Of a DNA stretch of 64,000 nucleotides, positions 1 to 64,000 are shown piece by piece. Made by a program: the position numbers and the translations under genes. This DNA comes from Deltaproteobacteria bacterium RIFCSPHIGHO2_01_FULL_43_49 (GTDB lineage Bacteria > UBA10199 > SPLOWO2-01-44-7), in contig MGRG01000008.1 in the NCBI GenBank assembly GCA_001798075.1, forward strand, positions 310,001-374,000. The letters run 5' to 3'. Under the pieces are notes generated by a model. It was not told where the DNA came from and did no database searches. It saw only the letters and a program-made list of their open reading frames with translations. Each line of letters opens with the position of its first letter. Positions within the stretch are counted from its first letter, which is position 1.

Positions 1-1
1 T

Positions 2-727
2 CAGTATGATTGGTTGGTACATGGGTTTGGTCTAAAAGATATAACGATTGAAGATTATCTCAAGGCTTTGAAGTTGCCACAGGTGGTTATTCCAAAAACG
101 CATCAGCCCCATGGAAATAAGGTGCATCTGTTGCGATCAGATGCAAAAGTCCATGGTCCTGGCCCCAAAGGGGACCCTTCGGGTTCCACAGTCCATAGTC
201 CCCTCTTGGAAGGAGATGCTTTCGTAACGGATCAGGCAAGCGTAGTTTGTTGGGTCCGAACCGCCGATTGTCTTCCGATTTTGATTGTCGATATCAAAAA
301 GAAAGTTGTAGGAGCGGTGCATGCCGGTTGGCGGGGGACGGCGGCCAAAATTATTTTAGAGACTTTGAAGACTTTTCAAAATCACTTTAAAAGCAGCGTT
401 GCCGACTTGAGGGTGGCTTTGGGGCCTGCCATTTGCGGGCGTTGCTACCAAGTTGGGATGGATGTGGCTCACGCTTTTGAAAAGGCCGGTTTGTTTCCAG
501 CACCTTGGATTGAGGAGTCCAGTCGCGGCCGTTGGCATTTGGATATTGCCTATGCCAACCTTCATCTGCTAGAGGAGGCGGGCCTTCGCCGAGAACAAAT
601 TTACACTTCGCTAGCCTGCACGGCATGTGATTTGGAGAAATTTCGCTCGTTTCGGAAAGAGGGGGGTAAAAAGGGAGAGCAGGTCAACTTTGTTTTAATA
701 AGACCCGAGACTAAGAATGAAGATTAA
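2..727 (+). CDS. pgeF: PgeF/YfiH-family multicopper-type polyphenol oxidase / purine nucleoside phosphorylase (5' truncated by window)
   Basis: The frame is open to the left edge, so the true start lies outside the window; the TTG at 14 is not a convincing start because the protein already reads into the family's 'HGFG' region there. Family marks are the 'THQPHGNKVH' His segment, 'TADCLP' with the catalytic Cys and 'AVHAGWRG' with the second His, which bind the catalytic metal in YfiH/LACC1 proteins. Members act on purine nucleosides or phenolics, and E. coli YfiH has been linked to correcting miscoupled peptidoglycan precursors. Between the His segment and the 'EGDAFVTD' strand sits an insert of about 18 residues rich in Gly/Pro that looks repeat-derived (148-203). 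The stop overlaps lysA by 11 bp, so the two are probably cotranscribed. Family call is confident; substrate is not. Confidence 0.88.
   Translation, partial: QYDWLVHGFGLKDITIEDYLKALKLPQVVIPKTHQPHGNKVHLLRSDAKVHGPGPKGDPSGSTVHSPLLEGDAFVTDQASVVCWVRTADCLPILIVDIKKKVVGAVHAGWRGTAAKIILETLKTFQNHFKSSVADLRVALGPAICGRCYQVGMDVAHAFEKAGLFPAPWIEESSRGRWHLDIAYANLHLLEEAGLRREQIYTSLACTACDLEKFRSFRKEGGKKGEQVNFVLIRPETKNED
148..203. repeat. In-frame palindromic repeat inside pgeF
   Basis: The segment opens with AGTCCATGGTCC and closes with AGTCCATAGTCCCC, with GGCCCC/GGGGAC pairing in between. It encodes the Gly/Pro-rich insert of PgeF without breaking the frame. A 15-base match (TCCACAGTCCATAGT) occurs in inverted orientation in dacB at 48985-48999; one match of that length can arise by chance in 64 kb, so family membership is tentative. 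Confidence 0.45.
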
Positions 728-1970
728 AGATTCAAAAATATACTTTGAGGATGTGGCGGCTGAAGAATTGGCCAAAACATATGGTACACCGTTGTATGTC
801 TATGAAGCCAATCGGATTCGAGACAATTATCGTCGATTACAAAAAGCTTTTCAAACGCGTTGGCCCCAATTTAAAATTTATTATGCCGTTAAATCGAACA
901 CCAACCCTGCAATCATTCGCTTGCTGATGGAGGAAGGGGCTGGATGTGATTGCGCCAGCGCCAATGAGATTCGCCTCGCCACAAAATTGGGCGCCAAGGG
1001 AGAAGAGATTCTCTTTTCTGGAAATAATTTGAACGAAGAAGATTTTGCGGAAGGAGCAAAGGCAAAAGCCCTTTTTAATTTGGATGATTTAAGCCTTTTG
1101 GATCGTTTGTTGAAACATGGAAAGCCAGAGGTCCTTAGTTTTAGAGTCAATCCCGCCATTGGCAAAAGCAATGTTCATGACTCTGATGTGATGGCCGGCA
1201 AACAGGCCAAGTTTGGGATTCCGTGGGAAAAAGCGGAAGAGGCTTATGCCAAGGCGGTTGATGCAGGCATCAAACGTTTTGGGGTGCATATGATGACCGG
1301 CTCGTGTGTGACCGAGCCAGACTATTTTGCAGAGATCACAACAAAGTTGCTCGATTGCGTCGGACCCATCGCCAAAAGTTTAAACATAAAATTTGAGTTC
1401 ATTGATATCGGCGGTGGATTTGGAATTCCTTATACTCCGGATGAAAAACCTCTCGATATTGAAAAGACGGCCACTTTAGTGACAAAAGTTTTTAAAGAAA
1501 AAGTGGCTCAATATCAATTGGGAGAACCTCAGCTGGTGGTAGAACCAGGCCGTTATCTTGTGGGCGATGCGGGGTTTGTGATCGGCCGAGTGCATGCGAT
1601 CAAAGAGAGTTACAAAAAATTTGTGGGGACCGATATCGGAATGAATATTTTGGCGCGCCCCGTTTTGTATGGAGCTTATCATGGGATTTTTGTAGATAAA
1701 AAATCCGAAGCACGAAATCCGAAATCCGAAATTGTTACGATAACGGGGCAAGCGTGTGAAAACGCTGATGCGTGGGCTAAAGATCGAGAGCTCCCTAAAA
1801 TAGAAGTTGGCGATCTAATTGTCGTCGAAAACGCCGGCGCGTATGGCTATGTGATGAGCTATCCTTATAATGGGCGTCTACGAGCAGCTGAAGTCCTCGT
1901 TGATCAGGGCAAACACAAACTGATCCGCCGCCGCGAAACCTTCGAAGATTGGTTGGGTCTCACGATATGA
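717..1970 (+). CDS. lysA: Diaminopimelate decarboxylase
   Basis: 417 residues, the usual LysA length. It decarboxylates meso-diaminopimelate to lysine with PLP in the cytoplasm, the last step of lysine synthesis, and sets the DAP pool for peptidoglycan. The PLP lysine lies in 'YAVKSNTNP' near residue 60; the glycine-rich phosphate-binding loop is 'DIGGGFGIP'; 'EPGRYLV' and the C-terminal 'AGAYGYVMSYPYNGR' are fold-III decarboxylase motifs. The active-site Cys/Glu segment reads 'GQACENAD' instead of the common GPxCES. A short insert 'KKSEARNPKSEI' before that segment is encoded by an AT-rich dispersed repeat (1700-1733). The ATG overlaps the pgeF stop by 11 bp and the gene ends in an ATGA overlap with the next gene. 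Confidence 0.93.
   Translation: MKIKDSKIYFEDVAAEELAKTYGTPLYVYEANRIRDNYRRLQKAFQTRWPQFKIYYAVKSNTNPAIIRLLMEEGAGCDCASANEIRLATKLGAKGEEILFSGNNLNEEDFAEGAKAKALFNLDDLSLLDRLLKHGKPEVLSFRVNPAIGKSNVHDSDVMAGKQAKFGIPWEKAEEAYAKAVDAGIKRFGVHMMTGSCVTEPDYFAEITTKLLDCVGPIAKSLNIKFEFIDIGGGFGIPYTPDEKPLDIEKTATLVTKVFKEKVAQYQLGEPQLVVEPGRYLVGDAGFVIGRVHAIKESYKKFVGTDIGMNILARPVLYGAYHGIFVDKKSEARNPKSEIVTITGQACENADAWAKDRELPKIEVGDLIVVENAGAYGYVMSYPYNGRLRAAEVLVDQGKHKLIRRRETFEDWLGLTI
1700..1733. repeat. In-frame 'aaatccgaa' repeat inside lysA
   Basis: Tandem-like AAATCCGAAGCACGAAATCC sequence followed by further AAATCCGAAATT. It encodes 'KSEARNPKSEI' and keeps the lysA frame. It resembles the AT-rich repeats at 5789-5888 and 45851-45949, which share the 'aaatcc/gaaatt' words. 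Confidence 0.6.
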
Positions 1971-2545
1971 AACAATCCACTTCAACTGATTTTCCAACAC
2001 TTTGGAAGGTGATCGATAGGCTGGATCAGGCCTCTATTCTCTACATGTTAACAGGATCCATGGCCCTCAATGTTTATGGCCATGCGCGGGCTACGAATGA
2101 CATGGATATTGTTGTCCAAATCAGTGATCAAAATGTTCAAAAACTCTTTCGTTTGTTTGAAAAAGATTTCTACGTGAGTCAGGAAGCCATCAAAGAAGCG
2201 GTGGCAAACGAAAGTTTATTTAACATTATCGACAATGAAACCGTTTTTAAGGTGGATCTTATAGTTGCCAAGAAAGATAGTTTTTCAAAGCAACAATTTG
2301 ACCGAAGACGCGAAATCAAAATAGGGAATCGAACAATTTTTGTCATTTCCCCTGAAGATCTGATTCTTTCCAAGTTGGAATGGTCGCAAGAGAGCTTGTC
2401 AGAAATACAGGAAAATGATATTAAAAATATCATGCGCGTGCTCGATAAGGGCTTGGATAAAAAATATTTGGAGACATGGGCTAGCGCCCGGGGTTTTAAA
2501 GAGAGATTAAAGAAAATTTATGATGCGGTCGGATACCAGTCCTGA
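1967..2545 (+). CDS. Nucleotidyltransferase-fold protein (MNT/AbiEii/DUF6036-like)
   Basis: 192 residues from the ATG that overlaps the lysA stop as ATGA; an upstream TTG at 1949 is less likely. The N-terminal 'GSMALNVYGHARATNDMDIVV' region (residues about 25-45) is the nucleotidyltransferase-fold signature: GS loop, an RxT step and the DxD metal-binding pair. A later acidic residue in 'VDLIV' fits the third carboxylate. 'SPEDLILSKLEWSQE' is typical of nucleotidyltransferases that act in toxin-antitoxin modules or defence. The next gene overlaps it by 26 bp and could be the partner. The nucleotide substrate and target cannot be told from sequence. It may be cotranscribed with lysA, but a function linked to lysine synthesis is not implied. 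Confidence 0.75.
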   Translation: MKQSTSTDFPTLWKVIDRLDQASILYMLTGSMALNVYGHARATNDMDIVVQISDQNVQKLFRLFEKDFYVSQEAIKEAVANESLFNIIDNETVFKVDLIVAKKDSFSKQQFDRRREIKIGNRTIFVISPEDLILSKLEWSQESLSEIQENDIKNIMRVLDKGLDKKYLETWASARGFKERLKKIYDAVGYQS

Positions 2546-2723
2546 GGTCCAGAAACACTTTGATGCGCTCTGCCGTCAATTGTCTGAGGAAGAGCGCTTT
2601 CTTAAGGGATTAGAATGGATCCGATTGAACCGCGAGTTATTATTGGCGGGTTTCCGCGCTCGCTTTCCCCATTTTTCAGAAGAACAAATTCGAAAAGAAT
2701 TAATGCGAGAGGTTTACCAATAG
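2520..2723 (+). CDS. Small charged protein, putative partner of the upstream nucleotidyltransferase
   Basis: 67 residues starting with tandem ATGs inside the 3' end of the nucleotidyltransferase gene (26-bp overlap), an arrangement typical of toxin-antitoxin pairs. The sequence is helical and charged ('EERFLKGLEWIRLNRELLLAGFRAR') with no recognised domain. Its last codons and stop fall inside a palindromic repeat (2713-2742), so the natural C-terminus may have been altered by repeat insertion. Role as antitoxin or cofactor is inference from gene order. Confidence 0.6.
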   Translation: MMRSDTSPEVQKHFDALCRQLSEEERFLKGLEWIRLNRELLLAGFRARFPHFSEEQIRKELMREVYQ

Positions 2724-2742
2724 GTAGCTACTTTTTGGTTAA
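2713..2742. repeat. GGTAG-CTACC palindromic repeat, copy 1
   Basis: Reads TACCAATAGGTAGCTACTTTTTGG; the other strand has the ACCAAAA-GTAG-CTACC-TTGGT layout shared with copies at 28997, 58563, 58599, 59552, 59585 and 61920. It supplies the stop codon of the preceding small gene. Confidence 0.75.
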
Positions 2743-2751
2743 GACAATACC

Positions 2752-2789
2752 ACCAGGTACCAGGTACCAGGTACCAGGTACCAGGTACC
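2752..2789. repeat. Heptanucleotide tandem repeat (ACCAGGT)5.4
   Basis: Five full head-to-tail copies of ACCAGGT plus three bases, all identical. Because the unit contains GGTACC it is also locally palindromic. It lies in the space between the small gene ending at 2723 and the minus-strand gene ending at 2816. Related GGTACCNGGTACC palindromes are scattered through the window. Confidence 0.9.
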
Positions 2790-2815
2790 TGATGGTAGTC
2801 TTTCCTAGTTTATGG

Positions 2816-3325
2816 CTAGTTGCGGCCATGTTCTCTCTTCGGTAGGGCTTGGGGTGAAAGAAAAAGATAAAGCCCCTGACTACAAAGCTTTACTTGGTCA
2901 AGCAGGGTAAGTGCTCCTTTTACAATCCCAAACAATTCGGATGGTGGCAATTCATCCAACATTTGAGAGAGCCCCTTCGCTTGGAAGGTTTTTTCTACCG
3001 CTTGCTTTACTTTCTCTTTTACTGCTTCCTCTGCTTTTTTAGTCTCAGTCCCCCATTTATGGGTCCATATTCCTAGCGGTCCTGGCCCAGTGGGCTTCAT
3101 TTTTCCAACCTCAATTTTTTGCTCATGTTCGATTAGTTCATACAACAAGGCGCCTTCACCAGTTAAAGTATGAGGATCGCCGGTTAATGCAGCTACTTCA
3201 GACAATTGATCTAAACTAGATGACAAAACATATGAAAAGTCCAGATCTGTATCTTTACCTAACCACTCAAGAGATATTTGTTGTGTGCTAAAGGCAGCAA
3301 CAATTGGATTTACTATTGCAGACAT
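2816..3325 (-). CDS. Hypothetical protein, 169 residues
   Basis: Start chosen at the ATG ('MSAIVNP') preceded on the minus strand by AAGGAGGAAGT, a near-perfect ribosome binding site; a longer in-frame start at 3367 lacks one. No signal peptide or membrane segment is evident. The middle contains a charged helix ('KKAEEAVKEKVKQAVEKTF') that could form a coiled coil. No recognised domain. It stands alone between repeat-rich spacers. Function unknown. Confidence 0.65.
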   Translation of the reverse strand: MSAIVNPIVAAFSTQQISLEWLGKDTDLDFSYVLSSSLDQLSEVAALTGDPHTLTGEGALLYELIEHEQKIEVGKMKPTGPGPLGIWTHKWGTETKKAEEAVKEKVKQAVEKTFQAKGLSQMLDELPPSELFGIVKGALTLLDQVKLCSQGLYLFLSPQALPKREHGRN

Positions 3326-3764
3326 ACTTCCTCCTTTTGATGGCTTTGAAAATTTTTCAAAACACATCGTTTTTTGTTAACGGTTAATCAATAAAAATTG
3401 TGTGAAAAGAATAGTGTTAGTGGTCAAGTTTTAGGCTTGACCACGACGGAAGCGGGCAAGGGAAGAGATAAAAGACGGCAAAGCCACGTCTTTTGATAGT
3501 TTAAAAGGCATCTTGAATTTAGAAATTTGGGTGACCATCATTTCCTTCTTTAATACTTTTGAGAAAATTGTCAATACTTTTTTGCAAAAGCGGTAATTCG
3601 AAGTGCCCTGCTAAAAATGCTTAAACAAATGATTGGAGCGGAGGGGTGGCCCGGAGTGTTTGTTGTGGGGTTTAGTTAGGGGCCCCCACAAAAATACGGA
3701 GGGACAGGACCCCGAAGCTCCACTCGACTTTTTCAAACATTTTTCACAAAGGCCGGAGAAGGGT
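3326..3764. other. Intergenic stretch with hairpin and 89-bp repeat
   Basis: No coding region is supported here. The stretch holds a perfect 9-bp-stem hairpin at 3420-3444 (GTGGTCAAG/CTTGACCAC, 7-base loop) without a T-run, and the 89-bp dispersed repeat at 3633-3721. Promoters for the minus-strand gene starting at 3325 should lie in the first ~80 bases but none is clear. Confidence 0.6.
3633..3721 (+). repeat. 89-bp dispersed repeat, copy A
   Basis: Starts TTGGAGCGGAGGGGTGGCCC and ends GACCCCGAAGCTCC. The copy at 28880-28968 is in the opposite orientation and differs at only three positions across 89 bases. The ends GGAGC/GCTCC are inverted, and an internal GGGGCCCCC adds symmetry. Confidence 0.9.
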
Positions 3765-4313
3765 TTATTCGAACGGCATGATTTGATCGCGTTCAGGAAG
3801 AGGTAAGGTTGGTGTCGCTGTTGCCTCCATTGTATCGCTGCCTTGAGGAACGCGGATTACTTTAATCTCTCCCTGACGATTTTCGGGTCTATCTAAATCC
3901 ATTGGGCCACCATCTGTATAAGGATCGGTGCGCGGGGGAGTTAATTCCATGCGAACCACTTTTTTTACTTTTCTCGGTTTTTCCGTTGCTACAGGTTTTG
4001 CAGTTACTTTTGGTGTTTCTGAAACAGTCTTTTTCGGTTCTGCTACTGGCTCCGTTTCCTGTGTCGTCGGCATAGTAACCGTTGCCGATTCAGCCAGCGG
4101 TTGTTCACTTTCATGATCTTCTAAAACAATCTGGTTTTCTTCAGCCTCTGGCGGAGGCGTTTTGCTAAGCCATTTTTCAGAGAGTTGTTGTGCACCAACA
4201 ATCAATCCAAACAACAAAGTCAGTGTGAGCATGTTCATCCAAAGCGATGGGGTCTTAGTCGGTTTGGGGTTGATCAAAGTGATTTCCGTTTTTTCTTCTT
4301 TTCCTTGTGGCAT
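3765..4313 (-). CDS. Single-pass membrane protein with Pro/Glu-rich tail
   Basis: 182 residues from the ATG ('MPQGKEEK') that has GGAGGGGG upstream on the minus strand; a GTG 15 bases earlier overlaps that site and is less likely. A short basic N-terminus is followed by one membrane helix around residues 28-45 ('MNMLTLTLLFGLIVGA') and a long hydrophilic region rich in Pro, Glu, Thr and Lys. This layout resembles TonB- or TolA-like periplasmic spacers, but no family domain is seen and no ExbB/ExbD genes are nearby. Function unknown. Confidence 0.65.
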   Translation of the reverse strand: MPQGKEEKTEITLINPKPTKTPSLWMNMLTLTLLFGLIVGAQQLSEKWLSKTPPPEAEENQIVLEDHESEQPLAESATVTMPTTQETEPVAEPKKTVSETPKVTAKPVATEKPRKVKKVVRMELTPPRTDPYTDGGPMDLDRPENRQGEIKVIRVPQGSDTMEATATPTLPLPERDQIMPFE

Positions 4314-4418
4314 GGTTTCCCCCTCCACCTAACTTATCGTTTGAATTGAAAAAAGGTTGCTAAGTTTTTCAACTTCGCTATAACTCTCCCCCAATGCCCT
4401 GACAAGGAGGTTTTGTAA

Positions 4419-5804
4419 GTGTTTGAAATTACATCAATTATTTTGGCTGCTGGGGAAGGAAAAAGAATGAAATCGGCCCTTCCCAAAGTGCTCCACCCCG
4501 TGTGCGGAAGGCCAGCCATTGATTATAGTGTGCAGCTTGCGCAGAAACTTGGGTCAAAGAAAATTCTAACTGTCGTGTCAAAACTCAAAAGCGATTTAGT
4601 CCTTCAGCATTTGAAAAATTTTAAGGATCTTAAAATTGTTTTTCAGTCTTCTCCCATGGGAACAGGTCACGCGGTTCAATCCTGCGTCACTTCTTTAAAC
4701 GGCTCCAAAGGGTATGTCTTAATTTTGTATGGGGATGTTCCCCTCATTCAAGAAAAAACTTTGAAACAGTTTTTAAATCTGGTTAGTTTGGAAAAAGCGA
4801 CACTCGGTTTGATTACGACGGTCACACAAGAACCACAGGGTTATGGCCGGATTGTGAGAGATTCTTCCGCAAAAGTTTTGCGTATCGTAGAGGAGAAAGA
4901 AGCTTCACAAACAGAAAAGCAGATTCAGGAAATTAATACCGGTATTTACGCGGTCAAAACAGACTGGCTCTTGCAGACGCTGAAAAAGCTAAAGCCACAT
5001 CCGGTCAGTGGTGAATACTATTTGACCGACATCGTGGAAGCGGCTATTCAAAACAGAGAGCCAATGGTCAGCATGACCTGTAATGGCCTGGGGGAATTTT
5101 TGGGAATCAACACGAGAAAGCAGTTAAGTGAGGCAATTGAACTCATGAAAGATCGTTTGATTGAAAAATGGATGACTGAGGGAGTAACGTTCATCGACCC
5201 ACGGCATGTTTACATCGATTCGGATGTGACGATTGGTCAAGAGTGTGTGATTCACCCCCAGGTTTATCTGCAGGGTAAAACCGAAATCGGAAAAAATTGT
5301 GTGATTGAGTGTGGTGCGGTTTTAAAAGATATGGTTGTGGGCGACAATGTTCATATCAAACCTTATTGTGTGTTGGAAGAAAGTATCATTGAGTCTGAAG
5401 CTCAAATTGGCCCCTTTGCAAGGTTGAGACCTGGTTCTCAGGTTGGCAAAAAAGCCAGAGTTGGAAATTTTGTGGAGCTGAAAAAAACAAAATTGGGTGC
5501 CGGGGCCAAAGCCAATCACTTGAGCTATTTGGGAGATGCAGACATTGGTGCAGAAACGAATGTCGGTTGCGGCACAATTACTTGTAACTATGATGGTGTC
5601 AAAAAACATCCAACAAAAATTGGCAAAAAAGTTTTTGTAGGGAGTGATGTGCAATTTGTAGCTCCGGTGAAAGTGGGGGATGGGGCCTATATTGGCGCTG
5701 GGTCTACCATTACAGAGGATGTCCCTTCCGGTGCTTTGGCGATTGCCAGGCAGCGGCAGGTGAATAAGAAAGGTTGGGCCAAAAAGAAAAATTCTAAATC
5801 CTAA
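4419..5804 (+). CDS. glmU: Bifunctional GlmU: glucosamine-1-P acetyltransferase / GlcNAc-1-P uridylyltransferase
   Basis: 461 residues from a GTG preceded by AAGGAGG. GlmU makes UDP-GlcNAc for peptidoglycan and LPS. The N-terminal uridylyltransferase carries 'LAAGEGKRMKSALPKVLHP' (residues 8-26) and 'YGDVPL'; the C-terminal left-handed beta-helix has hexapeptide repeats and the acetyltransferase motifs 'RPGSQVG..ARVGNFVELKK', 'NHLSYLGDADIG', 'GCGTITCNYDG' and 'FVGSDVQFVAPV'. Length is normal. The last residues ('KKKNSKS') are encoded by the start of the AT-rich repeat that separates glmU from glmS, suggesting that the repeat changed the C-terminus. It is followed by glmS on the same strand, so the two UDP-GlcNAc pathway enzymes probably form one unit. 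Confidence 0.95.
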   Translation: MFEITSIILAAGEGKRMKSALPKVLHPVCGRPAIDYSVQLAQKLGSKKILTVVSKLKSDLVLQHLKNFKDLKIVFQSSPMGTGHAVQSCVTSLNGSKGYVLILYGDVPLIQEKTLKQFLNLVSLEKATLGLITTVTQEPQGYGRIVRDSSAKVLRIVEEKEASQTEKQIQEINTGIYAVKTDWLLQTLKKLKPHPVSGEYYLTDIVEAAIQNREPMVSMTCNGLGEFLGINTRKQLSEAIELMKDRLIEKWMTEGVTFIDPRHVYIDSDVTIGQECVIHPQVYLQGKTEIGKNCVIECGAVLKDMVVGDNVHIKPYCVLEESIIESEAQIGPFARLRPGSQVGKKARVGNFVELKKTKLGAGAKANHLSYLGDADIGAETNVGCGTITCNYDGVKKHPTKIGKKVFVGSDVQFVAPVKVGDGAYIGAGSTITEDVPSGALAIARQRQVNKKGWAKKKNSKS

Positions 5805-5888
5805 ATCCGAAATTCTAGACAAATCCTAATGACCTAAATCACAATGTTCCAAATGTTTAGAATTTAGAAATTAGTGCTTAGAATTTGG
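5789..5888. repeat. AT-rich 'attctaaatcc' repeat between glmU and glmS
   Basis: About 100 bases built of words such as AAATTCTAAATCCTAAATCC and AATTTAGAA, with the left and right halves partly inverted. A second copy with the same order of words is at 45851-45949, again in a gene junction; a shorter relative lies in lysA at 1700-1733. It reaches to within about ten bases of the glmS start, so the glmS ribosome binding site (TTGGAG) sits on its right edge. No glmS ribozyme core was recognised here. Confidence 0.8.
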
Positions 5889-5896
5889 AGTTAATT

Positions 5897-7729
5897 ATGT
5901 GTGGAATTATCGGTTACATAGGCCATCGTGAGGCGACTGATGTTTTGATTGATGGACTCAAGCGCTTGGAATATCGCGGCTATGATTCAGCGGGGATTGC
6001 CGTTTTGAATGGTCGTGGCATCGAGATGGAAAGGGCCGAAGGGAAACTTGCAGCGCTGCAGGCAAAAATCAAAAAATCGAAGCCCCATGGAAAGATTGGG
6101 ATAGGACATACCCGTTGGGCTACTCATGGTGTACCTTCAGAGCGAAACGCCCATCCCCACCGTGTTGGCGATGTGGTGGTGGTTCACAACGGCATCATTG
6201 AAAATCATGCGGAATTGCGAAAACAGCTAATCAAAAAAGGTTGTCAGTTCAGATCAGAGACCGACACCGAAATTTTCTGCCATCTCATCCACTCAGAGCT
6301 CAAAAAAACCGATGATGTAGGAAAATCGATCCAAAAAGCCCTAGAGAAGGTTCGTGGCTCGTATTCATTAGTTGTTTTATATGGCAAGGAACCCGGGAAG
6401 CTTTATTTGGCAAAGCTCGGTTCGCCACTCGTTGTTGGGCTTGGCAAAAAAGAAAATCTCGTTGCCTCCGACATTCCAGCCCTGCTTTCTTATACCCGCA
6501 ATGTCGTTCCGCTAGAAGATGGCGAATTAGCCCTTCTCACAAAAAATTCTTTTAAAATTTTGAATGGAAATGGAAAATCTCTCTCAAAAAGGGTCAACCA
6601 TATTACCTGGACACCCCTCATGGCGGAGAAGGGTGGGTTCAAACATTTTATGCTCAAAGAAATTTATGAGCAGCCTCGCGTTGTGGAAGAGACGTTGATG
6701 GGGAGAATCCAGCCAGACAGTGGTCGTTTGATCCTGGAAGGTGTCAATAAGCTATTTGGCAAAAAAGGTTTTCCATTTAAACAAATTGCAATCATTGCCT
6801 GTGGAACCTCCTGGCATGCAGGTCTTGTCGGAAAATATTGGATTGAAAAATTGGCTCGCGTTCCTGTTAGTGTGAATTTGGCTTCGGAATTTCGCTATGC
6901 CGATCCGATGATTGGGCGTGATACGTTGGTGATTCCCATTTCTCAATCGGGAGAAACAGCAGATACATTAGCGGCAACTCATCTGGCCAAATCCAAAAAG
7001 GCCAAAGTGTTGGCGATCTGTAATGTGTTGGGAAGTTCTCTTGCCAGAACCAGTGATGCCACACTCTACACCCATGCTGGCCCAGAGATTGGAGTCGCTT
7101 CCACAAAGGCTTTTGTCGCACAGCTTACCGTTTTATATCTCATCACTTTGGAATTGGCCAAACGTCAGGGCAAACTCTCCAAAGAGGCGTTGATCACTCA
7201 ATTGACAGAGATCAGAAAAATTCCTCAGCATTTGACTAAACTTTTGAAGAGTGCAGCACACATTAAAGAAATTGCTGAAAGCTTGGTGAATGCCTCTCAC
7301 TTTTTATTCATCGCACGCGGTCCTCATTTTCCAGTGGCCCTTGAAGGGGCGTTAAAACTCAAAGAAATTTCTTATGTCCATGCGGAAGGGTTTGCTGCCG
7401 GCGAACTCAAACATGGCCCCATTGCTTTAATTGATGAAGGAGTGCCGGTTGTGGCCTTGGTCCCCAAGAATGAAACTTACGAAAAAATCTTGAGCAACAT
7501 CGAAGAAGTAAAGGCAAGAGGGGCCCATGTGATTGCCATTGGGGATGCCACCGACCGTGATCTTTCAGAAAAAGTAGATGATTTTATCGCCATTCCCAAA
7601 ACAGATTATTTACTCACGCCTCTGCTCTACGCCGTTCCGTTGCAGTTGTTTGCCTATTATATCGCCGATCACAAAGGAACCGACGTTGACCAGCCGAGAA
7701 ATCTGGCGAAAAGTGTCACGGTAGAGTAA
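5897..7729 (+). CDS. glmS: Glutamine-fructose-6-phosphate aminotransferase (isomerizing)
   Basis: 610 residues. The start is fixed by the catalytic Cys directly after Met ('MCGIIGYIG'); upstream in-frame codons are therefore excluded. The enzyme transfers glutamine amide nitrogen to fructose-6-P, first step of amino-sugar synthesis. The N-terminal Ntn glutaminase shows 'GHTRWATHG' and 'HNGIIENH'; two SIS isomerase domains follow, with 'CGTSWHAG', 'SQSGETADT' and 'ACGT'-type loops, then 'GELKHGPIAL'. The C-terminus 'DVDQPRNLAKSVTVE' is the canonical end. The last ~80 codons exist again at 8498-8743 with many synonymous changes and one amino acid change, so the 3' end here may have come from an integrated element. 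Confidence 0.96.
   Translation: MCGIIGYIGHREATDVLIDGLKRLEYRGYDSAGIAVLNGRGIEMERAEGKLAALQAKIKKSKPHGKIGIGHTRWATHGVPSERNAHPHRVGDVVVVHNGIIENHAELRKQLIKKGCQFRSETDTEIFCHLIHSELKKTDDVGKSIQKALEKVRGSYSLVVLYGKEPGKLYLAKLGSPLVVGLGKKENLVASDIPALLSYTRNVVPLEDGELALLTKNSFKILNGNGKSLSKRVNHITWTPLMAEKGGFKHFMLKEIYEQPRVVEETLMGRIQPDSGRLILEGVNKLFGKKGFPFKQIAIIACGTSWHAGLVGKYWIEKLARVPVSVNLASEFRYADPMIGRDTLVIPISQSGETADTLAATHLAKSKKAKVLAICNVLGSSLARTSDATLYTHAGPEIGVASTKAFVAQLTVLYLITLELAKRQGKLSKEALITQLTEIRKIPQHLTKLLKSAAHIKEIAESLVNASHFLFIARGPHFPVALEGALKLKEISYVHAEGFAAGELKHGPIALIDEGVPVVALVPKNETYEKILSNIEEVKARGAHVIAIGDATDRDLSEKVDDFIAIPKTDYLLTPLLYAVPLQLFAYYIADHKGTDVDQPRNLAKSVTVE
7484..7506 (+). repeat. 23-bp direct repeat at the boundary of the glmS 3' duplication (left copy)
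   Basis: AAAATCTTGAGCAACATCGAAGA lies in codons for 'KILSNIEE' of glmS. The identical 23 bases recur at 8498-8520, where the second glmS 3' end begins. The two define a unit of about 1014 bp and are candidates for an integration core site. (Sequence given split: AAAATCTTGAGC and AACATCGAAGA.). Confidence 0.75.
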
Positions 7730-7739
7730 AACTAAATAC

Positions 7740-7804
7740 TTGACTAAATGTTCATTATTGTTTAATGTTCACTATATAGTGAACATTTATATTTAGTGAA
7801 CATT
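7740..7804 (+). promoter_or_regulatory. Operator palindrome and promoter of the AbiEi-like gene
   Basis: A 24-bp perfect palindrome occupies 7764-7787 with half-site AATGTTCACTAT. The same half-site recurs as TAGTGAACATT at 7794-7804, touching the start codon, and as AATGTTCATT at 7747-7756. A TTGACT box at 7740-7745 could be the -35 element, placing the palindrome over the -10/start region. This is the layout of an autoregulated HTH gene; binding by the adjacent product is inference. Confidence 0.7.
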
Positions 7805-8488
7805 ATGGCTCTCAAGACACAAAAAGGACTTTTTGCAGACAAGGCAACACTTATCTTAAGAGCCCTGCTTAAAAATCCATCAAAAAACTGGGTTGTGCGG
7901 GATTTAGTGCGGGAATGCAGAGTCAGTCTTGGGCTCGTTTCAAAAACCATCGGCTTTTTAAACGAGCTGGGATATGTGCGGGTTGAGCGAGGGAGAACCG
8001 GTTATATAAACGTTGTCAATCTCAAAGCCATTTTGAGTGACTGGGTTTATCACTACGATTTTTCTCTCAATGCTGTTTTTAGCCTCTACTCTCCGGACAA
8101 AAATGCTCTGCCCAAACTCAAAGCTTTTCTTATTAAAAAAGGATTGGCAGAATCTTATGCTCTAACTTTGCATAGCGGAGCCAACTTGCTCACCAATTAT
8201 GTAAGCGATGAGAATAGCTATCTTTATCTTGCAAGCGAATCCTTTCATAAAATTGTTCGTGAAATACAAGATAGGCTTGGCTTCAAACAACTGCGACATG
8301 GCGGCAATGTACATTTAATTCAGCCTTATTACAAAAACTCTGCCTTTTATGATTGCCGCACGATTCGCCAATTTCGAGTGGTTTCGGATCTACAACTTTA
8401 TCTCGATCTTTATCACTTTGCACCCCGCGGCAGAGAACATGCGGAACATTTGAAAAAGTTGCTGGAGAAAGAAAAGAGCTTTCCATGA
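7805..8488 (+). CDS. AbiEi-like winged-helix protein (solitary antitoxin-type regulator)
   Basis: 227 residues from ATG 7805; a GTG at 7796 is in frame but lies within the operator half-site. The N-terminal ~70 residues form a winged HTH ('NWVVRDLVRECRVSLGLVSKTIGFLNELGYVRVERG'), followed by an alpha/beta domain that ends 'RVVSDLQLYLDLYHFAPRGREHAEHL', which matches the closing motif of AbiEi-family antitoxins/transcriptional regulators. AbiEi normally pairs with the AbiEii nucleotidyltransferase, but no such gene is adjacent, so this copy is solitary. It is the only gene in the segment inserted between the two glmS 3' ends. The upstream palindrome suggests autorepression. The stop is about ten bases before the duplicated glmS fragment. 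Confidence 0.72.
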   Translation: MALKTQKGLFADKATLILRALLKNPSKNWVVRDLVRECRVSLGLVSKTIGFLNELGYVRVERGRTGYINVVNLKAILSDWVYHYDFSLNAVFSLYSPDKNALPKLKAFLIKKGLAESYALTLHSGANLLTNYVSDENSYLYLASESFHKIVREIQDRLGFKQLRHGGNVHLIQPYYKNSAFYDCRTIRQFRVVSDLQLYLDLYHFAPRGREHAEHLKKLLEKEKSFP

Positions 8489-8497
8489 GCTATACGG

Positions 8498-8743
8498 AAA
8501 ATCTTGAGCAACATCGAAGAGGTCAAAGCGAGGGGGGCGCATGTCATTGCTATTGGTGATGCAACGGATCGTGATTTACCCGAAAAAGTTGATGATTTTA
8601 TCGCCATTCCCAAAACAGATTATTTACTCACCCCTCTTTTGTATGCCGTTCCTCTGCAATTGTTTGCCTACTACATTGCCGACCACAAAGGTACCGACGT
8701 CGACCAACCCCGAAATTTAGCCAAAAGTGTGACGGTGGAGTGA
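8498..8743 (+). pseudogene. glmS: Duplicated 3' fragment of glmS
   Basis: Encodes the last ~80 residues of GlmS in frame ('LSNIEEVKARGAHVIAIGDAT...VTVE'). Against the intact gene there are about 30 base differences in 246, nearly all synonymous; the one clear replacement is Ser to Pro in 'DRDLPEK'. It has no start region of its own. The pattern of synonymous divergence says the two copies evolved as functional genes in separate lineages and were brought together by transfer, rather than by recent local duplication. One of them is the displaced original end. Confidence 0.92.
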
Positions 8744-8744
8744 G

Positions 8745-11354
8745 TTAGTATTGCAACATGACACATTGAATCTGCTCAATGCTGTTCACCTCATCTATTC
8801 CTAGACCGAAACCCGCCGTGAACTTCACAGTCATTCCCTTGATGGCAAACCCTGGTGGGCATTGGAAGTAACCTGTTGTTCTTACTCCATTATACCCTAA
8901 TTGATTCGTGGATATTACCAACTTTTCGTCATTATTGAGAACGCTGGTAGAAACCTCTGGGCCGCCACTAATAGATGTCCCAGCCCAATAGTTGATGGGC
9001 ATGTATTTTAAACCAATACCGGTAATTTTTCTAAGCGTAGAATCAGTGGAAATAATACCCGTGGTGATATAATCGTTCCCAAAACTTGTGGGGGGCACAG
9101 GGCGTTGAATATACTTCGTTTCAACAAATAGAGGCCAACTTAAATCCCCGGCGGCTTCTGTATAGGATTCCGTATTTTGCAGCATACCGTCTCCGGTGAA
9201 AGCTGTGCACCTCAGTTGCAATCCGGAAATATAAGAAGAAGTGTCTGAACCGCCAACGCCGGCGTTGATTCCAGTCATCACATAACCATCTCTGCATTCA
9301 AGGACTTTGGAATTGTCCGCGTAATCGCCAATACCAAATGTATTCGTTGCAGTATAGGTTGAAGTTGTAGCGTCGTTGACAAAAACTCCACGACGAGAAG
9401 CCACAGGTTTGACTTCATCGCAGATGGGAATCATGTTGATAATGCCGATCGTGTTTTTTTTGCCCTTTAAACCGATCATCAGATAGGTTGTATCCGCTGC
9501 GGGTGGTGCTGGGCAAGTAGCAGAACCGCTACCTATCGGTTCACTGGGTTCCCATCCGGTGCTCTTTTGCCAACGCAGCCCCCCAACACCCCTTGAATTG
9601 ATTTGTAACATGGTCTGCGTCATGCCAATGAGAGTGTTGTTGCTTGAGTAATAACCAAACCGGGAAAGGGCAAATCCCAACGGAGGTTGGAAAATTTGCC
9701 ATGCGGAGCTGCTGGTAGCAAAACCAATACTAGTTTCTCTAATCGTCCCCGAGTTTGATTGGTTTGACAGAACATTGAGTTCTCCGCAGACAGGTGTGAT
9801 TCCAGTGAGATGATTGGCACTGTCGTAGGCGACATGCATATAAACAATCACGTTATTTGGTTGGGAACATCTGACTTCGTAGTCCTCTCCGCTGGCATTT
9901 GCATTGGTCGGGACGGAACCCTCTTGCACTTTATTTTGCAAACAAACACCGGTGCAAGGGGGCGGAGGCGGCGGAGGAGTAGTGATCGAAGGGGCCTCCA
10001 TTTTTACCGGGATATCTCTTTTCCACCAATTGTTATGGCCATCTGTGACCGCGATTTCAAAAGGGAACGTATCGCCTGCTGTAAAGAGGAATGTGTGTAT
10101 CAAACTGCCAGTTATGCTTTCTTCAATTAGGAAAGCCCCTGTGCCAATCGTTCCTTTGCCGAGTTGAAAGGTGAGTTGGTCCCCTTCAGGATCACTAGCT
10201 GTTACACGAAAACCGGCCATAAAATTGAGAACAGGGTATGACTGTGACAGTGTGATGACAGGCTCTGTACCGGTCAAATCGATATTGGGGATGATGGCAA
10301 ATGGAGAGCCGGGGAACGGATTACCAAGATCATCCTCGGCCTCAAATTCTATTAATGTGACGACGGGAGGCAGATTGGCTGGGGGAGGAGGTGGTGGTGG
10401 TGGAGGCGGCGGAGGAGGTGGTGGTGGAGGTGTTCCGACTTGAACGGGAATCGTCCTGCTCCAACTTGCTCCCTGATTATCATCAATCACAAGTTTAAAG
10501 TTTATTGTCGTAGCAGACGACAATGGTATTGTGTCCGAGTTGAGAGTCCCCGTAGAGTTTTGTACAGAGGCTGCCATGCCGTTTGCATTCAACGTATAAG
10601 TTAAACTAGGTCCATCCGGATCGCTAGCTTTCGCTCGAAAAACGAAGTTGAGTTTTACTGGAAATGCTGAGTTGACGGCGATAGGAGGTGTTGTTCCGTT
10701 AAGATTTGTATTCGGACGGATATCAACAACGACAGGGCTAGCAATAGGTTGATTGTTGCTATCCAAGACAGCTAATTTAACTTCAGCAACTTCAGGTGGC
10801 AGATTGGTTGTAGGAGGCGGAGGAGGTGGTGGTGGGCCGCCGCCAGAACCAGAAATTTTCACAGGAATGTCGCGACTCCAACTCCAATCAGCTAAGGTTG
10901 AATCTTTTGCACTCAATTTGAAATTAAAAATTGAGCCAGGCAGAAATTGTAACGAACTCACTTCCAGCACATTGTCGGAGGTGTCTTGGATTAAAGAGGT
11001 GGGTCCTTCGTTCAAGTCATACTTGAGAGAAAGGGGTGCCGGATCAAGCGAAGTAATAGATAAGGAAAGTTTTTTTGTGTCGTAGGGCACAGAAATAACG
11101 GGGACAGGGCTTTGATCGATGAGGGCCACGTCGTTGAAAATCACATTATCTTGGACGTCTTTGGCTATGACTTTTACCGCGAGGATGCTCGGTTGTGATG
11201 GAGGGGTTGGGACAATGTCGCCGTCCACAACGGGAGGTGGCGTGCGCCCCTTTCCGGAAAGATCGCCTCCGGGCAGTTCCGGAATCTCCAACGTCCCCTG
11301 TTTTGAGGAACAGGCTGCTAACAACAGGAAGACTAAAAATAGGGCTCGTTTCAT
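8745..11354 (-). CDS. Large surface lipoprotein with three Ig/cadherin-like domains and poly-proline linkers
   Basis: 869 residues. The N-terminus is a lipoprotein signal peptide with lipobox 'LLAAC' at about residue 15. Three homologous ~125-residue beta domains follow, each opening near 'V.V.A.D..N' and closing 'W.RDIPVK' or 'SWSRTIPVQVG'; they are joined by linkers of 6 to 18 prolines. The C-terminal ~370 residues, beginning with 'CTGVCLQNK', have regularly spaced Cys, Trp and Gly and repeated 'GFATSSS/GYYSSN' stretches; I do not recognise this part, though it reads like a secreted beta-rich binding domain. Lnt and Lgt processing would place it in the outer membrane. Role in adhesion or substrate binding is inference. 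Confidence 0.75.
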   Translation of the reverse strand: MKRALFLVFLLLAACSSKQGTLEIPELPGGDLSGKGRTPPPVVDGDIVPTPPSQPSILAVKVIAKDVQDNVIFNDVALIDQSPVPVISVPYDTKKLSLSITSLDPAPLSLKYDLNEGPTSLIQDTSDNVLEVSSLQFLPGSIFNFKLSAKDSTLADWSWSRDIPVKISGSGGGPPPPPPPPTTNLPPEVAEVKLAVLDSNNQPIASPVVVDIRPNTNLNGTTPPIAVNSAFPVKLNFVFRAKASDPDGPSLTYTLNANGMAASVQNSTGTLNSDTIPLSSATTINFKLVIDDNQGASWSRTIPVQVGTPPPPPPPPPPPPPPPPPANLPPVVTLIEFEAEDDLGNPFPGSPFAIIPNIDLTGTEPVITLSQSYPVLNFMAGFRVTASDPEGDQLTFQLGKGTIGTGAFLIEESITGSLIHTFLFTAGDTFPFEIAVTDGHNNWWKRDIPVKMEAPSITTPPPPPPPCTGVCLQNKVQEGSVPTNANASGEDYEVRCSQPNNVIVYMHVAYDSANHLTGITPVCGELNVLSNQSNSGTIRETSIGFATSSSAWQIFQPPLGFALSRFGYYSSNNTLIGMTQTMLQINSRGVGGLRWQKSTGWEPSEPIGSGSATCPAPPAADTTYLMIGLKGKKNTIGIINMIPICDEVKPVASRRGVFVNDATTSTYTATNTFGIGDYADNSKVLECRDGYVMTGINAGVGGSDTSSYISGLQLRCTAFTGDGMLQNTESYTEAAGDLSWPLFVETKYIQRPVPPTSFGNDYITTGIISTDSTLRKITGIGLKYMPINYWAGTSISGGPEVSTSVLNNDEKLVISTNQLGYNGVRTTGYFQCPPGFAIKGMTVKFTAGFGLGIDEVNSIEQIQCVMLQY

Positions 11355-11438
11355 ACCATGGCTATCTAGAGCAATTATCGTGCCAAAAACCTGGTGGTGA
11401 GGTTAGTCTTAACTATTTGATTTTTAATATGTTTTTAT

Positions 11439-11462
11439 AAAAGGCGTCGGACGCCTTTTTGG
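11439..11462. repeat. GGCGTC/GACGCC hairpin repeat, copy 1
   Basis: AAAAGGCGTCGGACGCCTTTTT plus GG: a perfect A-rich-stem-T-rich palindrome. The same element with a C in the centre occurs inside ogt at 41558-41580. It has the form of a bidirectional intrinsic terminator, but here it does not follow a gene end, so its spread as a repeat may matter more than termination. Confidence 0.75.
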
Positions 11463-11464
11463 AA

Positions 11465-11513
11465 GGGGGTAGAAATTCTCAATTTGGGACTTCTAAGGTG
11501 TCAAAATTTTGAA
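11465..11513. repeat. 'gtcaaaattttg' repeat, copy 1
   Basis: GGGGGTAGAAATTCTCAATT followed by TGGGACTTCTAAGGTG and TCAAAATTTTGAAC. An almost identical order of words is at 17369-17416, and the second half recurs at 12748-12763 behind the ATPase gene. Confidence 0.75.
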
Positions 11514-11563
11514 CCTTCCTTGTCATTTCCATTGTCATTTGTCATTCAGGTAAAATAAACTTG

Positions 11564-11593
11564 ACTACATTTTACTCGCGAGTAAAATGTAGT
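11564..11593 (+). promoter_or_regulatory. 30-bp perfect palindrome, likely operator of the ATPase gene
   Basis: Half-site ACTACATTTTACTCG followed by its exact complement, centred at 11578/11579 and ending 15 bases before the ATG at 11609. Length and position fit a repressor operator or an mRNA hairpin that would cover the ribosome binding site (TTGGAG, 11594-11599). Which protein binds is unknown. Confidence 0.7.
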
Positions 11594-11608
11594 TGGAGTT
11601 ACTATTTT

Positions 11609-12742
11609 ATGTCCCGATATATTACCCAATTTGTCGTTGAAGACCTGAAAGAAAAGATGGTCTTGGTCGGAGGGCCCAGGCAGGTGGGCAAGACAACGCT
11701 GGCCTTTCATCTGTTGGGGGATAAAAAAGAAGATCATCCTGATTACTTTAACTGGGATTTTAGAGAAGATAAACTAAGGATTCGAAACGGGGAACTCCCT
11801 TTTGGAGACAGTCTCATCGTTTTGGATGAGGTTCATAAATACAAATCGTGGAGGAATTTAATTAAAGGGTTTTATGACAAATTCAAATCAGAATCCTCCT
11901 TTTTGATTATCGGTTCGGCAAGACTTGATTACTATAGACGGGGCGGAGATTCTTTGCAGGGCCGCTATCATTATTATCGTTTGCACCCCTTTTCTCTTAA
12001 TGAAATGACGGCTATCGCCAATAAATCAGATTTGGATCTTTTATTAAAATTTGGAGGCTTTCCGGAACCGTTGTTAAAAGGAAGCGAGAGAAACTGGAGG
12101 CGGTGGCAAAAGGAGCGGTTGGATCATGTTATCCGAGAAGATTTGCGGGATCTAGAAGATGTGAAAGATATTGATCTTCTGACCATTCTCGCCGAGATCT
12201 TGCCAACCAAAGTGGGTTCCCCTCTTTCTATAAAAAGTTTGCGGGAAGATTTAGAGATTGCACATCAAACGGCCGATCGGTGGGTTCGCATATTGGAGCA
12301 TCTTTATTTTTGCTTTCGCATCTCGCCCTTTCAATTCTCCAAAATAAGGGCTGTTAAAAAGGAAAGAAAACTTTATTTGTGGGACTGGTCTCTTTGCGAG
12401 GACAAGGGCAAAAAATTGGAAAATCTTGTTGCCTGTCAGCTTTTGAAATATTGTCATTTTATTGAAGATACACAAGGCCATCGCATGGAGGTTCGCTTTC
12501 TACGTGATATCGACAAAAGAGAAATAGATTTTGTCGTCTTGCAAGATAACAAACCGCAATTTGGCGTGGAGTGCAAAACCGGCGATGCTCAAGTGAGTCC
12601 GGCGATTGCCTACTATTCAGAGCGCACAAACATTCCCGTATTTTATCAGGTCCATTTTGGCAAAAAACATTTTCAAAAAAGAGATTACAGAGCTGTTGTG
12701 TTGCCGTTCGAAAAGTTTTGTAAAGACCTCAAACTACCTTAA
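11609..12742 (+). CDS. AAA_14 / DUF4143 ATPase with C-terminal PD-(D/E)XK-like region
   Basis: 377 residues from ATG 11609 with TTGGAG upstream. Walker A is 'GGPRQVGKTT' (about residue 25) and Walker B 'LIVLDEVHKYKSWR', both typical of the AAA_14 group; the DUF4143 region follows with 'LRDLEDVKDIDLLTILAEILPTKVGSPLS'. Near the C-terminus 'REIDFVV...FGVECK' has the spacing of a PD-(D/E)XK nuclease core. These proteins are widespread in mobile and accessory DNA and their cellular role is not settled. The gene is bracketed by 'gtcaaaattttg' repeats (11465-11513 and 12748-12763) and has a 30-bp upstream palindrome, consistent with a mobile cassette. Confidence 0.85.
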   Translation: MSRYITQFVVEDLKEKMVLVGGPRQVGKTTLAFHLLGDKKEDHPDYFNWDFREDKLRIRNGELPFGDSLIVLDEVHKYKSWRNLIKGFYDKFKSESSFLIIGSARLDYYRRGGDSLQGRYHYYRLHPFSLNEMTAIANKSDLDLLLKFGGFPEPLLKGSERNWRRWQKERLDHVIREDLRDLEDVKDIDLLTILAEILPTKVGSPLSIKSLREDLEIAHQTADRWVRILEHLYFCFRISPFQFSKIRAVKKERKLYLWDWSLCEDKGKKLENLVACQLLKYCHFIEDTQGHRMEVRFLRDIDKREIDFVVLQDNKPQFGVECKTGDAQVSPAIAYYSERTNIPVFYQVHFGKKHFQKRDYRAVVLPFEKFCKDLKLP

Positions 12743-12747
12743 CCAAA

Positions 12748-12763
12748 GTGTCAAAATTTTGAA
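12748..12763. repeat. 'gtcaaaattttg' repeat, copy 2 (partial)
   Basis: AGTGTCAAAATTTTGA, directly behind the ATPase stop codon; matches the second half of the copies at 11465-11513 and 17369-17416. Confidence 0.6.
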
Positions 12764-12791
12764 GGGTGCCAAAATTCCGGGGGAACGTCCC

Positions 12792-13619
12792 CTAAAGTCT
12801 TTCGAAATAGGCCTTGTTTTCAATCATCATTCCATAAACCAAATGGAATGTGCCTTGATCGTCCATGAGGGAAAAGCCGAGCGGTTTTGTTTCGAGTGAA
12901 TCTCTTTTCTCCGAAGGATGGGTTTTGAGATATTTTTGCACCAGTTTTTCCCTCATTTCTTGCTCAAGCAGGACGCGATCTTTTTTTCTGAATGGATCCA
13001 ATAATTTTTCTGGGGGGCAGGAATAATAAACACCACCGATTGATTCGATGGTCCCATCTACACCAGTTTTTTGGGGCTTCGGATTCAGCGAACCGCTGAC
13101 TACTAGATCACCCCCATCAATGGGGATTCCTTCTGATGTGCTTATGGGACAATATTGGAAAAAGCGGACTACATACATTTGCCCACCATCCGACTTTTCA
13201 AATATATTTGGAGTTTTAGCTAGGAGAAGGGGAGGTTTTTGGACGCCGTAAAAATCTAAGAGATTACGATTGGTGATTAAGAATTGAGCTAGTCCCTTCT
13301 GAAGCTCTTGTTGTGAAAAAGTCTCCGGATTGACATTTGGAAGGGGGAGGGGGAGTTTTCCTTTCCAATAAATAATTTGCCCCTTCGGATTTTTTTGCAG
13401 GGTCGTTGTTTCTTCTCCAAGAGTTTTTAGACTTGTCTTTGATGGAGCAGCAGCCCACATACGGGAAGAAGTTTTTGTCGGTGGATATTTCTTTTTAAAA
13501 TCCTTTGGTGGTGATGGAGTTTTTTCCTGTTTTGGTTTTTGCGGAGGGGCCAGTTCTTGTTCTGTGTCTATTGGCCTGGACTTAAGTTTTCCAGTCGGTG
13601 GTATTTTTGGGGCGACCAT
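12792..13619 (-). CDS. Stand-alone FTP-like (fungalysin/thermolysin propeptide-like) protein
   Basis: 275 residues. The first ~75 are Pro/Lys-rich and disordered, without a signal peptide. The next part, 'ETFSQQELQKGLAQFLITNRNLLDFYGVQ', then 'VVRFFQYC' and 'GIPIDGGDLVVSGSLN...GTIESIGGVYY', follows the order of an FTP propeptide domain (helix, 'RxxQ' strand, 'GIPVxGGD' turn). It starts 3 bases after the metalloprotease stop, so the two are cotranscribed. Because the protease carries its own FTP domain, this separate copy could serve as an inhibitor or folding helper in trans; that is inference. The absence of a signal peptide is hard to reconcile with that and may mean cytoplasmic protection. 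Confidence 0.65.
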   Translation of the reverse strand: MVAPKIPPTGKLKSRPIDTEQELAPPQKPKQEKTPSPPKDFKKKYPPTKTSSRMWAAAPSKTSLKTLGEETTTLQKNPKGQIIYWKGKLPLPLPNVNPETFSQQELQKGLAQFLITNRNLLDFYGVQKPPLLLAKTPNIFEKSDGGQMYVVRFFQYCPISTSEGIPIDGGDLVVSGSLNPKPQKTGVDGTIESIGGVYYSCPPEKLLDPFRKKDRVLLEQEMREKLVQKYLKTHPSEKRDSLETKPLGFSLMDDQGTFHLVYGMMIENKAYFERL

Positions 13620-13622
13620 AAA

Positions 13623-16600
13623 TTAAGGGCAATCTTCCGCAAGCACCTTGAAATAAGCGCTATTTGCGACGTTGGCAATAAAAACTTTGGACCGTTTAGT
13701 GTTTTGGCCATCAGAAACACTGAACATAAAGACATAACCTCCGAATAGACGAACGCCATCGTTGTCTAAAACAAAATCAGGAGCACCACAAGAAGAATAG
13801 GCATTCCAATAATCACTGGAGGAGTAGCTGCCGCTACTTGGGAAACTGACAGAATGATCTCGGTTGACGGTGAAGTTCAAATTGGCATTACGATGAACAG
13901 AGCAAGTCTCATTCATGCCCTGACAAATCGCCCATGAATATTGTAATGGTTGACTGCCTTGAGCAATATTGGGCTTAAGAGTTCCTCCCTGACCAGGCCC
14001 AAAACCTGGACTTGAGCGATTGACATAATGATATAATTGCTTATTGCCCGGATCGAGGCGAATTCCAGAAAAGCTGAAGGGTTGATAGGTGTCTTTGAGT
14101 TCTTTTTTCAACGTTATCGTAAAACTTCCTTCAAATCTGGCTTTTCTCAATATTCTAAATCGGCATTCCAGAAGATTAGGGGGCAAAACACCAGAAAAAT
14201 CTTTATGAAAAGGTATGGTATAAAGTGCGTTATCATAGGCAATCCTGTTATTTTTGATCGTGGATATGTCAGAAGAAGTTGTCAGGATAGATGCATTGAT
14301 AATGCGATATAAATTGCAAACAGGATGGAGATCATTCAATACCCCACCGGGAAATACGGAGACCGCGCCAGCTTGCACATCAATGCTAAAATTATATTGA
14401 GCCGGATTTTCTGTTGGGGAGAGATCAAAGGGGGCCAAGGCCAAATGATAACTCACTCCGTTTTCGTTCATCTCTTTTTTGAGCGAGACTGTTTTTGAAG
14501 TGGAACCTTGCTGTGGAATGCTGATCAGGTGCTCTTGATAGGGTGTTTGCTCAACTCTTTCAATCCTGGCGACATTATCTTTTTTATCTAGTTTCACGGC
14601 TGCCACACGTGGATTCGACTCATAGTATTGCCCCATCACCCAACCTTCAAAAGTAAGGTTATAAGTTTCGCCCGGGGTTCTATTCAAATTGCTGAAGGTG
14701 TAGATCGCTTGGGATCCTCTAACTGTGAGAGCTTGCGTCCAACGCCCGTCAGCGGATTTGATTCTTAACTCTCCCTCTTCCCATGGTTTTCTATCGACCA
14801 GTGGAATCGTTACACTCAAACTGTTGATTTTGTCGAGATAGGTAAAAGTTTGCCGTGTTGCCTCAGAGCAATCTTTTAATTCGCTTTGTGCAACATTATG
14901 GTGTACCGAACACGCTTGAAGGTACCACTGATATTCGTAATCCCCAGCAGACAAATCAAAAGGTAGCGTAATATGAATTTCATTTCCATTAGCAATTTTT
15001 TGGTTTGCTGTCAGTTTAGTGGGACTAACTTTCCAGAGGAGTTCCATTCCATTTCGTATCAATCTAACTTGATAAATAATATTTGGGTTACGTAGCTGAT
15101 TGGGAGCGACTTTAAAAATAATTTTTTCAGGTTTTTGAGTCATGAAACCGATAGGTGAGATTGGTGTTGGCTTTTCTGGTGTTCTGATATGGATTCCATG
15201 GCGCTCAAAAACATCCTCAACGGCCCTTGCCTTTTCCTCTCCCAAAATAAATTTTGCAACAATCCTTGTTTTTGCTGCTGCAGTGTAGAAATCGTCGCGC
15301 CAATGCCAATTATTCAGAGCTGTGAGGACAAATTTTGCGGTATCTCTGTTGACTTTCTCAATCGACACATTTTCTGATTTAATAATAGACCTTAAATCCC
15401 ATAATGCAGAGCTGAAAACCAATCCGAATCGATGAGAAGAATTTTTAATGCTTTCTTGCAGAGGGGGGATAGGATCACTAAAATCGTCAAGACTTGATAG
15501 ACCCTGCTCACATCCTAATAGAGGATGTTCTAGATTGCGCCGACCAAAAGGACAAAGGAGTGATTGATTGTACATGGGACTTCCACTTTGAATTACGACA
15601 AAGAAATCAGCAAAACCCTCATTCATCGCGGAATTTTCAAAGGGAGGGGAAAAGGCACTCCAGAAATCTTCAAATTGGTCTCGATGCTGAGAATACCATG
15701 GGGGTTTTAAGACACTATAGTAAATTGAATGACCGAGTTCGTGACGAAAAGTATCTTGGCTGTTAATTGTCGAAGTAGGCCCATAGAATGACAAAATAGT
15801 GTCGCATTTGTTGGTTGATGTACATCTCGTCTCACTCGTTGCGTTATCTGGTATGCCTCCAATATCGATAAAAATGTGTACTGTTCCATCGGGACTAAAT
15901 GGGAACCAACAATTAATAGGTGTGCAGAGGGATTGGAGAAAATTCAGTGACGATTCCAAATGTTCTTTTGCTATAGAGGCTTTTTGCCTCGCCTCATCTT
16001 CTGATAGATCTGATAAAAATTCTTCAAATTTATCAGGCTTTGTAAAGGGTGGGCGTCTTCGGGGTATTGTTGTTTCATCAAGGTTAAATTCAATTCCCCT
16101 GGTTTCTGTGACTGATGGCTCCAGATGACCGGAAAATTCAAACCGTTCTCCATTAAGTGGAGGAAAGCGAGAAGCAGAAATTTTTGTTTCTGATTGCACC
16201 GGTGCAGCACCTCCCCAAATGATTTCTCCTGTTTTTGCATTCACAAGGTATATCCATGGAATTGCTGAGCCCGCTTCATAAAATAACTGGTAGGCCAAGA
16301 GACACTGGTTTGCCTTAGGTAACAAAATTAGTTCCGGGTCCCCTTTGAGTTCAAGGCTTGAATAATAAGTAGGTTGTTTTTTGACCCCCATATCTTGAAA
16401 AGCTCTAAAGTTGGCATCTTCGGGGGCTATTGGATTTCGCGTGTCTGTTTGTGAACATTCCTGAAAAGAGCCACTAATGGATTTGATTTTGTTTTCTGTG
16501 ATGACAAGATTGAAATCGCCACCCAAGATTGGGATGTTGTTTACCGTTTGAATCCCTTTGACAACAACCAATTCCTTGTCCTCGCTTGTTTTGAAAGAGG

Positions 16601-17237
16601 GCTTGAAGGATGAAATTTGATTGTCTTCAATGGAAATGTCCGGCGCTTCTTTGAGTTGATAAAGCGTTGGAATGTTTGGGTCTGTTTTTAGCAAATTGCG
16701 GAGATTTGATTTTAGTCTTGTTTTATCAATCACCATGACAACAGGGGCATTTGTTTCTTTAGTTTCTTGTGGTTTCATAGGGACGGTAAAGGGAATCGCC
16801 AAGCCCGAGATATTTTGTATTTTGCCTTGAGCATCTTTACTGACAAAACTTCCATCCGGACTTTGGGCTAAGAGTTCGTTTGCTTTGTCGTCAGCAACAT
16901 GAGTAGCTTGAGCAGCAGATTTTTCTGCAGTGAATTTTTGAAGAGTTTTAGCGAGCAATCCATTGGGTGCTGCTTGAGGGGTCGGTACGTTTGAAGTCTT
17001 TTGAGGCGTTTCTCTGCTGGCTGCTTGTGGCGCTGAGACGGGAGTTTTTGGTGATTGTGTGGTTGAAGGTGTTTTTGAAACACATTTTTTGAGTTTGGCA
17101 TCATATTGAAACCCTTCTTTACACGTGAACAAAGAAGGTTGCTGTGGCATTTGAGGAGGCTTAAACTGCGCAAAGGCAGGCAGAGTTGAAAAAACCCAAA
17201 TGACGACAGATAAGATAAAAAACTGCACAACTGACAT
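13623..17237 (-). CDS. Secreted zinc metalloprotease (gluzincin, HELGH) with FTP propeptide and Ig-like C-terminus
   Basis: 1204 residues from ATG 17237; a TTG three codons upstream is less likely. A signal peptide ends 'STLPAFA'. Residues about 30-110 are Pro/Gln/Thr-rich, then an FTP-type propeptide ('VVVKGIQTVNNIPILGGDFNLVI', about 210-250). The catalytic site is 'FRHELGHSIYY' (HExxH, about residue 495) and the downstream 'NEGFADFF' supplies the third zinc ligand Glu, a gluzincin pattern like M4/M36 peptidases. The C-terminal ~550 residues look like beta-sandwich domains with no further enzyme motif. A propeptide-like gene follows 3 bp after its stop. Likely a secreted or surface protease; target unknown. 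Confidence 0.82.
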   Translation of the reverse strand: MSVVQFFILSVVIWVFSTLPAFAQFKPPQMPQQPSLFTCKEGFQYDAKLKKCVSKTPSTTQSPKTPVSAPQAASRETPQKTSNVPTPQAAPNGLLAKTLQKFTAEKSAAQATHVADDKANELLAQSPDGSFVSKDAQGKIQNISGLAIPFTVPMKPQETKETNAPVVMVIDKTRLKSNLRNLLKTDPNIPTLYQLKEAPDISIEDNQISSFKPSFKTSEDKELVVVKGIQTVNNIPILGGDFNLVITENKIKSISGSFQECSQTDTRNPIAPEDANFRAFQDMGVKKQPTYYSSLELKGDPELILLPKANQCLLAYQLFYEAGSAIPWIYLVNAKTGEIIWGGAAPVQSETKISASRFPPLNGERFEFSGHLEPSVTETRGIEFNLDETTIPRRRPPFTKPDKFEEFLSDLSEDEARQKASIAKEHLESSLNFLQSLCTPINCWFPFSPDGTVHIFIDIGGIPDNATSETRCTSTNKCDTILSFYGPTSTINSQDTFRHELGHSIYYSVLKPPWYSQHRDQFEDFWSAFSPPFENSAMNEGFADFFVVIQSGSPMYNQSLLCPFGRRNLEHPLLGCEQGLSSLDDFSDPIPPLQESIKNSSHRFGLVFSSALWDLRSIIKSENVSIEKVNRDTAKFVLTALNNWHWRDDFYTAAAKTRIVAKFILGEEKARAVEDVFERHGIHIRTPEKPTPISPIGFMTQKPEKIIFKVAPNQLRNPNIIYQVRLIRNGMELLWKVSPTKLTANQKIANGNEIHITLPFDLSAGDYEYQWYLQACSVHHNVAQSELKDCSEATRQTFTYLDKINSLSVTIPLVDRKPWEEGELRIKSADGRWTQALTVRGSQAIYTFSNLNRTPGETYNLTFEGWVMGQYYESNPRVAAVKLDKKDNVARIERVEQTPYQEHLISIPQQGSTSKTVSLKKEMNENGVSYHLALAPFDLSPTENPAQYNFSIDVQAGAVSVFPGGVLNDLHPVCNLYRIINASILTTSSDISTIKNNRIAYDNALYTIPFHKDFSGVLPPNLLECRFRILRKARFEGSFTITLKKELKDTYQPFSFSGIRLDPGNKQLYHYVNRSSPGFGPGQGGTLKPNIAQGSQPLQYSWAICQGMNETCSVHRNANLNFTVNRDHSVSFPSSGSYSSSDYWNAYSSCGAPDFVLDNDGVRLFGGYVFMFSVSDGQNTKRSKVFIANVANSAYFKVLAEDCP

Positions 17238-17273
17238 TATGAGCAATTAGCGTGCCAACTTTTTTGTACCAAG

Positions 17274-17344
17274 CCGCGACCAGGTACCATTATAAGTATT
17301 TGGTATTATTTGATAATTTTATGTGCCCCGCGACCAGGTACCAT
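17274..17344. repeat. Two direct copies of CCGCGACCAGGTACCAT
   Basis: The 17-base unit occurs at 17274-17290 and 17328-17344, separated by an AT-rich 37-base spacer, in front of the minus-strand metalloprotease gene. The core GGTACC links it to the other GGTACC repeats (2752, 41679, 41766, 60454). Confidence 0.75.
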
Positions 17345-17368
17345 GCTAAGTGGTTTTGGTTAGTTTAA

Positions 17369-17416
17369 GGGGGTCAAAATTCTCAATTTGGGACTTTGGA
17401 GTGTCAAAATTTTGGA
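17369..17416. repeat. 'gtcaaaattttg' repeat, copy 3
   Basis: GGGGTCAAAATTCTCAATTT followed by GGGACTTTGGAG and TGTCAAAATTTTGGAC; nearly the same as 11465-11513. It ends 23 bases before the pcrA start codon. Confidence 0.75.
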
Positions 17417-17439
17417 CTTATGTTAAACCCCACGCATCC

Positions 17440-19563
17440 ATGTCTTTAAACCCCCAACAACTCGAAGCGGTTCAGCATGAGAAGGGGCCGTTGCTCATTT
17501 TGGCGGGGGCGGGGACGGGAAAGACGAGGGCGCTGACCCACCGGATTGCTCATCTTGTTAAAAACGCTGGTTTGGCGCCGGGACGAATTTTGGCGGTGAC
17601 CTTCACGAACAAAGCAGCCGGTGAAATGAAAAAAAGGGTGGAGGAGTTGGTGGGGCCCAAAGCCAGGGAACTTTGGGTGGGAACTTTTCATTCGACTTGC
17701 GTAAAAATTTTGAGAAAACATGCTTTGGAAGCGGGCATTGCTCCAACCTTCACAATTTATGATGCCAGTGATCAGTTGAGTGTTATCAAACAAGTTTTGA
17801 AAGACCTCAATCTGGATGACAAAAAATTTCCACCAAACTCCATTGTCAATCGTATTTCAAGACTCAAAGATCAGTTAATGACCGTTGAAAATTTGCGGTC
17901 TGAAGCGAGTGGTCCTTTCAATAAAAAACTCGTCGATATTTATGAAATGTATGAAAAACTCCTGCAACAATCCAACGCACTCGATTTTGGCGACCTGATT
18001 GCCAGGTCTGTTTTTCTTTTTGAAAAACAGACCCATATTTTAAAAGGCTATCAAAATCTGTGGCAGCAAATTTTGGTGGATGAATATCAAGACACCAATC
18101 GCGCCCAATACCGCTTTGTTTCACTGTTAGCGGCGATCCATAAAAATCTTTGTGTGGTAGGAGATCCCGATCAATCGATTTATCGCTGGAGGGGTGCCGA
18201 TTTGAATAACATCCTCAATTTTGAAAAGGATTATCCGGAAGCCAAAGTGATTCGGCTGGAACAAAATTACCGCTCGGTCCAAAATATTTTGACGGCAGCA
18301 AGTGTGGTCATTGCCAATAATGAACTGCGCAAAGAGAAAAATTTATGGAGTGAACATCCTGCCGGTGCAAAAATAACGGTGACCAGTTTGAACAGTGATC
18401 GTGATGAGGCTGCTTTTGTTATCGAACAACTCAGGCTACTGCATACTACTCAGAAAATTCCTTATACCGACATGGCCTGTTTTTATCGTACCAATGCCCA
18501 ATCGCGCGCGCTTGAAGAGGCCTTGCAGGTAGCAGGGATTCCCTATGTGATTTACGGAGGTGTCCGTTTTTATGAACGGGCTGAAATCAAAGATGCGCTT
18601 GCTTACTTAAGGGCGTTGCAACATCCAGAAGATAGTGTGGCTTTGAAGCGGATTATCAATGTTCCAGCCCGCGGCATCGGTAAAACTACGATCGGAAGGA
18701 TTGAAGGTGTAGCCCTGGAACAAAATATCACTTTTTTTGAAGCAGCCAAGACGGTCGAACATAATAAATTACAAGAATTTTTGAAGTGGTTGGAGTTGAT
18801 GAATCGTATTATTCATTCCAAAGAGACGACGCTAGTGGAGTTGTTACAAAAAGTTTTGGAGACCAGTGGCTATTTGCAATTTCTTTCTGGTCAAGGATCT
18901 GTGGAGGCTGAAGAGCGTCTTTCCAACCTGAATGAGTTAATGGCCGGCATGTCAGAGTTTGAAAGTCTGCAAGACTTTCTCGATCATATCGCGCTCATTA
19001 CTGATTTAGATCAGGCTACCGAGGGAGGTGTTTTACCGTTGATGACCCTTCACTTGGCCAAGGGTTTGGAATTTAGAAATGTAGCGATTTTAGGATTGGA
19101 AGAGGGTTTGTTGCCTCACTCTCGTTCACAAGATGAATTGGAAGAACTCGAAGAAGAACGAAGGCTTTTTTATGTTGGGATGACAAGGGCCAAAGAGCGT
19201 TTGTGGATCACGCACGCTTGGCGTCGTTTTTATAATGGCCAAGAGCAATACAGTTTGCCCTCGCGGTTTTTAGAAGAGCTGCCAATTGAGGTGATTGAAA
19301 AAATCGATCACTCCAAACGATGGCGTGTTGAAAAAGAGGAAGAATTCGATGAGTTTGATCAGAGAGATTGGGAAGAAAGAAAAGTCGCCAAAAGAGATAC
19401 GGAAAGTTATCGCATCGGTGTGAAAGTCAAACATCCTGATTTTGGAGTGGGCTACATCGCTGCCTCAGAAAAAACGAGCCTTGGCGAGAAAGTCACTGTT
19501 AAATTTTCCAATGGAATGATTAAAAAGTTGATTGCCGAATACGCCCACCTAGAAAAAATTTAA
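17440..19563 (+). CDS. pcrA: UvrD/PcrA-type 3'-5' DNA helicase
   Basis: 707 residues from ATG 17440 ('MSLNPQQLEAVQH'), the canonical start of this family; in-frame codons further upstream belong to a repeat. Superfamily 1A motifs in order: 'AGAGTGKT' (Walker A), 'VDEYQDTN' (motif II), 'GDPDQSIYRWRGAD' (III), 'LEQNYRS' (IV), 'TLHLAKGLEF' (V) and 'RRLFYVGMTRAKERL' (VI). The C-terminal 'HPDFGVGYIAASEKTSLGEKVTVKFSNG' is the Tudor-like domain that contacts RNA polymerase in PcrA. Function: nucleotide excision repair and removal of transcription/recombination blocks. No strong ribosome binding site is visible. The stop overlaps the convergent response-regulator gene by four bases. Confidence 0.95.
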   Translation: MSLNPQQLEAVQHEKGPLLILAGAGTGKTRALTHRIAHLVKNAGLAPGRILAVTFTNKAAGEMKKRVEELVGPKARELWVGTFHSTCVKILRKHALEAGIAPTFTIYDASDQLSVIKQVLKDLNLDDKKFPPNSIVNRISRLKDQLMTVENLRSEASGPFNKKLVDIYEMYEKLLQQSNALDFGDLIARSVFLFEKQTHILKGYQNLWQQILVDEYQDTNRAQYRFVSLLAAIHKNLCVVGDPDQSIYRWRGADLNNILNFEKDYPEAKVIRLEQNYRSVQNILTAASVVIANNELRKEKNLWSEHPAGAKITVTSLNSDRDEAAFVIEQLRLLHTTQKIPYTDMACFYRTNAQSRALEEALQVAGIPYVIYGGVRFYERAEIKDALAYLRALQHPEDSVALKRIINVPARGIGKTTIGRIEGVALEQNITFFEAAKTVEHNKLQEFLKWLELMNRIIHSKETTLVELLQKVLETSGYLQFLSGQGSVEAEERLSNLNELMAGMSEFESLQDFLDHIALITDLDQATEGGVLPLMTLHLAKGLEFRNVAILGLEEGLLPHSRSQDELEELEEERRLFYVGMTRAKERLWITHAWRRFYNGQEQYSLPSRFLEELPIEVIEKIDHSKRWRVEKEEEFDEFDQRDWEERKVAKRDTESYRIGVKVKHPDFGVGYIAASEKTSLGEKVTVKFSNGMIKKLIAEYAHLEKI

Positions 19564-20030
19564 AGGGTCCATTCGGTGATGGAGGGATTGTCTTCGTTTT
19601 CGCTGAAGGAATCTTCGTCCATCCCTTCAAAAACATTGGCCCCTTCGATGAGGCGTTTCAAAAGGAGGCAGACATCACTCAGATCATGGTAGGGTTTGTG
19701 GAGAAGGTGGCACTGAAGCCCCGCCAGATCAAATCTCGAAAGATCGGTTCCATATCCGGTGGTGAGCAAGATTTTCAAATTTGGATTGTTTTGTTTTGCT
19801 GCCTTTGCCAGTTCATAGCCATTCATTTCTGACATGACAACATCGCTGATCAAAACGTCAGCTGGTTTTGCCTGCATCGCCTGCAAAGCTTTTTTGGGGT
19901 TTGAAAAAGTGAGACACTCTTTGATTTTCATTTCTTTGATCAGTCGATCCCATAGATGCAGAAAGGTTGGATCGTCTTCAACCACCACAATCGTTTTTTG
20001 AGGGTTATTATTTTTCATGCCATTATCCAT
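19560..20030 (-). CDS. Response regulator, receiver domain only
   Basis: 156 residues. The receiver domain has the acidic pair in 'VVVEDDP' (about residue 20), the phospho-acceptor Asp in 'VLISDVVM' (about 65), the Thr in 'LLTTGYG' and Lys in 'LLHKPY'. There is no output domain; the last ~25 residues are acidic ('EGMDEDSFSENEDNPS'). No sensor kinase is adjacent. A second in-frame ATG four codons on is an alternative start. It converges with pcrA, overlapping at the stop codons, so no terminator separates them. Confidence 0.88.
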   Translation of the reverse strand: MDNGMKNNNPQKTIVVVEDDPTFLHLWDRLIKEMKIKECLTFSNPKKALQAMQAKPADVLISDVVMSEMNGYELAKAAKQNNPNLKILLTTGYGTDLSRFDLAGLQCHLLHKPYHDLSDVCLLLKRLIEGANVFEGMDEDSFSENEDNPSITEWTL

Positions 20031-20117
20031 TACAAGTTTTGTGCCAGAATGGATGCTTGAAAAATCGGGGGATTTTCACACGAGAAGGGTTAAAACCTAC
20101 CTCTTTTTGGTAAAACT

Positions 20118-20858
20118 TCACCCGCTCAAGGAGATTTTGCGAAGCCAGTTGATGTCGATCGATTTACCTGTCCAAAGTTTTAGGTTGAGGTTGGCCTGAT
20201 AGATCAACATCCAAAGTCCATCCATGGTTTTGAATCCTTTTTTGTTTGCAAGGTGTAAGAGTTTGGTTTGCCTTGGATGATAAACAATGTCACAGACGAT
20301 TGCTTTTTTAGGCAGTAACGATAACGGCACAGTGAGTTGAGCTGAAGTGGCTTGGATGAGAATGTCGGTAGTCCTCAAATATTTTTTGGCATTTCGGATG
20401 CGACGCCGATTTAAGACATGAACTTTTTTAGCTCCCCCTTTGGCCAACGCAGCGGCAATACCCCTTGCAGCGCCGCCATTTCCAAAAATTGTTACGATTT
20501 TTCCCTTGGGCCGGATCTTTTTTTTCTCCCACAATGCGTTGACGAAACCCTCTCCATCTGTGTTAAAGCCGATGAAGCGATTTTTTCTTCTGACAATGGT
20601 ATTGACTGCCCCGCAACGCTTTGCCGAGATATCGAGTTTGTCCAAATAGGGGGCGACAACTCGTTTGTAGGGTGTGGTTACATTCAACCCAAAAACATCG
20701 ACAAGCTTCATACAGACAATCAGGTTTTTCAAATGTGGTTTTTCAACTTGGAAGGGGAGGTAGCGACAGGGAAGTTTTAAATTTTTAAAGATGGCGTTAA
20801 AAAGTTTAGGAGATAGCGAATGATCGAGTGGTTTACCGATGATACCGAAGAGCTTCAT
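20118..20858 (-). CDS. aroE: Shikimate dehydrogenase
   Basis: 246 residues, slightly short for the family (about 270). Reduces 3-dehydroshikimate with NADPH in aromatic amino-acid synthesis. Seen motifs: 'HSLSP' (residues 13-17), 'GLNVTTPYK' with the catalytic Lys, 'GAVNTIV', 'GFNTDGEGF' with the catalytic Asp, the NADP loop 'GNGGAARG' with 'NRRR' as the phosphate-binding part, and 'DGLWMLIYQA' near the C-terminus. Its 5' end overlaps the upstream ribF gene by 26 bp, so translation is likely coupled. Confidence 0.92.
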   Translation of the reverse strand: MKLFGIIGKPLDHSLSPKLFNAIFKNLKLPCRYLPFQVEKPHLKNLIVCMKLVDVFGLNVTTPYKRVVAPYLDKLDISAKRCGAVNTIVRRKNRFIGFNTDGEGFVNALWEKKKIRPKGKIVTIFGNGGAARGIAAALAKGGAKKVHVLNRRRIRNAKKYLRTTDILIQATSAQLTVPLSLLPKKAIVCDIVYHPRQTKLLHLANKKGFKTMDGLWMLIYQANLNLKLWTGKSIDINWLRKISLSG

Positions 20859-21726
20859 GAATGTCCTTTTTAATTTGTACCGCTAATGTTTCTATATTAG
20901 GAAAAGTCAACTCTTCACGCAACCATTTCAAAAATTCTACCTCAATTTTTTTCCCTCGCAAGTTTCCATCAAACCCGATCAAGTGTGTCTCAACCGAGAA
21001 CCCCTTCCCTGGGAACGTCGGATTAAATCCTACACTCGTTGCCGAAGGCCATGTTTTGGTGCCAACCCGTGTTTTCGTAATATAAATTCCCACTTTTGGT
21101 AACAATTCATTTTCAACTTTCAAATTAGCTGTGTGAATCCCCATTTTAGTACCAATCCCATGGCCCTTGACCACGCGTCCAATAAGGGCAAACGGTTTTC
21201 CGAGTAACTCATTAGCTAGTTGTATATTACCACCGGTGATCAGTCGTCTAATTTGTGTGGAACTGACGAGGTTATCTTTTTTAAACTGCGGTTTTGTGAT
21301 ATTTATGAGGAGGTTGTATTTCGTGCAGAGGTTTTTTAAAGTTTCTGTCGTCCCTTTTCTCTTAAAACCAAATGTGAAGTCATAACCAATCCAAATTCCT
21401 CTCGCCCGCAATTTTTTAATAACAATTTTTTCAAAAAACTTTTCGGGTGGCATATGCGAAAATGAGATATTAAACTTTTCAACCACAACCCTTTGTATGC
21501 CCAGCTTTTTTAGAGCCGTAATCTTTTGATCCAAAGTTTGAATGAGCAGGGGGGCGCTCCCGGGTGCTAAAATTTTTGCCGGATGGGGCTCAAAAGTATA
21601 AACAGCCGTTCCCCACCTCTTTTTTTGGGCGTATTGGATCATCGCCTTGAGAATGGTTTGATGTCCAAGATGCACCCCATCAAAATTTCCCAGTGCGACG
21701 ACGAGTGGTTTCTTTTTGGCTTTCAT
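20833..21726 (-). CDS. ribF: Bifunctional riboflavin kinase / FAD synthetase
   Basis: 297 residues. Converts riboflavin to FMN and FAD. The N-terminal nucleotidyltransferase has 'GNFDGVHLGHQTIL' (HxGH, residues 12-25) and 'GIWIGYDFTFG'; the C-terminal flavokinase has 'GRVVKGHGIG', 'TANL' and the 'ETHLIGFDGNLRGKKIEVEF' end motif with its catalytic Glu. It starts 7 bases after the S41 protease stop on the same strand and overlaps aroE, suggesting one transcript protease-ribF-aroE. Confidence 0.94.
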   Translation of the reverse strand: MKAKKKPLVVALGNFDGVHLGHQTILKAMIQYAQKKRWGTAVYTFEPHPAKILAPGSAPLLIQTLDQKITALKKLGIQRVVVEKFNISFSHMPPEKFFEKIVIKKLRARGIWIGYDFTFGFKRKGTTETLKNLCTKYNLLINITKPQFKKDNLVSSTQIRRLITGGNIQLANELLGKPFALIGRVVKGHGIGTKMGIHTANLKVENELLPKVGIYITKTRVGTKTWPSATSVGFNPTFPGKGFSVETHLIGFDGNLRGKKIEVEFLKWLREELTFPNIETLAVQIKKDIHEALRYHR

Positions 21727-21732
21727 GAAACG

Positions 21733-24411
21733 TCAATCCTCGCTGGCGGCGATATCGTCGGTGGGGGTTGATTGATGATTGACAACCAAAAATTGTCTGG
21801 AGATGAGATTGAAATTGTCCCGTGCCGTTATGACGACGACATTGTTCCCTTTGCTCAAGGTGATGGGAATTTGAAAGGGGAAAGAGGCCCCCTGTTTCGC
21901 GTTCGATTCATAAAAAACTTTTTTATCATCCAAAAAGATAAAAAGATCTCTCACCGTTTGATCGTCTTTAACCTCCCCTTGAATCACAAAAGGGTTTTTG
22001 TCGGAGGTGACCGCTTTGGTGGCAAGGGTGATCACAGGGGGACTGAACAGGGTATTTGCTGGAGGATCGATTTTGGCGTCGGCCATTTTGATGGTGATCT
22101 CCTGCTTGGAGTTGACCAGCAAGTCACTGTCGGTGATCGAAAGTTCCATTCTAAAACTTTCTCCATTCCATGACGGGTCGGTATGAAAACGCAAACTGGC
22201 ATTTGCGCTTTGTCCAGGCGACAAGGCATCCATTGATACACGCCCCTTTTCGATAAAAATTTCTTTTCCACTTAAATTTCTTAAAGCAACCACCGGTTTG
22301 TTAGAGACCCCCTCACCTTGATTGGTAATTTTGACCGTCAGATCAACCGGCTTTCCACCCACAATTTGAGATGGGTTGCCATCCAGAAAATATTGATGGG
22401 CAAAGAGAGGTCGTTTGGCACCTTGAATCGGCATGATGACATTCACATCGGGGACAACGTTGCCATGATCTTCCTGTTTGAATTTAAGTTTTAGGCCGAC
22501 TTCCTCGGTGAGTGCCGAGGGAGGAAGTTTGAGCTTTGTTTCCCAAGTTTTTATGGCACCGGGCAAAACCTTTCCGAAAGCAAACTCGATATTTTTGAAA
22601 AGCATTTCTTTGGAGTCCGATTGGGCCGCCAAACGATAATAGGGTGCATCACCGACATTTTTAAGTTGGATTCGTAGCGTGACATTTTCAGAGGCAGGGG
22701 CCCTTTTGATCGGCTTTCCATCTTTTAAAAGATGGAAGGTGAGTTCTGCTTGTGGTTGGCCTGCCTGTTCGCCCAGGTTCCAATCAATTCCTATTTTTTG
22801 AAAACTGGCCACCACCTTCTTTTCTTCAGCAACTTTTCTTTCTTTGAGCAAATGTTGCGCTTCCTCCAGCATCACGGCCCGATTGGAAGAAGAAAAGGCA
22901 TCCGTTAAGGCGAGGGCCATTTCAGCGGCAGTATCATTTTCTAGTCTTAGTTCAGGATGGTATTCGGTCTCTTCATTTTCTTTGGGAGTTGGCGCTAGAA
23001 AACCAAGCTTAAAAATCGGTTGTTCCCCACGAGTGGGTTGGCCGTCAAAGTGTTTTTCCAAATCTTTTTCCGTTGTGGTGATGTTTTCGATCGTGTCCAA
23101 ATGATCTTTATCAACGACAACAGGTCTTAGTTCGATGTCTGGCGTGATTCCCACTGATTGTATCGATTGATTGCCAGGAGTTAGATATTGCGCGACAGTT
23201 AGTTTCAAAGCGGCATCCGTTGCCAACTCATAAACACTTTGTACCGAACCTTTGCCAAACGTTTTATTCCCCACAACAATCGCACGGTTGTTGTTTTTCA
23301 AGGCGCCGGCCACAATTTCCGAGGCGGAAGCGGAACCTTCATTGACTAAAATGATGAGAGGCCAATTTCCTTCAAAGCCATCGGCCCTCGCCTTTTTGCG
23401 ATCGATCAATTTGCCACCAGGTCCCACGGTGGAAACAATCACCCCGTCTTTTAAAAACTCATCGGCCATGGTGACCGCTTGATCCAAAAGGCCACCCGGA
23501 TTATTTCTCAAATCGAGGATGACTCCCTTGATGTTGTTTTCGGGTTTTGCCAGTGCTTCGAGTTGGTCATGAAAATCTTGTTCGGTGTTTGCCTGAAAAC
23601 TTTTCACACGGATAAAACCGACATTGTTTCCTTGTGGTGTTATAACCAATTTGGATTGGACCGCTTCAATGTTGATGATAGCTCGTTTTAATGTCAGTGC
23701 AATCGGGGCGGGGCGCCCGCTTCGTTCAATTTTGATCGTAACTTTTGTGCCAACCGGACCTCTTAGCCTTTCCACAGCCTCGGTCAGTGTCATGTTAATG
23801 CTCGATTCCTCATTGATCTGGCTGATATGATCGCCGGCTTTGACGCCTGCCTTCCATGCCGGCGTCCCTTCAATGGGTGCTGTGACAGTGAGTCTTCCCT
23901 CTTTCAGCCCAATTACAATTCCCAATCCTCCAAATTCCCCTTCTGTCCCGACACGAAATTCCCGATAAGAATCTGGGCTCAAGAAGTTGGAATGGGGATC
24001 GAGTTCGTTGAGCAACCCATCGATTGCCGAAAATTCAATTTCTTGTTTGTCGGTGTCTTTGTCGACATGCAGTTCGATAAACTGAAAAATTTCTTTGAGG
24101 GTTGACCCCAGACTTCCCAAATCTTTGGCAGGATATTTAAAACGTTTAGTTGCCTGTTGAACGGTTACGGCGCAAAAGCTGGGCTTTTCACATTTTGCCA
24201 AAATTTCCGGAGCCGTTCGCTGGATATAATTGAGACTCGCCTCAAACATATCTAAGGGATGGATTCTTACTGGATCGACATAATAGCGCTGAATATAAGA
24301 AAGTGTCTGGGTGAGGAGGCGTGCATTGCCTAGAGGGTAATTGGGGTCCTTGGGGAGGGCCCAACTGATGGAGGCAAGAAGCAAGAAGCAAGAAGCAAGA
24401 AGGTTGCGCAT
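21733..24411 (-). CDS. Carboxyl-terminal processing protease (S41) with PDZ and C-terminal beta domains
   Basis: 892 residues, roughly twice the usual CtpA length. A signal peptide ends 'LASISWA'. A PDZ domain lies around residues 150-230 ('GGLGIVIGLKEGRLTVTAPIEGTPAWKAGVKAGD'). The S41 core has the catalytic Ser in 'GSASASEIVAGAL' (about 360) and Lys in 'FGKGSVQSV'. The C-terminal ~350 residues hold CARDB-like repeats ('VGDAPYYRLAAQ', 'ITNQGEGVSNKPVV') seen in long deltaproteobacterial S41 proteases. Periplasmic processing of envelope proteins is expected. The signal peptide is partly encoded by a 7-bp tandem repeat (24374-24401), so slippage would shift the frame. Confidence 0.9.
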   Translation of the reverse strand: MRNLLASCFLLLASISWALPKDPNYPLGNARLLTQTLSYIQRYYVDPVRIHPLDMFEASLNYIQRTAPEILAKCEKPSFCAVTVQQATKRFKYPAKDLGSLGSTLKEIFQFIELHVDKDTDKQEIEFSAIDGLLNELDPHSNFLSPDSYREFRVGTEGEFGGLGIVIGLKEGRLTVTAPIEGTPAWKAGVKAGDHISQINEESSINMTLTEAVERLRGPVGTKVTIKIERSGRPAPIALTLKRAIINIEAVQSKLVITPQGNNVGFIRVKSFQANTEQDFHDQLEALAKPENNIKGVILDLRNNPGGLLDQAVTMADEFLKDGVIVSTVGPGGKLIDRKKARADGFEGNWPLIILVNEGSASASEIVAGALKNNNRAIVVGNKTFGKGSVQSVYELATDAALKLTVAQYLTPGNQSIQSVGITPDIELRPVVVDKDHLDTIENITTTEKDLEKHFDGQPTRGEQPIFKLGFLAPTPKENEETEYHPELRLENDTAAEMALALTDAFSSSNRAVMLEEAQHLLKERKVAEEKKVVASFQKIGIDWNLGEQAGQPQAELTFHLLKDGKPIKRAPASENVTLRIQLKNVGDAPYYRLAAQSDSKEMLFKNIEFAFGKVLPGAIKTWETKLKLPPSALTEEVGLKLKFKQEDHGNVVPDVNVIMPIQGAKRPLFAHQYFLDGNPSQIVGGKPVDLTVKITNQGEGVSNKPVVALRNLSGKEIFIEKGRVSMDALSPGQSANASLRFHTDPSWNGESFRMELSITDSDLLVNSKQEITIKMADAKIDPPANTLFSPPVITLATKAVTSDKNPFVIQGEVKDDQTVRDLFIFLDDKKVFYESNAKQGASFPFQIPITLSKGNNVVVITARDNFNLISRQFLVVNHQSTPTDDIAASED
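24374..24401. repeat. Heptanucleotide tandem repeat (GCAAGAA)4 in the protease signal peptide
   Basis: Four perfect head-to-tail copies of GCAAGAA (coding strand TTCTTGC), giving 'LLASCFLLLAS' in the hydrophobic core of the signal peptide, five codons after the start. Gain or loss of one unit changes the reading frame. Confidence 0.92.
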
Positions 24412-24557
24412 CGAAACTCTATCCTAGGGGCTAGACGGGAATTTTTCAAGGAAATTCATGAGGATAACTGATCAACCGTCCGTTTTCAGTCGTCAGATAG
24501 CGACCAAAAAGCAACTTTAGCTGTACCATCAGCCGAAAACTTTGATAAGATACACTT

Positions 24558-25160
24558 ATGAAAAGGCTTTCAACCTTCCTTTTGGCCCTCCTTGCAACAC
24601 TCTTCGCATTTAGCTTGCCCGCCACGATGGATTTACCGACAGACTTAAAACAGCTGGCAAAGCAGTCGGATCTTGTTTTTAAAGGGGTTTGCAAGGAAAA
24701 ACGGCAAGACAGCATTTTTTGGCCAAAGTTGGGAAGGCAAGTCCCGATTATTGTCTATCGATTCGAGGTGAAGGATGCCATTAAAGGCAATCCTTCCTCT
24801 GTCGTTGAATTCAAACAATGGGCCTTTCGTTCACGAGGAGAAGCCATCCAATTTGGGTTTTTAGCTCCCGTTTCAACCGCCTCTTTTGAAAAGGAAAAAA
24901 CATACCTCCTTTTCTTAGGCGAACTTTCTGAAAATGGTTTTCGATCTGTCATTGGCGGGGCGGGTAACGGGGTTTTTGAAGTGGTTCAAGAAGCAGGTCA
25001 GCCAGAAAAAGTGGTCAATTTAGGTGGCAACCGTGGTCTTTTCCAGAGTATTTCTAAAAAATCTTTGAGCAAAAGCGAAATCAATGTCGTTCAAGCCCCA
25101 CCTGGGCCCGTTCCTTATAGTGATTTTGTCTCGCTCGTCAAAAAAGTGATGGACCATTAG
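24558..25160 (+). CDS. Secreted hypothetical protein
   Basis: 200 residues with a signal peptide ('MKRLSTFLLALLATLFAFSLPAT'). The mature part begins 'LPTDLKQLAKQSDLVFKGVCKEK' and contains 'YRFEVKDAIKGN' and 'YLLFLGEL', a pattern found in small periplasmic proteins encoded beside matrixin-like proteases; no catalytic motif is seen. The stop is one base from the next ATG, so the two are cotranscribed. A TAAGAT box lies six bases before the ATG and no ribosome binding site is visible, so the start signal is unclear. Confidence 0.72.
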   Translation: MKRLSTFLLALLATLFAFSLPATMDLPTDLKQLAKQSDLVFKGVCKEKRQDSIFWPKLGRQVPIIVYRFEVKDAIKGNPSSVVEFKQWAFRSRGEAIQFGFLAPVSTASFEKEKTYLLFLGELSENGFRSVIGGAGNGVFEVVQEAGQPEKVVNLGGNRGLFQSISKKSLSKSEINVVQAPPGPVPYSDFVSLVKKVMDH

Positions 25161-25161
25161 T

Positions 25162-26613
25162 ATGCAACGTTTTGTTAAATCCCTCCTCATTATTTCCTTC
25201 CTCTCTTTTGGATTTTTTAATGTTTTTGCAGGGGGTCCCATGTTGGTCGATGATATCACCAATTCGGGTGAGCCCTCTCGTTGGCCTTTTAATGCGACTA
25301 AAGGAAAATGGGTCGTGGAAGTTTGGGGAGACCCCGGACAGGATGCCATCATTCGGAGGTTGGTCGTTCCTCTTTTGGATAGTTGGAAAAATGTAAAGCT
25401 TAATTTACCCGACGGAAGCACCATTGTGACAGTGGCGCTCGACATCCAATACAAGGGGAAGTTGAGCGACTTGGAGGCATACAAAGACATCGGTGACATT
25501 ACTGTCAGCAACTACACGCTTTTTACCAACGTGGCCGAGCAAGATCAAACCGTAACCCCGCCAACCGTAATTATTTTCGACGCAGATGGGTCGATCACGG
25601 AGAATTATTTTGCGGGGCAAGAGAGCGAGAAATGTCCAAAGCCCAAAAATTGTATTGCCGGGTTTGCAGCACCTAGCCGTTTAGATAGAGCACACAAAGT
25701 GATTCAGGCCGGTGTCGCTGTTTTGAACGGACGCCTGATCAATGGAATTTCCAATTCAGACGACGGAGAACTGGCTTCGAGCACCGCAGAAGCCGAAAAA
25801 CGATTCCAGGGAATAATTTTACATGAGATTGGACATATGCTCAATTTGGATCATAGTCAGGTCAATTTAGAAATTGCCGATGCTTGTAGTTTGTCGGGTT
25901 CTTGTGAACAGGGAGATCAAGTTGTCACGATGTATCCCGAGTTGAAATCAACAGAACAATTTATTTTGCATCGCGATGACAAAGTGGCCATTTCTTTTTT
26001 ATATCCCAATCAGGCCTTCAAAGATAACTTTTGTACCATTGTCGGAGAAATTCAAAATGAAGAGGGCAAGGGGATGCAGGGTGTGAATGTGATTGCCAGA
26101 AATGTTAACGAGCCTTTTATAGACGCAAGGTCGATGGTTTCCGGCGTGATGTTCGGATACGATACCGCAAATGGAACTTATCATTTAGCGGGAATTCTTC
26201 CCAACAAAGAATATGAAGTTTTCTATGAGGAGTTGAATCAAGCATATGTTGTCGAGTTGGCCTCTACCTTCTCCCCGTTGGGTGTTGATTCGCCAAAAGA
26301 CTTTGGCTCCGATATTATTCCGGGCCCAGATGGCAAACAAACGGTTCATTGTAGTAGTGGAGGGGGACAAACCATCTCCATGCCGGCCATTCGTATTGTC
26401 TCCAGTGAGCTTCCACAATCTCCGGGTGAATCGGCAGACGAAGGTGCTTCGTCCCAGAAAAAAGGTTGGTGTAGTTTGCAGCCCAATGCATCACAGCAAG
26501 TTGACTTCGGCTCTTTCTTCTCGTACATTTTGATCTATGCCGCGTTACTTCCTCTTGTTGTTTGTCGTTTTTTCGGTTTGCCTTTCGGCAAACGCTCAAA
26601 ATACCCCTTTTAA
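25162..26613 (+). CDS. Matrixin-like secreted metalloprotease with C-terminal membrane anchor
   Basis: 483 residues with signal peptide ('LLIISFLSFGFFNVFA'). The zinc site is 'LHEIGHMLNLDHSQ' at about residue 223, the HExxHxxGxxH-type metzincin motif with the third ligand His, as in M10 matrixins. The following part includes a carboxypeptidase-regulatory-like beta domain ('IVGEIQNEEGKGMQGVNVIARN'). The C-terminus has one hydrophobic helix ('FFSYILIYAALLPLVVCRFF') and a basic end, a tail-anchor or sorting-type layout. The last 77 bases overlap the start of the DsbD gene in another frame. Likely envelope-bound protease; substrate unknown. Confidence 0.82.
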   Translation: MQRFVKSLLIISFLSFGFFNVFAGGPMLVDDITNSGEPSRWPFNATKGKWVVEVWGDPGQDAIIRRLVVPLLDSWKNVKLNLPDGSTIVTVALDIQYKGKLSDLEAYKDIGDITVSNYTLFTNVAEQDQTVTPPTVIIFDADGSITENYFAGQESEKCPKPKNCIAGFAAPSRLDRAHKVIQAGVAVLNGRLINGISNSDDGELASSTAEAEKRFQGIILHEIGHMLNLDHSQVNLEIADACSLSGSCEQGDQVVTMYPELKSTEQFILHRDDKVAISFLYPNQAFKDNFCTIVGEIQNEEGKGMQGVNVIARNVNEPFIDARSMVSGVMFGYDTANGTYHLAGILPNKEYEVFYEELNQAYVVELASTFSPLGVDSPKDFGSDIIPGPDGKQTVHCSSGGGQTISMPAIRIVSSELPQSPGESADEGASSQKKGWCSLQPNASQQVDFGSFFSYILIYAALLPLVVCRFFGLPFGKRSKYPF

Positions 26614-28126
26614 GGTCAGCTACTCAAAAGAATCTATTCAACTCGTCCCAGGCCAGACCAGGGTCGTAGTGATTGATTTTACGATCCCCGAAAAATATTT
26701 TGTCTACAAAGATAAAACAGAACTCGAATTTTTAAATCTGGAAAGCCTTCTCGTTAAAAGAATTGAATACCCAACCAGTAGAGTCCGCCAGGATCCCTTT
26801 TTCAAAAAGAAATTGGCCGTGTTTGAAGGGCCTAGTCAGATTTTAGTGACTTTTGAAGTGCCTCCAGAGGCTCAAGTGGGCAAAAGAATGCTCGAAGCCG
26901 TTCTACATTTTCAAGGTTGCTCCGATACCCTTTGTTATCCGGAAGAGGCAAGACCGATTATTTTTAATTTTGAAATTGGTGGAACCTCGAACCTCGAACC
27001 TCGAACCTCGAACCTCTTTTCCTGGCACGACCTCATCCACTCCCAGGATTTCAGCCAAGTCTGGGAGCAGAGTGGGTGGATCATGTTGGTAGTGGTTTTT
27101 ATCGGCGGTTTTTTGACCTCTTTAACCCCCTGTGTGTTGCCACTCATCCCAATTACCTTGTTAATCATCGGTGTGCGTGCGGAATCACCGGTCAAACGCA
27201 ATCTATTTTTGTCTCTTTCTCTTGTAGTGGGGTTAGCACTTACTTACGCAGCATTGGGTGTTTTGGCAGTGGCCTTGGGTAAAAGTTTGGGTTTCATTTT
27301 TCAAGAAAAGTGGATTGTTATTTTATTAGCGCTTCTCTTTTTTATTTTGAGCCTTTCGATGTTTGGACTTTATGAAATTCATCTTCCTTTATTTTTGCGA
27401 GAAAAATTAAATAACATCAAGGGCCATGGCGCCATGGGGGCGTTTGCCTCTGGTATGGTAACCGGTGTTTTGGCGGCTCCTTGCGCAGGGCCGGTGGTGG
27501 GCTCTTTGCTTTTGTTCGTCGCCGGAACACAAAGTTACTTCCAGGGATTTTTTCTTCTTTTTGTTTATGCCATGGGAATGGGACTTCTCTTTGTTGTGCT
27601 GGGAACCGGCTATGGCATATTACAAGGTCGTTTCCAGGGTTTTGGTCTGAGTGTATGGATCAAACGGTTTTTGGGAGTTTTGCTCCTGATCGGTGCTCTT
27701 TTTTATCTCAACACGGTTGTCCCTTTGCAAAAAGGTTTTGATATTTTGATGAAGTACAAAGAACCGGTTCCTTGGCTCTCTTCGGATGTGGCAGGTTTGG
27801 AGATTGCTAAAAAAGAACAAAAAATCATGTTGGTCGATTTTTATGCCGAATGGTGCCCACCCTGTAAAGAACTAGAGATTGGTTTTTTCAGAAAGCCTGA
27901 AGTAGTTGAACTATTGAAAAAAATGGTGCCCGTTCGGATTGATGCTACTTTCAATGACGATCCAGTGGTTGAGGCCACTATCAAAAAATATAAGGTGATT
28001 GGTTGGCCAACCGTTTTGTTTGTCGATTCCACAGGAAAGGTCTTAAATGATCTAACAGTTGTTTCTTACAATCCAAAACTATTGTATGATAATATGCAGA
28101 AGGCTTTAGGGGGAGACAAACCATGA
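26537..28126 (+). CDS. dsbD: Thiol:disulfide interchange protein, DsbD type
   Basis: 529 residues. A signal peptide (ends 'SVCLSANA') requires the start at 26537 even though this overlaps the preceding gene by 77 bp. The N-terminal beta domain carries the redox pair in 'GCSDTLCYPEE' (about residues 128-135); the membrane domain has eight or so helices with the Cys of 'TPCVLPLIP' (about 197) and 'APCAGPVVG' (about 314); the C-terminal thioredoxin domain has 'EWCPPCKELE' (about 438). It carries electrons from cytoplasmic thioredoxin to periplasmic partners. A heptamer repeat (26983-27016) encodes the linker 'TSNLEPRTSNL' between the beta and membrane domains. Confidence 0.93.
   Translation: MPRYFLLLFVVFSVCLSANAQNTPFKVSYSKESIQLVPGQTRVVVIDFTIPEKYFVYKDKTELEFLNLESLLVKRIEYPTSRVRQDPFFKKKLAVFEGPSQILVTFEVPPEAQVGKRMLEAVLHFQGCSDTLCYPEEARPIIFNFEIGGTSNLEPRTSNLFSWHDLIHSQDFSQVWEQSGWIMLVVVFIGGFLTSLTPCVLPLIPITLLIIGVRAESPVKRNLFLSLSLVVGLALTYAALGVLAVALGKSLGFIFQEKWIVILLALLFFILSLSMFGLYEIHLPLFLREKLNNIKGHGAMGAFASGMVTGVLAAPCAGPVVGSLLLFVAGTQSYFQGFFLLFVYAMGMGLLFVVLGTGYGILQGRFQGFGLSVWIKRFLGVLLLIGALFYLNTVVPLQKGFDILMKYKEPVPWLSSDVAGLEIAKKEQKIMLVDFYAEWCPPCKELEIGFFRKPEVVELLKKMVPVRIDATFNDDPVVEATIKKYKVIGWPTVLFVDSTGKVLNDLTVVSYNPKLLYDNMQKALGGDKP
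26983..27016. repeat. Heptanucleotide tandem repeat (AACCTCG)4.9 in dsbD
   Basis: Four full and one 6/7 copy of AACCTCG, perfect. It encodes the linker between the N-terminal and membrane domains. Changes by one or two units would shift the frame ahead of all membrane segments; three units would restore it. Confidence 0.93.
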
Positions 28127-28791
28127 GTGAACAACAACCGCAGACACCACAACTGGCTCCACAACCGACTCAAAAGTCGGCCAAAAAGAAATTTCCGACC
28201 TGGGCCGCTGTTCTGATTATCCTCTTCATGATGTTTTTTATGTTTATAGTGGTTGCGGGGGGGATTAGCTACTTCATGTTTAACTATGTAAAGGCCAAGG
28301 GAAAGCAAGTGATCAAGAATAGCATTGGTACGACGGCAACAGCGGTTATTGAAAATATTACGGGGAAAACAGGGATTCAATTCGATTATGATAAAGACAA
28401 GGAAACTTTTTCTATCAAAGATAAAAAAGGAGAAGATCTTTTTACGTTTGGTCAAGATTCAAAATTTCCGGAAACGTTTCCAAAAGATGTTCCTGTTTTT
28501 CCTTCTGCCAAGTTTGATACACACATGGCTTTGATGGGGCTCAAAACTTATGTTTGGCACACAGACAGATCTGCTCAAGAAGTGATTCAGTTTTATGATT
28601 CAAATATGAAAAGCCTTGGGTGGCAGACTGTGGAAAACAGAAACAGAGAAGACGAGGCATTCGTTTCGATGAAAAAAGGGGAGCGGCAAGTTATGATTCA
28701 AGCCAATAGAGAAGATGGAGTCACAAACTTTTCCATTATCGAAGGCGCCGAAAACCTACCCAACATGGGTGATTTAGAACACAAAGATTAA
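28123..28791 (+). CDS. Single-pass membrane protein of unknown function
   Basis: 222 residues, starting in an ATGA overlap with dsbD. After a Pro/Gln-rich cytoplasmic stretch there is one membrane helix (residues about 27-52, 'WAAVLIILFMMFFMFIVVAGGISYF'), then a soluble domain with 'FPKDVPVFPSAKF' and 'SAQEVIQFYDSNMKSLGWQ', which recalls small lipoprotein-like domains that bind at the envelope. No enzyme motif. Last gene of the 24.5-28.8 kb operon, followed by repeats and a terminator-like hairpin. Confidence 0.75.
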   Translation: MSEQQPQTPQLAPQPTQKSAKKKFPTWAAVLIILFMMFFMFIVVAGGISYFMFNYVKAKGKQVIKNSIGTTATAVIENITGKTGIQFDYDKDKETFSIKDKKGEDLFTFGQDSKFPETFPKDVPVFPSAKFDTHMALMGLKTYVWHTDRSAQEVIQFYDSNMKSLGWQTVENRNREDEAFVSMKKGERQVMIQANREDGVTNFSIIEGAENLPNMGDLEHKD

Positions 28792-28879
28792 TCCTACAGT
28801 TTTCTCCCCAATGACAAGGGCAGGAGCGGGGTCCTCATTGCTGCGCCTTCAAATGGGAATCGCTTTTGTTCGGTGAGTC

Positions 28880-28968
28880 GGAGCTTCGGGGTCCTGTCCC
28901 TCCGTGTTTTTGTGGGGGCCCCTAACAAAACCCCACAACAAACACTCCGGGCCACCCCTTCGCTCCAA
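28880..28968 (-). repeat. 89-bp dispersed repeat, copy B (inverted)
   Basis: Reverse complement of 3633-3721 with three substitutions in 89 bases. It lies between convergent genes. Confidence 0.9.
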
Positions 28969-28996
28969 CTGTCTTTCTTGTGCGATTCCCATATAC

Positions 28997-29029
28997 TTAA
29001 CCAAAAGGTAGACGCTACCTTATGGTCAA
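28997..29029. repeat. GGTAG-CTACC palindromic repeat, copy 2
   Basis: ACCAAAAGGTAGACGCTACC followed by TTATGGTCAA; outer ACC/GGT and inner AAGGTAG/CTACCTT arms pair. Confidence 0.85.
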
Positions 29030-29103
29030 TTGCGTAAGGGCAGGAGTGGGGGTGGACAAAACATCGTGCGGGAACGAGGGCGTATTGAGTCAAACAAAAT
29101 AAT

Positions 29104-29175
29104 ATTCGTTTCTGCAGATAGAGCTGACGGCAGGTAAGATACTATCTGCATCTTTTGAAACGAAATTATTTTTTT
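29104..29175 (+). terminator. Terminator-like long hairpin
   Basis: TTCGTTTC (29105-29112) pairs with GAAACGAA (29157-29164) and TGCAGATAG (29113-29121) with CTATCTGCA (29142-29150); a T7 run follows at 29169-29175. It could end the plus-strand transcript of 24558-28791, although it lies 300 bases downstream of the last gene. A small structured RNA is an alternative. Confidence 0.5.
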
Positions 29176-29251
29176 GACGAAATAGCCCGAAGTGGAGCAC
29201 AGTTTTGAACACCCTCCACTCCTGACCGAAAACACTTCCTGAAAAGCGCAT

Positions 29252-30034
29252 TTAAGGGTTTTGTTTGGAAAGGTTGTGATAAAGGAGGGTGCCGCCAACC
29301 ACCATGGGGGCTTGCAGCAAAAGCGGAGCGAAGGGAATCAAAAAGAAAATTCCGAATCCCGCCAGTGCGTATTTAAACGAAAGAGCAAATCGAAGTCTCT
29401 GCTTGAAACCAAGCAGTTGATGCCCCATTGGAAAATCAACCGAGAAAAAACCTAAACTCCACATTCCAAACAATCCTGTCAGTGTGACGTACAAAATACC
29501 TCCAAACCAAGGAATGAGATTCAAAACCAAAAGTGTGGCAGCGACGATCAAAAAAAGTCCCGCCTTTTGGGCCTCTACCGTAATAGTTCGTCCAATGCTT
29601 TTGAAGAATCGTCCCCATTGAAAAGGGGGTGGTTCGATTCCTTGGGAGAGGGTGGTTACTCTTTCAGCCAGCAGATCAAAAAAAGGAGAGGCGATAATCA
29701 GATAAACTAAGAAGGTCAGTATTGATGCCAAGATAAGACCCAACATAAAAAGTAATACTTTAAGTAGCTGTTTAACAACCCAGAGCCCTGCAAAACTTAA
29801 GCTACCCCAAAAACCTTTCGCTTCAGGAAGGTTTTGTAAACCGATATGATTTGAAAGCAGCTGATAGAAATCGGGGTAATAATGAACAAAAAGTCCCCAG
29901 CTGAGGGCAAGGATCAGAATGGAAATAATGACGGGGATAATGACCCAGGGCCACAAAGAAGGGTGCTTGGATAGGAACCCAAATCCTTTACCCAAGTGTC
30001 TTAAGCCCAGAAAAAAATCGGAAATTCTCGACAT
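29252..30034 (-). CDS. EI24/CysZ-family membrane protein
   Basis: 260 residues with four to six membrane helices. The order 'LGLRHLGKGFGFLSKHPSLWPWVIIPVIIS', then 'YLIIASPFFDLLAERV' and the final 'FALSFKYALAGFGIFFLIPFAPLLLQAPMVVGGTLLYH' match the EI24 domain family, whose bacterial members include the sulfate transporter CysZ. No sulfate-assimilation genes are adjacent, so a transport role is only suggested. Divergent from the xer gene, with 30 bases between starts. Confidence 0.8.
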   Translation of the reverse strand: MSRISDFFLGLRHLGKGFGFLSKHPSLWPWVIIPVIISILILALSWGLFVHYYPDFYQLLSNHIGLQNLPEAKGFWGSLSFAGLWVVKQLLKVLLFMLGLILASILTFLVYLIIASPFFDLLAERVTTLSQGIEPPPFQWGRFFKSIGRTITVEAQKAGLFLIVAATLLVLNLIPWFGGILYVTLTGLFGMWSLGFFSVDFPMGHQLLGFKQRLRFALSFKYALAGFGIFFLIPFAPLLLQAPMVVGGTLLYHNLSKQNP

Positions 30035-30064
30035 AACCAGCTCTTTAAATTAGAATGCCACAAT

Positions 30065-30964
30065 ATGCAACAGGATTGGGACGAGGCTGTTGATAATTAT
30101 TTAAATTATTTAAGGGTGGAAAAACGGTTGGCCAACAATTCTTTGGAAGCCTATGCTAGAGATTTACGAACCTTCGGCGAATTTTCAAAAAAGATAAAAG
30201 TTAGCAAGCCATCCCAAGTAACAGAGTCACACATTCTTGAATTTTTGGTGGCCCTTCACAAAAAAGGGTTAAAGGCAAAAAGTGTGGCGAGAAATCTGGT
30301 TGCCTTGCGAGGTTGGTTTGCTTTTTTAATCAATGAAAAGTTGATCAAAAAAGATCCGACCGCACAGATTGAATCCCCAAAGACACTGAAAAAACTTCCC
30401 CATTTTTTGAGTCTCTCTGAGATTGATACGATGTTGCAGGCTTGTGATAAAAAAACAGCAAGGGGCATGAGAGATTTTTGTATTTTGCAGTTTTTATATG
30501 CGACCGGTTTGCGCGTTTCAGAGCTGACGGCACTTGAGTTCAATCATCTCTATCTTGATGCCGGTTACTTAAGGGCCTTTGGGAAAGGCTCTAAGGAAAG
30601 GGTGGTGCCGTTGGGAAAAGAAGCACTTGCAGCTTTGAAAGAATATTTGCAATGGGGTCGCCCGCAGTTGACCAAGAAAAAAATATCGGATGCCTTGTTT
30701 GTTTCTGCACGCGGCGAGGCCCTCACCAGACAGCGAATCTGGCAGCTTCTCAACACAATTGCCAGAAAAGCAGGCTTAAAAAAGAAGATCACGCCGCATA
30801 TGTTGCGCCATTCGTTTGCCACCCATTTACTGGAGCGGGGTGCCGATTTGCGCAGCGTTCAAACAATGTTGGGCCACTCCGACATTTCCACCACGCAAAT
30901 CTACACCCACGTCTCCAACACCCACCTCAAAAATCTCTATGACAAATTCCACCCAAGGTCTTAA
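30065..30964 (+). CDS. xerD: Tyrosine recombinase XerC/XerD
   Basis: 299 residues, the usual size. The N-terminal SAM-like core-binding domain (residues about 1-95, 'VDNYLNYLRVEKRLANNSLEAYARDL') is followed by the catalytic domain with Arg in 'ATGLRVSELTAL', Lys near 'RAFGKGSKERVVPLG', 'HMLRHSFATHLLERGADLRSVQTMLGHS' (HxxR and H) and the nucleophile Tyr in 'STTQIYTH'. It resolves chromosome dimers at dif, and Xer proteins are also used by mobile DNA. Whether this is XerC or XerD cannot be decided by eye. The stop overlaps the convergent antitoxin gene stop. Confidence 0.93.
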   Translation: MQQDWDEAVDNYLNYLRVEKRLANNSLEAYARDLRTFGEFSKKIKVSKPSQVTESHILEFLVALHKKGLKAKSVARNLVALRGWFAFLINEKLIKKDPTAQIESPKTLKKLPHFLSLSEIDTMLQACDKKTARGMRDFCILQFLYATGLRVSELTALEFNHLYLDAGYLRAFGKGSKERVVPLGKEALAALKEYLQWGRPQLTKKKISDALFVSARGEALTRQRIWQLLNTIARKAGLKKKITPHMLRHSFATHLLERGADLRSVQTMLGHSDISTTQIYTHVSNTHLKNLYDKFHPRS

Positions 30965-31266
30965 GAAGCCTTTTTCATTTTAACCCCGATATTCAATTTG
31001 AAACCCATAGCTTCCAGGAGGGCTGTTAGACTGTAAAGTTCGGGATTACCCTGTTTGGAGAGCATTCGATAAAGATTTTCCCGATTCAGCTTGGTTTTTG
31101 AAGCGAGTTTGCTTATTCCACCATGTGCTTCAGCTACATTTCTTAGGGCAAGTAAAAAAAGTTCGGGATCATTTTCTTCAAGTGCCGCATCGAGATAAGC
31201 AGCTGCTTCTTCAGGGTCTTTAAGTTCTTCAATTAAATATTTTTGATAACTTACCGATGTTCTCAT
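30961..31266 (-). CDS. HigA-like antitoxin (addiction module antidote family)
   Basis: 101 residues from the ATG preceded by AGAGGAGGCAAC on the minus strand ('MRTSVSYQKYLIEEL'). The 'LKDPEEAAAYLDAALEENDPELFLLALRNVAEAHGGISKLASKTKLNRENLYRMLSKQGNPELYSL' stretch is the Xre-type HTH of this antidote family. It follows the toxin gene with a 38-bp overlap, the usual toxin-first order for HigBA. Expected to bind and silence the toxin and to repress the operon at the palindrome near 31602-31621. Confidence 0.88.
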   Translation of the reverse strand: MRTSVSYQKYLIEELKDPEEAAAYLDAALEENDPELFLLALRNVAEAHGGISKLASKTKLNRENLYRMLSKQGNPELYSLTALLEAMGFKLNIGVKMKKAS

Positions 31267-31585
31267 GTTGCCTCCTCTTATATTCGGTCCAATGTTCTTT
31301 GGCTTTTTTGATGTCTCGTTCCTGACTATTCTTATCACCGCCGCAAAGCAACATAATGATTACTGAACCTATCTGTCCAAAATAGACTCTGTAACCCGGG
31401 CCAAAGTCAATTTTCAGTTCAAAAACGCCTTCTCCAACGAATTTGCAGTTACGAAAATTTCCAAGCTCCAAACGGCCTAAATATACTCTGATCTTGTTTC
31501 TCGTTTTCTTATCCCTAAGGGTTTCTCTCCATTCTTGAAAAGGGACCTTTCCTTCTTGGGTAACGTAAAACCTGATTTCTCGCAC
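31229..31585 (-). CDS. HigB/RelE-superfamily toxin (addiction module killer family)
   Basis: 118 residues from a GTG with AAAGGAG upstream. 'VPFQEWRETLRDKKTRNKIRVYLGRLELGNFRNCKFVGEGVFELKIDFGPGYRVYFGQ' and 'LLCGGDKNSQERDIKKAKEHW' are typical of the RelE/ParE-fold killer family that cleaves mRNA at the ribosome. The C-terminal ~20 residues run past the usual end because the frame continues into the antitoxin start. First gene of the pair. Confidence 0.88.
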   Translation of the reverse strand: MREIRFYVTQEGKVPFQEWRETLRDKKTRNKIRVYLGRLELGNFRNCKFVGEGVFELKIDFGPGYRVYFGQIGSVIIMLLCGGDKNSQERDIKKAKEHWTEYKRRQHENIGKLSKIFN

Positions 31586-31600
31586 TGGTTCACTCCTTTG

Positions 31601-31629
31601 ATTGTAGCTTATAAACTACAACTAATCAA
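31601..31629 (-). promoter_or_regulatory. Promoter and operator of the HigBA-like pair
   Basis: On the minus strand TTGATT (31624-31629) and TACAAT (31601-31606) are 17 bases apart. A near-perfect 20-bp palindrome, TTGTAGCTTATAAACTACAA (31602-31621), fills the spacer and -10 box, as expected for autorepression. Confidence 0.7.
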
Positions 31630-31759
31630 GCAAAACTTCTTTTAGGGAAAGCAAGAATGATGCCAGTTATTAAGGAATTTATTCGAGATGAGTCACCTTG
31701 GCTGACGAAAATGAAACAGCACTGACGATTTTAAAGCAGAAAGTAGAGGCTACAATCCG

Positions 31760-32446
31760 TTATAAACCGACGCAAACTTCGAGGCAAATGTCGCGATCTT
31801 TTTCGCAAGGGCCGTTTTCTTGAGGTTTCTTTTCTTTCTTTTTGCAGAGCTGGTATTCTTCTTGGCAGTTTGTTTGGCAAGGGTTCTCCACTTTCTTCGT
31901 CTTGGCAAGATTGCTGGGAAGGCACGGTTTGTTTTGAGCGGTGGCTCCTGCTTGTCTGGCCAATTCATTGGCATTAGGTTTTGGCGGAATCTTATCCGTG
32001 ACACAGATTTCTTTTGAAGTGATCTTGGCAACGGCCAGGTAGGAATTGAACTTTTCTTCATCACCTGGGACATCGTGTGCATTAACGCGAACAATTAAAG
32101 CCACCGGAACAGTCTGGTTTCCTTTTTTCTGAACCATCCATTCCGCCTTGGAGCCAAGCTCTGAAAAGGTCCCCCGTGAAATTGTATGATAGTAGTTGAG
32201 ACGGTGCTTTTCCCCCTGAGGATCGATGACTGTCACTGACATTCGGACATCATGATCTTCGACGATAAGTTTGTTACCCCCAACACCCGGACATTCACTT
32301 TCCGTATCTCCCGTTATCTCGTGCTGCCAAACAAGCTTACACGCCTTTCCTTTAAGATCTGTGTAAATGCTCTCCAATTGTTGTGCAAGTCCTTGGGAAA
32401 TCCCCAGCATGAAGATAAGCGTTAGAAATGTGCGCATTAAAATCAT
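31760..32446 (-). CDS. Secreted protein with Cys-rich C-terminus
   Basis: 228 residues with a signal peptide ('FLTLIFMLGISQGLAQ'). The mature part resembles a beta domain ('VRMSVTVIDPQGEKHRLNYYHTIS', 'VALIVRVNAHDVPG') and ends in a cluster of eight Cys ('ENPCQTNCQEEYQLCKKK', 'GPCEKDRDICLEVC'), probably disulfide-bonded. Unknown function. Cotranscribed with the secreted protein upstream (3-bp gap). Confidence 0.72.
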   Translation of the reverse strand: MILMRTFLTLIFMLGISQGLAQQLESIYTDLKGKACKLVWQHEITGDTESECPGVGGNKLIVEDHDVRMSVTVIDPQGEKHRLNYYHTISRGTFSELGSKAEWMVQKKGNQTVPVALIVRVNAHDVPGDEEKFNSYLAVAKITSKEICVTDKIPPKPNANELARQAGATAQNKPCLPSNLAKTKKVENPCQTNCQEEYQLCKKKEKKPQENGPCEKDRDICLEVCVGL

Positions 32447-32449
32447 CTT

Positions 32450-32890
32450 TCACCGACAATTTCGCCTGGTTTTACTCAACCGGCCTTCTGCAGAAACCCG
32501 CTCACGGTGGACATCTGACACGCTGTGTTCTATGCCCATGTATCGATCTGTGGCTTGTTTCATTTCAGACTCAAACTGTTCCTTGTAGAGATGGATCGTC
32601 TCGTCATAATTGGCCGCTGTCGCAGCCCGATCGCAGGCTCTCTCTTTTGCACACTCGGCCATTCCCTTTTGTTTGTCATTTTCATAGTTCCGCAGATCCT
32701 TTGGATAACTGTTACGAAGATCGGTCATGTATTCCTGTTCACTGAGCATTGCCCGGCGTCCATCTTCTTCCACCCCTTTTTTCCCTTGGACTTCGGATTC
32801 CAGTGATTTGATTATCTTCTTACATAAATTGTCTGCCAAAACGGGAGAGGCCAGTAGCCCCAAGACAAACACCAAAAATATTTTTTTCAT
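32450..32890 (-). CDS. Small secreted helical protein
   Basis: 146 residues. Signal peptide 'MKKIFLVFVLGLLASPVLA', start preceded by CCGGAGGGAAAT. The mature chain is highly charged and helical with three Cys, rich in Glu, Lys and Arg, and carries no recognised domain. First gene of a two-gene unit with the Cys-rich protein. Function unknown. Confidence 0.72.
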   Translation of the reverse strand: MKKIFLVFVLGLLASPVLADNLCKKIIKSLESEVQGKKGVEEDGRRAMLSEQEYMTDLRNSYPKDLRNYENDKQKGMAECAKERACDRAATAANYDETIHLYKEQFESEMKQATDRYMGIEHSVSDVHRERVSAEGRLSKTRRNCR

Positions 32891-33029
32891 ATTTCCCTCC
32901 GGTTTGGGTAATTATTTTAATTGGTATGCGTAAAGATTGCAATGATGTTTACAATTAAAGAAACTTCTTGATTTTTCAAGAAAATGAGTGATCTATGGAA
33001 TAGTGGTTTCAAAACTAGGAAAATTGTTT

Positions 33030-33146
33030 ATGAGAAAGTCTGTCAAGAAAAAAGTGCGAACTACTTTTCTCAAACACATGAAGAAATCTATTCGGGAGAA
33101 CAAAAAATTAGGCAAGCTGCTTGCTCAATGCCCCCCAAATCTCTAA
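33030..33146 (+). CDS. Possible small basic protein, 38 residues
   Basis: ATG to TAA frame encoding a strongly basic peptide ('MRKSVKKKVRTTFLKHMKK' then 'SIRENKKLGKLLAQCPPNL'). The composition is protein-like and amphipathic, but no ribosome binding site is clear. Could be a leftover antitoxin tail or a small membrane-active peptide. Weak evidence. Confidence 0.3.
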   Translation: MRKSVKKKVRTTFLKHMKKSIRENKKLGKLLAQCPPNL

Positions 33147-33183
33147 ATGGCTCCGAAAACATTTAGCTAGGATTTCTTGACAG

Positions 33184-33200
33184 TTGGAGCCAGGCTCCAA
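33184..33200. repeat. 17-bp palindrome TTGGAGCCAGGCTCCAA
   Basis: Perfect arms TTGGAGCC/GGCTCCAA around one base. It lies in the otherwise featureless stretch 33147-33355. Twenty bases on, 'TTTCGCCACGCCAG' resembles the end of the hairpin element at 50344-50508, so this may be a remnant. Confidence 0.5.
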
Positions 33201-33355
33201 TTGCAATTTCCACCTTTCGCCACGCCAGTCGGAAACAAGCAATACACAAAAATGTAAGCTTACTTTCACAGTTCCCAACCATTGTCCCCTTTATCCGAAC
33301 TTACAAATTGCCATCATTTTGAATTGCTGCTAACTTTGAATAAGCTAGTTCCAAA

Positions 33356-33847
33356 ATGGAAACTGAAAAAAGTAAAGTGGAATGGACCCCAGAACTTGAA
33401 CAACGGTACCAGTATGTTCAAAAGCAATACGATGTTTCTCGTGGTATTGGTTTGGATCTTTTAAAAATTTTATTAGGCATGACCATTACATTAGCGGCTG
33501 TGCCTATCGCATTTCATGATAAAATTACCACATTGTTTTCCGGAAGAAGCATTTACTTCATATATCTGTCATGGATCTTCATTCTCCTAGCTTTGCTTTC
33601 AGGTTTTGTTGCTTATTTATTTATTTTTGAGGGATATTATTATCAGGCTCATTTTGAAGCGTCGAGATGGTTAGAGGGCTCACAAGATGATGTGAATAAG
33701 TATTCAAAAAACTCTAACAACTTTTTTGATTTGGCACATCGTTTTGGAGTGGGTTCTTTGGTTTTCTTTGTTACAGCTTTAACTTTTATTATTATTCCTA
33801 TTAGTTTTAAATTAACAAATGTGTTCACAAAAATATTCGGATGTTGA
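33356..33847 (+). CDS. Membrane protein with three predicted helices
   Basis: 163 residues. A hydrophilic start ('METEKSKVEWTPELEQRYQYVQKQ') is followed by membrane helices near residues 34-52, 61-85 and 132-155. No recognised family and no catalytic motif. It stands alone; the ATG has no obvious ribosome binding site. A hairpin (33856-33899) lies nine bases after the stop. Confidence 0.6.
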   Translation: METEKSKVEWTPELEQRYQYVQKQYDVSRGIGLDLLKILLGMTITLAAVPIAFHDKITTLFSGRSIYFIYLSWIFILLALLSGFVAYLFIFEGYYYQAHFEASRWLEGSQDDVNKYSKNSNNFFDLAHRFGVGSLVFFVTALTFIIIPISFKLTNVFTKIFGC

Positions 33848-33855
33848 TGCAAAGA

Positions 33856-33899
33856 GAACCGGATACTTATTGCACAGTTTTGCAAATTGTATCCGGTTC
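33856..33899 (+). terminator. Hairpin behind the small membrane protein gene
   Basis: GAACCGGATAC (33856-33866) pairs with GTATCCGGTTC (33889-33899); an inner TTGCA/TGCAA pair extends it. It is followed by CTTTT only, a weak T-run, so it is a moderate terminator candidate. Confidence 0.5.
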
Positions 33900-33902
33900 C
33901 TT

Positions 33903-33955
33903 TTGCAAGCTGGCGTGACGGAGAGGGGGTGCAAGGGCTTCTCGCAGACGATTTC
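33903..33955 (-). repeat. Degenerate partial copy of the ~170-bp hairpin element
   Basis: CTGGCGTGACGGAGAGGGGG and the following TGCAAGGGCTTCTCGCAGACG follow the order seen in the reverse complement of 50344-50508 (CTGGCGTGGCGGAGAGGGTG, then GTCTCGGAGGC). Only one arm is present, directly before the full copy at 33969. Confidence 0.5.
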
Positions 33956-33968
33956 CTACATTTGTCAA

Positions 33969-34144
33969 TTTTGTTGCCGGGGTGGCGTGGGGCGATGGGT
34001 GCTGAAAAGCATCTCGGAGGCAATTTTATCAGCCGGGATCCAATGCCAAAATTGCCGAGAGATGAGCGGGCAATTTGGGTCGACCTAAATTGAACCGCGT
34101 CTTTTCAGCACCCGGAGCGCCAGGTAGCCACCCCGGTGACAAAA
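33969..34144 (-). repeat. ~176-bp hairpin element, copy 1
   Basis: Outer arms CCGGGGTGGC (33979-33988) and GCCACCCCGG (34127-34136), then GGGTGCTGAAAAG (33997-34009) against CTTTTCAGCACCC (34101-34113). The core has GGCAATTTT/AAAATTGCC pairing. The core is shared with 50344-50508, while the arms differ in sequence and keep complementarity. It sits between the membrane protein hairpin and the prfB stop codon. No protein-coding signal was seen in it. Confidence 0.85.
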
Positions 34145-34149
34145 TCAAT

Positions 34150-35247
34150 TTAAGACGAAAACTCCAGCAGGAATTTTTGGATAAATGGATCGAGGTCGCC
34201 GTCCATGACGGCATCCACATTGCCGACTTCTAAATTGGTTCGGTGATCTTTCACAAGGCGATACGGCTGCATCACATACGAGCGGATTTGCGAGCCCCAT
34301 TCGATTTTCTTTTTCGATTTTTCAATCACTTCACGCTCTTTTTGTCTCTTTGCCAGTTCCAATTCATATATTTTTGCCTTCAGAAGTTTCATAGCCGTTG
34401 CTCTATTCTGATGCTGGCTTCTCTGGCTTTGGCAGGCGACAACAAGGCCGGTGGGAATGTGGGTCAAGCGCACGGCCGATTCGGTTTTGTTGACTTTTTG
34501 CCCTCCCGCTCCGCCGGCGCGAAAAGTATCGACGCGCAAATCTTCATCTTTAACCTCCACTTCAATATCTTTTTCGATATCAGGCAACACAAATACAGAG
34601 GCAAAGGATGTGTGACGACGTTTGTTGGCATCAAAAGGGGAAATTCTTACCAAACGATGGACTCCAATTTCTGCTTTCAAATAACCATAGGCATATTCGC
34701 CTTCTACTGTTAGCACCACACTCCGAAAACCGGCACCGTCACCCGGTGTAAAATCAACTACTTCATTGTGAAAACTCTTGTTGTCGCACCAGCGCCGATA
34801 CATCCTCAGCAACATTTCAGCCCAGTCACAAGACTCTGTCCCCCCGGCACCGGCATTGATAAACAAGATTGCGCCTGCACGGTCATGCTCACCGGAGAGC
34901 ATCCGCTGAAATTCCAATCCTTGCACGCCGGTTGCTACCTCCCCCAGTTTGTCTTGTGCTTCATGAAGCAGATCATCACTAGGATGTGTTGTGGTGAGTT
35001 CCAAAATCGCATTCACATCTTCCAATTTGATTTGCAGATTATCATATTGTTCAATCAAAGCCTTCAAAGTGTTCAACTCTTTTATTGTCTCTTGCGCTTT
35101 TTTGGTGTCGAGCCAAAATCCTTCTGTTTGCGATTGGACTTTCAGACGCTCAGCCTCAGTACGTTTTTTGTCGAGATCAAGGTGTCTGGACAGATCTTTT
35201 AATTTTTGCTGAAGGGTATTGAATTGTTCTTTAATTTCTTTGGACAT
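34150..35247 (-). CDS. prfB: Peptide chain release factor 2
   Basis: 365 residues from 'MSKEIKEQFNTLQQ', the standard RF2 length; longer in-frame extension belongs to the lnt 3' end. RF2 identity comes from 'SPFDANKRRHTSFASV' (SPF, UGA/UAA recognition) and 'GGQ' in 'RAGGAGGQKVNKTESAVRL'. The programmed +1 frameshift found in many prfB genes near codon 25 is absent: the frame runs straight through 'LKDLSRHLDLDKK'. The start lies inside the end of lnt (17-bp overlap), suggesting coupled translation. Confidence 0.95.
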   Translation of the reverse strand: MSKEIKEQFNTLQQKLKDLSRHLDLDKKRTEAERLKVQSQTEGFWLDTKKAQETIKELNTLKALIEQYDNLQIKLEDVNAILELTTTHPSDDLLHEAQDKLGEVATGVQGLEFQRMLSGEHDRAGAILFINAGAGGTESCDWAEMLLRMYRRWCDNKSFHNEVVDFTPGDGAGFRSVVLTVEGEYAYGYLKAEIGVHRLVRISPFDANKRRHTSFASVFVLPDIEKDIEVEVKDEDLRVDTFRAGGAGGQKVNKTESAVRLTHIPTGLVVACQSQRSQHQNRATAMKLLKAKIYELELAKRQKEREVIEKSKKKIEWGSQIRSYVMQPYRLVKDHRTNLEVGNVDAVMDGDLDPFIQKFLLEFSS

Positions 35248-36784
35248 AGATTTTAACCAGTTGCCATAACACAAAAAGAATGCAAGCCCAGATAAACCAA
35301 TCACCCAACTTAGTATAGATTGTTTGATGTGATAAAAGAGGGACTTGGTGCAAAATAATCGCTTGTTCAAAAAGCGGGGCCGCTTGCAAAACTTTTCCTG
35401 TCGGATCGACAATGGCCGTTACACCGGTGTTGGTGGCCCTTACAAGTGCTCGGCGCGTTTCCACCGCCCTTAATACAGAATAACTCAAGTGTTGATAAGG
35501 GGCGGAGGTAACGCCATACCAGGCATCATTGGTAAGGTTGATGAGAAGTTGCGCCCCCTTTTTCACCAACGTGCGCGAGAGTTCTGGAAAAATATCTTCA
35601 TAACAGATGAGAGGGCCGATTTTCACATTTTCCAACGCCAACGGTTTTAATTCTTTTCCTGCCTTAAAATTTCCAATCACCGACGCGACCGGTTTCAAAA
35701 AAACTAAAAGATTTTTCAAAGGAATATATTCACCAAAAGGGACCAAATGCACTTTATGATAACGATCCAAAATATTACCATCGGAATCGAGGAGGGCTGC
35801 ACTATTGAAATATTCTTCTCCGGATGGTTTGGCACTCATCATGTTGAGCCCTAGCAATGTGTAAGGTCTTTTCCCTCTAGTTACAGTCAATCCAATATCT
35901 TGCGGTGGGACGGAGGTTGATTCCAACCAAAGGAGTTCTGTCCAAGAAGCCTCTGGCCAGATGATGAGATCAGCATTGCGTTCCAAACTTTGCACGGCAT
36001 CCTCAAAAATCTTTTTTTGTTTTGCTTTTGTGGCTTCATCCCACTTTTCGTCTTGAGGGATGTTAGGTTGAATCAAACCGACATTCAAATGAGCTGCGGT
36101 GAGCGAACGATTTCCTCCTTGTCTGAGATTGAAAAAACCATAGCCCAGAACAATGGCAAAAAGACAAACAGTCACGATGGTTTTGGGTAGAAAAAAACGG
36201 ACCTCTTTTCCTTGCCACTTCAAAATGATTTCGGTGATCCAGACATTAAGCCAGGCAATGAAAAAAATAATACCGTAAGCACCGGTGACATCGGCAATTT
36301 GAATCAAAGGGAGATAACCTGTTTGCGACATCGCCAGATTTGACCAGGGAAAGCCCCCAAAGGGGGTATAGTTTCTAGCCCACTCCAAAAGTGTCCAAAA
36401 AATAGGAAGCCAAATTAACATTTCCCCATTTTGTTTGATGACAAAGTGACGGGCGGCCATGAGCGCAACGCCAACATAGAGTCCCATTGCCACTGCGAGA
36501 AGTAGGAGTGTCAAAACACTGGGGAGAGGCGGGAGATGCCCAAAAGTGTTGAGGGCCTTGTAAATCCAATAAAAAGAGAGGAGATAAAATAAAAAGGCGG
36601 CTAAGAAGCCAAACGAAAAACTCTGGCGGGGGCTCGATTCATAGGTTAAAAGGCACAAAGGAACAAGTCCCACCCACGCCAAAAACCCCAAATTAGGAAG
36701 ATGCCAGCCAAAAAGAACGGTGGGAAAGGAAAGACCAACCAGCAGTGCAGATAAAGCCACCAACCCATATTTTTTCATAGCCAT
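35231..36784 (-). CDS. lnt: Apolipoprotein N-acyltransferase
   Basis: 517 residues. Adds the third acyl chain to outer-membrane lipoproteins; its presence argues for a diderm cell. The N-terminal half has six to seven membrane helices. The nitrilase domain carries the catalytic triad in 'IWPEASW' (Glu), 'HLVPFGEYIP' (Lys is in 'YHKVHLVPF') and 'GPLICYEDIFPEL' (Cys). A C-terminal helix ends the protein. A second Met two codons on is an equally possible start. Divergent from the HTH gene at 36868. Confidence 0.94.
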   Translation of the reverse strand: MAMKKYGLVALSALLVGLSFPTVLFGWHLPNLGFLAWVGLVPLCLLTYESSPRQSFSFGFLAAFLFYLLSFYWIYKALNTFGHLPPLPSVLTLLLLAVAMGLYVGVALMAARHFVIKQNGEMLIWLPIFWTLLEWARNYTPFGGFPWSNLAMSQTGYLPLIQIADVTGAYGIIFFIAWLNVWITEIILKWQGKEVRFFLPKTIVTVCLFAIVLGYGFFNLRQGGNRSLTAAHLNVGLIQPNIPQDEKWDEATKAKQKKIFEDAVQSLERNADLIIWPEASWTELLWLESTSVPPQDIGLTVTRGKRPYTLLGLNMMSAKPSGEEYFNSAALLDSDGNILDRYHKVHLVPFGEYIPLKNLLVFLKPVASVIGNFKAGKELKPLALENVKIGPLICYEDIFPELSRTLVKKGAQLLINLTNDAWYGVTSAPYQHLSYSVLRAVETRRALVRATNTGVTAIVDPTGKVLQAAPLFEQAIILHQVPLLSHQTIYTKLGDWFIWACILFVLWQLVKIYVQRN

Positions 36785-36818
36785 TTCATAACTTTATCTT
36801 TATGACTTGGCAAGTTAT

Positions 36819-36843
36819 GTTGCGTAACATACGCAACTTTTTT
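36819..36843 (+). terminator. Hairpin with T-run upstream of the tandem-HTH gene (attenuator or operator)
   Basis: GTTGCGTA (36819-36826), loop ACA, TACGCAAC (36830-36837), then T6: a textbook intrinsic terminator on the plus strand, ending 24 bases before the ATG of a DNA-binding protein. No plus-strand gene precedes it within this strand context, so it would act on the leader of the HTH gene itself, or the symmetric site could be its operator. Confidence 0.6.
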
Positions 36844-36867
36844 AGACTCCATACGATAACTTAGGTG

Positions 36868-37437
36868 ATGATTTCTTCTCTACCATCGTTAACAGTCGGT
36901 TTCATTCTTCCCTCCACGCAGTTAGGATCCATTTATCGAGAGGCAGAGCAACCAGTCGATTTTTTTGAATTGGTTGGTGTTCAACCACGCTTAGGTTTGG
37001 CTCCTTCCGGCCAAACGGTTGTTAACGGTATCACGTGGATGTTTGGTACTAAAAGTCCCGTCAGTGAAACAGCTTTGGCGCGCCTTTTGAGAAAAAATGA
37101 TTTTAATCGAAGATCAGTTGCCAAAAAACTGGGTGTTAGTTCTCAAGCAATAAGCTGGCGCATTCATCATGCTAGAACCCAAACCCTAGCTTCCTTACAA
37201 GATCGCATTTCAAAACAGGGAAGGTTCAGTCCTATCAATAACAATCAATTATGGGGGTTGCTGGAGCAATTTTGGTGGCATCGGAGAATGGTTGCGGAGG
37301 TGACTGGTTTGACAAAAGCTGCTATCCGGTTGCGCATTCATAGAGCTAATTTGGCAGACAACACCGAGTGGGATGGAAGAAAAGGGTGCAAGACGATCAA
37401 AGGGGAACATTCAAACTGTCTACATCGCCCTCGCTAG
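36868..37437 (+). CDS. Tandem FIS-type HTH protein
   Basis: 189 residues from ATG 36868. The protein has two similar helix-turn-helix units: 'LARLLRKNDFNRRSVAKKLGVSSQAISWRIHHA' (about 70-102) and 'LLEQFWWHRRMVAEVTGLTKAAIRLRIHRANL' (about 129-160). Each resembles the FIS/HTH_8 domain at the end of sigma-54 activators, but no AAA+ or receiver domain is present. The N-terminal ~65 residues are of unknown fold. The stop region overlaps ybeY convergently by 18 bp. Likely a DNA-binding regulator; targets unknown. Confidence 0.68.
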   Translation: MISSLPSLTVGFILPSTQLGSIYREAEQPVDFFELVGVQPRLGLAPSGQTVVNGITWMFGTKSPVSETALARLLRKNDFNRRSVAKKLGVSSQAISWRIHHARTQTLASLQDRISKQGRFSPINNNQLWGLLEQFWWHRRMVAEVTGLTKAAIRLRIHRANLADNTEWDGRKGCKTIKGEHSNCLHRPR

Positions 37438-37824
37438 AGACTCAAATTCTGCTTTCCGCATTTCCAGCCAGTCTTTTTCGTTGAGGTCGTCAAACCCCTT
37501 GGCGTGCAAAAGGCCGTGGCACATGAGTAGACAGACTTCGTGAAAGAGTTTGAGGCCGCGTGGGCGAGCCTGAGCTTGGGCTTGGTCGAGAGAAATGACG
37601 ATGTCGACGGCTTTTTTGTCAGCAAATGTGATCACATCTGTTGCCGTTTTCTTTTTTAAAAATCGTTGATGGTATTTTTTAATTTCGGCGCTTGAGGTGA
37701 ACAAAAAAGAGATGTCACTATTTTGGAAATTGAAGCCGATGCACATTCGGCTGGCCAGCCTTGTGAGCCTCTTCAAAGGAAGTTTCTTGCGTGGGTGTTG
37801 GTTGATCAGATAGAGTTGCGGCAT
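37420..37824 (-). CDS. ybeY: Endoribonuclease YbeY
   Basis: 134 residues from 'MPQLYLINQHPRKKLP', chosen because the family's N-terminal helix begins there; this overlaps the upstream pgpH gene by 107 bp. Acts in 16S rRNA 3' maturation and ribosome quality control. The zinc motif reads 'CHGLLHAKGFDDLNEKD': the first two His are kept and the third ligand of HGxLHLxGYDH is Asp. 'KKKTATDVITFA' is the family's conserved TDVLSFP region. Order phoH-pgpH-ybeY is a common conserved cluster. Confidence 0.88.
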   Translation of the reverse strand: MPQLYLINQHPRKKLPLKRLTRLASRMCIGFNFQNSDISFLFTSSAEIKKYHQRFLKKKTATDVITFADKKAVDIVISLDQAQAQARPRGLKLFHEVCLLMCHGLLHAKGFDDLNEKDWLEMRKAEFESLARAM

Positions 37825-39865
37825 ATTCAATGCGCTGATGATACATTCCAACCAAAATTCTCGTAAACGCTTTGGCAATCTCATGCAGATCGCGCAAAGT
37901 CAAGTCGCATTCATCGAGTTGCGATTCCGCAAAACTGCCATCAATCATTTTTTCAACGGTTTGTTGAATCCTGGCCGGTGTTTTTTCTTTTAGGGAACGA
38001 ACAGAGGCCTCCACACCATCTGCCAGCATTAAAATCCCTGCCTCACGGCTCTGCGGTTTTGGACCGGGATAGCGAAAATCTTTTTCTTCGACATTGTGAA
38101 TGCCTGGATCGGTTGTTTCTTTTGCCTTTTCATAAAAAAGACCGATCTTTTTGGTGCCGTGATGTTGTGGAATCATGTCGACAATGCGTTGAGGAAGTTT
38201 GTAGGCTTTGCCTAGTGCGATTCCTTCTTTCACATGCGACGCAACAACCAAAGAAGACATGTGTGGGGATAAATTCTCGTGCCTGCTCTCTTCAACTTGA
38301 GTATTTTCAATAAAATACCCGGGCATCTTCATCTTTCCAATGTCATGGTAGTAGGCGGCAACCCTTGCCAGTAAAGGATTGGCATCAATCGCCTCCGCGG
38401 CGGCCTCTGCTAAAATACCAACAATGTGTGAATGATGATACGTGCCGGGTGCGCGAACGATCAGCTCTTTGAGTAAAGGATGGTTCAAATTTGCGAGTTC
38501 TAAAAGTTTGATGTCTGTTGTGTAATCCAGAAGTGTTTCAATGACCGGTGCGGCCACAAAGACAAAAACAGAGGCTAAAATTCCCCCCAACATGGCAAAA
38601 CCAAGATGGGCAAACAAGGAGTCCCATTGGAATGTCGATCCAATAGAAGCGGTCTGAATCATCAAAATTCCCAAAACAACCAGTGCGTTGACCAGGCCTG
38701 TTTTGAGACCCGCCTTGATGATGGCAACCCGGTGATCGGCCCCCACAATAGCAGAGCCGGCAGCAATCCCGCTAATCAAACAATAAGTTGTGTAATCGAC
38801 ACCTGTTCCCACCGTCATGCCGGCGAGCAAACTCAAGATGACGGCCAAGATCAAGGAGACTTCCGCCGTCAAAACCATCCGCACCAGCATCACACCGCCG
38901 GCAATTGGAATGGCGTAATAAAAAGCGGACTGCGGCCAATCGTAAAAAAGGGCTTCATGAATGACGCCGATGAACACCAACGAAATTCGCAAAATAAAAA
39001 GGACCCCTACGATGACGAGCCCCATCAAGATGTAATCTTTTCTCTCGGGTAAAAAACGTTTCACATAAGCTTCTGAAAAATAGAATGTGGCTCCGAGTGC
39101 CAAAGCCACAAAAAGAAAGGTGCCAATCAAACGGATAGGTCTTTTTTCCAAACCCCTCGCCTTTTTAATGATGTTTAAGAGATGGACATCGCGCGGCTCG
39201 AGTTTTGTACCAACACGCATGATGTAGTCTCCGGCATTATAGGAAATAATTTTTTCTTTCACACTCCGAACGGCCGCTTCTTTTCGAATTTCTGTTTCTT
39301 GGAGATTGAAGGTTGTGTTGGGAACAATCCATTTCTGATAGCTTGGCGGAACAAGTTGTCTGGCCTGTTCAACGGTCAAGAGGTTTGAAAAATCGCGAAT
39401 GATGGGTTCACGGTCGTCTGGGTGCGTTCCCTCAGGCGGATGGATTCTATTAATAACAATTCCTCTATTGCGATAGGGATCGATCGATTCGCGATCTTGC
39501 AAAATTGGTTTTGATAAAATTTCTTGGACTTTAGCCGGCGCGTCCAGGGGCACCGATTCATCAAAATCGAAGACTGGCAAAGCGCTCTGAATTGCAATTT
39601 CTTGATCTTTTTTCGTTTCTTCTTGATCAACAATTGAGAAATTACGGTCGGCGCGAATGTCTCTCATCAAAATTTGGCCCACTTCGATTTTTTCCGGAAA
39701 GTGGCTGACCGAAAAGCTGGTCATCCAGGTGATTGTCAGACAGAGAGCGATAAATCCTAGCCAGCCCAAAAGAGCCGATTCTTTAAAACGGGCCAAAGTG
39801 GAAAAGTCTGATTTGTGGACTTGGCCTAAAAAGTCCTTGAGTGTTTTGATAGAAAGCCGGCGCAT
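37718..39865 (-). CDS. pgpH: 7TM-HD membrane protein (PgpH/YqfF, c-di-AMP phosphodiesterase type)
   Basis: 715 residues: one N-terminal helix, a long extracytoplasmic domain, seven helices (about residues 245-440) and a cytoplasmic HD hydrolase. HD motif parts are 'TYHHSHIVGILAEAAAEAI', 'AAYYHDIGKMKMPGYF' and 'IPQHHGT', with a conserved 'ILMLADGVEASVRSL'. PgpH in Firmicutes hydrolyses c-di-AMP; whether this lineage makes c-di-AMP cannot be judged here, since no cyclase is in the window. The 3' end overlaps ybeY; phoH ends 2 bases before its start. Confidence 0.9.
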   Translation of the reverse strand: MRRLSIKTLKDFLGQVHKSDFSTLARFKESALLGWLGFIALCLTITWMTSFSVSHFPEKIEVGQILMRDIRADRNFSIVDQEETKKDQEIAIQSALPVFDFDESVPLDAPAKVQEILSKPILQDRESIDPYRNRGIVINRIHPPEGTHPDDREPIIRDFSNLLTVEQARQLVPPSYQKWIVPNTTFNLQETEIRKEAAVRSVKEKIISYNAGDYIMRVGTKLEPRDVHLLNIIKKARGLEKRPIRLIGTFLFVALALGATFYFSEAYVKRFLPERKDYILMGLVIVGVLFILRISLVFIGVIHEALFYDWPQSAFYYAIPIAGGVMLVRMVLTAEVSLILAVILSLLAGMTVGTGVDYTTYCLISGIAAGSAIVGADHRVAIIKAGLKTGLVNALVVLGILMIQTASIGSTFQWDSLFAHLGFAMLGGILASVFVFVAAPVIETLLDYTTDIKLLELANLNHPLLKELIVRAPGTYHHSHIVGILAEAAAEAIDANPLLARVAAYYHDIGKMKMPGYFIENTQVEESRHENLSPHMSSLVVASHVKEGIALGKAYKLPQRIVDMIPQHHGTKKIGLFYEKAKETTDPGIHNVEEKDFRYPGPKPQSREAGILMLADGVEASVRSLKEKTPARIQQTVEKMIDGSFAESQLDECDLTLRDLHEIAKAFTRILVGMYHQRIEYAATLSDQPTPTQETSFEEAHKAGQPNVHRLQFPK

Positions 39866-39867
39866 AT

Positions 39868-40842
39868 TTAGGTTTTGTCGGTGTCGTCGTATGCTCTGAC
39901 GACTCGCTTGACCAAGGGGTGTCTTACCACATCGACTTCCGTGAAATAGTGGATATCAATCCCCTCGACTCCATCCAAAATTCGGATGGCGTCCAATAGA
40001 CCGGATTCCTGGCTTTCTGGCAAGTCAATTTGCGTGACATCCCCTGTAACCACCATTTTGGAGTCCATTCCAAGTCTGGTGAGACACATCTTCATCTGCA
40101 TGGGGGTGCAGTTTTGGGCTTCATCCAAAATAACGAAAGAGTTATGAAGAGTTCTGCCGCGCATAAAAGCTAACGGAGCAATTTCAATTTCGTCGCTGGC
40201 TATCATTCGAGCGACTTGTTCCACTTCGAGCATATCATAGAGCGCGTCGTATAAAGGCCTCAGATAGGGATCAACTTTTTCCTTCATATCGCCTGGCAAA
40301 AATCCCAATCGCTCGCCTGCTTCAACGGCCGGTCTGCAAAGAATGAGTTTGCGATATTGTTTTTTTAGAAGGGAGGCTACAGCCACGGCAACCGCAAGAT
40401 AAGTTTTTCCGGTTCCCGCTGGCCCAACACTCAAGACCAGATCGTTTTTTCTGATGGCATCAATATATTCTTTTTGTGCGGGAGAGCGGGGGGTAATCGC
40501 CCTTTTGCGAGCTGGGATAAAAATCGAATCTAAAAAGACACTTTCAAGTCTTGCCTGACTGTTACGAGTGAGTGTGCGAATGGCCTGTTCAATGTCTGAG
40601 CCCATCACAGGGTAGCCTTTTTTAATCATTTGATAGAGTTCATTTAAAACTTTTTCGCCCAGTTGCACATCGGTTGACTCTCCCGCAATTTTGACATCGG
40701 AGCCACGGACATGAATGTCAACACCCAACGATTTTTCAATCGACTTAAGGTTTTGATCCGCCGTTCCAAATAAATCCCTGGCCGCCTTGTTGTCATCAAA
40801 CTTGAGATGAATCACTTTTGCAGCATTTGGTTTTCCTTTCAT
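39868..40842 (-). CDS. phoH: PhoH-family ATPase
   Basis: 324 residues from the ATG with AAGGAGGAAGAAGACG upstream; a longer frame exists but lacks this signal. An N-terminal KH-like region ('FGTADQNLKSIEKSLGVDIHVRG') precedes the ATPase, with Walker A 'VGPAGTGKTYLAV' and Walker B 'FVILDEAQNCTPMQMKM', plus 'LTRLGMDSKMVVTGDVTQIDLP'. PhoH is linked to RNA metabolism and neighbours YbeY widely. It starts in an ATGA overlap with the preceding gene. Confidence 0.93.
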   Translation of the reverse strand: MKGKPNAAKVIHLKFDDNKAARDLFGTADQNLKSIEKSLGVDIHVRGSDVKIAGESTDVQLGEKVLNELYQMIKKGYPVMGSDIEQAIRTLTRNSQARLESVFLDSIFIPARKRAITPRSPAQKEYIDAIRKNDLVLSVGPAGTGKTYLAVAVAVASLLKKQYRKLILCRPAVEAGERLGFLPGDMKEKVDPYLRPLYDALYDMLEVEQVARMIASDEIEIAPLAFMRGRTLHNSFVILDEAQNCTPMQMKMCLTRLGMDSKMVVTGDVTQIDLPESQESGLLDAIRILDGVEGIDIHYFTEVDVVRHPLVKRVVRAYDDTDKT

Positions 40843-41201
40843 CGTCTTCTTCCTCCTTGTTGTTGCGGTTGTTGTGGGGCATCCCCTAAAACTTGCACAC
40901 AAAACTCTCTTCGTTTTCCAGTTTTCGAAAAATCGATCAAATAAATCATTAATTGGGGATCCAAAATGAGCTCCTTTTTTTGAAAGGGGAGCGACAAAGA
41001 AGGGCAATGATGTTGAGAGAGTTTTTCAAAACCCTCTTGGGATTGGCTGATCCAAAGACTGGCATCGCTGCCAGGAATTGTGATGGTGACAAGACCATCA
41101 TTTATTTGTGAATCTCTGATGGCGTAGCGAACGTCATGAATAATTGGGATACAATCAATGTCGCTGGTTGTGGTGACAAAGCAATTTTTAAGGAAGACCA
41201 C
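40839..41201 (-). CDS. YjbQ/UPF0047-like protein
   Basis: 120 residues. 'FVTTTSDIDCIPIIHDVRYAIRDSQINDGLVTITIPGSDASLWI' follows the order of the YjbQ family (strand, DI.. helix, 'GLVxVxxxHTTA'), whose members have thiamin-phosphate synthase side activity, but the conserved 'HTTA' is replaced by 'GSDA', so catalysis is doubtful. The C-terminus is Gln/Arg-rich. Ends in an ATGA overlap with phoH. Confidence 0.55.
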   Translation of the reverse strand: MVFLKNCFVTTTSDIDCIPIIHDVRYAIRDSQINDGLVTITIPGSDASLWISQSQEGFEKLSQHHCPSLSLPFQKKELILDPQLMIYLIDFSKTGKRREFCVQVLGDAPQQPQQQGGRRR

Positions 41202-41205
41202 ACCT

Positions 41206-41763
41206 TTATTTTAGCGCAACCCCTTCCAAACGCAACAATCGTTGTTTCCAACTTAAGGGCCCGCTAAAACCCCCTATTTTTCCATTACTTGCGGTGACTC
41301 TATGGCAGGGAATAATCAGGGGGGCTGGGTTTGCCCCACAAGCTTGTCCAACGGCACGAAAGGCCTTTGGTTTTTTAATTTTTTGAGCCACCCATTTGTA
41401 GCTCCGTGTTTTACCATAGGGGATTTTTTGAAGGGTGTTCCAAACTTGTTTTTGAAAGGGGGTCCCTTCTTTCAGGTCAATTTTTAATTTTAGATTCTGA
41501 TTTTTTTTGAGATATCGCTCGATTTGCTCAAAGGCTTTCCAAGCCAACGTCCCCTGCAAAGGCGTCCGACGCCTTTTTGGTGGGGCGCCCAAACCAATTT
41601 TACAAATACCCTTTGGGCTCATAGCTACTGAAACCCATCCCCATCCAGTAATTTTTTTTGCATGAATGGACTCTTGGAGGTACCAGGTACCTTTTGCAAC
41701 CTTTCGCATCGCTTTTTCGCATATCACTTTCCCTTTAGTTCCGTAAACACGTTTCTTAATCAC
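41206..41763 (-). CDS. ogt: Methylated-DNA--protein-cysteine methyltransferase
   Basis: Up to 185 residues from a GTG; ATGs at 'MRKVAKG' and 'MSPKGIC' are alternatives because the first ~50 residues are partly repeat-encoded. The active-site Cys is in 'LIIPCHRV', with 'GTPFQKQVWNTLQKIPYGKTRSYKWVAQKI' (HTH), 'RAVGQACGANP' and 'GGFSG' as family motifs. It repairs O6-methylguanine by suicidal methyl transfer. Two dispersed repeats are in frame: a GGCGTC hairpin giving 'PPKRRRTPLQ' (41558-41580) and a GGTACC palindrome giving 'KGTWYLQ' (41679-41695). Confidence 0.9.
   Translation of the reverse strand: MIKKRVYGTKGKVICEKAMRKVAKGTWYLQESIHAKKITGWGWVSVAMSPKGICKIGLGAPPKRRRTPLQGTLAWKAFEQIERYLKKNQNLKLKIDLKEGTPFQKQVWNTLQKIPYGKTRSYKWVAQKIKKPKAFRAVGQACGANPAPLIIPCHRVTASNGKIGGFSGPLSWKQRLLRLEGVALK
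41558..41580. repeat. GGCGTC/GACGCC hairpin repeat inside ogt, copy 2
   Basis: AAAGGCGTCCGACGCCTTTT plus TGG, matching 11439-11462 apart from the central base. It encodes an Arg-rich insert between the N-terminal strand domain and the DNA-binding domain of Ogt. Confidence 0.85.
41679..41695. repeat. GGTACC palindrome inside ogt
   Basis: GGTACCAGGTACCTTTT, the same core as 2752-2789, 41766-41784 and 60454-60494; in frame near the ogt N-terminus. Confidence 0.8.
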
Positions 41764-41765
41764 AC

Positions 41766-41784
41766 AAAAGGTACCTGGTACCTT
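41766..41784. repeat. GGTACC palindrome at the ogt start
   Basis: AAAAGGTACCTGGTACCTT lies just upstream of the GTG start on the minus strand, where a ribosome binding site would be expected. Confidence 0.8.
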
Positions 41785-41909
41785 CTGTCAAATTCTTGAC
41801 GCTTTTTTATCAATGTGAAATTTTTATCAAATTAAGAGGGTCTCAAAAAACCCCATATTTATAAATAGTTGAAATTAAAAGATATTTTTATGGGTATTTT
41901 TAATTTTTT

Positions 41910-41925
41910 TTGGCACGATTCCTGC
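41910..41925 (+). promoter_or_regulatory. Sigma-54 (RpoN) type promoter
   Basis: TTGGCACGATTCCTGC followed by A: the -24 TGGCACG and -12 CTGCA elements have the exact sigma-54 spacing, with one mismatch to TTGCA. An AAGGAG ribosome binding site follows at 41932-41937 and the ATG at 41949. The 130 bases upstream are AT-rich and could hold enhancer or IHF sites. Confidence 0.75.
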
Positions 41926-41948
41926 ATTCACAAGGAGTGGGAGGGTCA

Positions 41949-42332
41949 ATGAAAGAAAATAAGAAGCTCAATGGTGTAGAGCAGGTAGAAACTCCTAGAT
42001 CTCCCATCGATTTGTGGAAGTTGATGGGAGGCAAAGCGCAACGTGTCAAAAGCTCTCAAATGCCTGCCCAAGATAGCCTCCTTGCCGTCTATAAAGATCG
42101 TTTCACATATACCTTTATTTTGGGAAAAGAAGTCGCCTCCATCCATTTTGATAAGACAAAAGGAGAGATTTTCTTCAAAGGGCATAACATCAAAAATAGT
42201 GAGCTAAATCCCGAACAATTAATGGCCCTAGATGGCTTAAAAACGATTTTAACCCAGGACCAACGGGCAAAACACCTATTGTCCGATTATCAAGCAACTC
42301 TGGGTAGGTTCATTGCCGATAAATATAAATGA
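41949..42332 (+). CDS. Hypothetical protein under a sigma-54-type promoter
   Basis: 127 residues from ATG 41949, with AAGGAG twelve bases upstream. The start is charged; the middle ('LLAVYKDRFTYTFILGKEVASIHFDKTKGEIFFKGHNIKN') looks like a short beta region and the C-terminus is helical ('EQLMALDGLKTILTQDQRAKHLLSDYQATLGRF'). No signal peptide, membrane helix or known domain. Coupled to the next gene through an ATGA overlap. Function unknown. Confidence 0.7.
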   Translation: MKENKKLNGVEQVETPRSPIDLWKLMGGKAQRVKSSQMPAQDSLLAVYKDRFTYTFILGKEVASIHFDKTKGEIFFKGHNIKNSELNPEQLMALDGLKTILTQDQRAKHLLSDYQATLGRFIADKYK

Positions 42333-42982
42333 ATATGAACGACATCCGTCGTGTGCGCTATAACTCAATTCGCCTTAATAGGAATAGAGGCAAGAGCGAG
42401 TCGGCTCAGTCTCAGAGTGATGTTCGTCGACTTCAGTTTAAAAGATCTCCACAAGAAGAATATACTTTTGAAGAGGGGCAGATTTTGCTCAATGGGGTGG
42501 ATGTTTTAAACCTGCTGGATGGAGATCGTGTAGAGGTTGGGTTTTGGGCAGGTTTGGCAGGGGCCGTTGATGAGTATCGCAAAAACGTTTGGCTCAAATA
42601 CGGTACCGATTGGCGTGAATTCAACGGTAAAACCCAAGCACTCTTAGATAAACTTTTGAACAAACTGACCCATGCCTATGAAGAAATGACGGGTGGAATT
42701 CGCGTTCAGATGCATGGGGAACGTCTCTGGCTCAATGATATTGATCCCAAAGTTGTATTGAATCTCTTTTTGTCGAACCCCACTACGGAACGAAGACGTT
42801 ATCTAGAAAGCTTCAAGACGAAACTCGCCTTGATCCTGGAAGGAAAAGTAGGCTATTCCCACTCTCATGCTGTCTTGGAAGAGAGCCGCCGAGTCTTTTA
42901 TCAAATCCATCAGGCGTTGGAAAATACACCGTCCGCTGATTCTACTCCTTTGTTGGCAGCTGTTAATAATCTGGACCGCTGA
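42329..42982 (+). CDS. Hypothetical protein, second gene of the sigma-54-type operon
   Basis: 217 residues. A basic N-terminus ('IRRVRYNSIRLNRNRGK') is followed by 'EEYTFEEGQILLNGVDVLNLL', whose 'EGQILLNGVDV' resembles the 'GEIFFKGHNI' phrase in the preceding protein; the remainder is helical. No signal peptide or known domain. The 3' 116 bases overlap the comEC start in another frame. Coexpression with comEC is possible but the function is unknown. Confidence 0.68.
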   Translation: MNMNDIRRVRYNSIRLNRNRGKSESAQSQSDVRRLQFKRSPQEEYTFEEGQILLNGVDVLNLLDGDRVEVGFWAGLAGAVDEYRKNVWLKYGTDWREFNGKTQALLDKLLNKLTHAYEEMTGGIRVQMHGERLWLNDIDPKVVLNLFLSNPTTERRRYLESFKTKLALILEGKVGYSHSHAVLEESRRVFYQIHQALENTPSADSTPLLAAVNNLDR

Positions 42983-45218
42983 AAAAAAGACCAACCTTTT
43001 TCACAAAACCCCAAGTAACGATTCGATAGTTCATTTACTTCCCGCTCCCAGGACTTCGTTTTTCTGCGAGGGAAAGTTATTCAGGCCTGTCGAGGCGGAT
43101 CGTGAGAATAGTGTTTTGTGGGTCGCTTTGAGTCAATGTGCCAAGGGGCCCACACTTACTTGGCAAAAAGTGTCGGGAAAAATCAGGGTTCGTGTGGCGG
43201 ATACAATTCAAGATTTCCGCCAAGGCGACCGGCTTCGTTTTAAAACTTCTTTAAGACTTCCCAAAGATTTTCAAAATCCGGGGGCCTTTGAATCGAGTCT
43301 CTATTTTCGCTCTCAAGGTATTGATGCGTTGGGTTTTGTTTCCGATCCTCGTTGGATCACAAGGCTTCCCGGCGAGCAAAGTTCAGGTTTCGGCGCTTTT
43401 CTTGAAAAAGTGCGAAAGGATTTAAGAAAAAACGTTTTAAAAAATACTTCCGAGAGTGGCGGGGCTTTTATTTTGAGCTTGCTGATTGGAGAGAGACAAC
43501 TCTTAGGCCCAGAGCGGGAGGAGGCTTTTCGAAAATCTGGGGTTACTCACATCCTTTCTATTTCGGGGCTTCATGTCACGATGGTGAGCATCCTTTTTTG
43601 GGGGCTCTTTTCTTTTTTGGTGGCACTCCCTTTTTTATCACGTTTTGTTCTTGGCTTTCGGCTTATGCCACTGGCACCGTTGATACCTCTTTGGTTTTAC
43701 GTAGCCCTCGCACAATACCCTGTTTCTGCTCTTCGTGCCGGCTTTATGGCGAGCCTTTTTTTGGTGAGTCTAACCATTTGGCGCCGCCTCGATCTTTTGT
43801 CGGCCCTTGCCTTGGCTGCTTTTCTCATTTTGGCCATTTCGCCACTTTCTTTGTTTGGCGCTTCGTTTCAACTCTCTTTTATGGCTGTTTTATTTTTGAT
43901 TTTGTTTTTTCCACGTTGGCAAAAGTTGTGCCAAAAGGTGCCACAAAAAGTGCCTGACTCTCTTTGGGGTAGGGGCCCCAAAGGTGTCTGGCTCTTTTTG
44001 TTGAAATTGTTAGTAGATTCCCTTGCCATCTCCATCATCACGTTGGCTGCCCTCTGGCCCATTTTGCTTTTTCATTTTCATGAGGTCAGTATTGTTGGGT
44101 TGATCGCAAATGCCGTTGTCATCCCTCTTGTTAATTTTTTGGTGATGCCGTTGTCATTTTTGTCAGTCGTTGTTCTCCCTTTGTGGTCCGTTGCAGGTTT
44201 TTTCTCCGACATTACTTTGAAAGTTGTCGATTGGTTTGGCTCTCACAGCGGATGGGGTATTTTTAATGGGGCCATTTCTTTTTGGCAGCTCGTTTTTTAC
44301 TATGGCGCGATTTTTCTCTTTTTAATCCCAAAGGAATTTTGGGCCACAAAATGGAAGCTTGCGGTAAGCCTTCCCTTAATGGCATTGGTTTTTTGGGGTG
44401 GAAAAATGCCGGCGGATGGAAACTTAAAAGTAACTTTTGTCGATGTGGGGCAGGGGGATTGTGCCGTCATACAGTTCCCCAATGGCAAAGCTTGGGTTGT
44501 GGATGGTGGCGGCATCAAAGGGAGTGATTGGGACATTGGGCGATTTATTGTAGCTCCTTTTCTTTGGGAAAATGGAATACACAAAGTCGACACGCTTTTT
44601 TTGAGCCATCCTCATCACGATCATTATAAAGGGCTGGGTTTTATCGTCGAAAAATTTGGCCCAAAAATTTTATTTACGAATGGTGATAATGCTCCTGAAT
44701 CTGAAGATTTGGAGTGGAAAGAATTTTTAAGCAAAGTTGAACAGGGAAAGGTTGCGATTCAGAAAGTCACTAGTGCTTTGATACCCATTGAAGAAGCCGG
44801 TGTTCGCTTGGAATTTTTAACACCTGGATCTGAAGGGACGATACCTCATTTTAATACGAATGATAATTCCATTGTGATGCGTCTTACGTTCAAAGAGGTC
44901 AGTTTTCTTCTGCCCGGAGATTTGATGGAGGCAGGCGAAATGCTTTTATTGGAATCGAAGCCTAATTTAAGAAGTAGCGTTTTAAAACTAGGCCACCACG
45001 GCTCCGAGACCTCAACCACTGAGAAATTTTTGAGTGCTGTCGATCCAAAATATGCGGTCATTTCCGTCGGGGCTTACAATTCCTACGGAATGCCCGATCA
45101 ATCCGTCATCGATCGCTTGCAGCAAAAAGGAATTTCTGTCTATCGCACCGACACCCAAGGTGCTATTACGTTTACAACGGATGGGCACAAATTAGAGACA
45201 AGGACATTTGTAAAATGA
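42867..45218 (+). CDS. comEC: ComEC/Rec2-family DNA uptake channel
   Basis: 783 residues from ATG 42867, the only start upstream of the first membrane helix ('RPLILLLCWQLLIIW'); this overlaps the previous gene by 116 bp. Order: DUF4131-type OB region ('KVSGKIRVRVADTIQDFRQGDRLRFKTSLRLP'), the Competence membrane domain ('SGVTHILSISGLHVTMVS' and about ten helices) and a C-terminal metallo-beta-lactamase domain with 'DVGQGDCAVIQFPNGKAWVVDGG' and 'LSHPHHDHYKG'. It forms the inner-membrane channel for single-stranded DNA; the lactamase-type domain is a likely nuclease. A palindromic insert is in frame at 43944-44000. Confidence 0.93.
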   Translation: MLSWKRAAESFIKSIRRWKIHRPLILLLCWQLLIIWTAEKKTNLFHKTPSNDSIVHLLPAPRTSFFCEGKLFRPVEADRENSVLWVALSQCAKGPTLTWQKVSGKIRVRVADTIQDFRQGDRLRFKTSLRLPKDFQNPGAFESSLYFRSQGIDALGFVSDPRWITRLPGEQSSGFGAFLEKVRKDLRKNVLKNTSESGGAFILSLLIGERQLLGPEREEAFRKSGVTHILSISGLHVTMVSILFWGLFSFLVALPFLSRFVLGFRLMPLAPLIPLWFYVALAQYPVSALRAGFMASLFLVSLTIWRRLDLLSALALAAFLILAISPLSLFGASFQLSFMAVLFLILFFPRWQKLCQKVPQKVPDSLWGRGPKGVWLFLLKLLVDSLAISIITLAALWPILLFHFHEVSIVGLIANAVVIPLVNFLVMPLSFLSVVVLPLWSVAGFFSDITLKVVDWFGSHSGWGIFNGAISFWQLVFYYGAIFLFLIPKEFWATKWKLAVSLPLMALVFWGGKMPADGNLKVTFVDVGQGDCAVIQFPNGKAWVVDGGGIKGSDWDIGRFIVAPFLWENGIHKVDTLFLSHPHHDHYKGLGFIVEKFGPKILFTNGDNAPESEDLEWKEFLSKVEQGKVAIQKVTSALIPIEEAGVRLEFLTPGSEGTIPHFNTNDNSIVMRLTFKEVSFLLPGDLMEAGEMLLLESKPNLRSSVLKLGHHGSETSTTEKFLSAVDPKYAVISVGAYNSYGMPDQSVIDRLQQKGISVYRTDTQGAITFTTDGHKLETRTFVK
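43944..44000. repeat. In-frame palindromic repeat inside comEC
   Basis: CAAAAAGTGCCTGACTCTCT at one end pairs imperfectly with GGTGTCTGGCTCTTTTTG at the other, with CTTTGGGG/CCCCAAAG in the middle. It encodes 'KVPDSLWGRGPKGVWLFL' at a loop between membrane helices. Confidence 0.65.
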
Positions 45219-45514
45219 AAAATATTTATTTCAAATCGAAATCATCAAAAAGAGGGGAAGATTTTAAAAGGATTTTGAAGTGTGGGAATGTAGTCATTGA
45301 ACGGATTGTTTCTAGTAAGGTCGATCCCAAAAAAGTTTATGTCCAAAAACAAGACGAGTGGGTTCTGGTTTTGAAAGGAAGAGCAAGTCTCAATCTGCTA
45401 GGAAAAGTCTTTAAATTGGGAAAAGGGGATTTCATCTTTATTCCTGCCAAAAAGAGACATCGGGTTTTGAAAGTCCAAAAAGGAACCACTTGGCTCGCGA
45501 TTCATATTTATTAA
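45215..45514 (+). CDS. Small cupin-fold protein
   Basis: 99 residues, ATGA overlap with comEC. 'DEWVLVLKGRASLNLLGKVFKLGKGDFIFIPAKKRHRV' is a double-strand beta-helix (cupin) with 'G.G....P...H' spacing; only the final His and one Glu of the usual metal set are obvious. Possibly a sugar-binding or regulatory cupin. Function unknown. Confidence 0.8.
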   Translation: MKNIYFKSKSSKRGEDFKRILKCGNVVIERIVSSKVDPKKVYVQKQDEWVLVLKGRASLNLLGKVFKLGKGDFIFIPAKKRHRVLKVQKGTTWLAIHIY

Positions 45515-45515
45515 C

Positions 45516-45848
45516 CTAACCCCCGCTGCTTAGATTTTCCCAGGAGACGTAACGCCAGCCGAAGGGGCCTTTTTCGATGGTAACACGGACTTTGTGGACA
45601 TCCGAGCCTTCCAAGGTCACAAAGGCTTGGACAGAAATGAGTTGTTTGTGAATTTCATCGACGCTTAAAATTTCAACATTCGTCACTTTTTTGTTTCCAA
45701 AAGGGCTTGCTTCATACTTTTTGCCATATTTGTTGAAGTGCTTGCGAATGATCGATGTAGATTTGGAGGTGGAAGGGAGTCTGCCGGCACAAGCAACCAT
45801 GACGACCATGAGGCACAGACTGACAATGTGTAGACGAGTGATTTTCAT
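45516..45848 (-). CDS. Small lipoprotein
   Basis: 110 residues. The signal peptide ends in the lipobox 'VMVACAG'. The mature part is beta-rich ('VTNVEILSVDEIHKQLISVQAFVTLEGSDVHKVRVTIEKGPFGWRYVSWENL'), like other small envelope lipoproteins that carry an NTF2-like strand order. It is convergent with the cupin gene (one base apart) and its upstream side is occupied by an AT-rich repeat. Confidence 0.75.
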   Translation of the reverse strand: MKITRLHIVSLCLMVVMVACAGRLPSTSKSTSIIRKHFNKYGKKYEASPFGNKKVTNVEILSVDEIHKQLISVQAFVTLEGSDVHKVRVTIEKGPFGWRYVSWENLSSGG

Positions 45849-45850
45849 TA

Positions 45851-45949
45851 AAATTCTAAATCCTAATATCTAAATTCTAAACAAATTCCAAATTCCAATG
45901 TTCAAAACAAATTTTTTAGGATTTCGAATTTAGAGTTTAGGATTTGTCG
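45851..45949. repeat. AT-rich 'attctaaatcc' repeat, copy 2
   Basis: AAATTCTAAATCCTAATATC at the left end and GAATTTAGAGTTTAGGATTT at the right end are roughly inverted. Same family as 5789-5888; it separates the lipoprotein start from the mltD stop. Confidence 0.85.
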
Positions 45950-45954
45950 TTGCA

Positions 45955-47688
45955 TTAGCGGGTTTCTAACACGACTTCGGTGGGAGCGCTAGGAATTTTT
46001 AAAATTTGGCCCTGTTTGATTTGATGACTCAGCAATCCGTTGGCTGCTTTAAGAAGGGTGATCGGAATTTGATAGCGGTTGGCAATATTTTTGAGGGATT
46101 CTCCTTTGCCAACCATATGCCACTTAGCACTTCTTTCTTCAGCTTGGATCGTATTCAGGGCCGTTAGAAAGGCGACCTTTTGCTGATGGGGAACTCTAAC
46201 AATATAACCCCGGGGCACAACGGTTTGGCTTAGAAAACTTCGTTCATTATAAGCCGGATTTAAATCCTTCAAGACATTCACATCGGTTCCCGTTGTGTCA
46301 GCCAATTTGGGAAGCGAAGTGTTGTATGGAAGAATGATTTCATCGAAAGGAATCGGCTCTTGCATTTCCAAATTTCCAAAATAGCCTCGATAATGATCGG
46401 CCACTTCTAATGCCGCCAAAAATTCAGGATAAAAATTTCGCGAGGCGAATTGATAGCCCGAATCTTCAAAGCGATGAATAATGGTGCCAATGTCACGCGT
46501 TCCAAGCCGCTGCATTGCTTTCACCATCCTTAAAATGCCAGTGTTATAGCCGTTGACTGCCAATGGCCAACTCCCCACATGACTATAATTTTTGAGAAGG
46601 AGTCTTGCCGCAGCCTGAGCCGCAATCAATGGATCGCGTCGCTCGTCGACATATTCATTCATCGTCATATAGCCGCGCGCTGTTCCTGGCATAAACTGCC
46701 AAGGCCCACCCGCCGCTACTTTGGAGATGGCGTTCAGTGTGAACATCGACTCTACAAAAACCAATCTTGTCATCTCCTTTGGGACTCCCTCGCGAATAAA
46801 AATCTCTTCCATGAGTGGCATGTAACGCCCTGATCGAGTCAATCCCGCCATGAAGCGATCTCTTTGCCCCCATTGACTCCGCACTCTCTCCGCCGCTTTG
46901 CGAAATTTATTTGGATCGCTCGATTTTTCAAAAAATCGATAGACAATATGCTCACCCGCCGTTTTGGGACTTTCTCCATTATCAAAGCGAAGCAACATGG
47001 TTCTTAATTCTTGCTTTTTTCTCTCCTCCACCCCTTGTCTGATCGCCCGTTTTTCTTCTTTGCTTAAGGTTAAGTTTTCATCGAGTTTGGAAAAATCAAG
47101 AACGCCATAGACGATGTCTAGGTATCGATTGTCATGAAGAACACTTCTGTTGAAATCATAACGGGCATAAACATTGCGCCAAAATTCAAAGGGGGCTCTT
47201 AAAGATTCGGTGACCACAAAACCGTGTCCATAGCGTCTTGAAAGCGCTTCTTCCAAAGGCTCATAGATTCTTAAAGGATATTGGTTGGCAACTTCAGGGG
47301 GGACTGCCTTCACGGGACGTGCTTTTTTGGAAACTCTTTTTGATTTTGAGATTTTTGAGCGATGAGTTTTGCTTCCTGCATAATAAATTTCTTCTCCTGC
47401 ATTATCATCAAAATCCTCCATCATCATCGAGTTCATTTCTTCGTCGGCGTTGGACTCTTCGTTCGTCGGAAAAGCCATGGCCGCAGGAAGTTTTTCTGGC
47501 CCTTGTGGTAGCGGAGACAACTGGTTGATGACATCCGTAAGAGTAGGAGAGGCGTTCACAGAAATAGTTGTGACCGGTAGTGTTCCCTGTGATCGTTTCA
47601 GTTGTGTTGGGAGATAAACCGAAAAGAGGCAGAAAAAACCTAGTGTGATACATCCTACCAAAAATGTGGTAACAATCGATTTTTCCAT
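45955..47688 (-). CDS. mltD: Membrane-bound lytic murein transglycosylase (MltD-like) with LysM domains
   Basis: 577 residues from the ATG preceded by AGGTAGGG; a longer start lies in the dacB 3' end. One N-terminal membrane helix ('IVTTFLVGCITLGFFCLFSVYL') is followed by a spacer and the SLT domain: catalytic Glu in 'RLVFVESMFTLNAIS', then 'AAGGPWQFMPGTARGYM' and 'AAQAAARLLLKNY'. Two LysM-type regions end the protein ('YNTSLPKLADTTGTDVNVLKDLNP' and 'VGKGESLKNIANRYQIPITLLKAANGL'). It cleaves glycan strands to anhydro-muropeptides. Cotranscribed with dacB. Confidence 0.9.
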   Translation of the reverse strand: MEKSIVTTFLVGCITLGFFCLFSVYLPTQLKRSQGTLPVTTISVNASPTLTDVINQLSPLPQGPEKLPAAMAFPTNEESNADEEMNSMMMEDFDDNAGEEIYYAGSKTHRSKISKSKRVSKKARPVKAVPPEVANQYPLRIYEPLEEALSRRYGHGFVVTESLRAPFEFWRNVYARYDFNRSVLHDNRYLDIVYGVLDFSKLDENLTLSKEEKRAIRQGVEERKKQELRTMLLRFDNGESPKTAGEHIVYRFFEKSSDPNKFRKAAERVRSQWGQRDRFMAGLTRSGRYMPLMEEIFIREGVPKEMTRLVFVESMFTLNAISKVAAGGPWQFMPGTARGYMTMNEYVDERRDPLIAAQAAARLLLKNYSHVGSWPLAVNGYNTGILRMVKAMQRLGTRDIGTIIHRFEDSGYQFASRNFYPEFLAALEVADHYRGYFGNLEMQEPIPFDEIILPYNTSLPKLADTTGTDVNVLKDLNPAYNERSFLSQTVVPRGYIVRVPHQQKVAFLTALNTIQAEERSAKWHMVGKGESLKNIANRYQIPITLLKAANGLLSHQIKQGQILKIPSAPTEVVLETR

Positions 47689-47690
47689 CC

Positions 47691-49073
47691 CTACCTGTCT
47701 ATTTTTAATCCCAACCATTGGAGCACCAAGTTATCTTGTAGTCGATGCATCTCCCAGAGGCTTTTTCTTGTATTGTTCATCAAGATGGCGAAGACAACGA
47801 CTTCACCGTTTGCCGAGGGGATATAACCTGCCAAACTGCTGATACCGTTTAAACTACCCGTTTTGGCCCTTAAAACCCCTTCTAATGCCTTTGGGACATT
47901 TCTAGATTTCATTGTACCATCAACACCAGCCACACTCAAGGAATCGATGAACTCATTGCGGATAGCGGGGTCTTTCAAACCTGCTCTTAGCACCGAAACA
48001 AGCTGCTCCGCGGTGGTTCGGTTGTTGTAGGAGAGTCCGGAGCCGTTTTCCAGGTAGAGATTAGCAGTATCAATTCCACTTTTGGCCAGACAATCTCTGA
48101 GGACTGCGATTCCCTTTTGGGTTGTGCCGGGTGGGCCAAACTTTTGTGCCCCCAAATATTTTGTCAGTTGTTCCGCAATAAAATTGTTACTAAATTTATT
48201 CATGTCGGCCACAATAGCATTCAACGGTTTTGAGCCCCACTTCCAGAGGAGGGTTTGTGTTGTCACAGTTCCTGTTTTGACGGAGCCGTTAAATTCAATG
48301 CCGCTTTGTTTCATCATGGCGGCTAACGCATTGCCAAAAAATTCGGATGGGTTGCTGATACTTCGATAAAGAGAAAAGGCTGCAACATTTGGTTTGAGTT
48401 GCCCCGAAACAACAATGGCCTCTCCATCCTTAAGAGGGTTTGCATTAATGCGAATTAAAGTTCTTCGTCCTCCCACCCGGATTCTGCTCTCCAATTTAAG
48501 AAACTCCATTTCGGGCAAAAGTTTGACATAGACTCTTGAGCGATCACTTTGGATTTGAACCTCTGCAGAATTAAAATTGAGCGGGGTTGCTGAGGTTGGG
48601 GCATTGTAAGCCCTTTCGTTGTTTTCTTGTCTGCCGGGATAGCCTTGGGAATCAAAATAGGAGCCATCGATATAAATATCACCCGCAATTTTTTTTAAGC
48701 CGGTTTGTTTTAGCCAATCCACCACTGCAAAAAGGCTTTCGTTGACCATCGAGGGATCGCCAAAACCTTTCACCCAAAGATTTTGCAGTTGGCCGTTTTG
48801 AAGAGGCTGGTCGCCAAAAAATTGTGTTTCAAAGCGATGTTTGGGCCCCAGTTCTTTCATCGCGCAATAAGAAGTAATTAGTTTGACATTGGAAGCAGGG
48901 TTGAGGGGAACTCGCTCGTTTTGTGCGACGATAGGCTCCCCATTTTTTGCCCAGACGGCATAGTAAGAGGACGATGGATCAGGAACTATGGACTGTGGAC
49001 CTTTAGATTTGGCATGCGTTGAATAAATAAAGATGAAAAAAGTCAGAACAACTGTTAGGATGGGACGAACCAT
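47691..49073 (-). CDS. dacB: D-alanyl-D-alanine carboxypeptidase/endopeptidase (PBP4)
   Basis: 460 residues from ATG 49073. Signal peptide 'LTVVLTFFIFIYSTHA'. The penicillin-binding motifs are 'SNVK' (SxxK) in 'NPASNVKLITSYCAM', 'SNN' in 'KFSNNFIAEQ' and 'KTG' in 'RAKTGSLNGIS'. Class C PBPs trim and cleave peptide cross-links in the periplasm. Stop and mltD start are 2 bases apart. Its start and the divergent ampG start are 9 bases apart, so each promoter must lie inside the other gene. A 15-base word shared with the pgeF insert is at 48985-48999. Confidence 0.93.
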   Translation of the reverse strand: MVRPILTVVLTFFIFIYSTHAKSKGPQSIVPDPSSSYYAVWAKNGEPIVAQNERVPLNPASNVKLITSYCAMKELGPKHRFETQFFGDQPLQNGQLQNLWVKGFGDPSMVNESLFAVVDWLKQTGLKKIAGDIYIDGSYFDSQGYPGRQENNERAYNAPTSATPLNFNSAEVQIQSDRSRVYVKLLPEMEFLKLESRIRVGGRRTLIRINANPLKDGEAIVVSGQLKPNVAAFSLYRSISNPSEFFGNALAAMMKQSGIEFNGSVKTGTVTTQTLLWKWGSKPLNAIVADMNKFSNNFIAEQLTKYLGAQKFGPPGTTQKGIAVLRDCLAKSGIDTANLYLENGSGLSYNNRTTAEQLVSVLRAGLKDPAIRNEFIDSLSVAGVDGTMKSRNVPKALEGVLRAKTGSLNGISSLAGYIPSANGEVVVFAILMNNTRKSLWEMHRLQDNLVLQWLGLKIDR

Positions 49074-49082
49074 CTGACCCTT

Positions 49083-50342
49083 ATGCAAAAAGTTCCGTCG
49101 GATTTCAAGCTCGATTCCAAAAAATCTCCTGTGGGATGGGTTTTTTCGACTTATTTTGCCGAGGGTTTCCCCTATATGGTGACGAAGGTCCTCTCTTTTG
49201 TCTTTTTTACCGATGCGGGTGTGCGAGAGGCTTGGCTTGGTTTTTTAAACTTCTTAGGGATTCCCTGGAATTTGAAGTTTCTTTGGGCACCTTTTGTCGA
49301 TTTGTTCAGCACGAAGCGAAGCTGGATGCTCAAAGTCCAGTTTTTGCTCTCCTTGTTTATGTTGGCCGTCGCCATTCTGGCCGGTTTTTACGAGCGCAAC
49401 TCATCTAATAACATTCTTGGCGTGATTGCCTTTGTCTTTTCGGCGATGGCTTTTCTGGGAGCGACCAACGACATCACCATTGATGGCTATTACATGGAAG
49501 GAATTACCGATAAGCAGGAACAAGCTGCTTATTCGGGCCTGCGTGTCACGGCTTATCGTGTTGCAGTTATCTATTCCCGCGTCTTGTTAGTGGGGCTCGC
49601 CGGGGTGATGAATTGGCTCTGGGGTTTTGGGGTTGGTGCCCTCACCATGTTTGCCATTTATCTATTTCACCGATTTTTTCTCCCTCATGTTGAGACCTCA
49701 AGGCCTCAAGGAAAGATGGTCACCCGTTTTGGGGAAGCCTTTCGCTCCTATCTCAGTCAAGAAAAAATTATTTTGGTTTTGCTTTTTGTCATTACTTATA
49801 AATTGGGTGACGAAGTTTTGTTCGCCATGAACACACCCTTTTTGATGCGCGAGCTTTTGGTGACCAAAACACAACTCTCATGGCTGGCCGGTTTTGTTGG
49901 GGCGGCATCCACCGTTGTTGGCTCTTTGCTGGCTGCCTGGTGGATTAAGAAAACGTCTCTTAAAAAAGCGATTTGGCCACTGACTCTTTTGATGAATGTA
50001 AACATTTGGGCTTATGTTGCGCTGGCTCATTTCAAGCCACTGGCCACCACCACCACCGGTATCACCATTATCGCGGTGGTCCATGGCTATGAACAGTGGG
50101 CGGCAGGTCTTGGCGGAACGGTTTTGATGATTTATCTCATGCGCCTTTGCAAAATGGAATTCAAGGCTGCTCACTATGCCTTTGGTTCCGCCATCATGTC
50201 TTTAGGCTCCACTTTTGTGGGTGGGTTTGGTGGAATTTTGGTGGAGGCCTTTGGTTACACGAATCTTTTTATCTTAAGTTTTTTGGCTTCGATTCCCTCC
50301 ATGATCCTTCTTTTTTGGATTCCCCTGCATGAAGAAAACTGA
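49083..50342 (+). CDS. ampG: AmpG-like MFS muropeptide permease
   Basis: 419 residues, about 12 membrane helices. The N-terminal 'WVFSTYFAEGFPYMVTKVLSFVFFTDAGV', 'LGFLNFLGIPWNLKFLWAPFVD' and 'GATNDITIDGYYMEGI' match the AmpG/acetyl-CoA-transporter branch of the MFS. AmpG imports GlcNAc-anhydroMurNAc peptides for recycling, which agrees with the neighbours mltD, dacB and nagZ. The last 46 bases have a diverged copy at 50690-50733, behind an inserted segment. Confidence 0.85.
   Translation: MQKVPSDFKLDSKKSPVGWVFSTYFAEGFPYMVTKVLSFVFFTDAGVREAWLGFLNFLGIPWNLKFLWAPFVDLFSTKRSWMLKVQFLLSLFMLAVAILAGFYERNSSNNILGVIAFVFSAMAFLGATNDITIDGYYMEGITDKQEQAAYSGLRVTAYRVAVIYSRVLLVGLAGVMNWLWGFGVGALTMFAIYLFHRFFLPHVETSRPQGKMVTRFGEAFRSYLSQEKIILVLLFVITYKLGDEVLFAMNTPFLMRELLVTKTQLSWLAGFVGAASTVVGSLLAAWWIKKTSLKKAIWPLTLLMNVNIWAYVALAHFKPLATTTTGITIIAVVHGYEQWAAGLGGTVLMIYLMRLCKMEFKAAHYAFGSAIMSLGSTFVGGFGGILVEAFGYTNLFILSFLASIPSMILLFWIPLHEEN
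50295..50340 (+). repeat. 3' end of ampG that is duplicated downstream (left copy)
   Basis: CTCCATGATCCTTCTTTTTT then GGATTCCCCTGCATGAAGAA. The right copy at 50690-50733 reads TTCCATGATTCTTCTTTTTT then TGGATTCCTGGATGAAGAA. They bracket about 350 bases. Confidence 0.75.
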
Positions 50343-50343
50343 T

Positions 50344-50508
50344 TTGTGAACTGGCTACCTGGCGTAGAGGGTGACGAAAGTACGCGGTTCTTTTTTGGGT
50401 CGTCCCAAAAAGCCCGCTCGTCTCTCAGCAATTTTAGAATGCTATCCCGGCTGAGAAAATTGCCTCCGAGACGCCTTTCGTCACCCTCTCCGCCACGCCA
50501 GTTCACAA
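50344..50508 (+). repeat. ~165-bp hairpin element, copy 2
   Basis: Outer arms TTGTGAACTGGC (50344-50355) and GCCAGTTCACAA (50497-50508) pair perfectly; then GAGGGTGACGAAAG pairs with CTTTCGTCACCCTC. The core has GCAATTTT/AAAATTGC and TCTC/GAGA pairing. The core sequence is shared with copy 1 (33969-34144), but the arm sequences differ with pairing kept. It begins one base after the ampG stop codon. Confidence 0.88.
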
Positions 50509-50581
50509 CTCGTAAAAATTGGATATCTTTTTTTATTGACTTTGGGTTATCCGTTGTTAGGTTTTGAATGTGAAGAAGAAG

Positions 50582-50689
50582 ATGCCTGTTGAAAATTCCA
50601 TCAAGCAATTAGATCGCTTAATGAAAAGATTTGGCAAGGGATTTAGTATCACACTCAAAGAGCTCCTTAAATCTAGAAAAAAGAAATAG
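50582..50689 (+). CDS. Possible small basic protein, 35 residues
   Basis: ATG to TAG frame ('MPVENSIKQLDRLMKRFGKG' then 'FSITLKELLKSRKKK'), preceded by GAAGAAGAAG. Basic and helical. It lies between the hairpin element and the duplicated ampG end, inside the inserted segment. It could be a fragment of an antitoxin. Weak evidence. Confidence 0.35.
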   Translation: MPVENSIKQLDRLMKRFGKGFSITLKELLKSRKKK

Positions 50690-50733
50690 CCTTCCATGAT
50701 TCTTCTTTTTTTGGATTCCTGGATGAAGAAGCT
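50690..50733 (+). repeat. Duplicated ampG 3' end (right copy)
   Basis: Diverged copy of 50295-50340 with one extra T and a two-base gap; not translated in the ampG frame. It directly precedes the vapBC promoter. Confidence 0.75.
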
Positions 50734-50735
50734 AG

Positions 50736-50764
50736 TTGACTTATACGATCATGTGTCGTATGCT
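50736..50764 (+). promoter_or_regulatory. Promoter/operator of vapBC
   Basis: TTGACT (50736-50741) and TATGCT (50759-50764) are 17 bases apart. Inside the spacer ATACGATCATGTGTCGTAT is an inverted repeat (ATACGA/TCGTAT), and a further TCGTAT follows at 50769-50773, consistent with VapBC autorepression. Confidence 0.7.
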
Positions 50765-50771
50765 CTATCGT

Positions 50772-50987
50772 ATGAAAGTGACCGCATTGATTCCAGACAA
50801 CATTGTTCAAGAAGTGAATCGCAATGCATCTGGTAAAAATCTGACAGAATCTTTGGTGATCGCCCTGAAAGAATGGCTTTCCCTTAAAAAGATTTCTCGG
50901 CTCAATAAAAAGGTTGCTCGCAAACCTATAGAGTTTCGTGAATCTTTTTCCGCCTCCCAAGTTCGTTCCCTCAATAGAAAAAAATGA
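50772..50987 (+). CDS. vapB: VapB-like antitoxin
   Basis: 71 residues from ATG 50772 ('MKVTALIPDNIVQEVNRNASGKNLTES'). The first ~45 residues form a ribbon-helix-helix DNA-binding unit; the Lys/Arg-rich C-terminus would bind the toxin. It overlaps vapC as ATGA-type (4 bases). Upstream in-frame codons belong to the promoter. Confidence 0.82.
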   Translation: MKVTALIPDNIVQEVNRNASGKNLTESLVIALKEWLSLKKISRLNKKVARKPIEFRESFSASQVRSLNRKK

Positions 50988-51364
50988 TTCTTGTGGATAC
51001 ATCGGTTTGGATTGAATTTTTTAAAGCCAAAATTCCTATCTTTCCTTTACTCAGTGCGGAAATAGAACATCAGAACATTTTTGCTACAGAATGTATTTTT
51101 GGGGAGCTTTTACAAGGTGCTAAGGATCAACGGGAAAGGCACATTATACAGTCTTATTGGAAGAATCTTCCTAAGAGAGAGGAAACAGGTTTATGGATTG
51201 AAGCGGGTTCAGTATCTTCTCAAGAAAAGTATCTCTCGAAAGGGATCGGTTTAATTGACGCCTTCCTCATCGCTTTTACTAAAAAGCACAGGTTGAAAAT
51301 TTGGACCCTTGACAAAAAGTTGCGTGCAGTTTTGATTGCGCCTGAAATTTTTACTCCTAGGTGA
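50984..51364 (+). CDS. vapC: VapC-like PIN-domain toxin
   Basis: 126 residues. PIN-domain acidic residues are in 'ILVDTSVWIEFF' (Asp, residue 4), 'FGELLQG' (Glu, about 41), 'LIDAFLIAFTKK' (Asp, about 91) and 'WTLDKKL' (Asp, about 109). VapC toxins are tRNA or rRNA endonucleases. Its stop is one base before the nagZ start, so nagZ may be read from the vapBC promoter. Confidence 0.88.
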   Translation: MILVDTSVWIEFFKAKIPIFPLLSAEIEHQNIFATECIFGELLQGAKDQRERHIIQSYWKNLPKREETGLWIEAGSVSSQEKYLSKGIGLIDAFLIAFTKKHRLKIWTLDKKLRAVLIAPEIFTPR

Positions 51365-51365
51365 A

Positions 51366-52460
51366 ATGCTAACCAGAGAACTACAAAAAAATATTGGGCA
51401 ATTTTTTATGATGGGGTTTGAGGGAATCACTCCATCGCAAGAAACCATCTGGCTCATGCAAAAGCGAAATGTCGGTGGCATCATCTTGTTTCGCTCCAAC
51501 TGTTCCAGTGTGAAGCAGACTCATGAGTTGATTGAACAGTTGAAAAAAAATGCGACCGATTTGCCTTTGTGTATTGCGATTGATCATGAAGGGGGGAGGG
51601 TCAACCGCCTTCCCAAACCCTTCACCCATTTTCCGCCGATGGCCTTTTTGGGGAAACTCTATGAGCGAATGCCTTCTTCGCAGTTGGGCTTGGAGGTGGG
51701 TCAGGCGATGGGTAGGGAATTATCAGCGCTGGGTGTGCATCTCAATTTTGCACCTGTTTTGGATGTCGACACAAATCCTGTGAATCCTGTGATTGGCGAT
51801 CGTTCTTTTAGTAACAAGCCAGAAATTGTCTCAAAGGTTGGCTGCCAATTGATTCAGGGAATGCAAATAATGGGAGTGGCGGCCTGCGGCAAACATTTTC
51901 CAGGTCATGGTGACACCGATGAAGATTCTCACGAAGTGCTCCCCAGATTGGCGCACAATATGAAACGTCTCGAGTCTTTGGAATTGCTCCCTTTTGAAGC
52001 GGCGATTCAGGAAAATGTGGCAACGATCATGACTGCACACGTTGTGTATGATGGGATTGACAAAAATACCCCCGCTACTTTTTCTGTCAAAATTTTGCGA
52101 GACATTTTGAGAGATGAATTGAAATTTGAAGGTCTGATTGTCTCGGATGATCTCTCCATGGGTGCGATCGCAAAGCATGGTTCATTGGAAGAGGCTTGTG
52201 AAAAGGCATTCATTGCAGGGTGTGATTTGTTGATTACAGGAAAAGATCCGAAAAAAATTGCGCTTGCCCTGGATCATTTTGCGAGGGCGATTGAGGAAGA
52301 AAGAATTCCAACGCAGCGTGTGGAGCAAGCTTTGGAGAGGATGACCGTTTTCAAAAAGCACTTTTGCAGACCAAGGCGTGAGGATTTAAGACCCAAGCTG
52401 AGTCTGATCGGTTCAAAAGGGCATCAGGAATTACTCAATAAAATCAATCAGATGGCCTAA
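51366..52460 (+). CDS. nagZ: Beta-N-acetylhexosaminidase
   Basis: 364 residues from ATG 51366. GH3-family motifs are 'IDHEGGRVNRLPKPFTHFPPM', 'LNFAPVLDVDTNPVNPVIGDRSF', 'KHFPGHGDTDEDSHEVLP' with the His of the general acid/base dyad, and 'GLIVSDDLSMGAI' with the nucleophile Asp. NagZ removes GlcNAc from the anhydro-muropeptides brought in by AmpG in the cytoplasm. The ampG-nagZ pair is interrupted by the hairpin element and vapBC, which suggests a later insertion. Confidence 0.94.
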   Translation: MLTRELQKNIGQFFMMGFEGITPSQETIWLMQKRNVGGIILFRSNCSSVKQTHELIEQLKKNATDLPLCIAIDHEGGRVNRLPKPFTHFPPMAFLGKLYERMPSSQLGLEVGQAMGRELSALGVHLNFAPVLDVDTNPVNPVIGDRSFSNKPEIVSKVGCQLIQGMQIMGVAACGKHFPGHGDTDEDSHEVLPRLAHNMKRLESLELLPFEAAIQENVATIMTAHVVYDGIDKNTPATFSVKILRDILRDELKFEGLIVSDDLSMGAIAKHGSLEEACEKAFIAGCDLLITGKDPKKIALALDHFARAIEEERIPTQRVEQALERMTVFKKHFCRPRREDLRPKLSLIGSKGHQELLNKINQMA

Positions 52461-52505
52461 AAAGAATTTCTTGAAAATAAGCTAAATTTGGCAAAAGATT
52501 TGCAA

Positions 52506-52629
52506 TGACTACATGTGCCGATGTGCTGAAGTACGTATGTGCTGATGATAAAATACGGTTTAAGTATTTGTATTTATTATGTTTTTTACTATCGTACCAG
52601 CGTACTATCGTACTAACGTACTGTAGTCA
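52506..52629. repeat. Degenerate 8-bp repeat arrays in front of the three-gene cluster
   Basis: The left array reads as octamers ATGTGCCG ATGTGCTG, then AAGTACGT ATGTGCTG; the right one as CGTACCAG CGTACTAT, then CGTACTAA CGTACTGT. The whole is framed by TGACTACA and TGTAGTCA, an exact inverted repeat. It probably contains the promoter of the gene at 52639 (ribosome binding site CAGGAG). Confidence 0.7.
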
Positions 52630-52638
52630 GGAGTCTCC

Positions 52639-53610
52639 ATGGTTGAGCGTTATAAAAAAGTTGATACAGACGGAGCGGAGAAATTACACCGCGTGAATGA
52701 AGGAGTCCGTTCTGAAGGGACTCGCAACGATCATCTGCGAGATGCCAAAACCTATATTCGCAAGGCGCATGAAGTTGCTCAAAAAGGTGAAGTGAAGAGG
52801 GGTGGGCCCGGTCAGCCGCTCGGGTCCGTCTCCCCAAAAAGGGGCCCCTCGGACACCGTCGCGGCTGCCACCCACCCCTCTTCGAGCGCGCCAAAAGCTG
52901 ATGCGTCTCAACCTGTACAAAATCCTCCAAAAGTTTCACAAGTCGCTCACAAAGTGAACGTCAACACTGTGCCAAACAATCCAATTGTTAATTCTCCTCA
53001 AGCGGCGGCTACTTCTCAATTTATTCACAATGCCCCCAAACCCCAGTTAGCCAATTTGCTGATCAGAGGTTCTTCCACGCCGCCGACTCCACCGAAAAAT
53101 ATGGCCGAAGCAACAAAGCCTACCGATCAGCCGAAGACTATAGAGAGACCTGTTGGGGCCAAAGTTGTGGTGGGGCCTCAAACGATTCCCCAGGGTTCTC
53201 AAACAGCCGATGCCACAAGAAAAGAGACTTCCGATTCGGGTGAGAAAAAAGGAAAAGAAAAAACGGATGGGAAAAAGGAGACAAAAGGAAGTAGTGGCGC
53301 TCTTGCAGCGCACGGGGCAAAGGGAGCAACGAATGAAGAATTAGGAGCAGCTTTCGGCGGAGCAGCTGATGATCCTGAAACGCAAGTGGCTCAAAAAGCT
53401 GGCCGGATTTTTTTTACAGAAGATAAAAGTGCACCGGTTTTGGTTAGACGGGAGCTTTTAGTGAGAGATATCTGGCAGTTGCAAAATATGTCGGAAGAGG
53501 ATTTTACAAAGTTTTCAGAATGGGCTCATGCCCAAAATAGTCCTGAGTTAGAAAGACTATTGACATTGGGCAGGTCTGCGAGAAAAAATGTTTATGGAGG
53601 GCTGTGTTAA
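52639..53610 (+). CDS. Low-complexity protein, first gene of the AAA+ cluster
   Basis: 323 residues from ATG 52639. The first ~50 residues are helical ('YKKVDTDGAEKLHRVNEGV', 'DAKTYIRKAHEVAQKG'), residues 55-250 are Pro/Ala/Ser/Lys-rich and disordered, and the last ~75 are helical ('PVLVRRELLVRDIWQLQNMSEEDFTKFSEWAHAQNSPELERLL'). No signal peptide or known domain. A GC-rich palindrome (52795-52882) encodes 'RGGPGQPLGSVSPKRGP' in frame. The next gene starts immediately after the stop. Likely a scaffold or secreted-substrate type protein; function unknown. Confidence 0.65.
   Translation: MVERYKKVDTDGAEKLHRVNEGVRSEGTRNDHLRDAKTYIRKAHEVAQKGEVKRGGPGQPLGSVSPKRGPSDTVAAATHPSSSAPKADASQPVQNPPKVSQVAHKVNVNTVPNNPIVNSPQAAATSQFIHNAPKPQLANLLIRGSSTPPTPPKNMAEATKPTDQPKTIERPVGAKVVVGPQTIPQGSQTADATRKETSDSGEKKGKEKTDGKKETKGSSGALAAHGAKGATNEELGAAFGGAADDPETQVAQKAGRIFFTEDKSAPVLVRRELLVRDIWQLQNMSEEDFTKFSEWAHAQNSPELERLLTLGRSARKNVYGGLC
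52795..52882. repeat. In-frame GC-rich long hairpin inside the 52639 gene
   Basis: AAGAGGGGTGGG (52795-52806) pairs with CCCACCCCTCTT (52871-52882); inner TCCG/CGGA and CCCC/GGGG pairs close a loop of A5. The segment is much more GC-rich than the surrounding gene. Confidence 0.75.
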
Positions 53611-54387
53611 ATGTTTGATGTCGGTCGCATAGGAATCGGTGGATTTAATTTTGGCCCCGTTTGGGAACTGGGGGCTGTTTTTAGTTTTGGTGCAACGTTT
53701 GTACCTCCTTTGCCGTTATTTCCAACGTTTCCTGCTTTCAATCGGCTTTCTTTAGGTAGCGGAATTTTTGGAAGTCCCGACTTTTTTGGTTTTGGAGGTA
53801 ATTCTTATTCCAATGATTTGTTACGCGCAGGAAGCATTATTTCCGGTTGGGGCAATGCGATTACCGACACCGATCCCTTTCGATGGGGTTGGGGTGGCGC
53901 CGGTGTTTATAATTTAATGGACCCATTATCATGGCCCATGCCTCAACTCTGGTGGCCGTTTGGTTCTCAAGATACTTCCCAAGGAACCAACACCTCTTCG
54001 AGCGGCACGACACCCCACTCCAGTTCTGCTCCTTTCGCAACACTTTCTCCCGCTTATGTCGCTCCAACAGCAACAACAGATGAAAAGGCTTCCTCCGCTG
54101 GAAGTACGGAACCGGCCACATCATCAGGGGGATCCGGAAGTTCTACCATTGCTTATTTGGAAAATACTCCTGTTGGTACTTTTGATAAAGGTGGCTTGAA
54201 GGGGAATTTTTATAAAATCCGAAAAAATATTGGGAAAAGTTCCTTAAGCCTTGTTTTAGTCACAAGCGACAATAAAGTATTGGAGGCCAAAATAGATAGT
54301 GGGGGGGCACAGAAAGTCGTCACTCCCCACAAACATATCGGAAACTTCATGGATAATGGTCGGGATAAAAAAATTGTAAAAAAATAG
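53611..54387 (+). CDS. Gly/Phe/Ser-rich protein, second gene of the AAA+ cluster
   Basis: 258 residues, ATG directly after the previous stop. The first ~120 residues are rich in Gly, Phe, Pro and Trp ('IGIGGFNFGPVWELGAVFSFGATF', 'DPFRWGWGGAGVYNLMDPLSWPMPQLWWPFG'), then a Ser/Thr linker and a compact C-terminal domain ('SSTIAYLENTPVGTFDKGGLKGNFYKIRKNIGKSSLSLVLVTSDNKVLEAKID'). No signal peptide and no known family. The composition suggests a self-associating or surface protein. Function unknown. Confidence 0.62.
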   Translation: MFDVGRIGIGGFNFGPVWELGAVFSFGATFVPPLPLFPTFPAFNRLSLGSGIFGSPDFFGFGGNSYSNDLLRAGSIISGWGNAITDTDPFRWGWGGAGVYNLMDPLSWPMPQLWWPFGSQDTSQGTNTSSSGTTPHSSSAPFATLSPAYVAPTATTDEKASSAGSTEPATSSGGSGSSTIAYLENTPVGTFDKGGLKGNFYKIRKNIGKSSLSLVLVTSDNKVLEAKIDSGGAQKVVTPHKHIGNFMDNGRDKKIVKK

Positions 54388-54503
54388 AGACCCAAAAACC
54401 CTACTCGGTGGAGTAAAATCTCAAACCCATGTAATCATTGAGTTTTTCAATTGAAAAAAAAGTCAAAAAAGAAGCAACTTCGGCTTGGTTGCCTGCCGAT
54501 AAG

Positions 54504-54509
54504 TATAAT
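54504..54509 (+). promoter_or_regulatory. TATAAT box upstream of the AAA+ gene
   Basis: A perfect -10 hexamer 30 bases before the ATG at 54539; no clear -35 element is 16-18 bases upstream. The AAA+ gene has AGAGGA as ribosome binding site. The gap 54388-54538 contains nothing else recognisable. Confidence 0.45.
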
Positions 54510-54538
54510 AGATAGGACTAAAGCTTTGAGAGGAAATC

Positions 54539-57500
54539 ATGGTTGATAACGTCAAAAAAGACTGTCATGTTCTCAAGCCGTTGGGGGATTTAGACACACT
54601 CAGACCCGCTCCCTTCGACTCCCCAGAAAAATTGGATATATGTGAGAAAGAAGGCTATCCCGCCATCAACGATGAATATTTGCTGGGGGGAAGGCGCGCC
54701 CTTTTGGTGCCAGAGGAAAGCAAAAGAGAGGCAATCGAAGCAATCTTTGGAGAAAAGATCCGGGCGTTGCAAAAAAGGATTGAAGAGGCTGAAAAAAAGG
54801 CTGCGCGTCTTTCAGAGCAATTTTATCCCGCGGAAAAAGCCAAAGCAATCAGAGAAAAGGAAAATGCAGAGAAAGCATTAGAAAGCGTTCAGAAAGAGGC
54901 AAAGAAGACAAAAGACAACTGGGCTGAATATGACGTTGTTTGTTTCAATAAACCTGAAGAGGTTGCATTGGCTGAGTCTACAGACCCTGCCGACATAATA
55001 GAAGATGCCAGGCAACGTGGCAGTATCGAATGGATCAGAGATCTTATAAACCCGGACGGAGACGTTTTTACAAGACTCCAAAAAAGCAGCCTTCTCCACT
55101 ACAAAAAGGGTGACAAACTTTGGATAAAAATGGGTAAGCGTGAAGCGGCGCATGAGATGGAGAATGAAGGAGACTACGAGTTATGTGGTTCCGACAATAA
55201 AGATCCACGGGGTGGCTCTATCGTCTATCGATATTGGAAGAACACCTATCTTGAGAGTGGGATGGAGGGAAAACCGGCTGCTCTTAAATCTCTTTCTCTA
55301 TCGGACCCCTTAAAAGATGCAGAAAAAATGAAGTTGATTGTACTTCTTGGGAAGGATACTCAAAAATACGCCATTTCCCCGGACCAGGCAAAATTATTTT
55401 ATATCAATTCCGTTGATATCGACGGTGCCAATGAGTTGAAGAAAAACATAGAACATGCCAAAGAGTTTTCCCCGGAACGTGCCAAAGAAATCAATGCCGC
55501 CATTGATGTTGTGTTGAAAAAAGCCAAGGAAGCCACAGACAAAATGAGTGAAACAGAAGCGAGAGCTGTGAGAGCGGAGGCGAGAGCGGACAGAGCCGAT
55601 GCAAAGGCTGACCGCATGTTTTATTTTATTGTCGTGCAGGGTATTTTGACCCTTTTGATGTTGGGTAAACAGCTCGGCTGGAAAATTTCTTTTGAATCGG
55701 CTTTGGAAAAATTTGGGCGCGACCTTACAGACCTTGCCAGACAAGGTAAATTGGATCAAGTCATTGGCAGGGATAACGAACTTTTTCAATTGGGTTCTAA
55801 CTTGCAAGCCGGCAAAAAAGCCAATGCCATGTTGCTTGGGCCACCTGGCGTTGGTAAAACAGCCATTGTCGAAAAATTAGCGCACTTTCTTGAGGGACTA
55901 GGAAAACTTGAATTGGCTGGCACCGTTGAGAAACTAAAAGATTTAGCTAAGGAAGCCAGTACACTCTCTGATCAGGAACTGAATGAAAGACTACTCAAAA
56001 TTACAGAAGAGATGGCAAAACCATTAGGTAAAGGAAATGCTTATGTGAAAGAGTTAAGAAAATTATCCCAAGAAGCGCCAAGTCTGGGCAAAGATGCCTT
56101 CGAACAAAGGGTAACCACTTTAGCTGGCAAATTGCAGGAAACGATAGAGGCTTTCAAAGATAATAAACTTGTTGAAATCAATGTCAATAAAGCGATAGCA
56201 GGTACGAAATATCGAGGAGAATTTGAGGCCAATGTCAACAGTGTTATTGATGAGGTGCAAAATAGAAATGCCAACTTTTTACACAGATTTTTTCTCAAAG
56301 CCGTTCGTACCATTCTTCCCAAAAGTGTCCGCAATGCTCTGGATTCAAAACTGACAGAATGGGAAAAGGGTATCGAGCCCGAACCTGTAAATGGTGGTGC
56401 GACCGGAACAGAGGCTACACTCCCAAAAACGGGGATCTTAAAAAGATTAACCTTAAGACTATTCAGACCAGAAGGTCCTAGAACCATTGGCTTTATCGAT
56501 GAGATCGATAAAGGTTTGAAAGCGGGCGGAGGTACGGAGGGTGGGACAAGTCTAGAAGATATATTGAGACCGATCTTGTCTCGTAGAGGATTCAGTTTGA
56601 TCGGTGCGACACTATGGGATCGATATGCAAAGCATATTCAACCCACTGACTTAGCAAGACGATTTAGAACTCCCATTGATGTGCAGGAACCTTCTTTGGC
56701 TGAGACAGTGGAGATTCTTAGAGGAGTTCGAGTCGATTTAGAACACGAGCAAAAAGTCAAAATTTCCGATGATGCAATCAAAGAATCGGTACGGCTTTCT
56801 GAATTCAGAGAGGGGAATAATCCTGACAAAGCTTATACTATTTTGGAAGATGCTGCGTTGGATAAGAAGCGGGATTTGACAAGTACCAATAATAACATCG
56901 ACCAAGAAGCTGTCTCAAAAAGCTTTAAAATGCGACAACAGGCTGTCATTGAAAGGGCCTTGGAAAAAGCAGCGGGAGTGAATGAAAAAATTATAAGGAG
57001 CCCAGAGGAAATTGAGGTGCTACAGAGAGCAAGTGTTTACCAAGCATTGAAAGAAAATATCGCCAATTTTAACGACTTAGATCAGGCAAAAAGACTAGGA
57101 ATGGTTGAGAAGATTGTAGCCACTTGGAATGCCCAATCAAGGGAGTTTAGGGGATCGTTTTCAAAGCCTGGCATGGACCCTGATATTGTTGCGGCAGAGT
57201 TTGTCGATGGTGTTGTCCAGAAAAAAGTTGGTGTTGATCCGGAAATACAGGTTAGATCACCGCAGGAGATTGCAGCGCTGAGAGCGTCAAGGCCAACTGT
57301 TTCTGGTAGCGCTGTTGTTGCCAGTGGCAGTGGACCGACTGGACCCAAAGGTGGAAGTGGACCAGAAAATCCTCCAGGCGGAACTCCTCCGACATCGCCC
57401 CCTGCAGGTGGTACTGCAGCGGGTGGGGGTACTGGTGGCACTCCTGGAACTGGTGGCCCAACAGATCCCAATGCAGCTCCACGAGTCGCTTTGGAAGAAG

Positions 57501-58537
57501 CAGGGCCACGATATCCTAACATTACAGTCAAACGAACAGTTGTTATTAACCCCGTTGCACCCAGAGATCCTACTTTATTAAATATTGTTAAGGGCCCTGT
57601 CGGATTTGTCCACGGGGCTGGGGTTTTTATAATTGCAGATGCGGCTGAAAAAGATGGGTTGATTACCCCTGGTCAAGCCCAAGCGATCAATCATTCCATG
57701 ATTGGTGGAATGACTTTAGTAAATCCATACACACCGGCTCATCTTGCTTTAATCATTCCTCCCTTTGAATTGAGCAGAATGTTAACCTCAGGTTCTACCG
57801 ATGCTATCAGCAGACAGCTCATTGCCAACGGTGTTGCAGATCCTTCCGGAGTTGCTGGTTGGATGCAGCAAGGAGAGATGGGTAACACGCTTGTTGGTTG
57901 GGCCGGAGGTGGTGCCGGAACCGCTGCATTTGTGAAGGCAACAGGTGGTGCTGCAGTTTGGAACAAAGCAGCCATCAAACTAACACAGGATGTGGGTGGT
58001 GTTTTGTGGAAGGCTGAAGAGGGTATTAGAAATGGTGTTCAAGCTGTTGGTAGCCGAGCACTTGCCGGCGGTGGAGCTGCGGCGGGTCGTACCTTGCTTG
58101 CCCGTGCTGCTGGTCTTCTCTCACTTTTGACAATGTCGGGTTGTGATGATCCGTCATCTTATAAGTTGCAGATTGATGAGTGGCAGCATGATAATGAAGA
58201 GATTGAAAACTGGGTTTCTTGGGCCAAACAGCAATTTGATATTCCGTGGGAAAATATTGGAATAACCTATCTTCATGACAAGCGCCACGATGACAGTGGC
58301 CGAACGGTACTTGAATATTATATTGACCAAGTTCCTGACAAAAGAGCCAAAGCCTTTCTCACTCGCTTCTTGCCTTTTGCTGATGCGCAAATCGGGAATG
58401 TGTTTAATACAGATGATGTGAGGGCCTTGAGAGCCACACTCGAAGCAAAATATCCTGAATTCAAAACCGGCCAACCGTTGCCAGAACCAAAACCAGAGAC
58501 GCCTGGCAATCCAAAGTTAGTCGCTGATAATAGATAA
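54539..58537 (+). CDS. Giant membrane-anchored ClpB-like AAA+ protein
   Basis: 1332 residues. Residues 1-350: unknown domain with two charged coiled-coil stretches. One membrane helix follows (about 360-378, '[18 protein letters not shown]'). Directly after comes a ClpA/B D1-type AAA+ module: '[24 protein letters not shown]', Walker A '[14 protein letters not shown]' (about 433), '[23 protein letters not shown]', Walker B '[11 protein letters not shown]' (about 647), sensor '[10 protein letters not shown]' and arginine finger '[12 protein letters not shown]', then '[15 protein letters not shown]'. Walker A to B spans over 210 residues instead of about 70, because of two helical inserts. There is no second AAA+ domain. 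A Pro/Gly linker (about 925-985), hydrophobic Gly-rich segments and 'LLTMSGCDD' (about 1195) precede an acidic C-terminal domain. Function unknown; a membrane-bound unfoldase is inferred. Confidence 0.8.
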   Translation: [1332 protein letters not shown]

Positions 58538-58562
58538 AATCCCTCTCCACATTGGCATCCCT

Positions 58563-58628
58563 TTAACCAAAAGGTAGTCACTACCTTTCAGTAAATTCTC
58601 CCAAAAGGTAGCGACTACTTTATGGTAA
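58563..58628. repeat. Two GGTAG-CTACC palindromic repeats, copies 3 and 4
   Basis: Copy 3 at 58563-58595 (ACCAAAAGGTAGTCACTACC) and copy 4 at 58599-58628 (CCAAAAGGTAGCGACTACTT) are head to tail. They sit left of the HEPN/MNT pair; a matching pair sits on its right. Confidence 0.88.
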
Positions 58629-58631
58629 GGA

Positions 58632-58668
58632 CAAAAAAAGAGCCCTTCCAGACAATTCCGAAAGGGCC
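58632..58668 (-). repeat. 37-bp terminator-like direct repeat, left copy
   Basis: CAAAAAAAGAGCCCTTCCAG followed by ACAATTCCGAAAGGGCC, identical to 59421-59457. On the minus strand it is a GCCCTTT/AAGGGC hairpin followed by TCTTTTTTT, an intrinsic terminator form, though no minus-strand gene ends here. Confidence 0.85.
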
Positions 58669-58697
58669 AGGCCCAATTTCTCTTCCAATTTCTCTTA

Positions 58698-58726
58698 TTG
58701 AGCGCTCAGCCTATTTCCAATATAAT
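58698..58726 (+). promoter_or_regulatory. Promoter of the HEPN/MNT pair
   Basis: TTGAGC and TATAAT are 17 bases apart; the -10 box ends 9 bases before the ATG, so the mRNA is likely leaderless or nearly so. TGAGCGCTCA (58699-58708) is a palindrome over the -35 box. Confidence 0.65.
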
Positions 58727-58734
58727 CAAGTTAT

Positions 58735-59124
58735 ATGAATAAGAGCCTTGTCGCTCAATGGCTGGAGCGTGTCGATTATGATCTGAGTGCGGCCCGATCC
58801 ATGCTCAAAAGCAAACATCTTTTGTATGTGGCGTTTTTGTGCCAGCAGGCTGTTGAAAAAGTTTTGAAAGCAATGTGGTGTGCACGTTGTGACGATTCTC
58901 CGCCCTACACTCACAATCTGGGGGTTCTCGTGGAATCTTTGAAGCTTTCATTGTCAGATGAACAACTGGATTTTTTGGAGCTTTTAAACCGTTTTTACAT
59001 CGTTGGGCGATACCCAACTTTTAAGCAGAAACTCGCTTCTTCACTCCAAGAAAAGAATACAACAGACTTGCTGAAACAAACGGAGGAATTTATTTTATGG
59101 TGCAGGCAATCTATCCCAATGTAG
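58735..59124 (+). CDS. HEPN-domain protein (toxin type)
   Basis: 129 residues. 'WLERVDYDLSAARSMLKSKHLLYVAFLCQQAVEKVLKAMWCARCDDSPPYTHNLGVLVESL' is the HEPN four-helix signature, and the possible RNase motif is in 'RYPTFKQKL' and the 'YTHN' turn, although a clean Rx4-6H is not seen. The partner nucleotidyltransferase gene overlaps by 28 bp. In such pairs the MNT protein typically neutralises the HEPN RNase by adding nucleotides. The module is enclosed by identical 37-bp direct repeats. Confidence 0.88.
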   Translation: MNKSLVAQWLERVDYDLSAARSMLKSKHLLYVAFLCQQAVEKVLKAMWCARCDDSPPYTHNLGVLVESLKLSLSDEQLDFLELLNRFYIVGRYPTFKQKLASSLQEKNTTDLLKQTEEFILWCRQSIPM

Positions 59125-59417
59125 AGAAAGTTGTTCACGCTTTTGTCGAGAAACTCAAAGAGCATATTCATGTTGAGAAGGTGATTTTATTTGGATCTTA
59201 TGCGAGGGGAACACCAAGACCTTGGAGTGATATCGATCTTGCAGTTATTTCTCCTGATTTTCACGGCGGTACCATTGAAGATCATATTTTACTTGGAAGA
59301 ATTGCCCGCACAATAACCCCTCAAATCGAAGCACTTCCTTATCTTCCCGAAGATTTTCGGGATGCCGAACCCAGTAGTTTTGAAGCGACAATCTTGAAAG
59401 ACGGCAAAGTGTTTTAA
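59097..59417 (+). CDS. MNT-type nucleotidyltransferase (antitoxin type)
   Basis: 106 residues. 'VEKVILFGSYARGTPRPWSDIDLAVIS' is the minimal nucleotidyltransferase motif GSxxRGxxxxxSDxDL with both catalytic Asp. The rest is a short helical tail typical of the MNT family. It overlaps the HEPN gene; its stop is four bases before the right 37-bp repeat. Confidence 0.9.
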   Translation: MVQAIYPNVEKVVHAFVEKLKEHIHVEKVILFGSYARGTPRPWSDIDLAVISPDFHGGTIEDHILLGRIARTITPQIEALPYLPEDFRDAEPSSFEATILKDGKVF

Positions 59418-59420
59418 AGG

Positions 59421-59457
59421 CAAAAAAAGAGCCCTTCCAGACAATTCCGAAAGGGCC
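59421..59457 (-). repeat. 37-bp terminator-like direct repeat, right copy
   Basis: Identical to 58632-58668, so the HEPN/MNT pair lies in a 789-bp repeat unit. Confidence 0.85.
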
Positions 59458-59551
59458 CAAAAGGGGGGGTTAAATTGAGCCTTACGGCTCCATTATAGTT
59501 TTCGGCACCCCGTATACCCAAAGTTGCTTCCCTTGATAATTTTTTCAAATA

Positions 59552-59612
59552 TGCCAAAAGGTAGCGGCTACCTATTGGTTAAATTTACCAAAAGGTAGTG
59601 ACTACCTTATAG
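59552..59612. repeat. Two GGTAG-CTACC palindromic repeats, copies 5 and 6
   Basis: Copy 5 at 59552-59582 (CCAAAAGGTAGCGGCTACC) and copy 6 at 59585-59612 (ACCAAAAGGTAGTGACTACC), ending ten bases before the punA ATG, where they displace or contain its leader. Confidence 0.88.
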
Positions 59613-59621
59613 AGGGGTTAT

Positions 59622-60497
59622 ATGGCTTTAAATGGCTATTTTGAAAGGGTTGCTGAGGCGGCCTCCTTTTTGCGAAAAGAGGGGTGCGGTAAACCCCAAT
59701 TGGTTTTGGTCTTGAGCGGGGGCTTAAACTTCCCCGTCGAAGCCTTTAAAGAGTGCGTTATTGTTAAAGGGGAACAAATTCCCAACTTTCCTTTGGCAAA
59801 GGCTGAGGGGCACTCTGGCGTCTTAATTTTCGGCAAGTGGAACAATTTTCCCCTCGTCGTTTTGAAAGGCCGTTATCATTATTATGAAGGTCACTCACCA
59901 CAAGACGTTGTCTTTCCCTATTTTGTTTTGAGTGAATTGGGAGCGAAATTTTTGGTGACGACGAACGCGGTTGGAGGAATTCGAACCGACTTAAAGCCTG
60001 GCGACATGCTGATAATTGAAGATCATATTAATATGATGGGGACATCCCCGTTAATCGGACTAACCGTTCAAACCTCCAAAGACCAATTCCCAAGCATGCA
60101 GAAGGCCTATGATCCGGAGTTGATCGCACTCGCTGAAAAAATTGCAAAGAACCAAAAGTTGAAATTAAAAAAAGGAGTTTTTGCGGGAGTTCCTGGGCCC
60201 AATTATGAAACGCCAGCGGAGATCAGAGCGTTTCGAAAACTAGGGGTCGATTGTGTGGGGATGTCGACTGTTTTGGAGGTGATCGCCTCCAGATATTTAA
60301 AGATGCGAGTTCTTACTTTGAGTATCATTGCCAATGTTGCTGCCGATCGTCACAAAGGGGAGATGAAGCACGCCGAAGTATTGCAAGCCATGAAGACCGC
60401 CGAAAAAAAGGTCGGAAAATTGCTTCAAGGAGTTGTAAACGCCATTGCAACACAAAAGGTACCTGGTACCTTTGGAAAGGTACCAGGTACCTTTTGA
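59622..60497 (+). CDS. punA: Purine nucleoside phosphorylase (class II trimeric type)
   Basis: 291 residues. 'LVLVLSGGLNFPVEAF' (phosphate loop), 'GHSGVLIFGKWNNFPLVVLKGRYHYYEGHS', 'TNAVGGIRTDLKPGDMLIIEDHIN', 'GVPGPNYETPAEIRAFRKLGVDCVGMSTVLEVIASRYLKMRVLTLSIIANVA' match the PNP/MTAP superfamily (COG0005). It splits purine ribonucleosides for salvage. The last 15 residues ('TQKVPGTFGKVPGTF') are encoded by a GGTACC repeat, and the stop is shared with the hemC start. The leader is formed by a GGTAG palindrome. Confidence 0.92.
   Translation: MALNGYFERVAEAASFLRKEGCGKPQLVLVLSGGLNFPVEAFKECVIVKGEQIPNFPLAKAEGHSGVLIFGKWNNFPLVVLKGRYHYYEGHSPQDVVFPYFVLSELGAKFLVTTNAVGGIRTDLKPGDMLIIEDHINMMGTSPLIGLTVQTSKDQFPSMQKAYDPELIALAEKIAKNQKLKLKKGVFAGVPGPNYETPAEIRAFRKLGVDCVGMSTVLEVIASRYLKMRVLTLSIIANVAADRHKGEMKHAEVLQAMKTAEKKVGKLLQGVVNAIATQKVPGTFGKVPGTF
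60454..60494. repeat. Double GGTACC palindrome at the punA/hemC junction
   Basis: AAAAGGTACCTGGTACCTTT then GGAAAGGTACCAGGTACCTT: two copies in opposite orientation. Encodes the punA C-terminus and ends at the hemC start. Confidence 0.88.
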
Positions 60498-61396
60498 AGC
60501 TAGGTACAAGAAACTCTCCTTTAGCTTTAGCCCAGACTCAGCTTGTTGTTTCTGCACTAAAAGCCAAATTTCCGGTAATCGAAATCGAAACAATCACCAT
60601 TCAGACCTCAGGCGATCGTTTTCAGGGTGAAAGAATTGCGGATGCCGGCGGCAAGGCTCTTTTTGTCAAAGAGATCGAAGAAGCTCTTTTAAAAAATGAA
60701 ATTGATTTTGCCGTTCACAGTTTGAAAGATTTGCCAGGTTTTTTACCAGACGATTTGACTCTTTGTTGTTATCCTAAGCGTGAAGATCCCAGAGACTGTT
60801 TTTTATCCAAAAAATTTAGCTCCTTCGAGGAGCTGCCTAAAGCTGCGAAGGTCGGTACAACCAGTCCAAGACGCAAAGCCCAACTTTTGAAACTACGACC
60901 TGATTTAAAAATTGAGCCGATTCGTGGGAATGTCGAGACTCGTTTGAAAAAGTTAGAGACTGAAAATTTCGACGCTATTATTTTGGCAGCAGCAGGATTA
61001 AGAAGATTGGGGAGGGAAAATGTTGTTACGCAATATTTTGAACCGGACGTTTTGATTCCAGCAGTAGGTCAGGGGGTTTTAGGAATTGAGATCAGAAAAG
61101 TGGATGAAAGATTAAAGGCTTTTTTGTCATCGGCTCTGAATGATGAAACAACCGCACTCACAGCAAGAGCGGAGCGAGCTTTTTTAGCAGCGTGTGGTGG
61201 TGATTGCTACACCCCACTTGCCGGTTATGCCTGGATTGAAAACGAGGCGCTGTATATGATGGCAGGCCTAGGTAACACAGAGGGAACAAAGTTTGTTCGC
61301 TCGCAACGCTCCAGCAAGCTCGACCAACCTGAAAAATTAGGCGAAACTTTAGCAAAGGAAGTTTTAAATGCGCTTACTTCTCACAAGACCTCTTGA
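60494..61396 (+). CDS. hemC: Porphobilinogen deaminase (hydroxymethylbilane synthase)
   Basis: 300 residues from a TTG that overlaps the punA stop as TTGA; 'LKLGTRNSPLALAQTQLV' is the conserved N-terminus, so no earlier start fits. Joins four porphobilinogens into hydroxymethylbilane. Motifs: 'DFAVHSLKDLP', 'VGTTSPRRKAQLL', 'PIRGNVETRLKKL', 'DAIILAAAGLRRLG', 'AVGQGVLGIE' and the dipyrromethane Cys in 'GGDCYTPLAGYA'. It overlaps hemD by 29 bp. Start codon and leader derive from a dispersed repeat, so expression may depend on read-through from punA. Confidence 0.93.
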   Translation: MKLGTRNSPLALAQTQLVVSALKAKFPVIEIETITIQTSGDRFQGERIADAGGKALFVKEIEEALLKNEIDFAVHSLKDLPGFLPDDLTLCCYPKREDPRDCFLSKKFSSFEELPKAAKVGTTSPRRKAQLLKLRPDLKIEPIRGNVETRLKKLETENFDAIILAAAGLRRLGRENVVTQYFEPDVLIPAVGQGVLGIEIRKVDERLKAFLSSALNDETTALTARAERAFLAACGGDCYTPLAGYAWIENEALYMMAGLGNTEGTKFVRSQRSSKLDQPEKLGETLAKEVLNALTSHKTS

Positions 61397-62030
61397 GCAG
61401 AGTCAATCACTCAAAGCAAAATTGGAAGCGGCGGGGCATGAGGTCGAATGCCTTCCACTCATTGAAATTTTGCCTCCTTCCGACGGTGGTGCCGCACTAA
61501 AAAAAGCCCTTTCAGAAATTTCAAAATATCAGTGGCTTGTTTTTACGAGTGGCAATGCCGTGGAAGCGGTTGCGCAATATTTAAAAAAACTGCCGGCTCA
61601 GCTCAAAATATTAGCGATCGGTTCAGCAACCTCGCAAGCAATAGGAGATTTGGGTTGGAAAGTGGAAGGGCTCTTGGGCTCTTTTAATCTTAGCAAATTA
61701 AAAGGCCAAAAAGTCTTGTATCCCCGCTCAAGCATTGGTTTGGAAAAATGGGTCACAAAATTGCAAAACGCAGGCGCTGCAGTGAATGTTGTTGAAGCCT
61801 ATCAAACTCATCCATCAAAAGTTTCCGCTTCGAAATTGCATTCTATAATTAAAAAAGGTGTCGATGGCATTTTGTTTTTCAGCCCCTCCGCCGTACATCA
61901 TTTCAACTCAATTATAAGTGACAGTAAGGTAGCGTCTACCTTACTGTTCATTCCTTTTGGGCCGACGACGGCAAAGGCGTTGGAAGAGCACGGCCTTAAA
62001 CCGACTTTTATGTTTCAGGAATTATTTTGA
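61368..62030 (+). CDS. hemD: Uroporphyrinogen-III synthase
   Basis: 220 residues. Cyclises hydroxymethylbilane to uroporphyrinogen III. Weakly conserved family; fit comes from 'LLLTRPLEQSQSLKAKLEAAGHEVECLPLIEI', 'WLVFTSGNAVEAV', 'ILAIGSATSQAIGDLGWKVE', 'FFSPSAVHHFNSII' and 'IPFGPTTAKALEEHGL', and from the position behind hemC. A palindromic repeat (61920-61949) encodes 'DSKVASTLLF' in the penultimate strand-loop. Overlaps the convergent gene at its 3' end by 23 bp. Confidence 0.88.
   Translation: MRLLLTRPLEQSQSLKAKLEAAGHEVECLPLIEILPPSDGGAALKKALSEISKYQWLVFTSGNAVEAVAQYLKKLPAQLKILAIGSATSQAIGDLGWKVEGLLGSFNLSKLKGQKVLYPRSSIGLEKWVTKLQNAGAAVNVVEAYQTHPSKVSASKLHSIIKKGVDGILFFSPSAVHHFNSIISDSKVASTLLFIPFGPTTAKALEEHGLKPTFMFQELF
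61920..61949. repeat. GGTAG-CTACC palindromic repeat inside hemD, copy 7
   Basis: ACAGTAAGGTAGCGTCTACC then TTACTGTTC, in frame in hemD. The outer arms differ from the other copies (ACAGTAA/TTACTGT rather than ACCAAAA/TTTTGGT) but still pair. Confidence 0.85.
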
Positions 62031-62721
62031 CGGTTCCTTTTCCTTCTATTTCAACACTTCCCAAAGGTGGGTCGGGGACAAGATAGCGATCAATTGTGAA
62101 ATTGAGTGTGGTGGTGTCGCGATGCAGGCGGTCAACGGGTAGCTGCAAATCTCTGAAAGAAGGGGCTGTCCGCTTGAGGGCGCCCGAGACCCATCTTTCA
62201 GGGTTGCCCTTTGTATTAAATTTGGAACCGGGTGCATCCACAAATTTACAATTCGACTCCCAATTTTCTAAAATGGTATCCTCCATTTTGATATCAACTC
62301 TCACTTTTGATTCATCAACTTGGTTATAAATCATTTCAAAAGGAAATTCGCCGACGTTGATTTTGAGTTGGCATTCACCGGTTGGCCACTTCGCCAAAAA
62401 CCCTTTGATGTCTGCTGTAATTTGGCCTTTGCCTTTCACAATGTCGACTTTGTTGCGCACCATTCCATCCAAATGAACTTTATAATTCACAAGAAAAGTA
62501 TCGGGAGATTCGGCGAAGACATAATTAAGGTTGATACTGCCATCCACCTCGATTTTGAAGGGGGCTTCCAAATCGCCCTTCGTTGCTTGTGGTGCTTGGG
62601 AAGTTTCATCGCCTCGTTTGGTAATTTCTTTGAGGATGTCGTCTTCGCTCACCTGTGCAAAGGCCGGCATTGCGCTAAAAGCCAATAAAATCATAGCTAA
62701 GAGAGAATGACTCCGTTTCAT
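62008..62721 (-). CDS. Secreted hypothetical protein
   Basis: 237 residues with signal peptide 'MKRSHSLLAMILLAFSAMPAFA'. The mature part is beta-rich ('APFKIEVDGSINLNYVFAESPDTFLVNYKVHLDG', 'KGKGQITADIKGFLAKWPTGECQLKINVGEFPFEMIYN') with two Cys. No known domain. Likely periplasmic. Convergent with hemD, with 23 overlapping bases. Confidence 0.72.
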   Translation of the reverse strand: MKRSHSLLAMILLAFSAMPAFAQVSEDDILKEITKRGDETSQAPQATKGDLEAPFKIEVDGSINLNYVFAESPDTFLVNYKVHLDGMVRNKVDIVKGKGQITADIKGFLAKWPTGECQLKINVGEFPFEMIYNQVDESKVRVDIKMEDTILENWESNCKFVDAPGSKFNTKGNPERWVSGALKRTAPSFRDLQLPVDRLHRDTTTLNFTIDRYLVPDPPLGSVEIEGKGTVKIIPET

Positions 62722-62801
62722 AATCAGGCATTTATATTAATATCCAAGAACCCAAAAAGTCCATTGATTTTCTAAGGTTTTTTTGGTTTAAGGCTCCCGC
62801 G

Positions 62802-64000
62802 ATGATACCCCGATATTCAAGAGAAGAAATGGCCTCCATTTGGACCGACCTGTCTAAGTGGAAGATATGGCTTGATATTGAATTGTCTGTCTGTGAAGCT
62901 TGGGGGCGAGAAGGAAAAATTCCCAGAGAGGCCCTTCAAAAAATCAAGTCGAAGGCAAAAATCCATCCAAAACGAATTGAAACAATTGAAAATGAGGTCA
63001 AACACGATGTGATCGCCTTCGTGAGTGCGGTGGGAGAAACGATTGGAGAAGAATCGCGTTATGTTCATTTGGGGCTAACTTCTTCGGATGTTTTGGATAC
63101 CGCTTTGGCTTGCCAATTAGTAAAGTCTACCAATATCTTATTGGACGATATTAAAGGGTTACTTAAGGTCCTTAAAACCCTCGCTTTGCGCTTTGAAAAG
63201 ACCCCCATGATGGGAAGAACCCATGGGATGTTTGCTGAGCCGATTACTTTTGGGCTTAAAGTGGCAACCTGGTTTGCTGAAATACAACGTCAACTCGAGC
63301 GATTGGAAAAAGCCAAAGAAACCATTGCTGTTGGAAAACTCTCCGGCGCGGTGGGGACTTATGTTCATGTGCCACCCCATGTTGAAAAGTTTGTGTTGGA
63401 TCGTTTGGGGCTTAGGCCAGAAACGGCACCAACACAGGTTGTTTCCAGAGATCGTCATGCCTTTTATTTTGGAGTATTGGCCGGCGTGGCCTCTTCACTT
63501 GAAAAAATCGCTGTCGAAATTAGACATTTATCGAGAAGTGAAATTCAAGAACTCTCTGAACCGTTTGACAAAGGACAAAAAGGTTCCTCCGCGATGCCCC
63601 ACAAACGCAATCCCATTTTGACAGAAAACTTGACCGGTCTTGCAAGACTCGTGCGGGCTTATGCTCAAGCGGCACTCGAAAATGTGGCCCTTTGGCATGA
63701 GCGGGACATTTCTCACTCGAGTGTGGAGCGTGTGATCGCGCCGGATGCCACCATTGTTCTCGATTTTATGATTCATCGTTTGATGGAGGTGTTGAAAAAT
63801 ATCCAAGTCTTCCCAAAACAGATGAAGAAGAATCTGGAGGCCAGCCGTGGGGTTGTCTTTTCCCAAGAGCTTTTGTTGGCCCTTGTGCAAGCAGGCCTAA
63901 GTCGGGAAAAGGCCTACAAAATTGTGCAGACCCATGCGATGCGGGCGATGCAAAACGGAGAAGATTTTTATTCGCGCGTTTCTAAAGATCCCGCAGTCAA
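62802..64000 (+). CDS. purB: Adenylosuccinate lyase (3' truncated by window)
   Basis: 399 residues visible; the frame runs to the right edge. Acts twice in purine synthesis (SAICAR to AICAR, adenylosuccinate to AMP). Starts 'MIPRYSREEMASIWTDLSKW', the usual PurB beginning. Motifs: 'HDVIAFVSAV', 'RYVHLGLTSSDVLDTAL', 'MMGRTHGMFAEPITFG' and the signature 'GSSAMPHKRNP' with catalytic Ser. The AAGG twelve bases upstream is a weak ribosome binding site. Confidence 0.95.
   Translation, partial: MIPRYSREEMASIWTDLSKWKIWLDIELSVCEAWGREGKIPREALQKIKSKAKIHPKRIETIENEVKHDVIAFVSAVGETIGEESRYVHLGLTSSDVLDTALACQLVKSTNILLDDIKGLLKVLKTLALRFEKTPMMGRTHGMFAEPITFGLKVATWFAEIQRQLERLEKAKETIAVGKLSGAVGTYVHVPPHVEKFVLDRLGLRPETAPTQVVSRDRHAFYFGVLAGVASSLEKIAVEIRHLSRSEIQELSEPFDKGQKGSSAMPHKRNPILTENLTGLARLVRAYAQAALENVALWHERDISHSSVERVIAPDATIVLDFMIHRLMEVLKNIQVFPKQMKKNLEASRGVVFSQELLLALVQAGLSREKAYKIVQTHAMRAMQNGEDFYSRVSKDPAV

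Follow-up and report, generated by a model that had tools for sequence, protein, structure and literature searches.

A family of dispersed DNA elements across one phylum, with a conserved three-way junction and covariation that is almost strictly Watson-Crick

Integron attC sites combine variable sequence and paired arms with unpaired recognition bases, and the double-hairpin elements of Allomyces mitochondria are mobile multi-hairpin DNA located in intergenic regions. The attC site is recognized by its shape as folded single-stranded DNA (PMC6393395), and the repetitive hairpin-forming elements of sponge mitochondria have conserved stems and varying loops (PMC2800124). REPs, BIMEs, and REPINs, together with TnpA_REP/RAYT, form a further system of dispersed intergenic imperfect palindromes with bulges and short tags, often arranged as inverted pairs. 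A REP is one hairpin of 20-50 nt, conserved in sequence and bearing a GTAG/GGAG or CGTC tag, and in E. coli the folded ssDNA is the substrate of the REP transposase (PMC8266576, PMC3733652, PMC3116915). CGTC-tagged REPs have been reported without a dedicated transposase (PMC3733652, PMC8266576).

The element described here is likewise dispersed and intergenic, and it is an imperfect bulged palindrome often found in inverted pairs. It differs from REPs in its length (about 150-280 nt), its three-way junction, its arms without conserved sequence, and the absence of RAYT from several copy-rich genomes. The mitochondrial hairpin elements are its nearest relatives in behavior, as apparently mobile multi-hairpin intergenic DNA, but they are organellar and much smaller, and the stem and loop conservation of the sponge elements is the reverse of that in our element. 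Variable sequence, paired arms, and unpaired bases are shared with attC, but the element has neither an R-box pair nor cassette arrays, and its conserved part is the tip, not the foot. An integron attC site was rejected because RYYYAAC / GTTRRRY boxes at the stem foot were found in 0 of 66 copies. Like IS-derived MITEs, the element appears non-autonomous and has long terminal inverted repeats; unlike them, it is conserved in the inner fold rather than at the ends, and no clear target duplication was seen.

Structure and distribution of the element

We analyzed a stretch of 64,000 nucleotides (the window) from the Deltaproteobacteria bacterium RIFCSPHIGHO2_01_FULL_43_49 genome, hereafter the host genome (G000). 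The window contains two full-length copies of the element and one half copy, with the following features:

33965..34148, minus strand: full-length element, copy 1, at C8:343960-344150 of the host genome (fold, covariance-model search)
34127..34148, minus strand: copy 1, 5' arm of outer stem P1, TTGATTTTGT-CA-CCGGGGTGGC (fold)
33965..33986, minus strand: copy 1, 3' arm of outer stem P1, GCCACCCCGG-CA-ACAAAATTGA (fold)
34066..34098, minus strand: copy 1, hairpin A, tip GGTCGACC (fold and family alignment)
34010..34063, minus strand: copy 1, hairpin B, loop with ATCCCGGCTG and 3' bulge TCC (fold and family alignment)
50344..50508, plus strand: full-length element, copy 2, at C8:360353-360499 of the host genome (fold, covariance-model search)
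50344..50355, plus strand: copy 2, 5' arm of P1, TTGTGAACTGGC (fold)
50356..50359, plus strand: copy 2, conserved TACC bulge, reverse complement GGTA (family alignment)
50384..50417, plus strand: copy 2, hairpin A (fold)
50420..50472, plus strand: copy 2, hairpin B (fold)
50497..50508, plus strand: copy 2, 3' arm of P1, GCCAGTTCACAA (fold)
33903..33955, minus strand: the 3' half of a copy from another subfamily

Copy 1 lies between a membrane-protein ORF on one side and prfB on the other. Neither copy was matched in stability by any of 200 dinucleotide shuffles (z = -8.7 for copy 1 and -11.3 for copy 2). An earlier note on this DNA had described a hairpin element in two copies, and both are found at the places it claimed. 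They have core motifs in common, and the arms quoted in the note are correct, being different between the copies and complementary within each. The decayed partial copy it had reported is also real, as the minus strand is identical at 38 of 38 bases to the 3' half of L100 (G000:C8:202749). The outer stem in many copies reaches beyond the boundaries the note had drawn.

The fold common to all copies is a long imperfect stem leading to a three-way junction with hairpins A and B. In the CTACC orientation, the order is a variable outer stem P1, an asymmetric bulge, stem P2, the junction, and the two hairpins. After P1, one group has the bulge TACC and the other has TTCC (CTACC / CTTCC), and the corresponding GGTA or GGAA bulge is found on one strand and in part of the family only. 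In a large part of the family, the tip of hairpin A reads GGG[T/A]CGNCCC. The loop of hairpin B is ATCCCG or ACCCCC, and the conserved 3' bulge of this hairpin is TCC or TGC. Some unpaired bases are nearly fixed among 58 distinct copies, including one junction T (58/58) and a TC (53/58). P1 is frequently extended outward by further shells. Distant families within the phylum retain a recognizable core and have no common sequence in the outer arms.

The number of copies is far above the two of the earlier note. A blastn search returned tens of matches in the host genome (15 contigs, 2.23 Mb), and 11 full copies were aligned with MAFFT, from the core of which the covariance model R1 was built. 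With R1, 62 full-length copies were found in the host genome (E < 1e-9). In the genome collection that was searched, the phylum comprises one class and 46 genomes, 13 of which, across several families, have matches at E < 1e-6; a looser search (E <= 0.01) matched 14 of 40 phylum genomes. Four same-family relatives reach at least 90% completeness, and each of them contains 13-43 copies. G002 has 43-47 copies, G042 has 8, and G017 has 5. G000, G002-G005, G042, and G016 count as element-rich, and genomes of families f10 and f14 as element-free. By their match coordinates, about 12 of the host-genome copies belong to inverted pairs in which the plus copy precedes the minus copy and the cores are mostly 30-110 nt apart.

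Outside the phylum, 0 of 25 genomes matched the covariance model, in a run that included no positive genome, though the model scores strongly elsewhere. These outgroup genomes were reached via prfB relatives (about 45-57% identity, many phyla, and one 65% partial match), and their phyla were judged by record titles. No element was found in the neighborhoods of those prfB loci, in viral contigs (pattern scan), or in phages and plasmids (blastn). An exact-pattern scan of genome contigs, a collection from which near records may have been left out, gave no full-length copies, and Rfam gave nothing above a gathering score, only chance matches and one tRNA. To judge from these sequence comparisons, the element would have no matching RNA or repeat family.

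Other repeats were observed nearby. A separate hairpin, GAACCGGATAC..GTATCCGGTTC, lies beside copy 1 at window positions 33852-33900. The palindrome family AAAAGGTAGNNNCTACCTTTT has at least six copies, some in close tandem (window 28997, 58563-58631, 59550-59618, and 61918). The window also contains an 89-bp inverted repeat (3633-3721 / 28880-28968), 97% complementary with arms 25 kb apart, and a 244-bp direct repeat (7484-7727 / 8498-8741), 84% identical and 1 kb apart. In the host genome, TAA-AATCTTCTCCGRC is recurrent, apparently right after stop codons (e.g., L119, L121, L122, L097, L066, and L103), and TAA-AATCTTCTCCGRC and, further out, GGAGCGAAGGGGTGGCCCGGAG flank composite repeat regions.

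Covariation and the rarity of G-U pairs

The copies make up a family of dispersed DNA elements found across the phylum; they keep a three-way-junction fold, and their covariation is almost strictly Watson-Crick. For the 11 copies in the MAFFT alignment, which is independent of the model, RNAalifold gave 60 pairs, 33 of them doubly changed. A second alignment contains 58 distinct copies from 12 genomes; in it 93.2% of stem cells are paired and double changes occur in 52 of 53 pairs, although this alignment was fitted to the model structure and is thus biased towards pairing, and related copies are not independent. Doubly changed cells numbered 937, compared with 242 in shuffles, and when the pairing partner was slid by 1-3 columns only 41-49% of cells remained paired. 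Because of the bias and the relatedness of the copies, we place weight on the agreement between the two alignments, both of which strongly support the view of the earlier note that the folded form is what is conserved. A covariance-model scan of the genome and of relatives, as it had proposed, found further copies, and covariation is present.

G-U pairs make up 1.1% of standard pairs in the element, compared with 4.5% in tRNA stems of the host genome (28 tRNAs; Fisher p = 5e-5), and host-genome copies analyzed alone show the same pattern. A-C mismatches (50) are no rarer than G-U pairs (30) in the element stems. G-U pairs that are rare and no more numerous than A-C point to folded DNA rather than RNA. 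Copies are intergenic in every gene arrangement, with 13 between convergent genes, 13 between divergent genes, and 35 in tandem (n=61); 23 of the tandem copies are on the strand of the flanking genes and 12 are against it. A terminator or riboswitch was rejected, as there is no rule of position or orientation.

A structured RNA, non-coding or cis-acting, that occurs in many copies and covaries because of selection on the folded RNA would explain the conserved fold, the conserved unpaired bases, and the strong covariation, and the strand preference of tandem copies points in the same direction. We nevertheless consider such an RNA quite unlikely, since G-U is less frequent than in tRNA and does not outnumber A-C, Rfam has no match above the gathering score, 13 of 61 copies lie between divergent genes, and copies are mosaic, nested, and apparently mobile. 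The earlier note had left the choice between a structured RNA and mobile hairpin DNA. The near absence of G-U pairs, the lack of a gene-orientation rule, near-identical copies at unrelated loci, and empty sites make DNA a far better fit.

Mobility and candidate mobilizers

In G003, near-identical stretches were found at unrelated loci (239 bp, 99%; 255 bp, 98.8%; 219 bp, about 98%). Empty sites in relatives, which the earlier note had suggested looking for, are present at pilB/pilC and DUF721/Sua5 (gene names at insertion sites are our own reading of ORF translations). At pilC/pilB, the element is present in G003, and the genes abut in G000 and G004, so both arms arrived with the insertion. 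At DUF721/Sua5, about 676 bp in G003 hold two elements inside a 23-bp outer inverted repeat, and G004 has about 16 bp. Outer stems as target-derived inverted duplications were rejected, as the arms are missing at the empty site and recur among members of a subfamily and in different genera. The near-identical copies at unrelated loci, together with the empty sites, are the marks of a mobile hairpin, and from these static genome assemblies we infer that the element is probably mobile. We also note that at the pilC/pilB junction of G005 (L262), a TGGACC/GGTCC repeat hairpin is found at the site holding the element in G003.

Copies are also nested. L227 contains an unrelated hairpin within an outer arm, and a second hairpin repeat (..AAACCCTTCGGGTTTGCTTCGCGGCCCAGCAAAGCTGGGCCTTGACA..) is inserted in the hairpin A tip of L015, L026, L051, and L112 in the host genome. 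The same type of insert is found in hairpin A tips of G002 (L302 and L311), and thus in two genera. These inserts suggest that, in the cell, the tips adopt an exposed hairpin form.

The copies may instead be ordinary MITEs of one or more DDE transposases, with the outer stem as terminal inverted repeat and the inner fold incidental. Some subfamilies do have long inverted ends in common, such as ACCGACAAAAGCT..AGCTTTTGG in G002 (41 matches for this pattern, compared with 1 in the control), and the ends are missing at the empty site. However, terminal inverted repeats are conserved within subfamilies and not across the family; what subfamilies and genomes have in common is the inner core, and the ends vary freely yet stay complementary. 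No clear target-site duplication was seen at the two empty sites, where relatives are strongly diverged. An ordinary MITE is therefore an unlikely explanation.

Movement by a transposase acting in trans, as the earlier note had proposed, is plausible; its obvious candidate, RAYT/Y1, is absent from the copy-rich genomes G002, G042, and G017. The host genome has six Y1 genes of RAYT size:

G000:C12:121725, C12:79275, C2:13858, C6:40267, C13:2682, and C14:188652: Y1 genes L031-L036

If the element were made of REP/BIME-type hairpins mobilized by RAYT (TnpA_REP, Y1 family), these genes would be expected mobilizers, and the intergenic location of the hairpins, the GGTAG or GGAAG motif that one strand carries at the foot of the stem, and the frequent close, BIME-like inverted pairs would fit as well. 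Yet no element lies within 1.5 kb of any of the six genes (by coordinate comparison, the nearest is about 6 kb away), and at least two of the genes have different, short palindromes on their flanks (the CCAGGTACC type for L032 and AAAAGGCGTC[C/G]GACGCCTTTT for L035). Furthermore, G002, G042, and G017 carry elements and have no match to a profile of the host-genome RAYTs, and G002 has no match to Pfam Y1_Tnp either. On the absence of a Y1 match in copy-rich G002 and of elements near the Y1 genes, a REP moved by RAYT was rejected, and we regard mobilization by RAYT as having little chance of being correct. The RAYT-flanking palindrome types also occur in the window, at 11439, 41557, 41760, and 60450.

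Origin of the matched arms

One subfamily in G002 has a near-constant core and constant outer ends, and a GC-rich segment of P1 differs in most of its copies. Substitutions and length changes in this segment (arms of 12-18 nt) are mirrored on the opposite arm, and in 17 copies the arm-to-arm edit distance is 0.94 within a copy and about 6 between copies. The sole badly matched copy, L311, is a chimera with the 5' arm of one subfamily and the 3' arm of another. In the host genome, 10-nt arm segments have a distance of 2.9 within a copy and 6.0 between copies, and 0 of 2000 permutations were as low. In the closest copy pairs, two-sided Watson-Crick changes account for 38-56% of changed pairs, which exceeds the expectation from two independent hits; one-sided changes are about equally common. 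In L232, the right arm complements the left exactly, even at the CTTCC that is normally unpaired, and L012 is made of two 5' halves that meet head to head; strand switching or inverted recombination appears to have produced both. Mosaic copies have common outer stems and different hairpins A and B, so part of the covariation is also exchange of whole modules.

The same DNA element may owe its complementarity to selection alone, without arm-to-arm copying. We regard this as possible though rather doubtful. Asymmetric bulges and loops persist, which means that the structure is under constraint, but matched length changes occur within nearly identical G002 cores, the proportion of two-sided changes is high even in the closest copies, and L232 pairs bases that are normally unpaired. 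The element may also spread via a folded single-stranded intermediate in which one arm is resynthesized from the other, so that covariation would be made by a replication mechanism and not mainly by selection. We give this only a low probability; if true, it would be a chromosomal bacterial analogue of hairpin-primed replication, with the hypervariable, always-paired stem segment as its trace.

We believe that the copies are probably non-autonomous, dispersed, intergenic mobile DNA hairpins that are recognized when folded; the complementarity of their arms would be maintained in part because one arm is copied or repaired against its partner. The element would be recognized and moved as folded DNA, either a single-stranded hairpin or a cruciform, and a hypothetical enzyme acting in trans would read the junction together with its unpaired bases. 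While the element is folded, template switching or mismatch repair could copy or repair one arm from the other, and recognition would preserve the unpaired bases. We infer folded-state recognition and movement, with arm copying as a contributor to covariation; some complementarity surely also comes from selection or from the exchange of entire hairpin modules.

Covariation is the standard way to prove that an RNA is conserved. In this family, the covariation is very strong and almost purely Watson-Crick and is accompanied by mirrored length changes, yet everything else points to DNA. The family is a natural test case for distinguishing DNA-hairpin from RNA covariation, with the missing G-U pairs as the tell, and also for palindrome arms copying each other. 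It describes an abundant repeat of a poorly known phylum and may provide a lead to a mobilizing enzyme that reads a three-way DNA junction.
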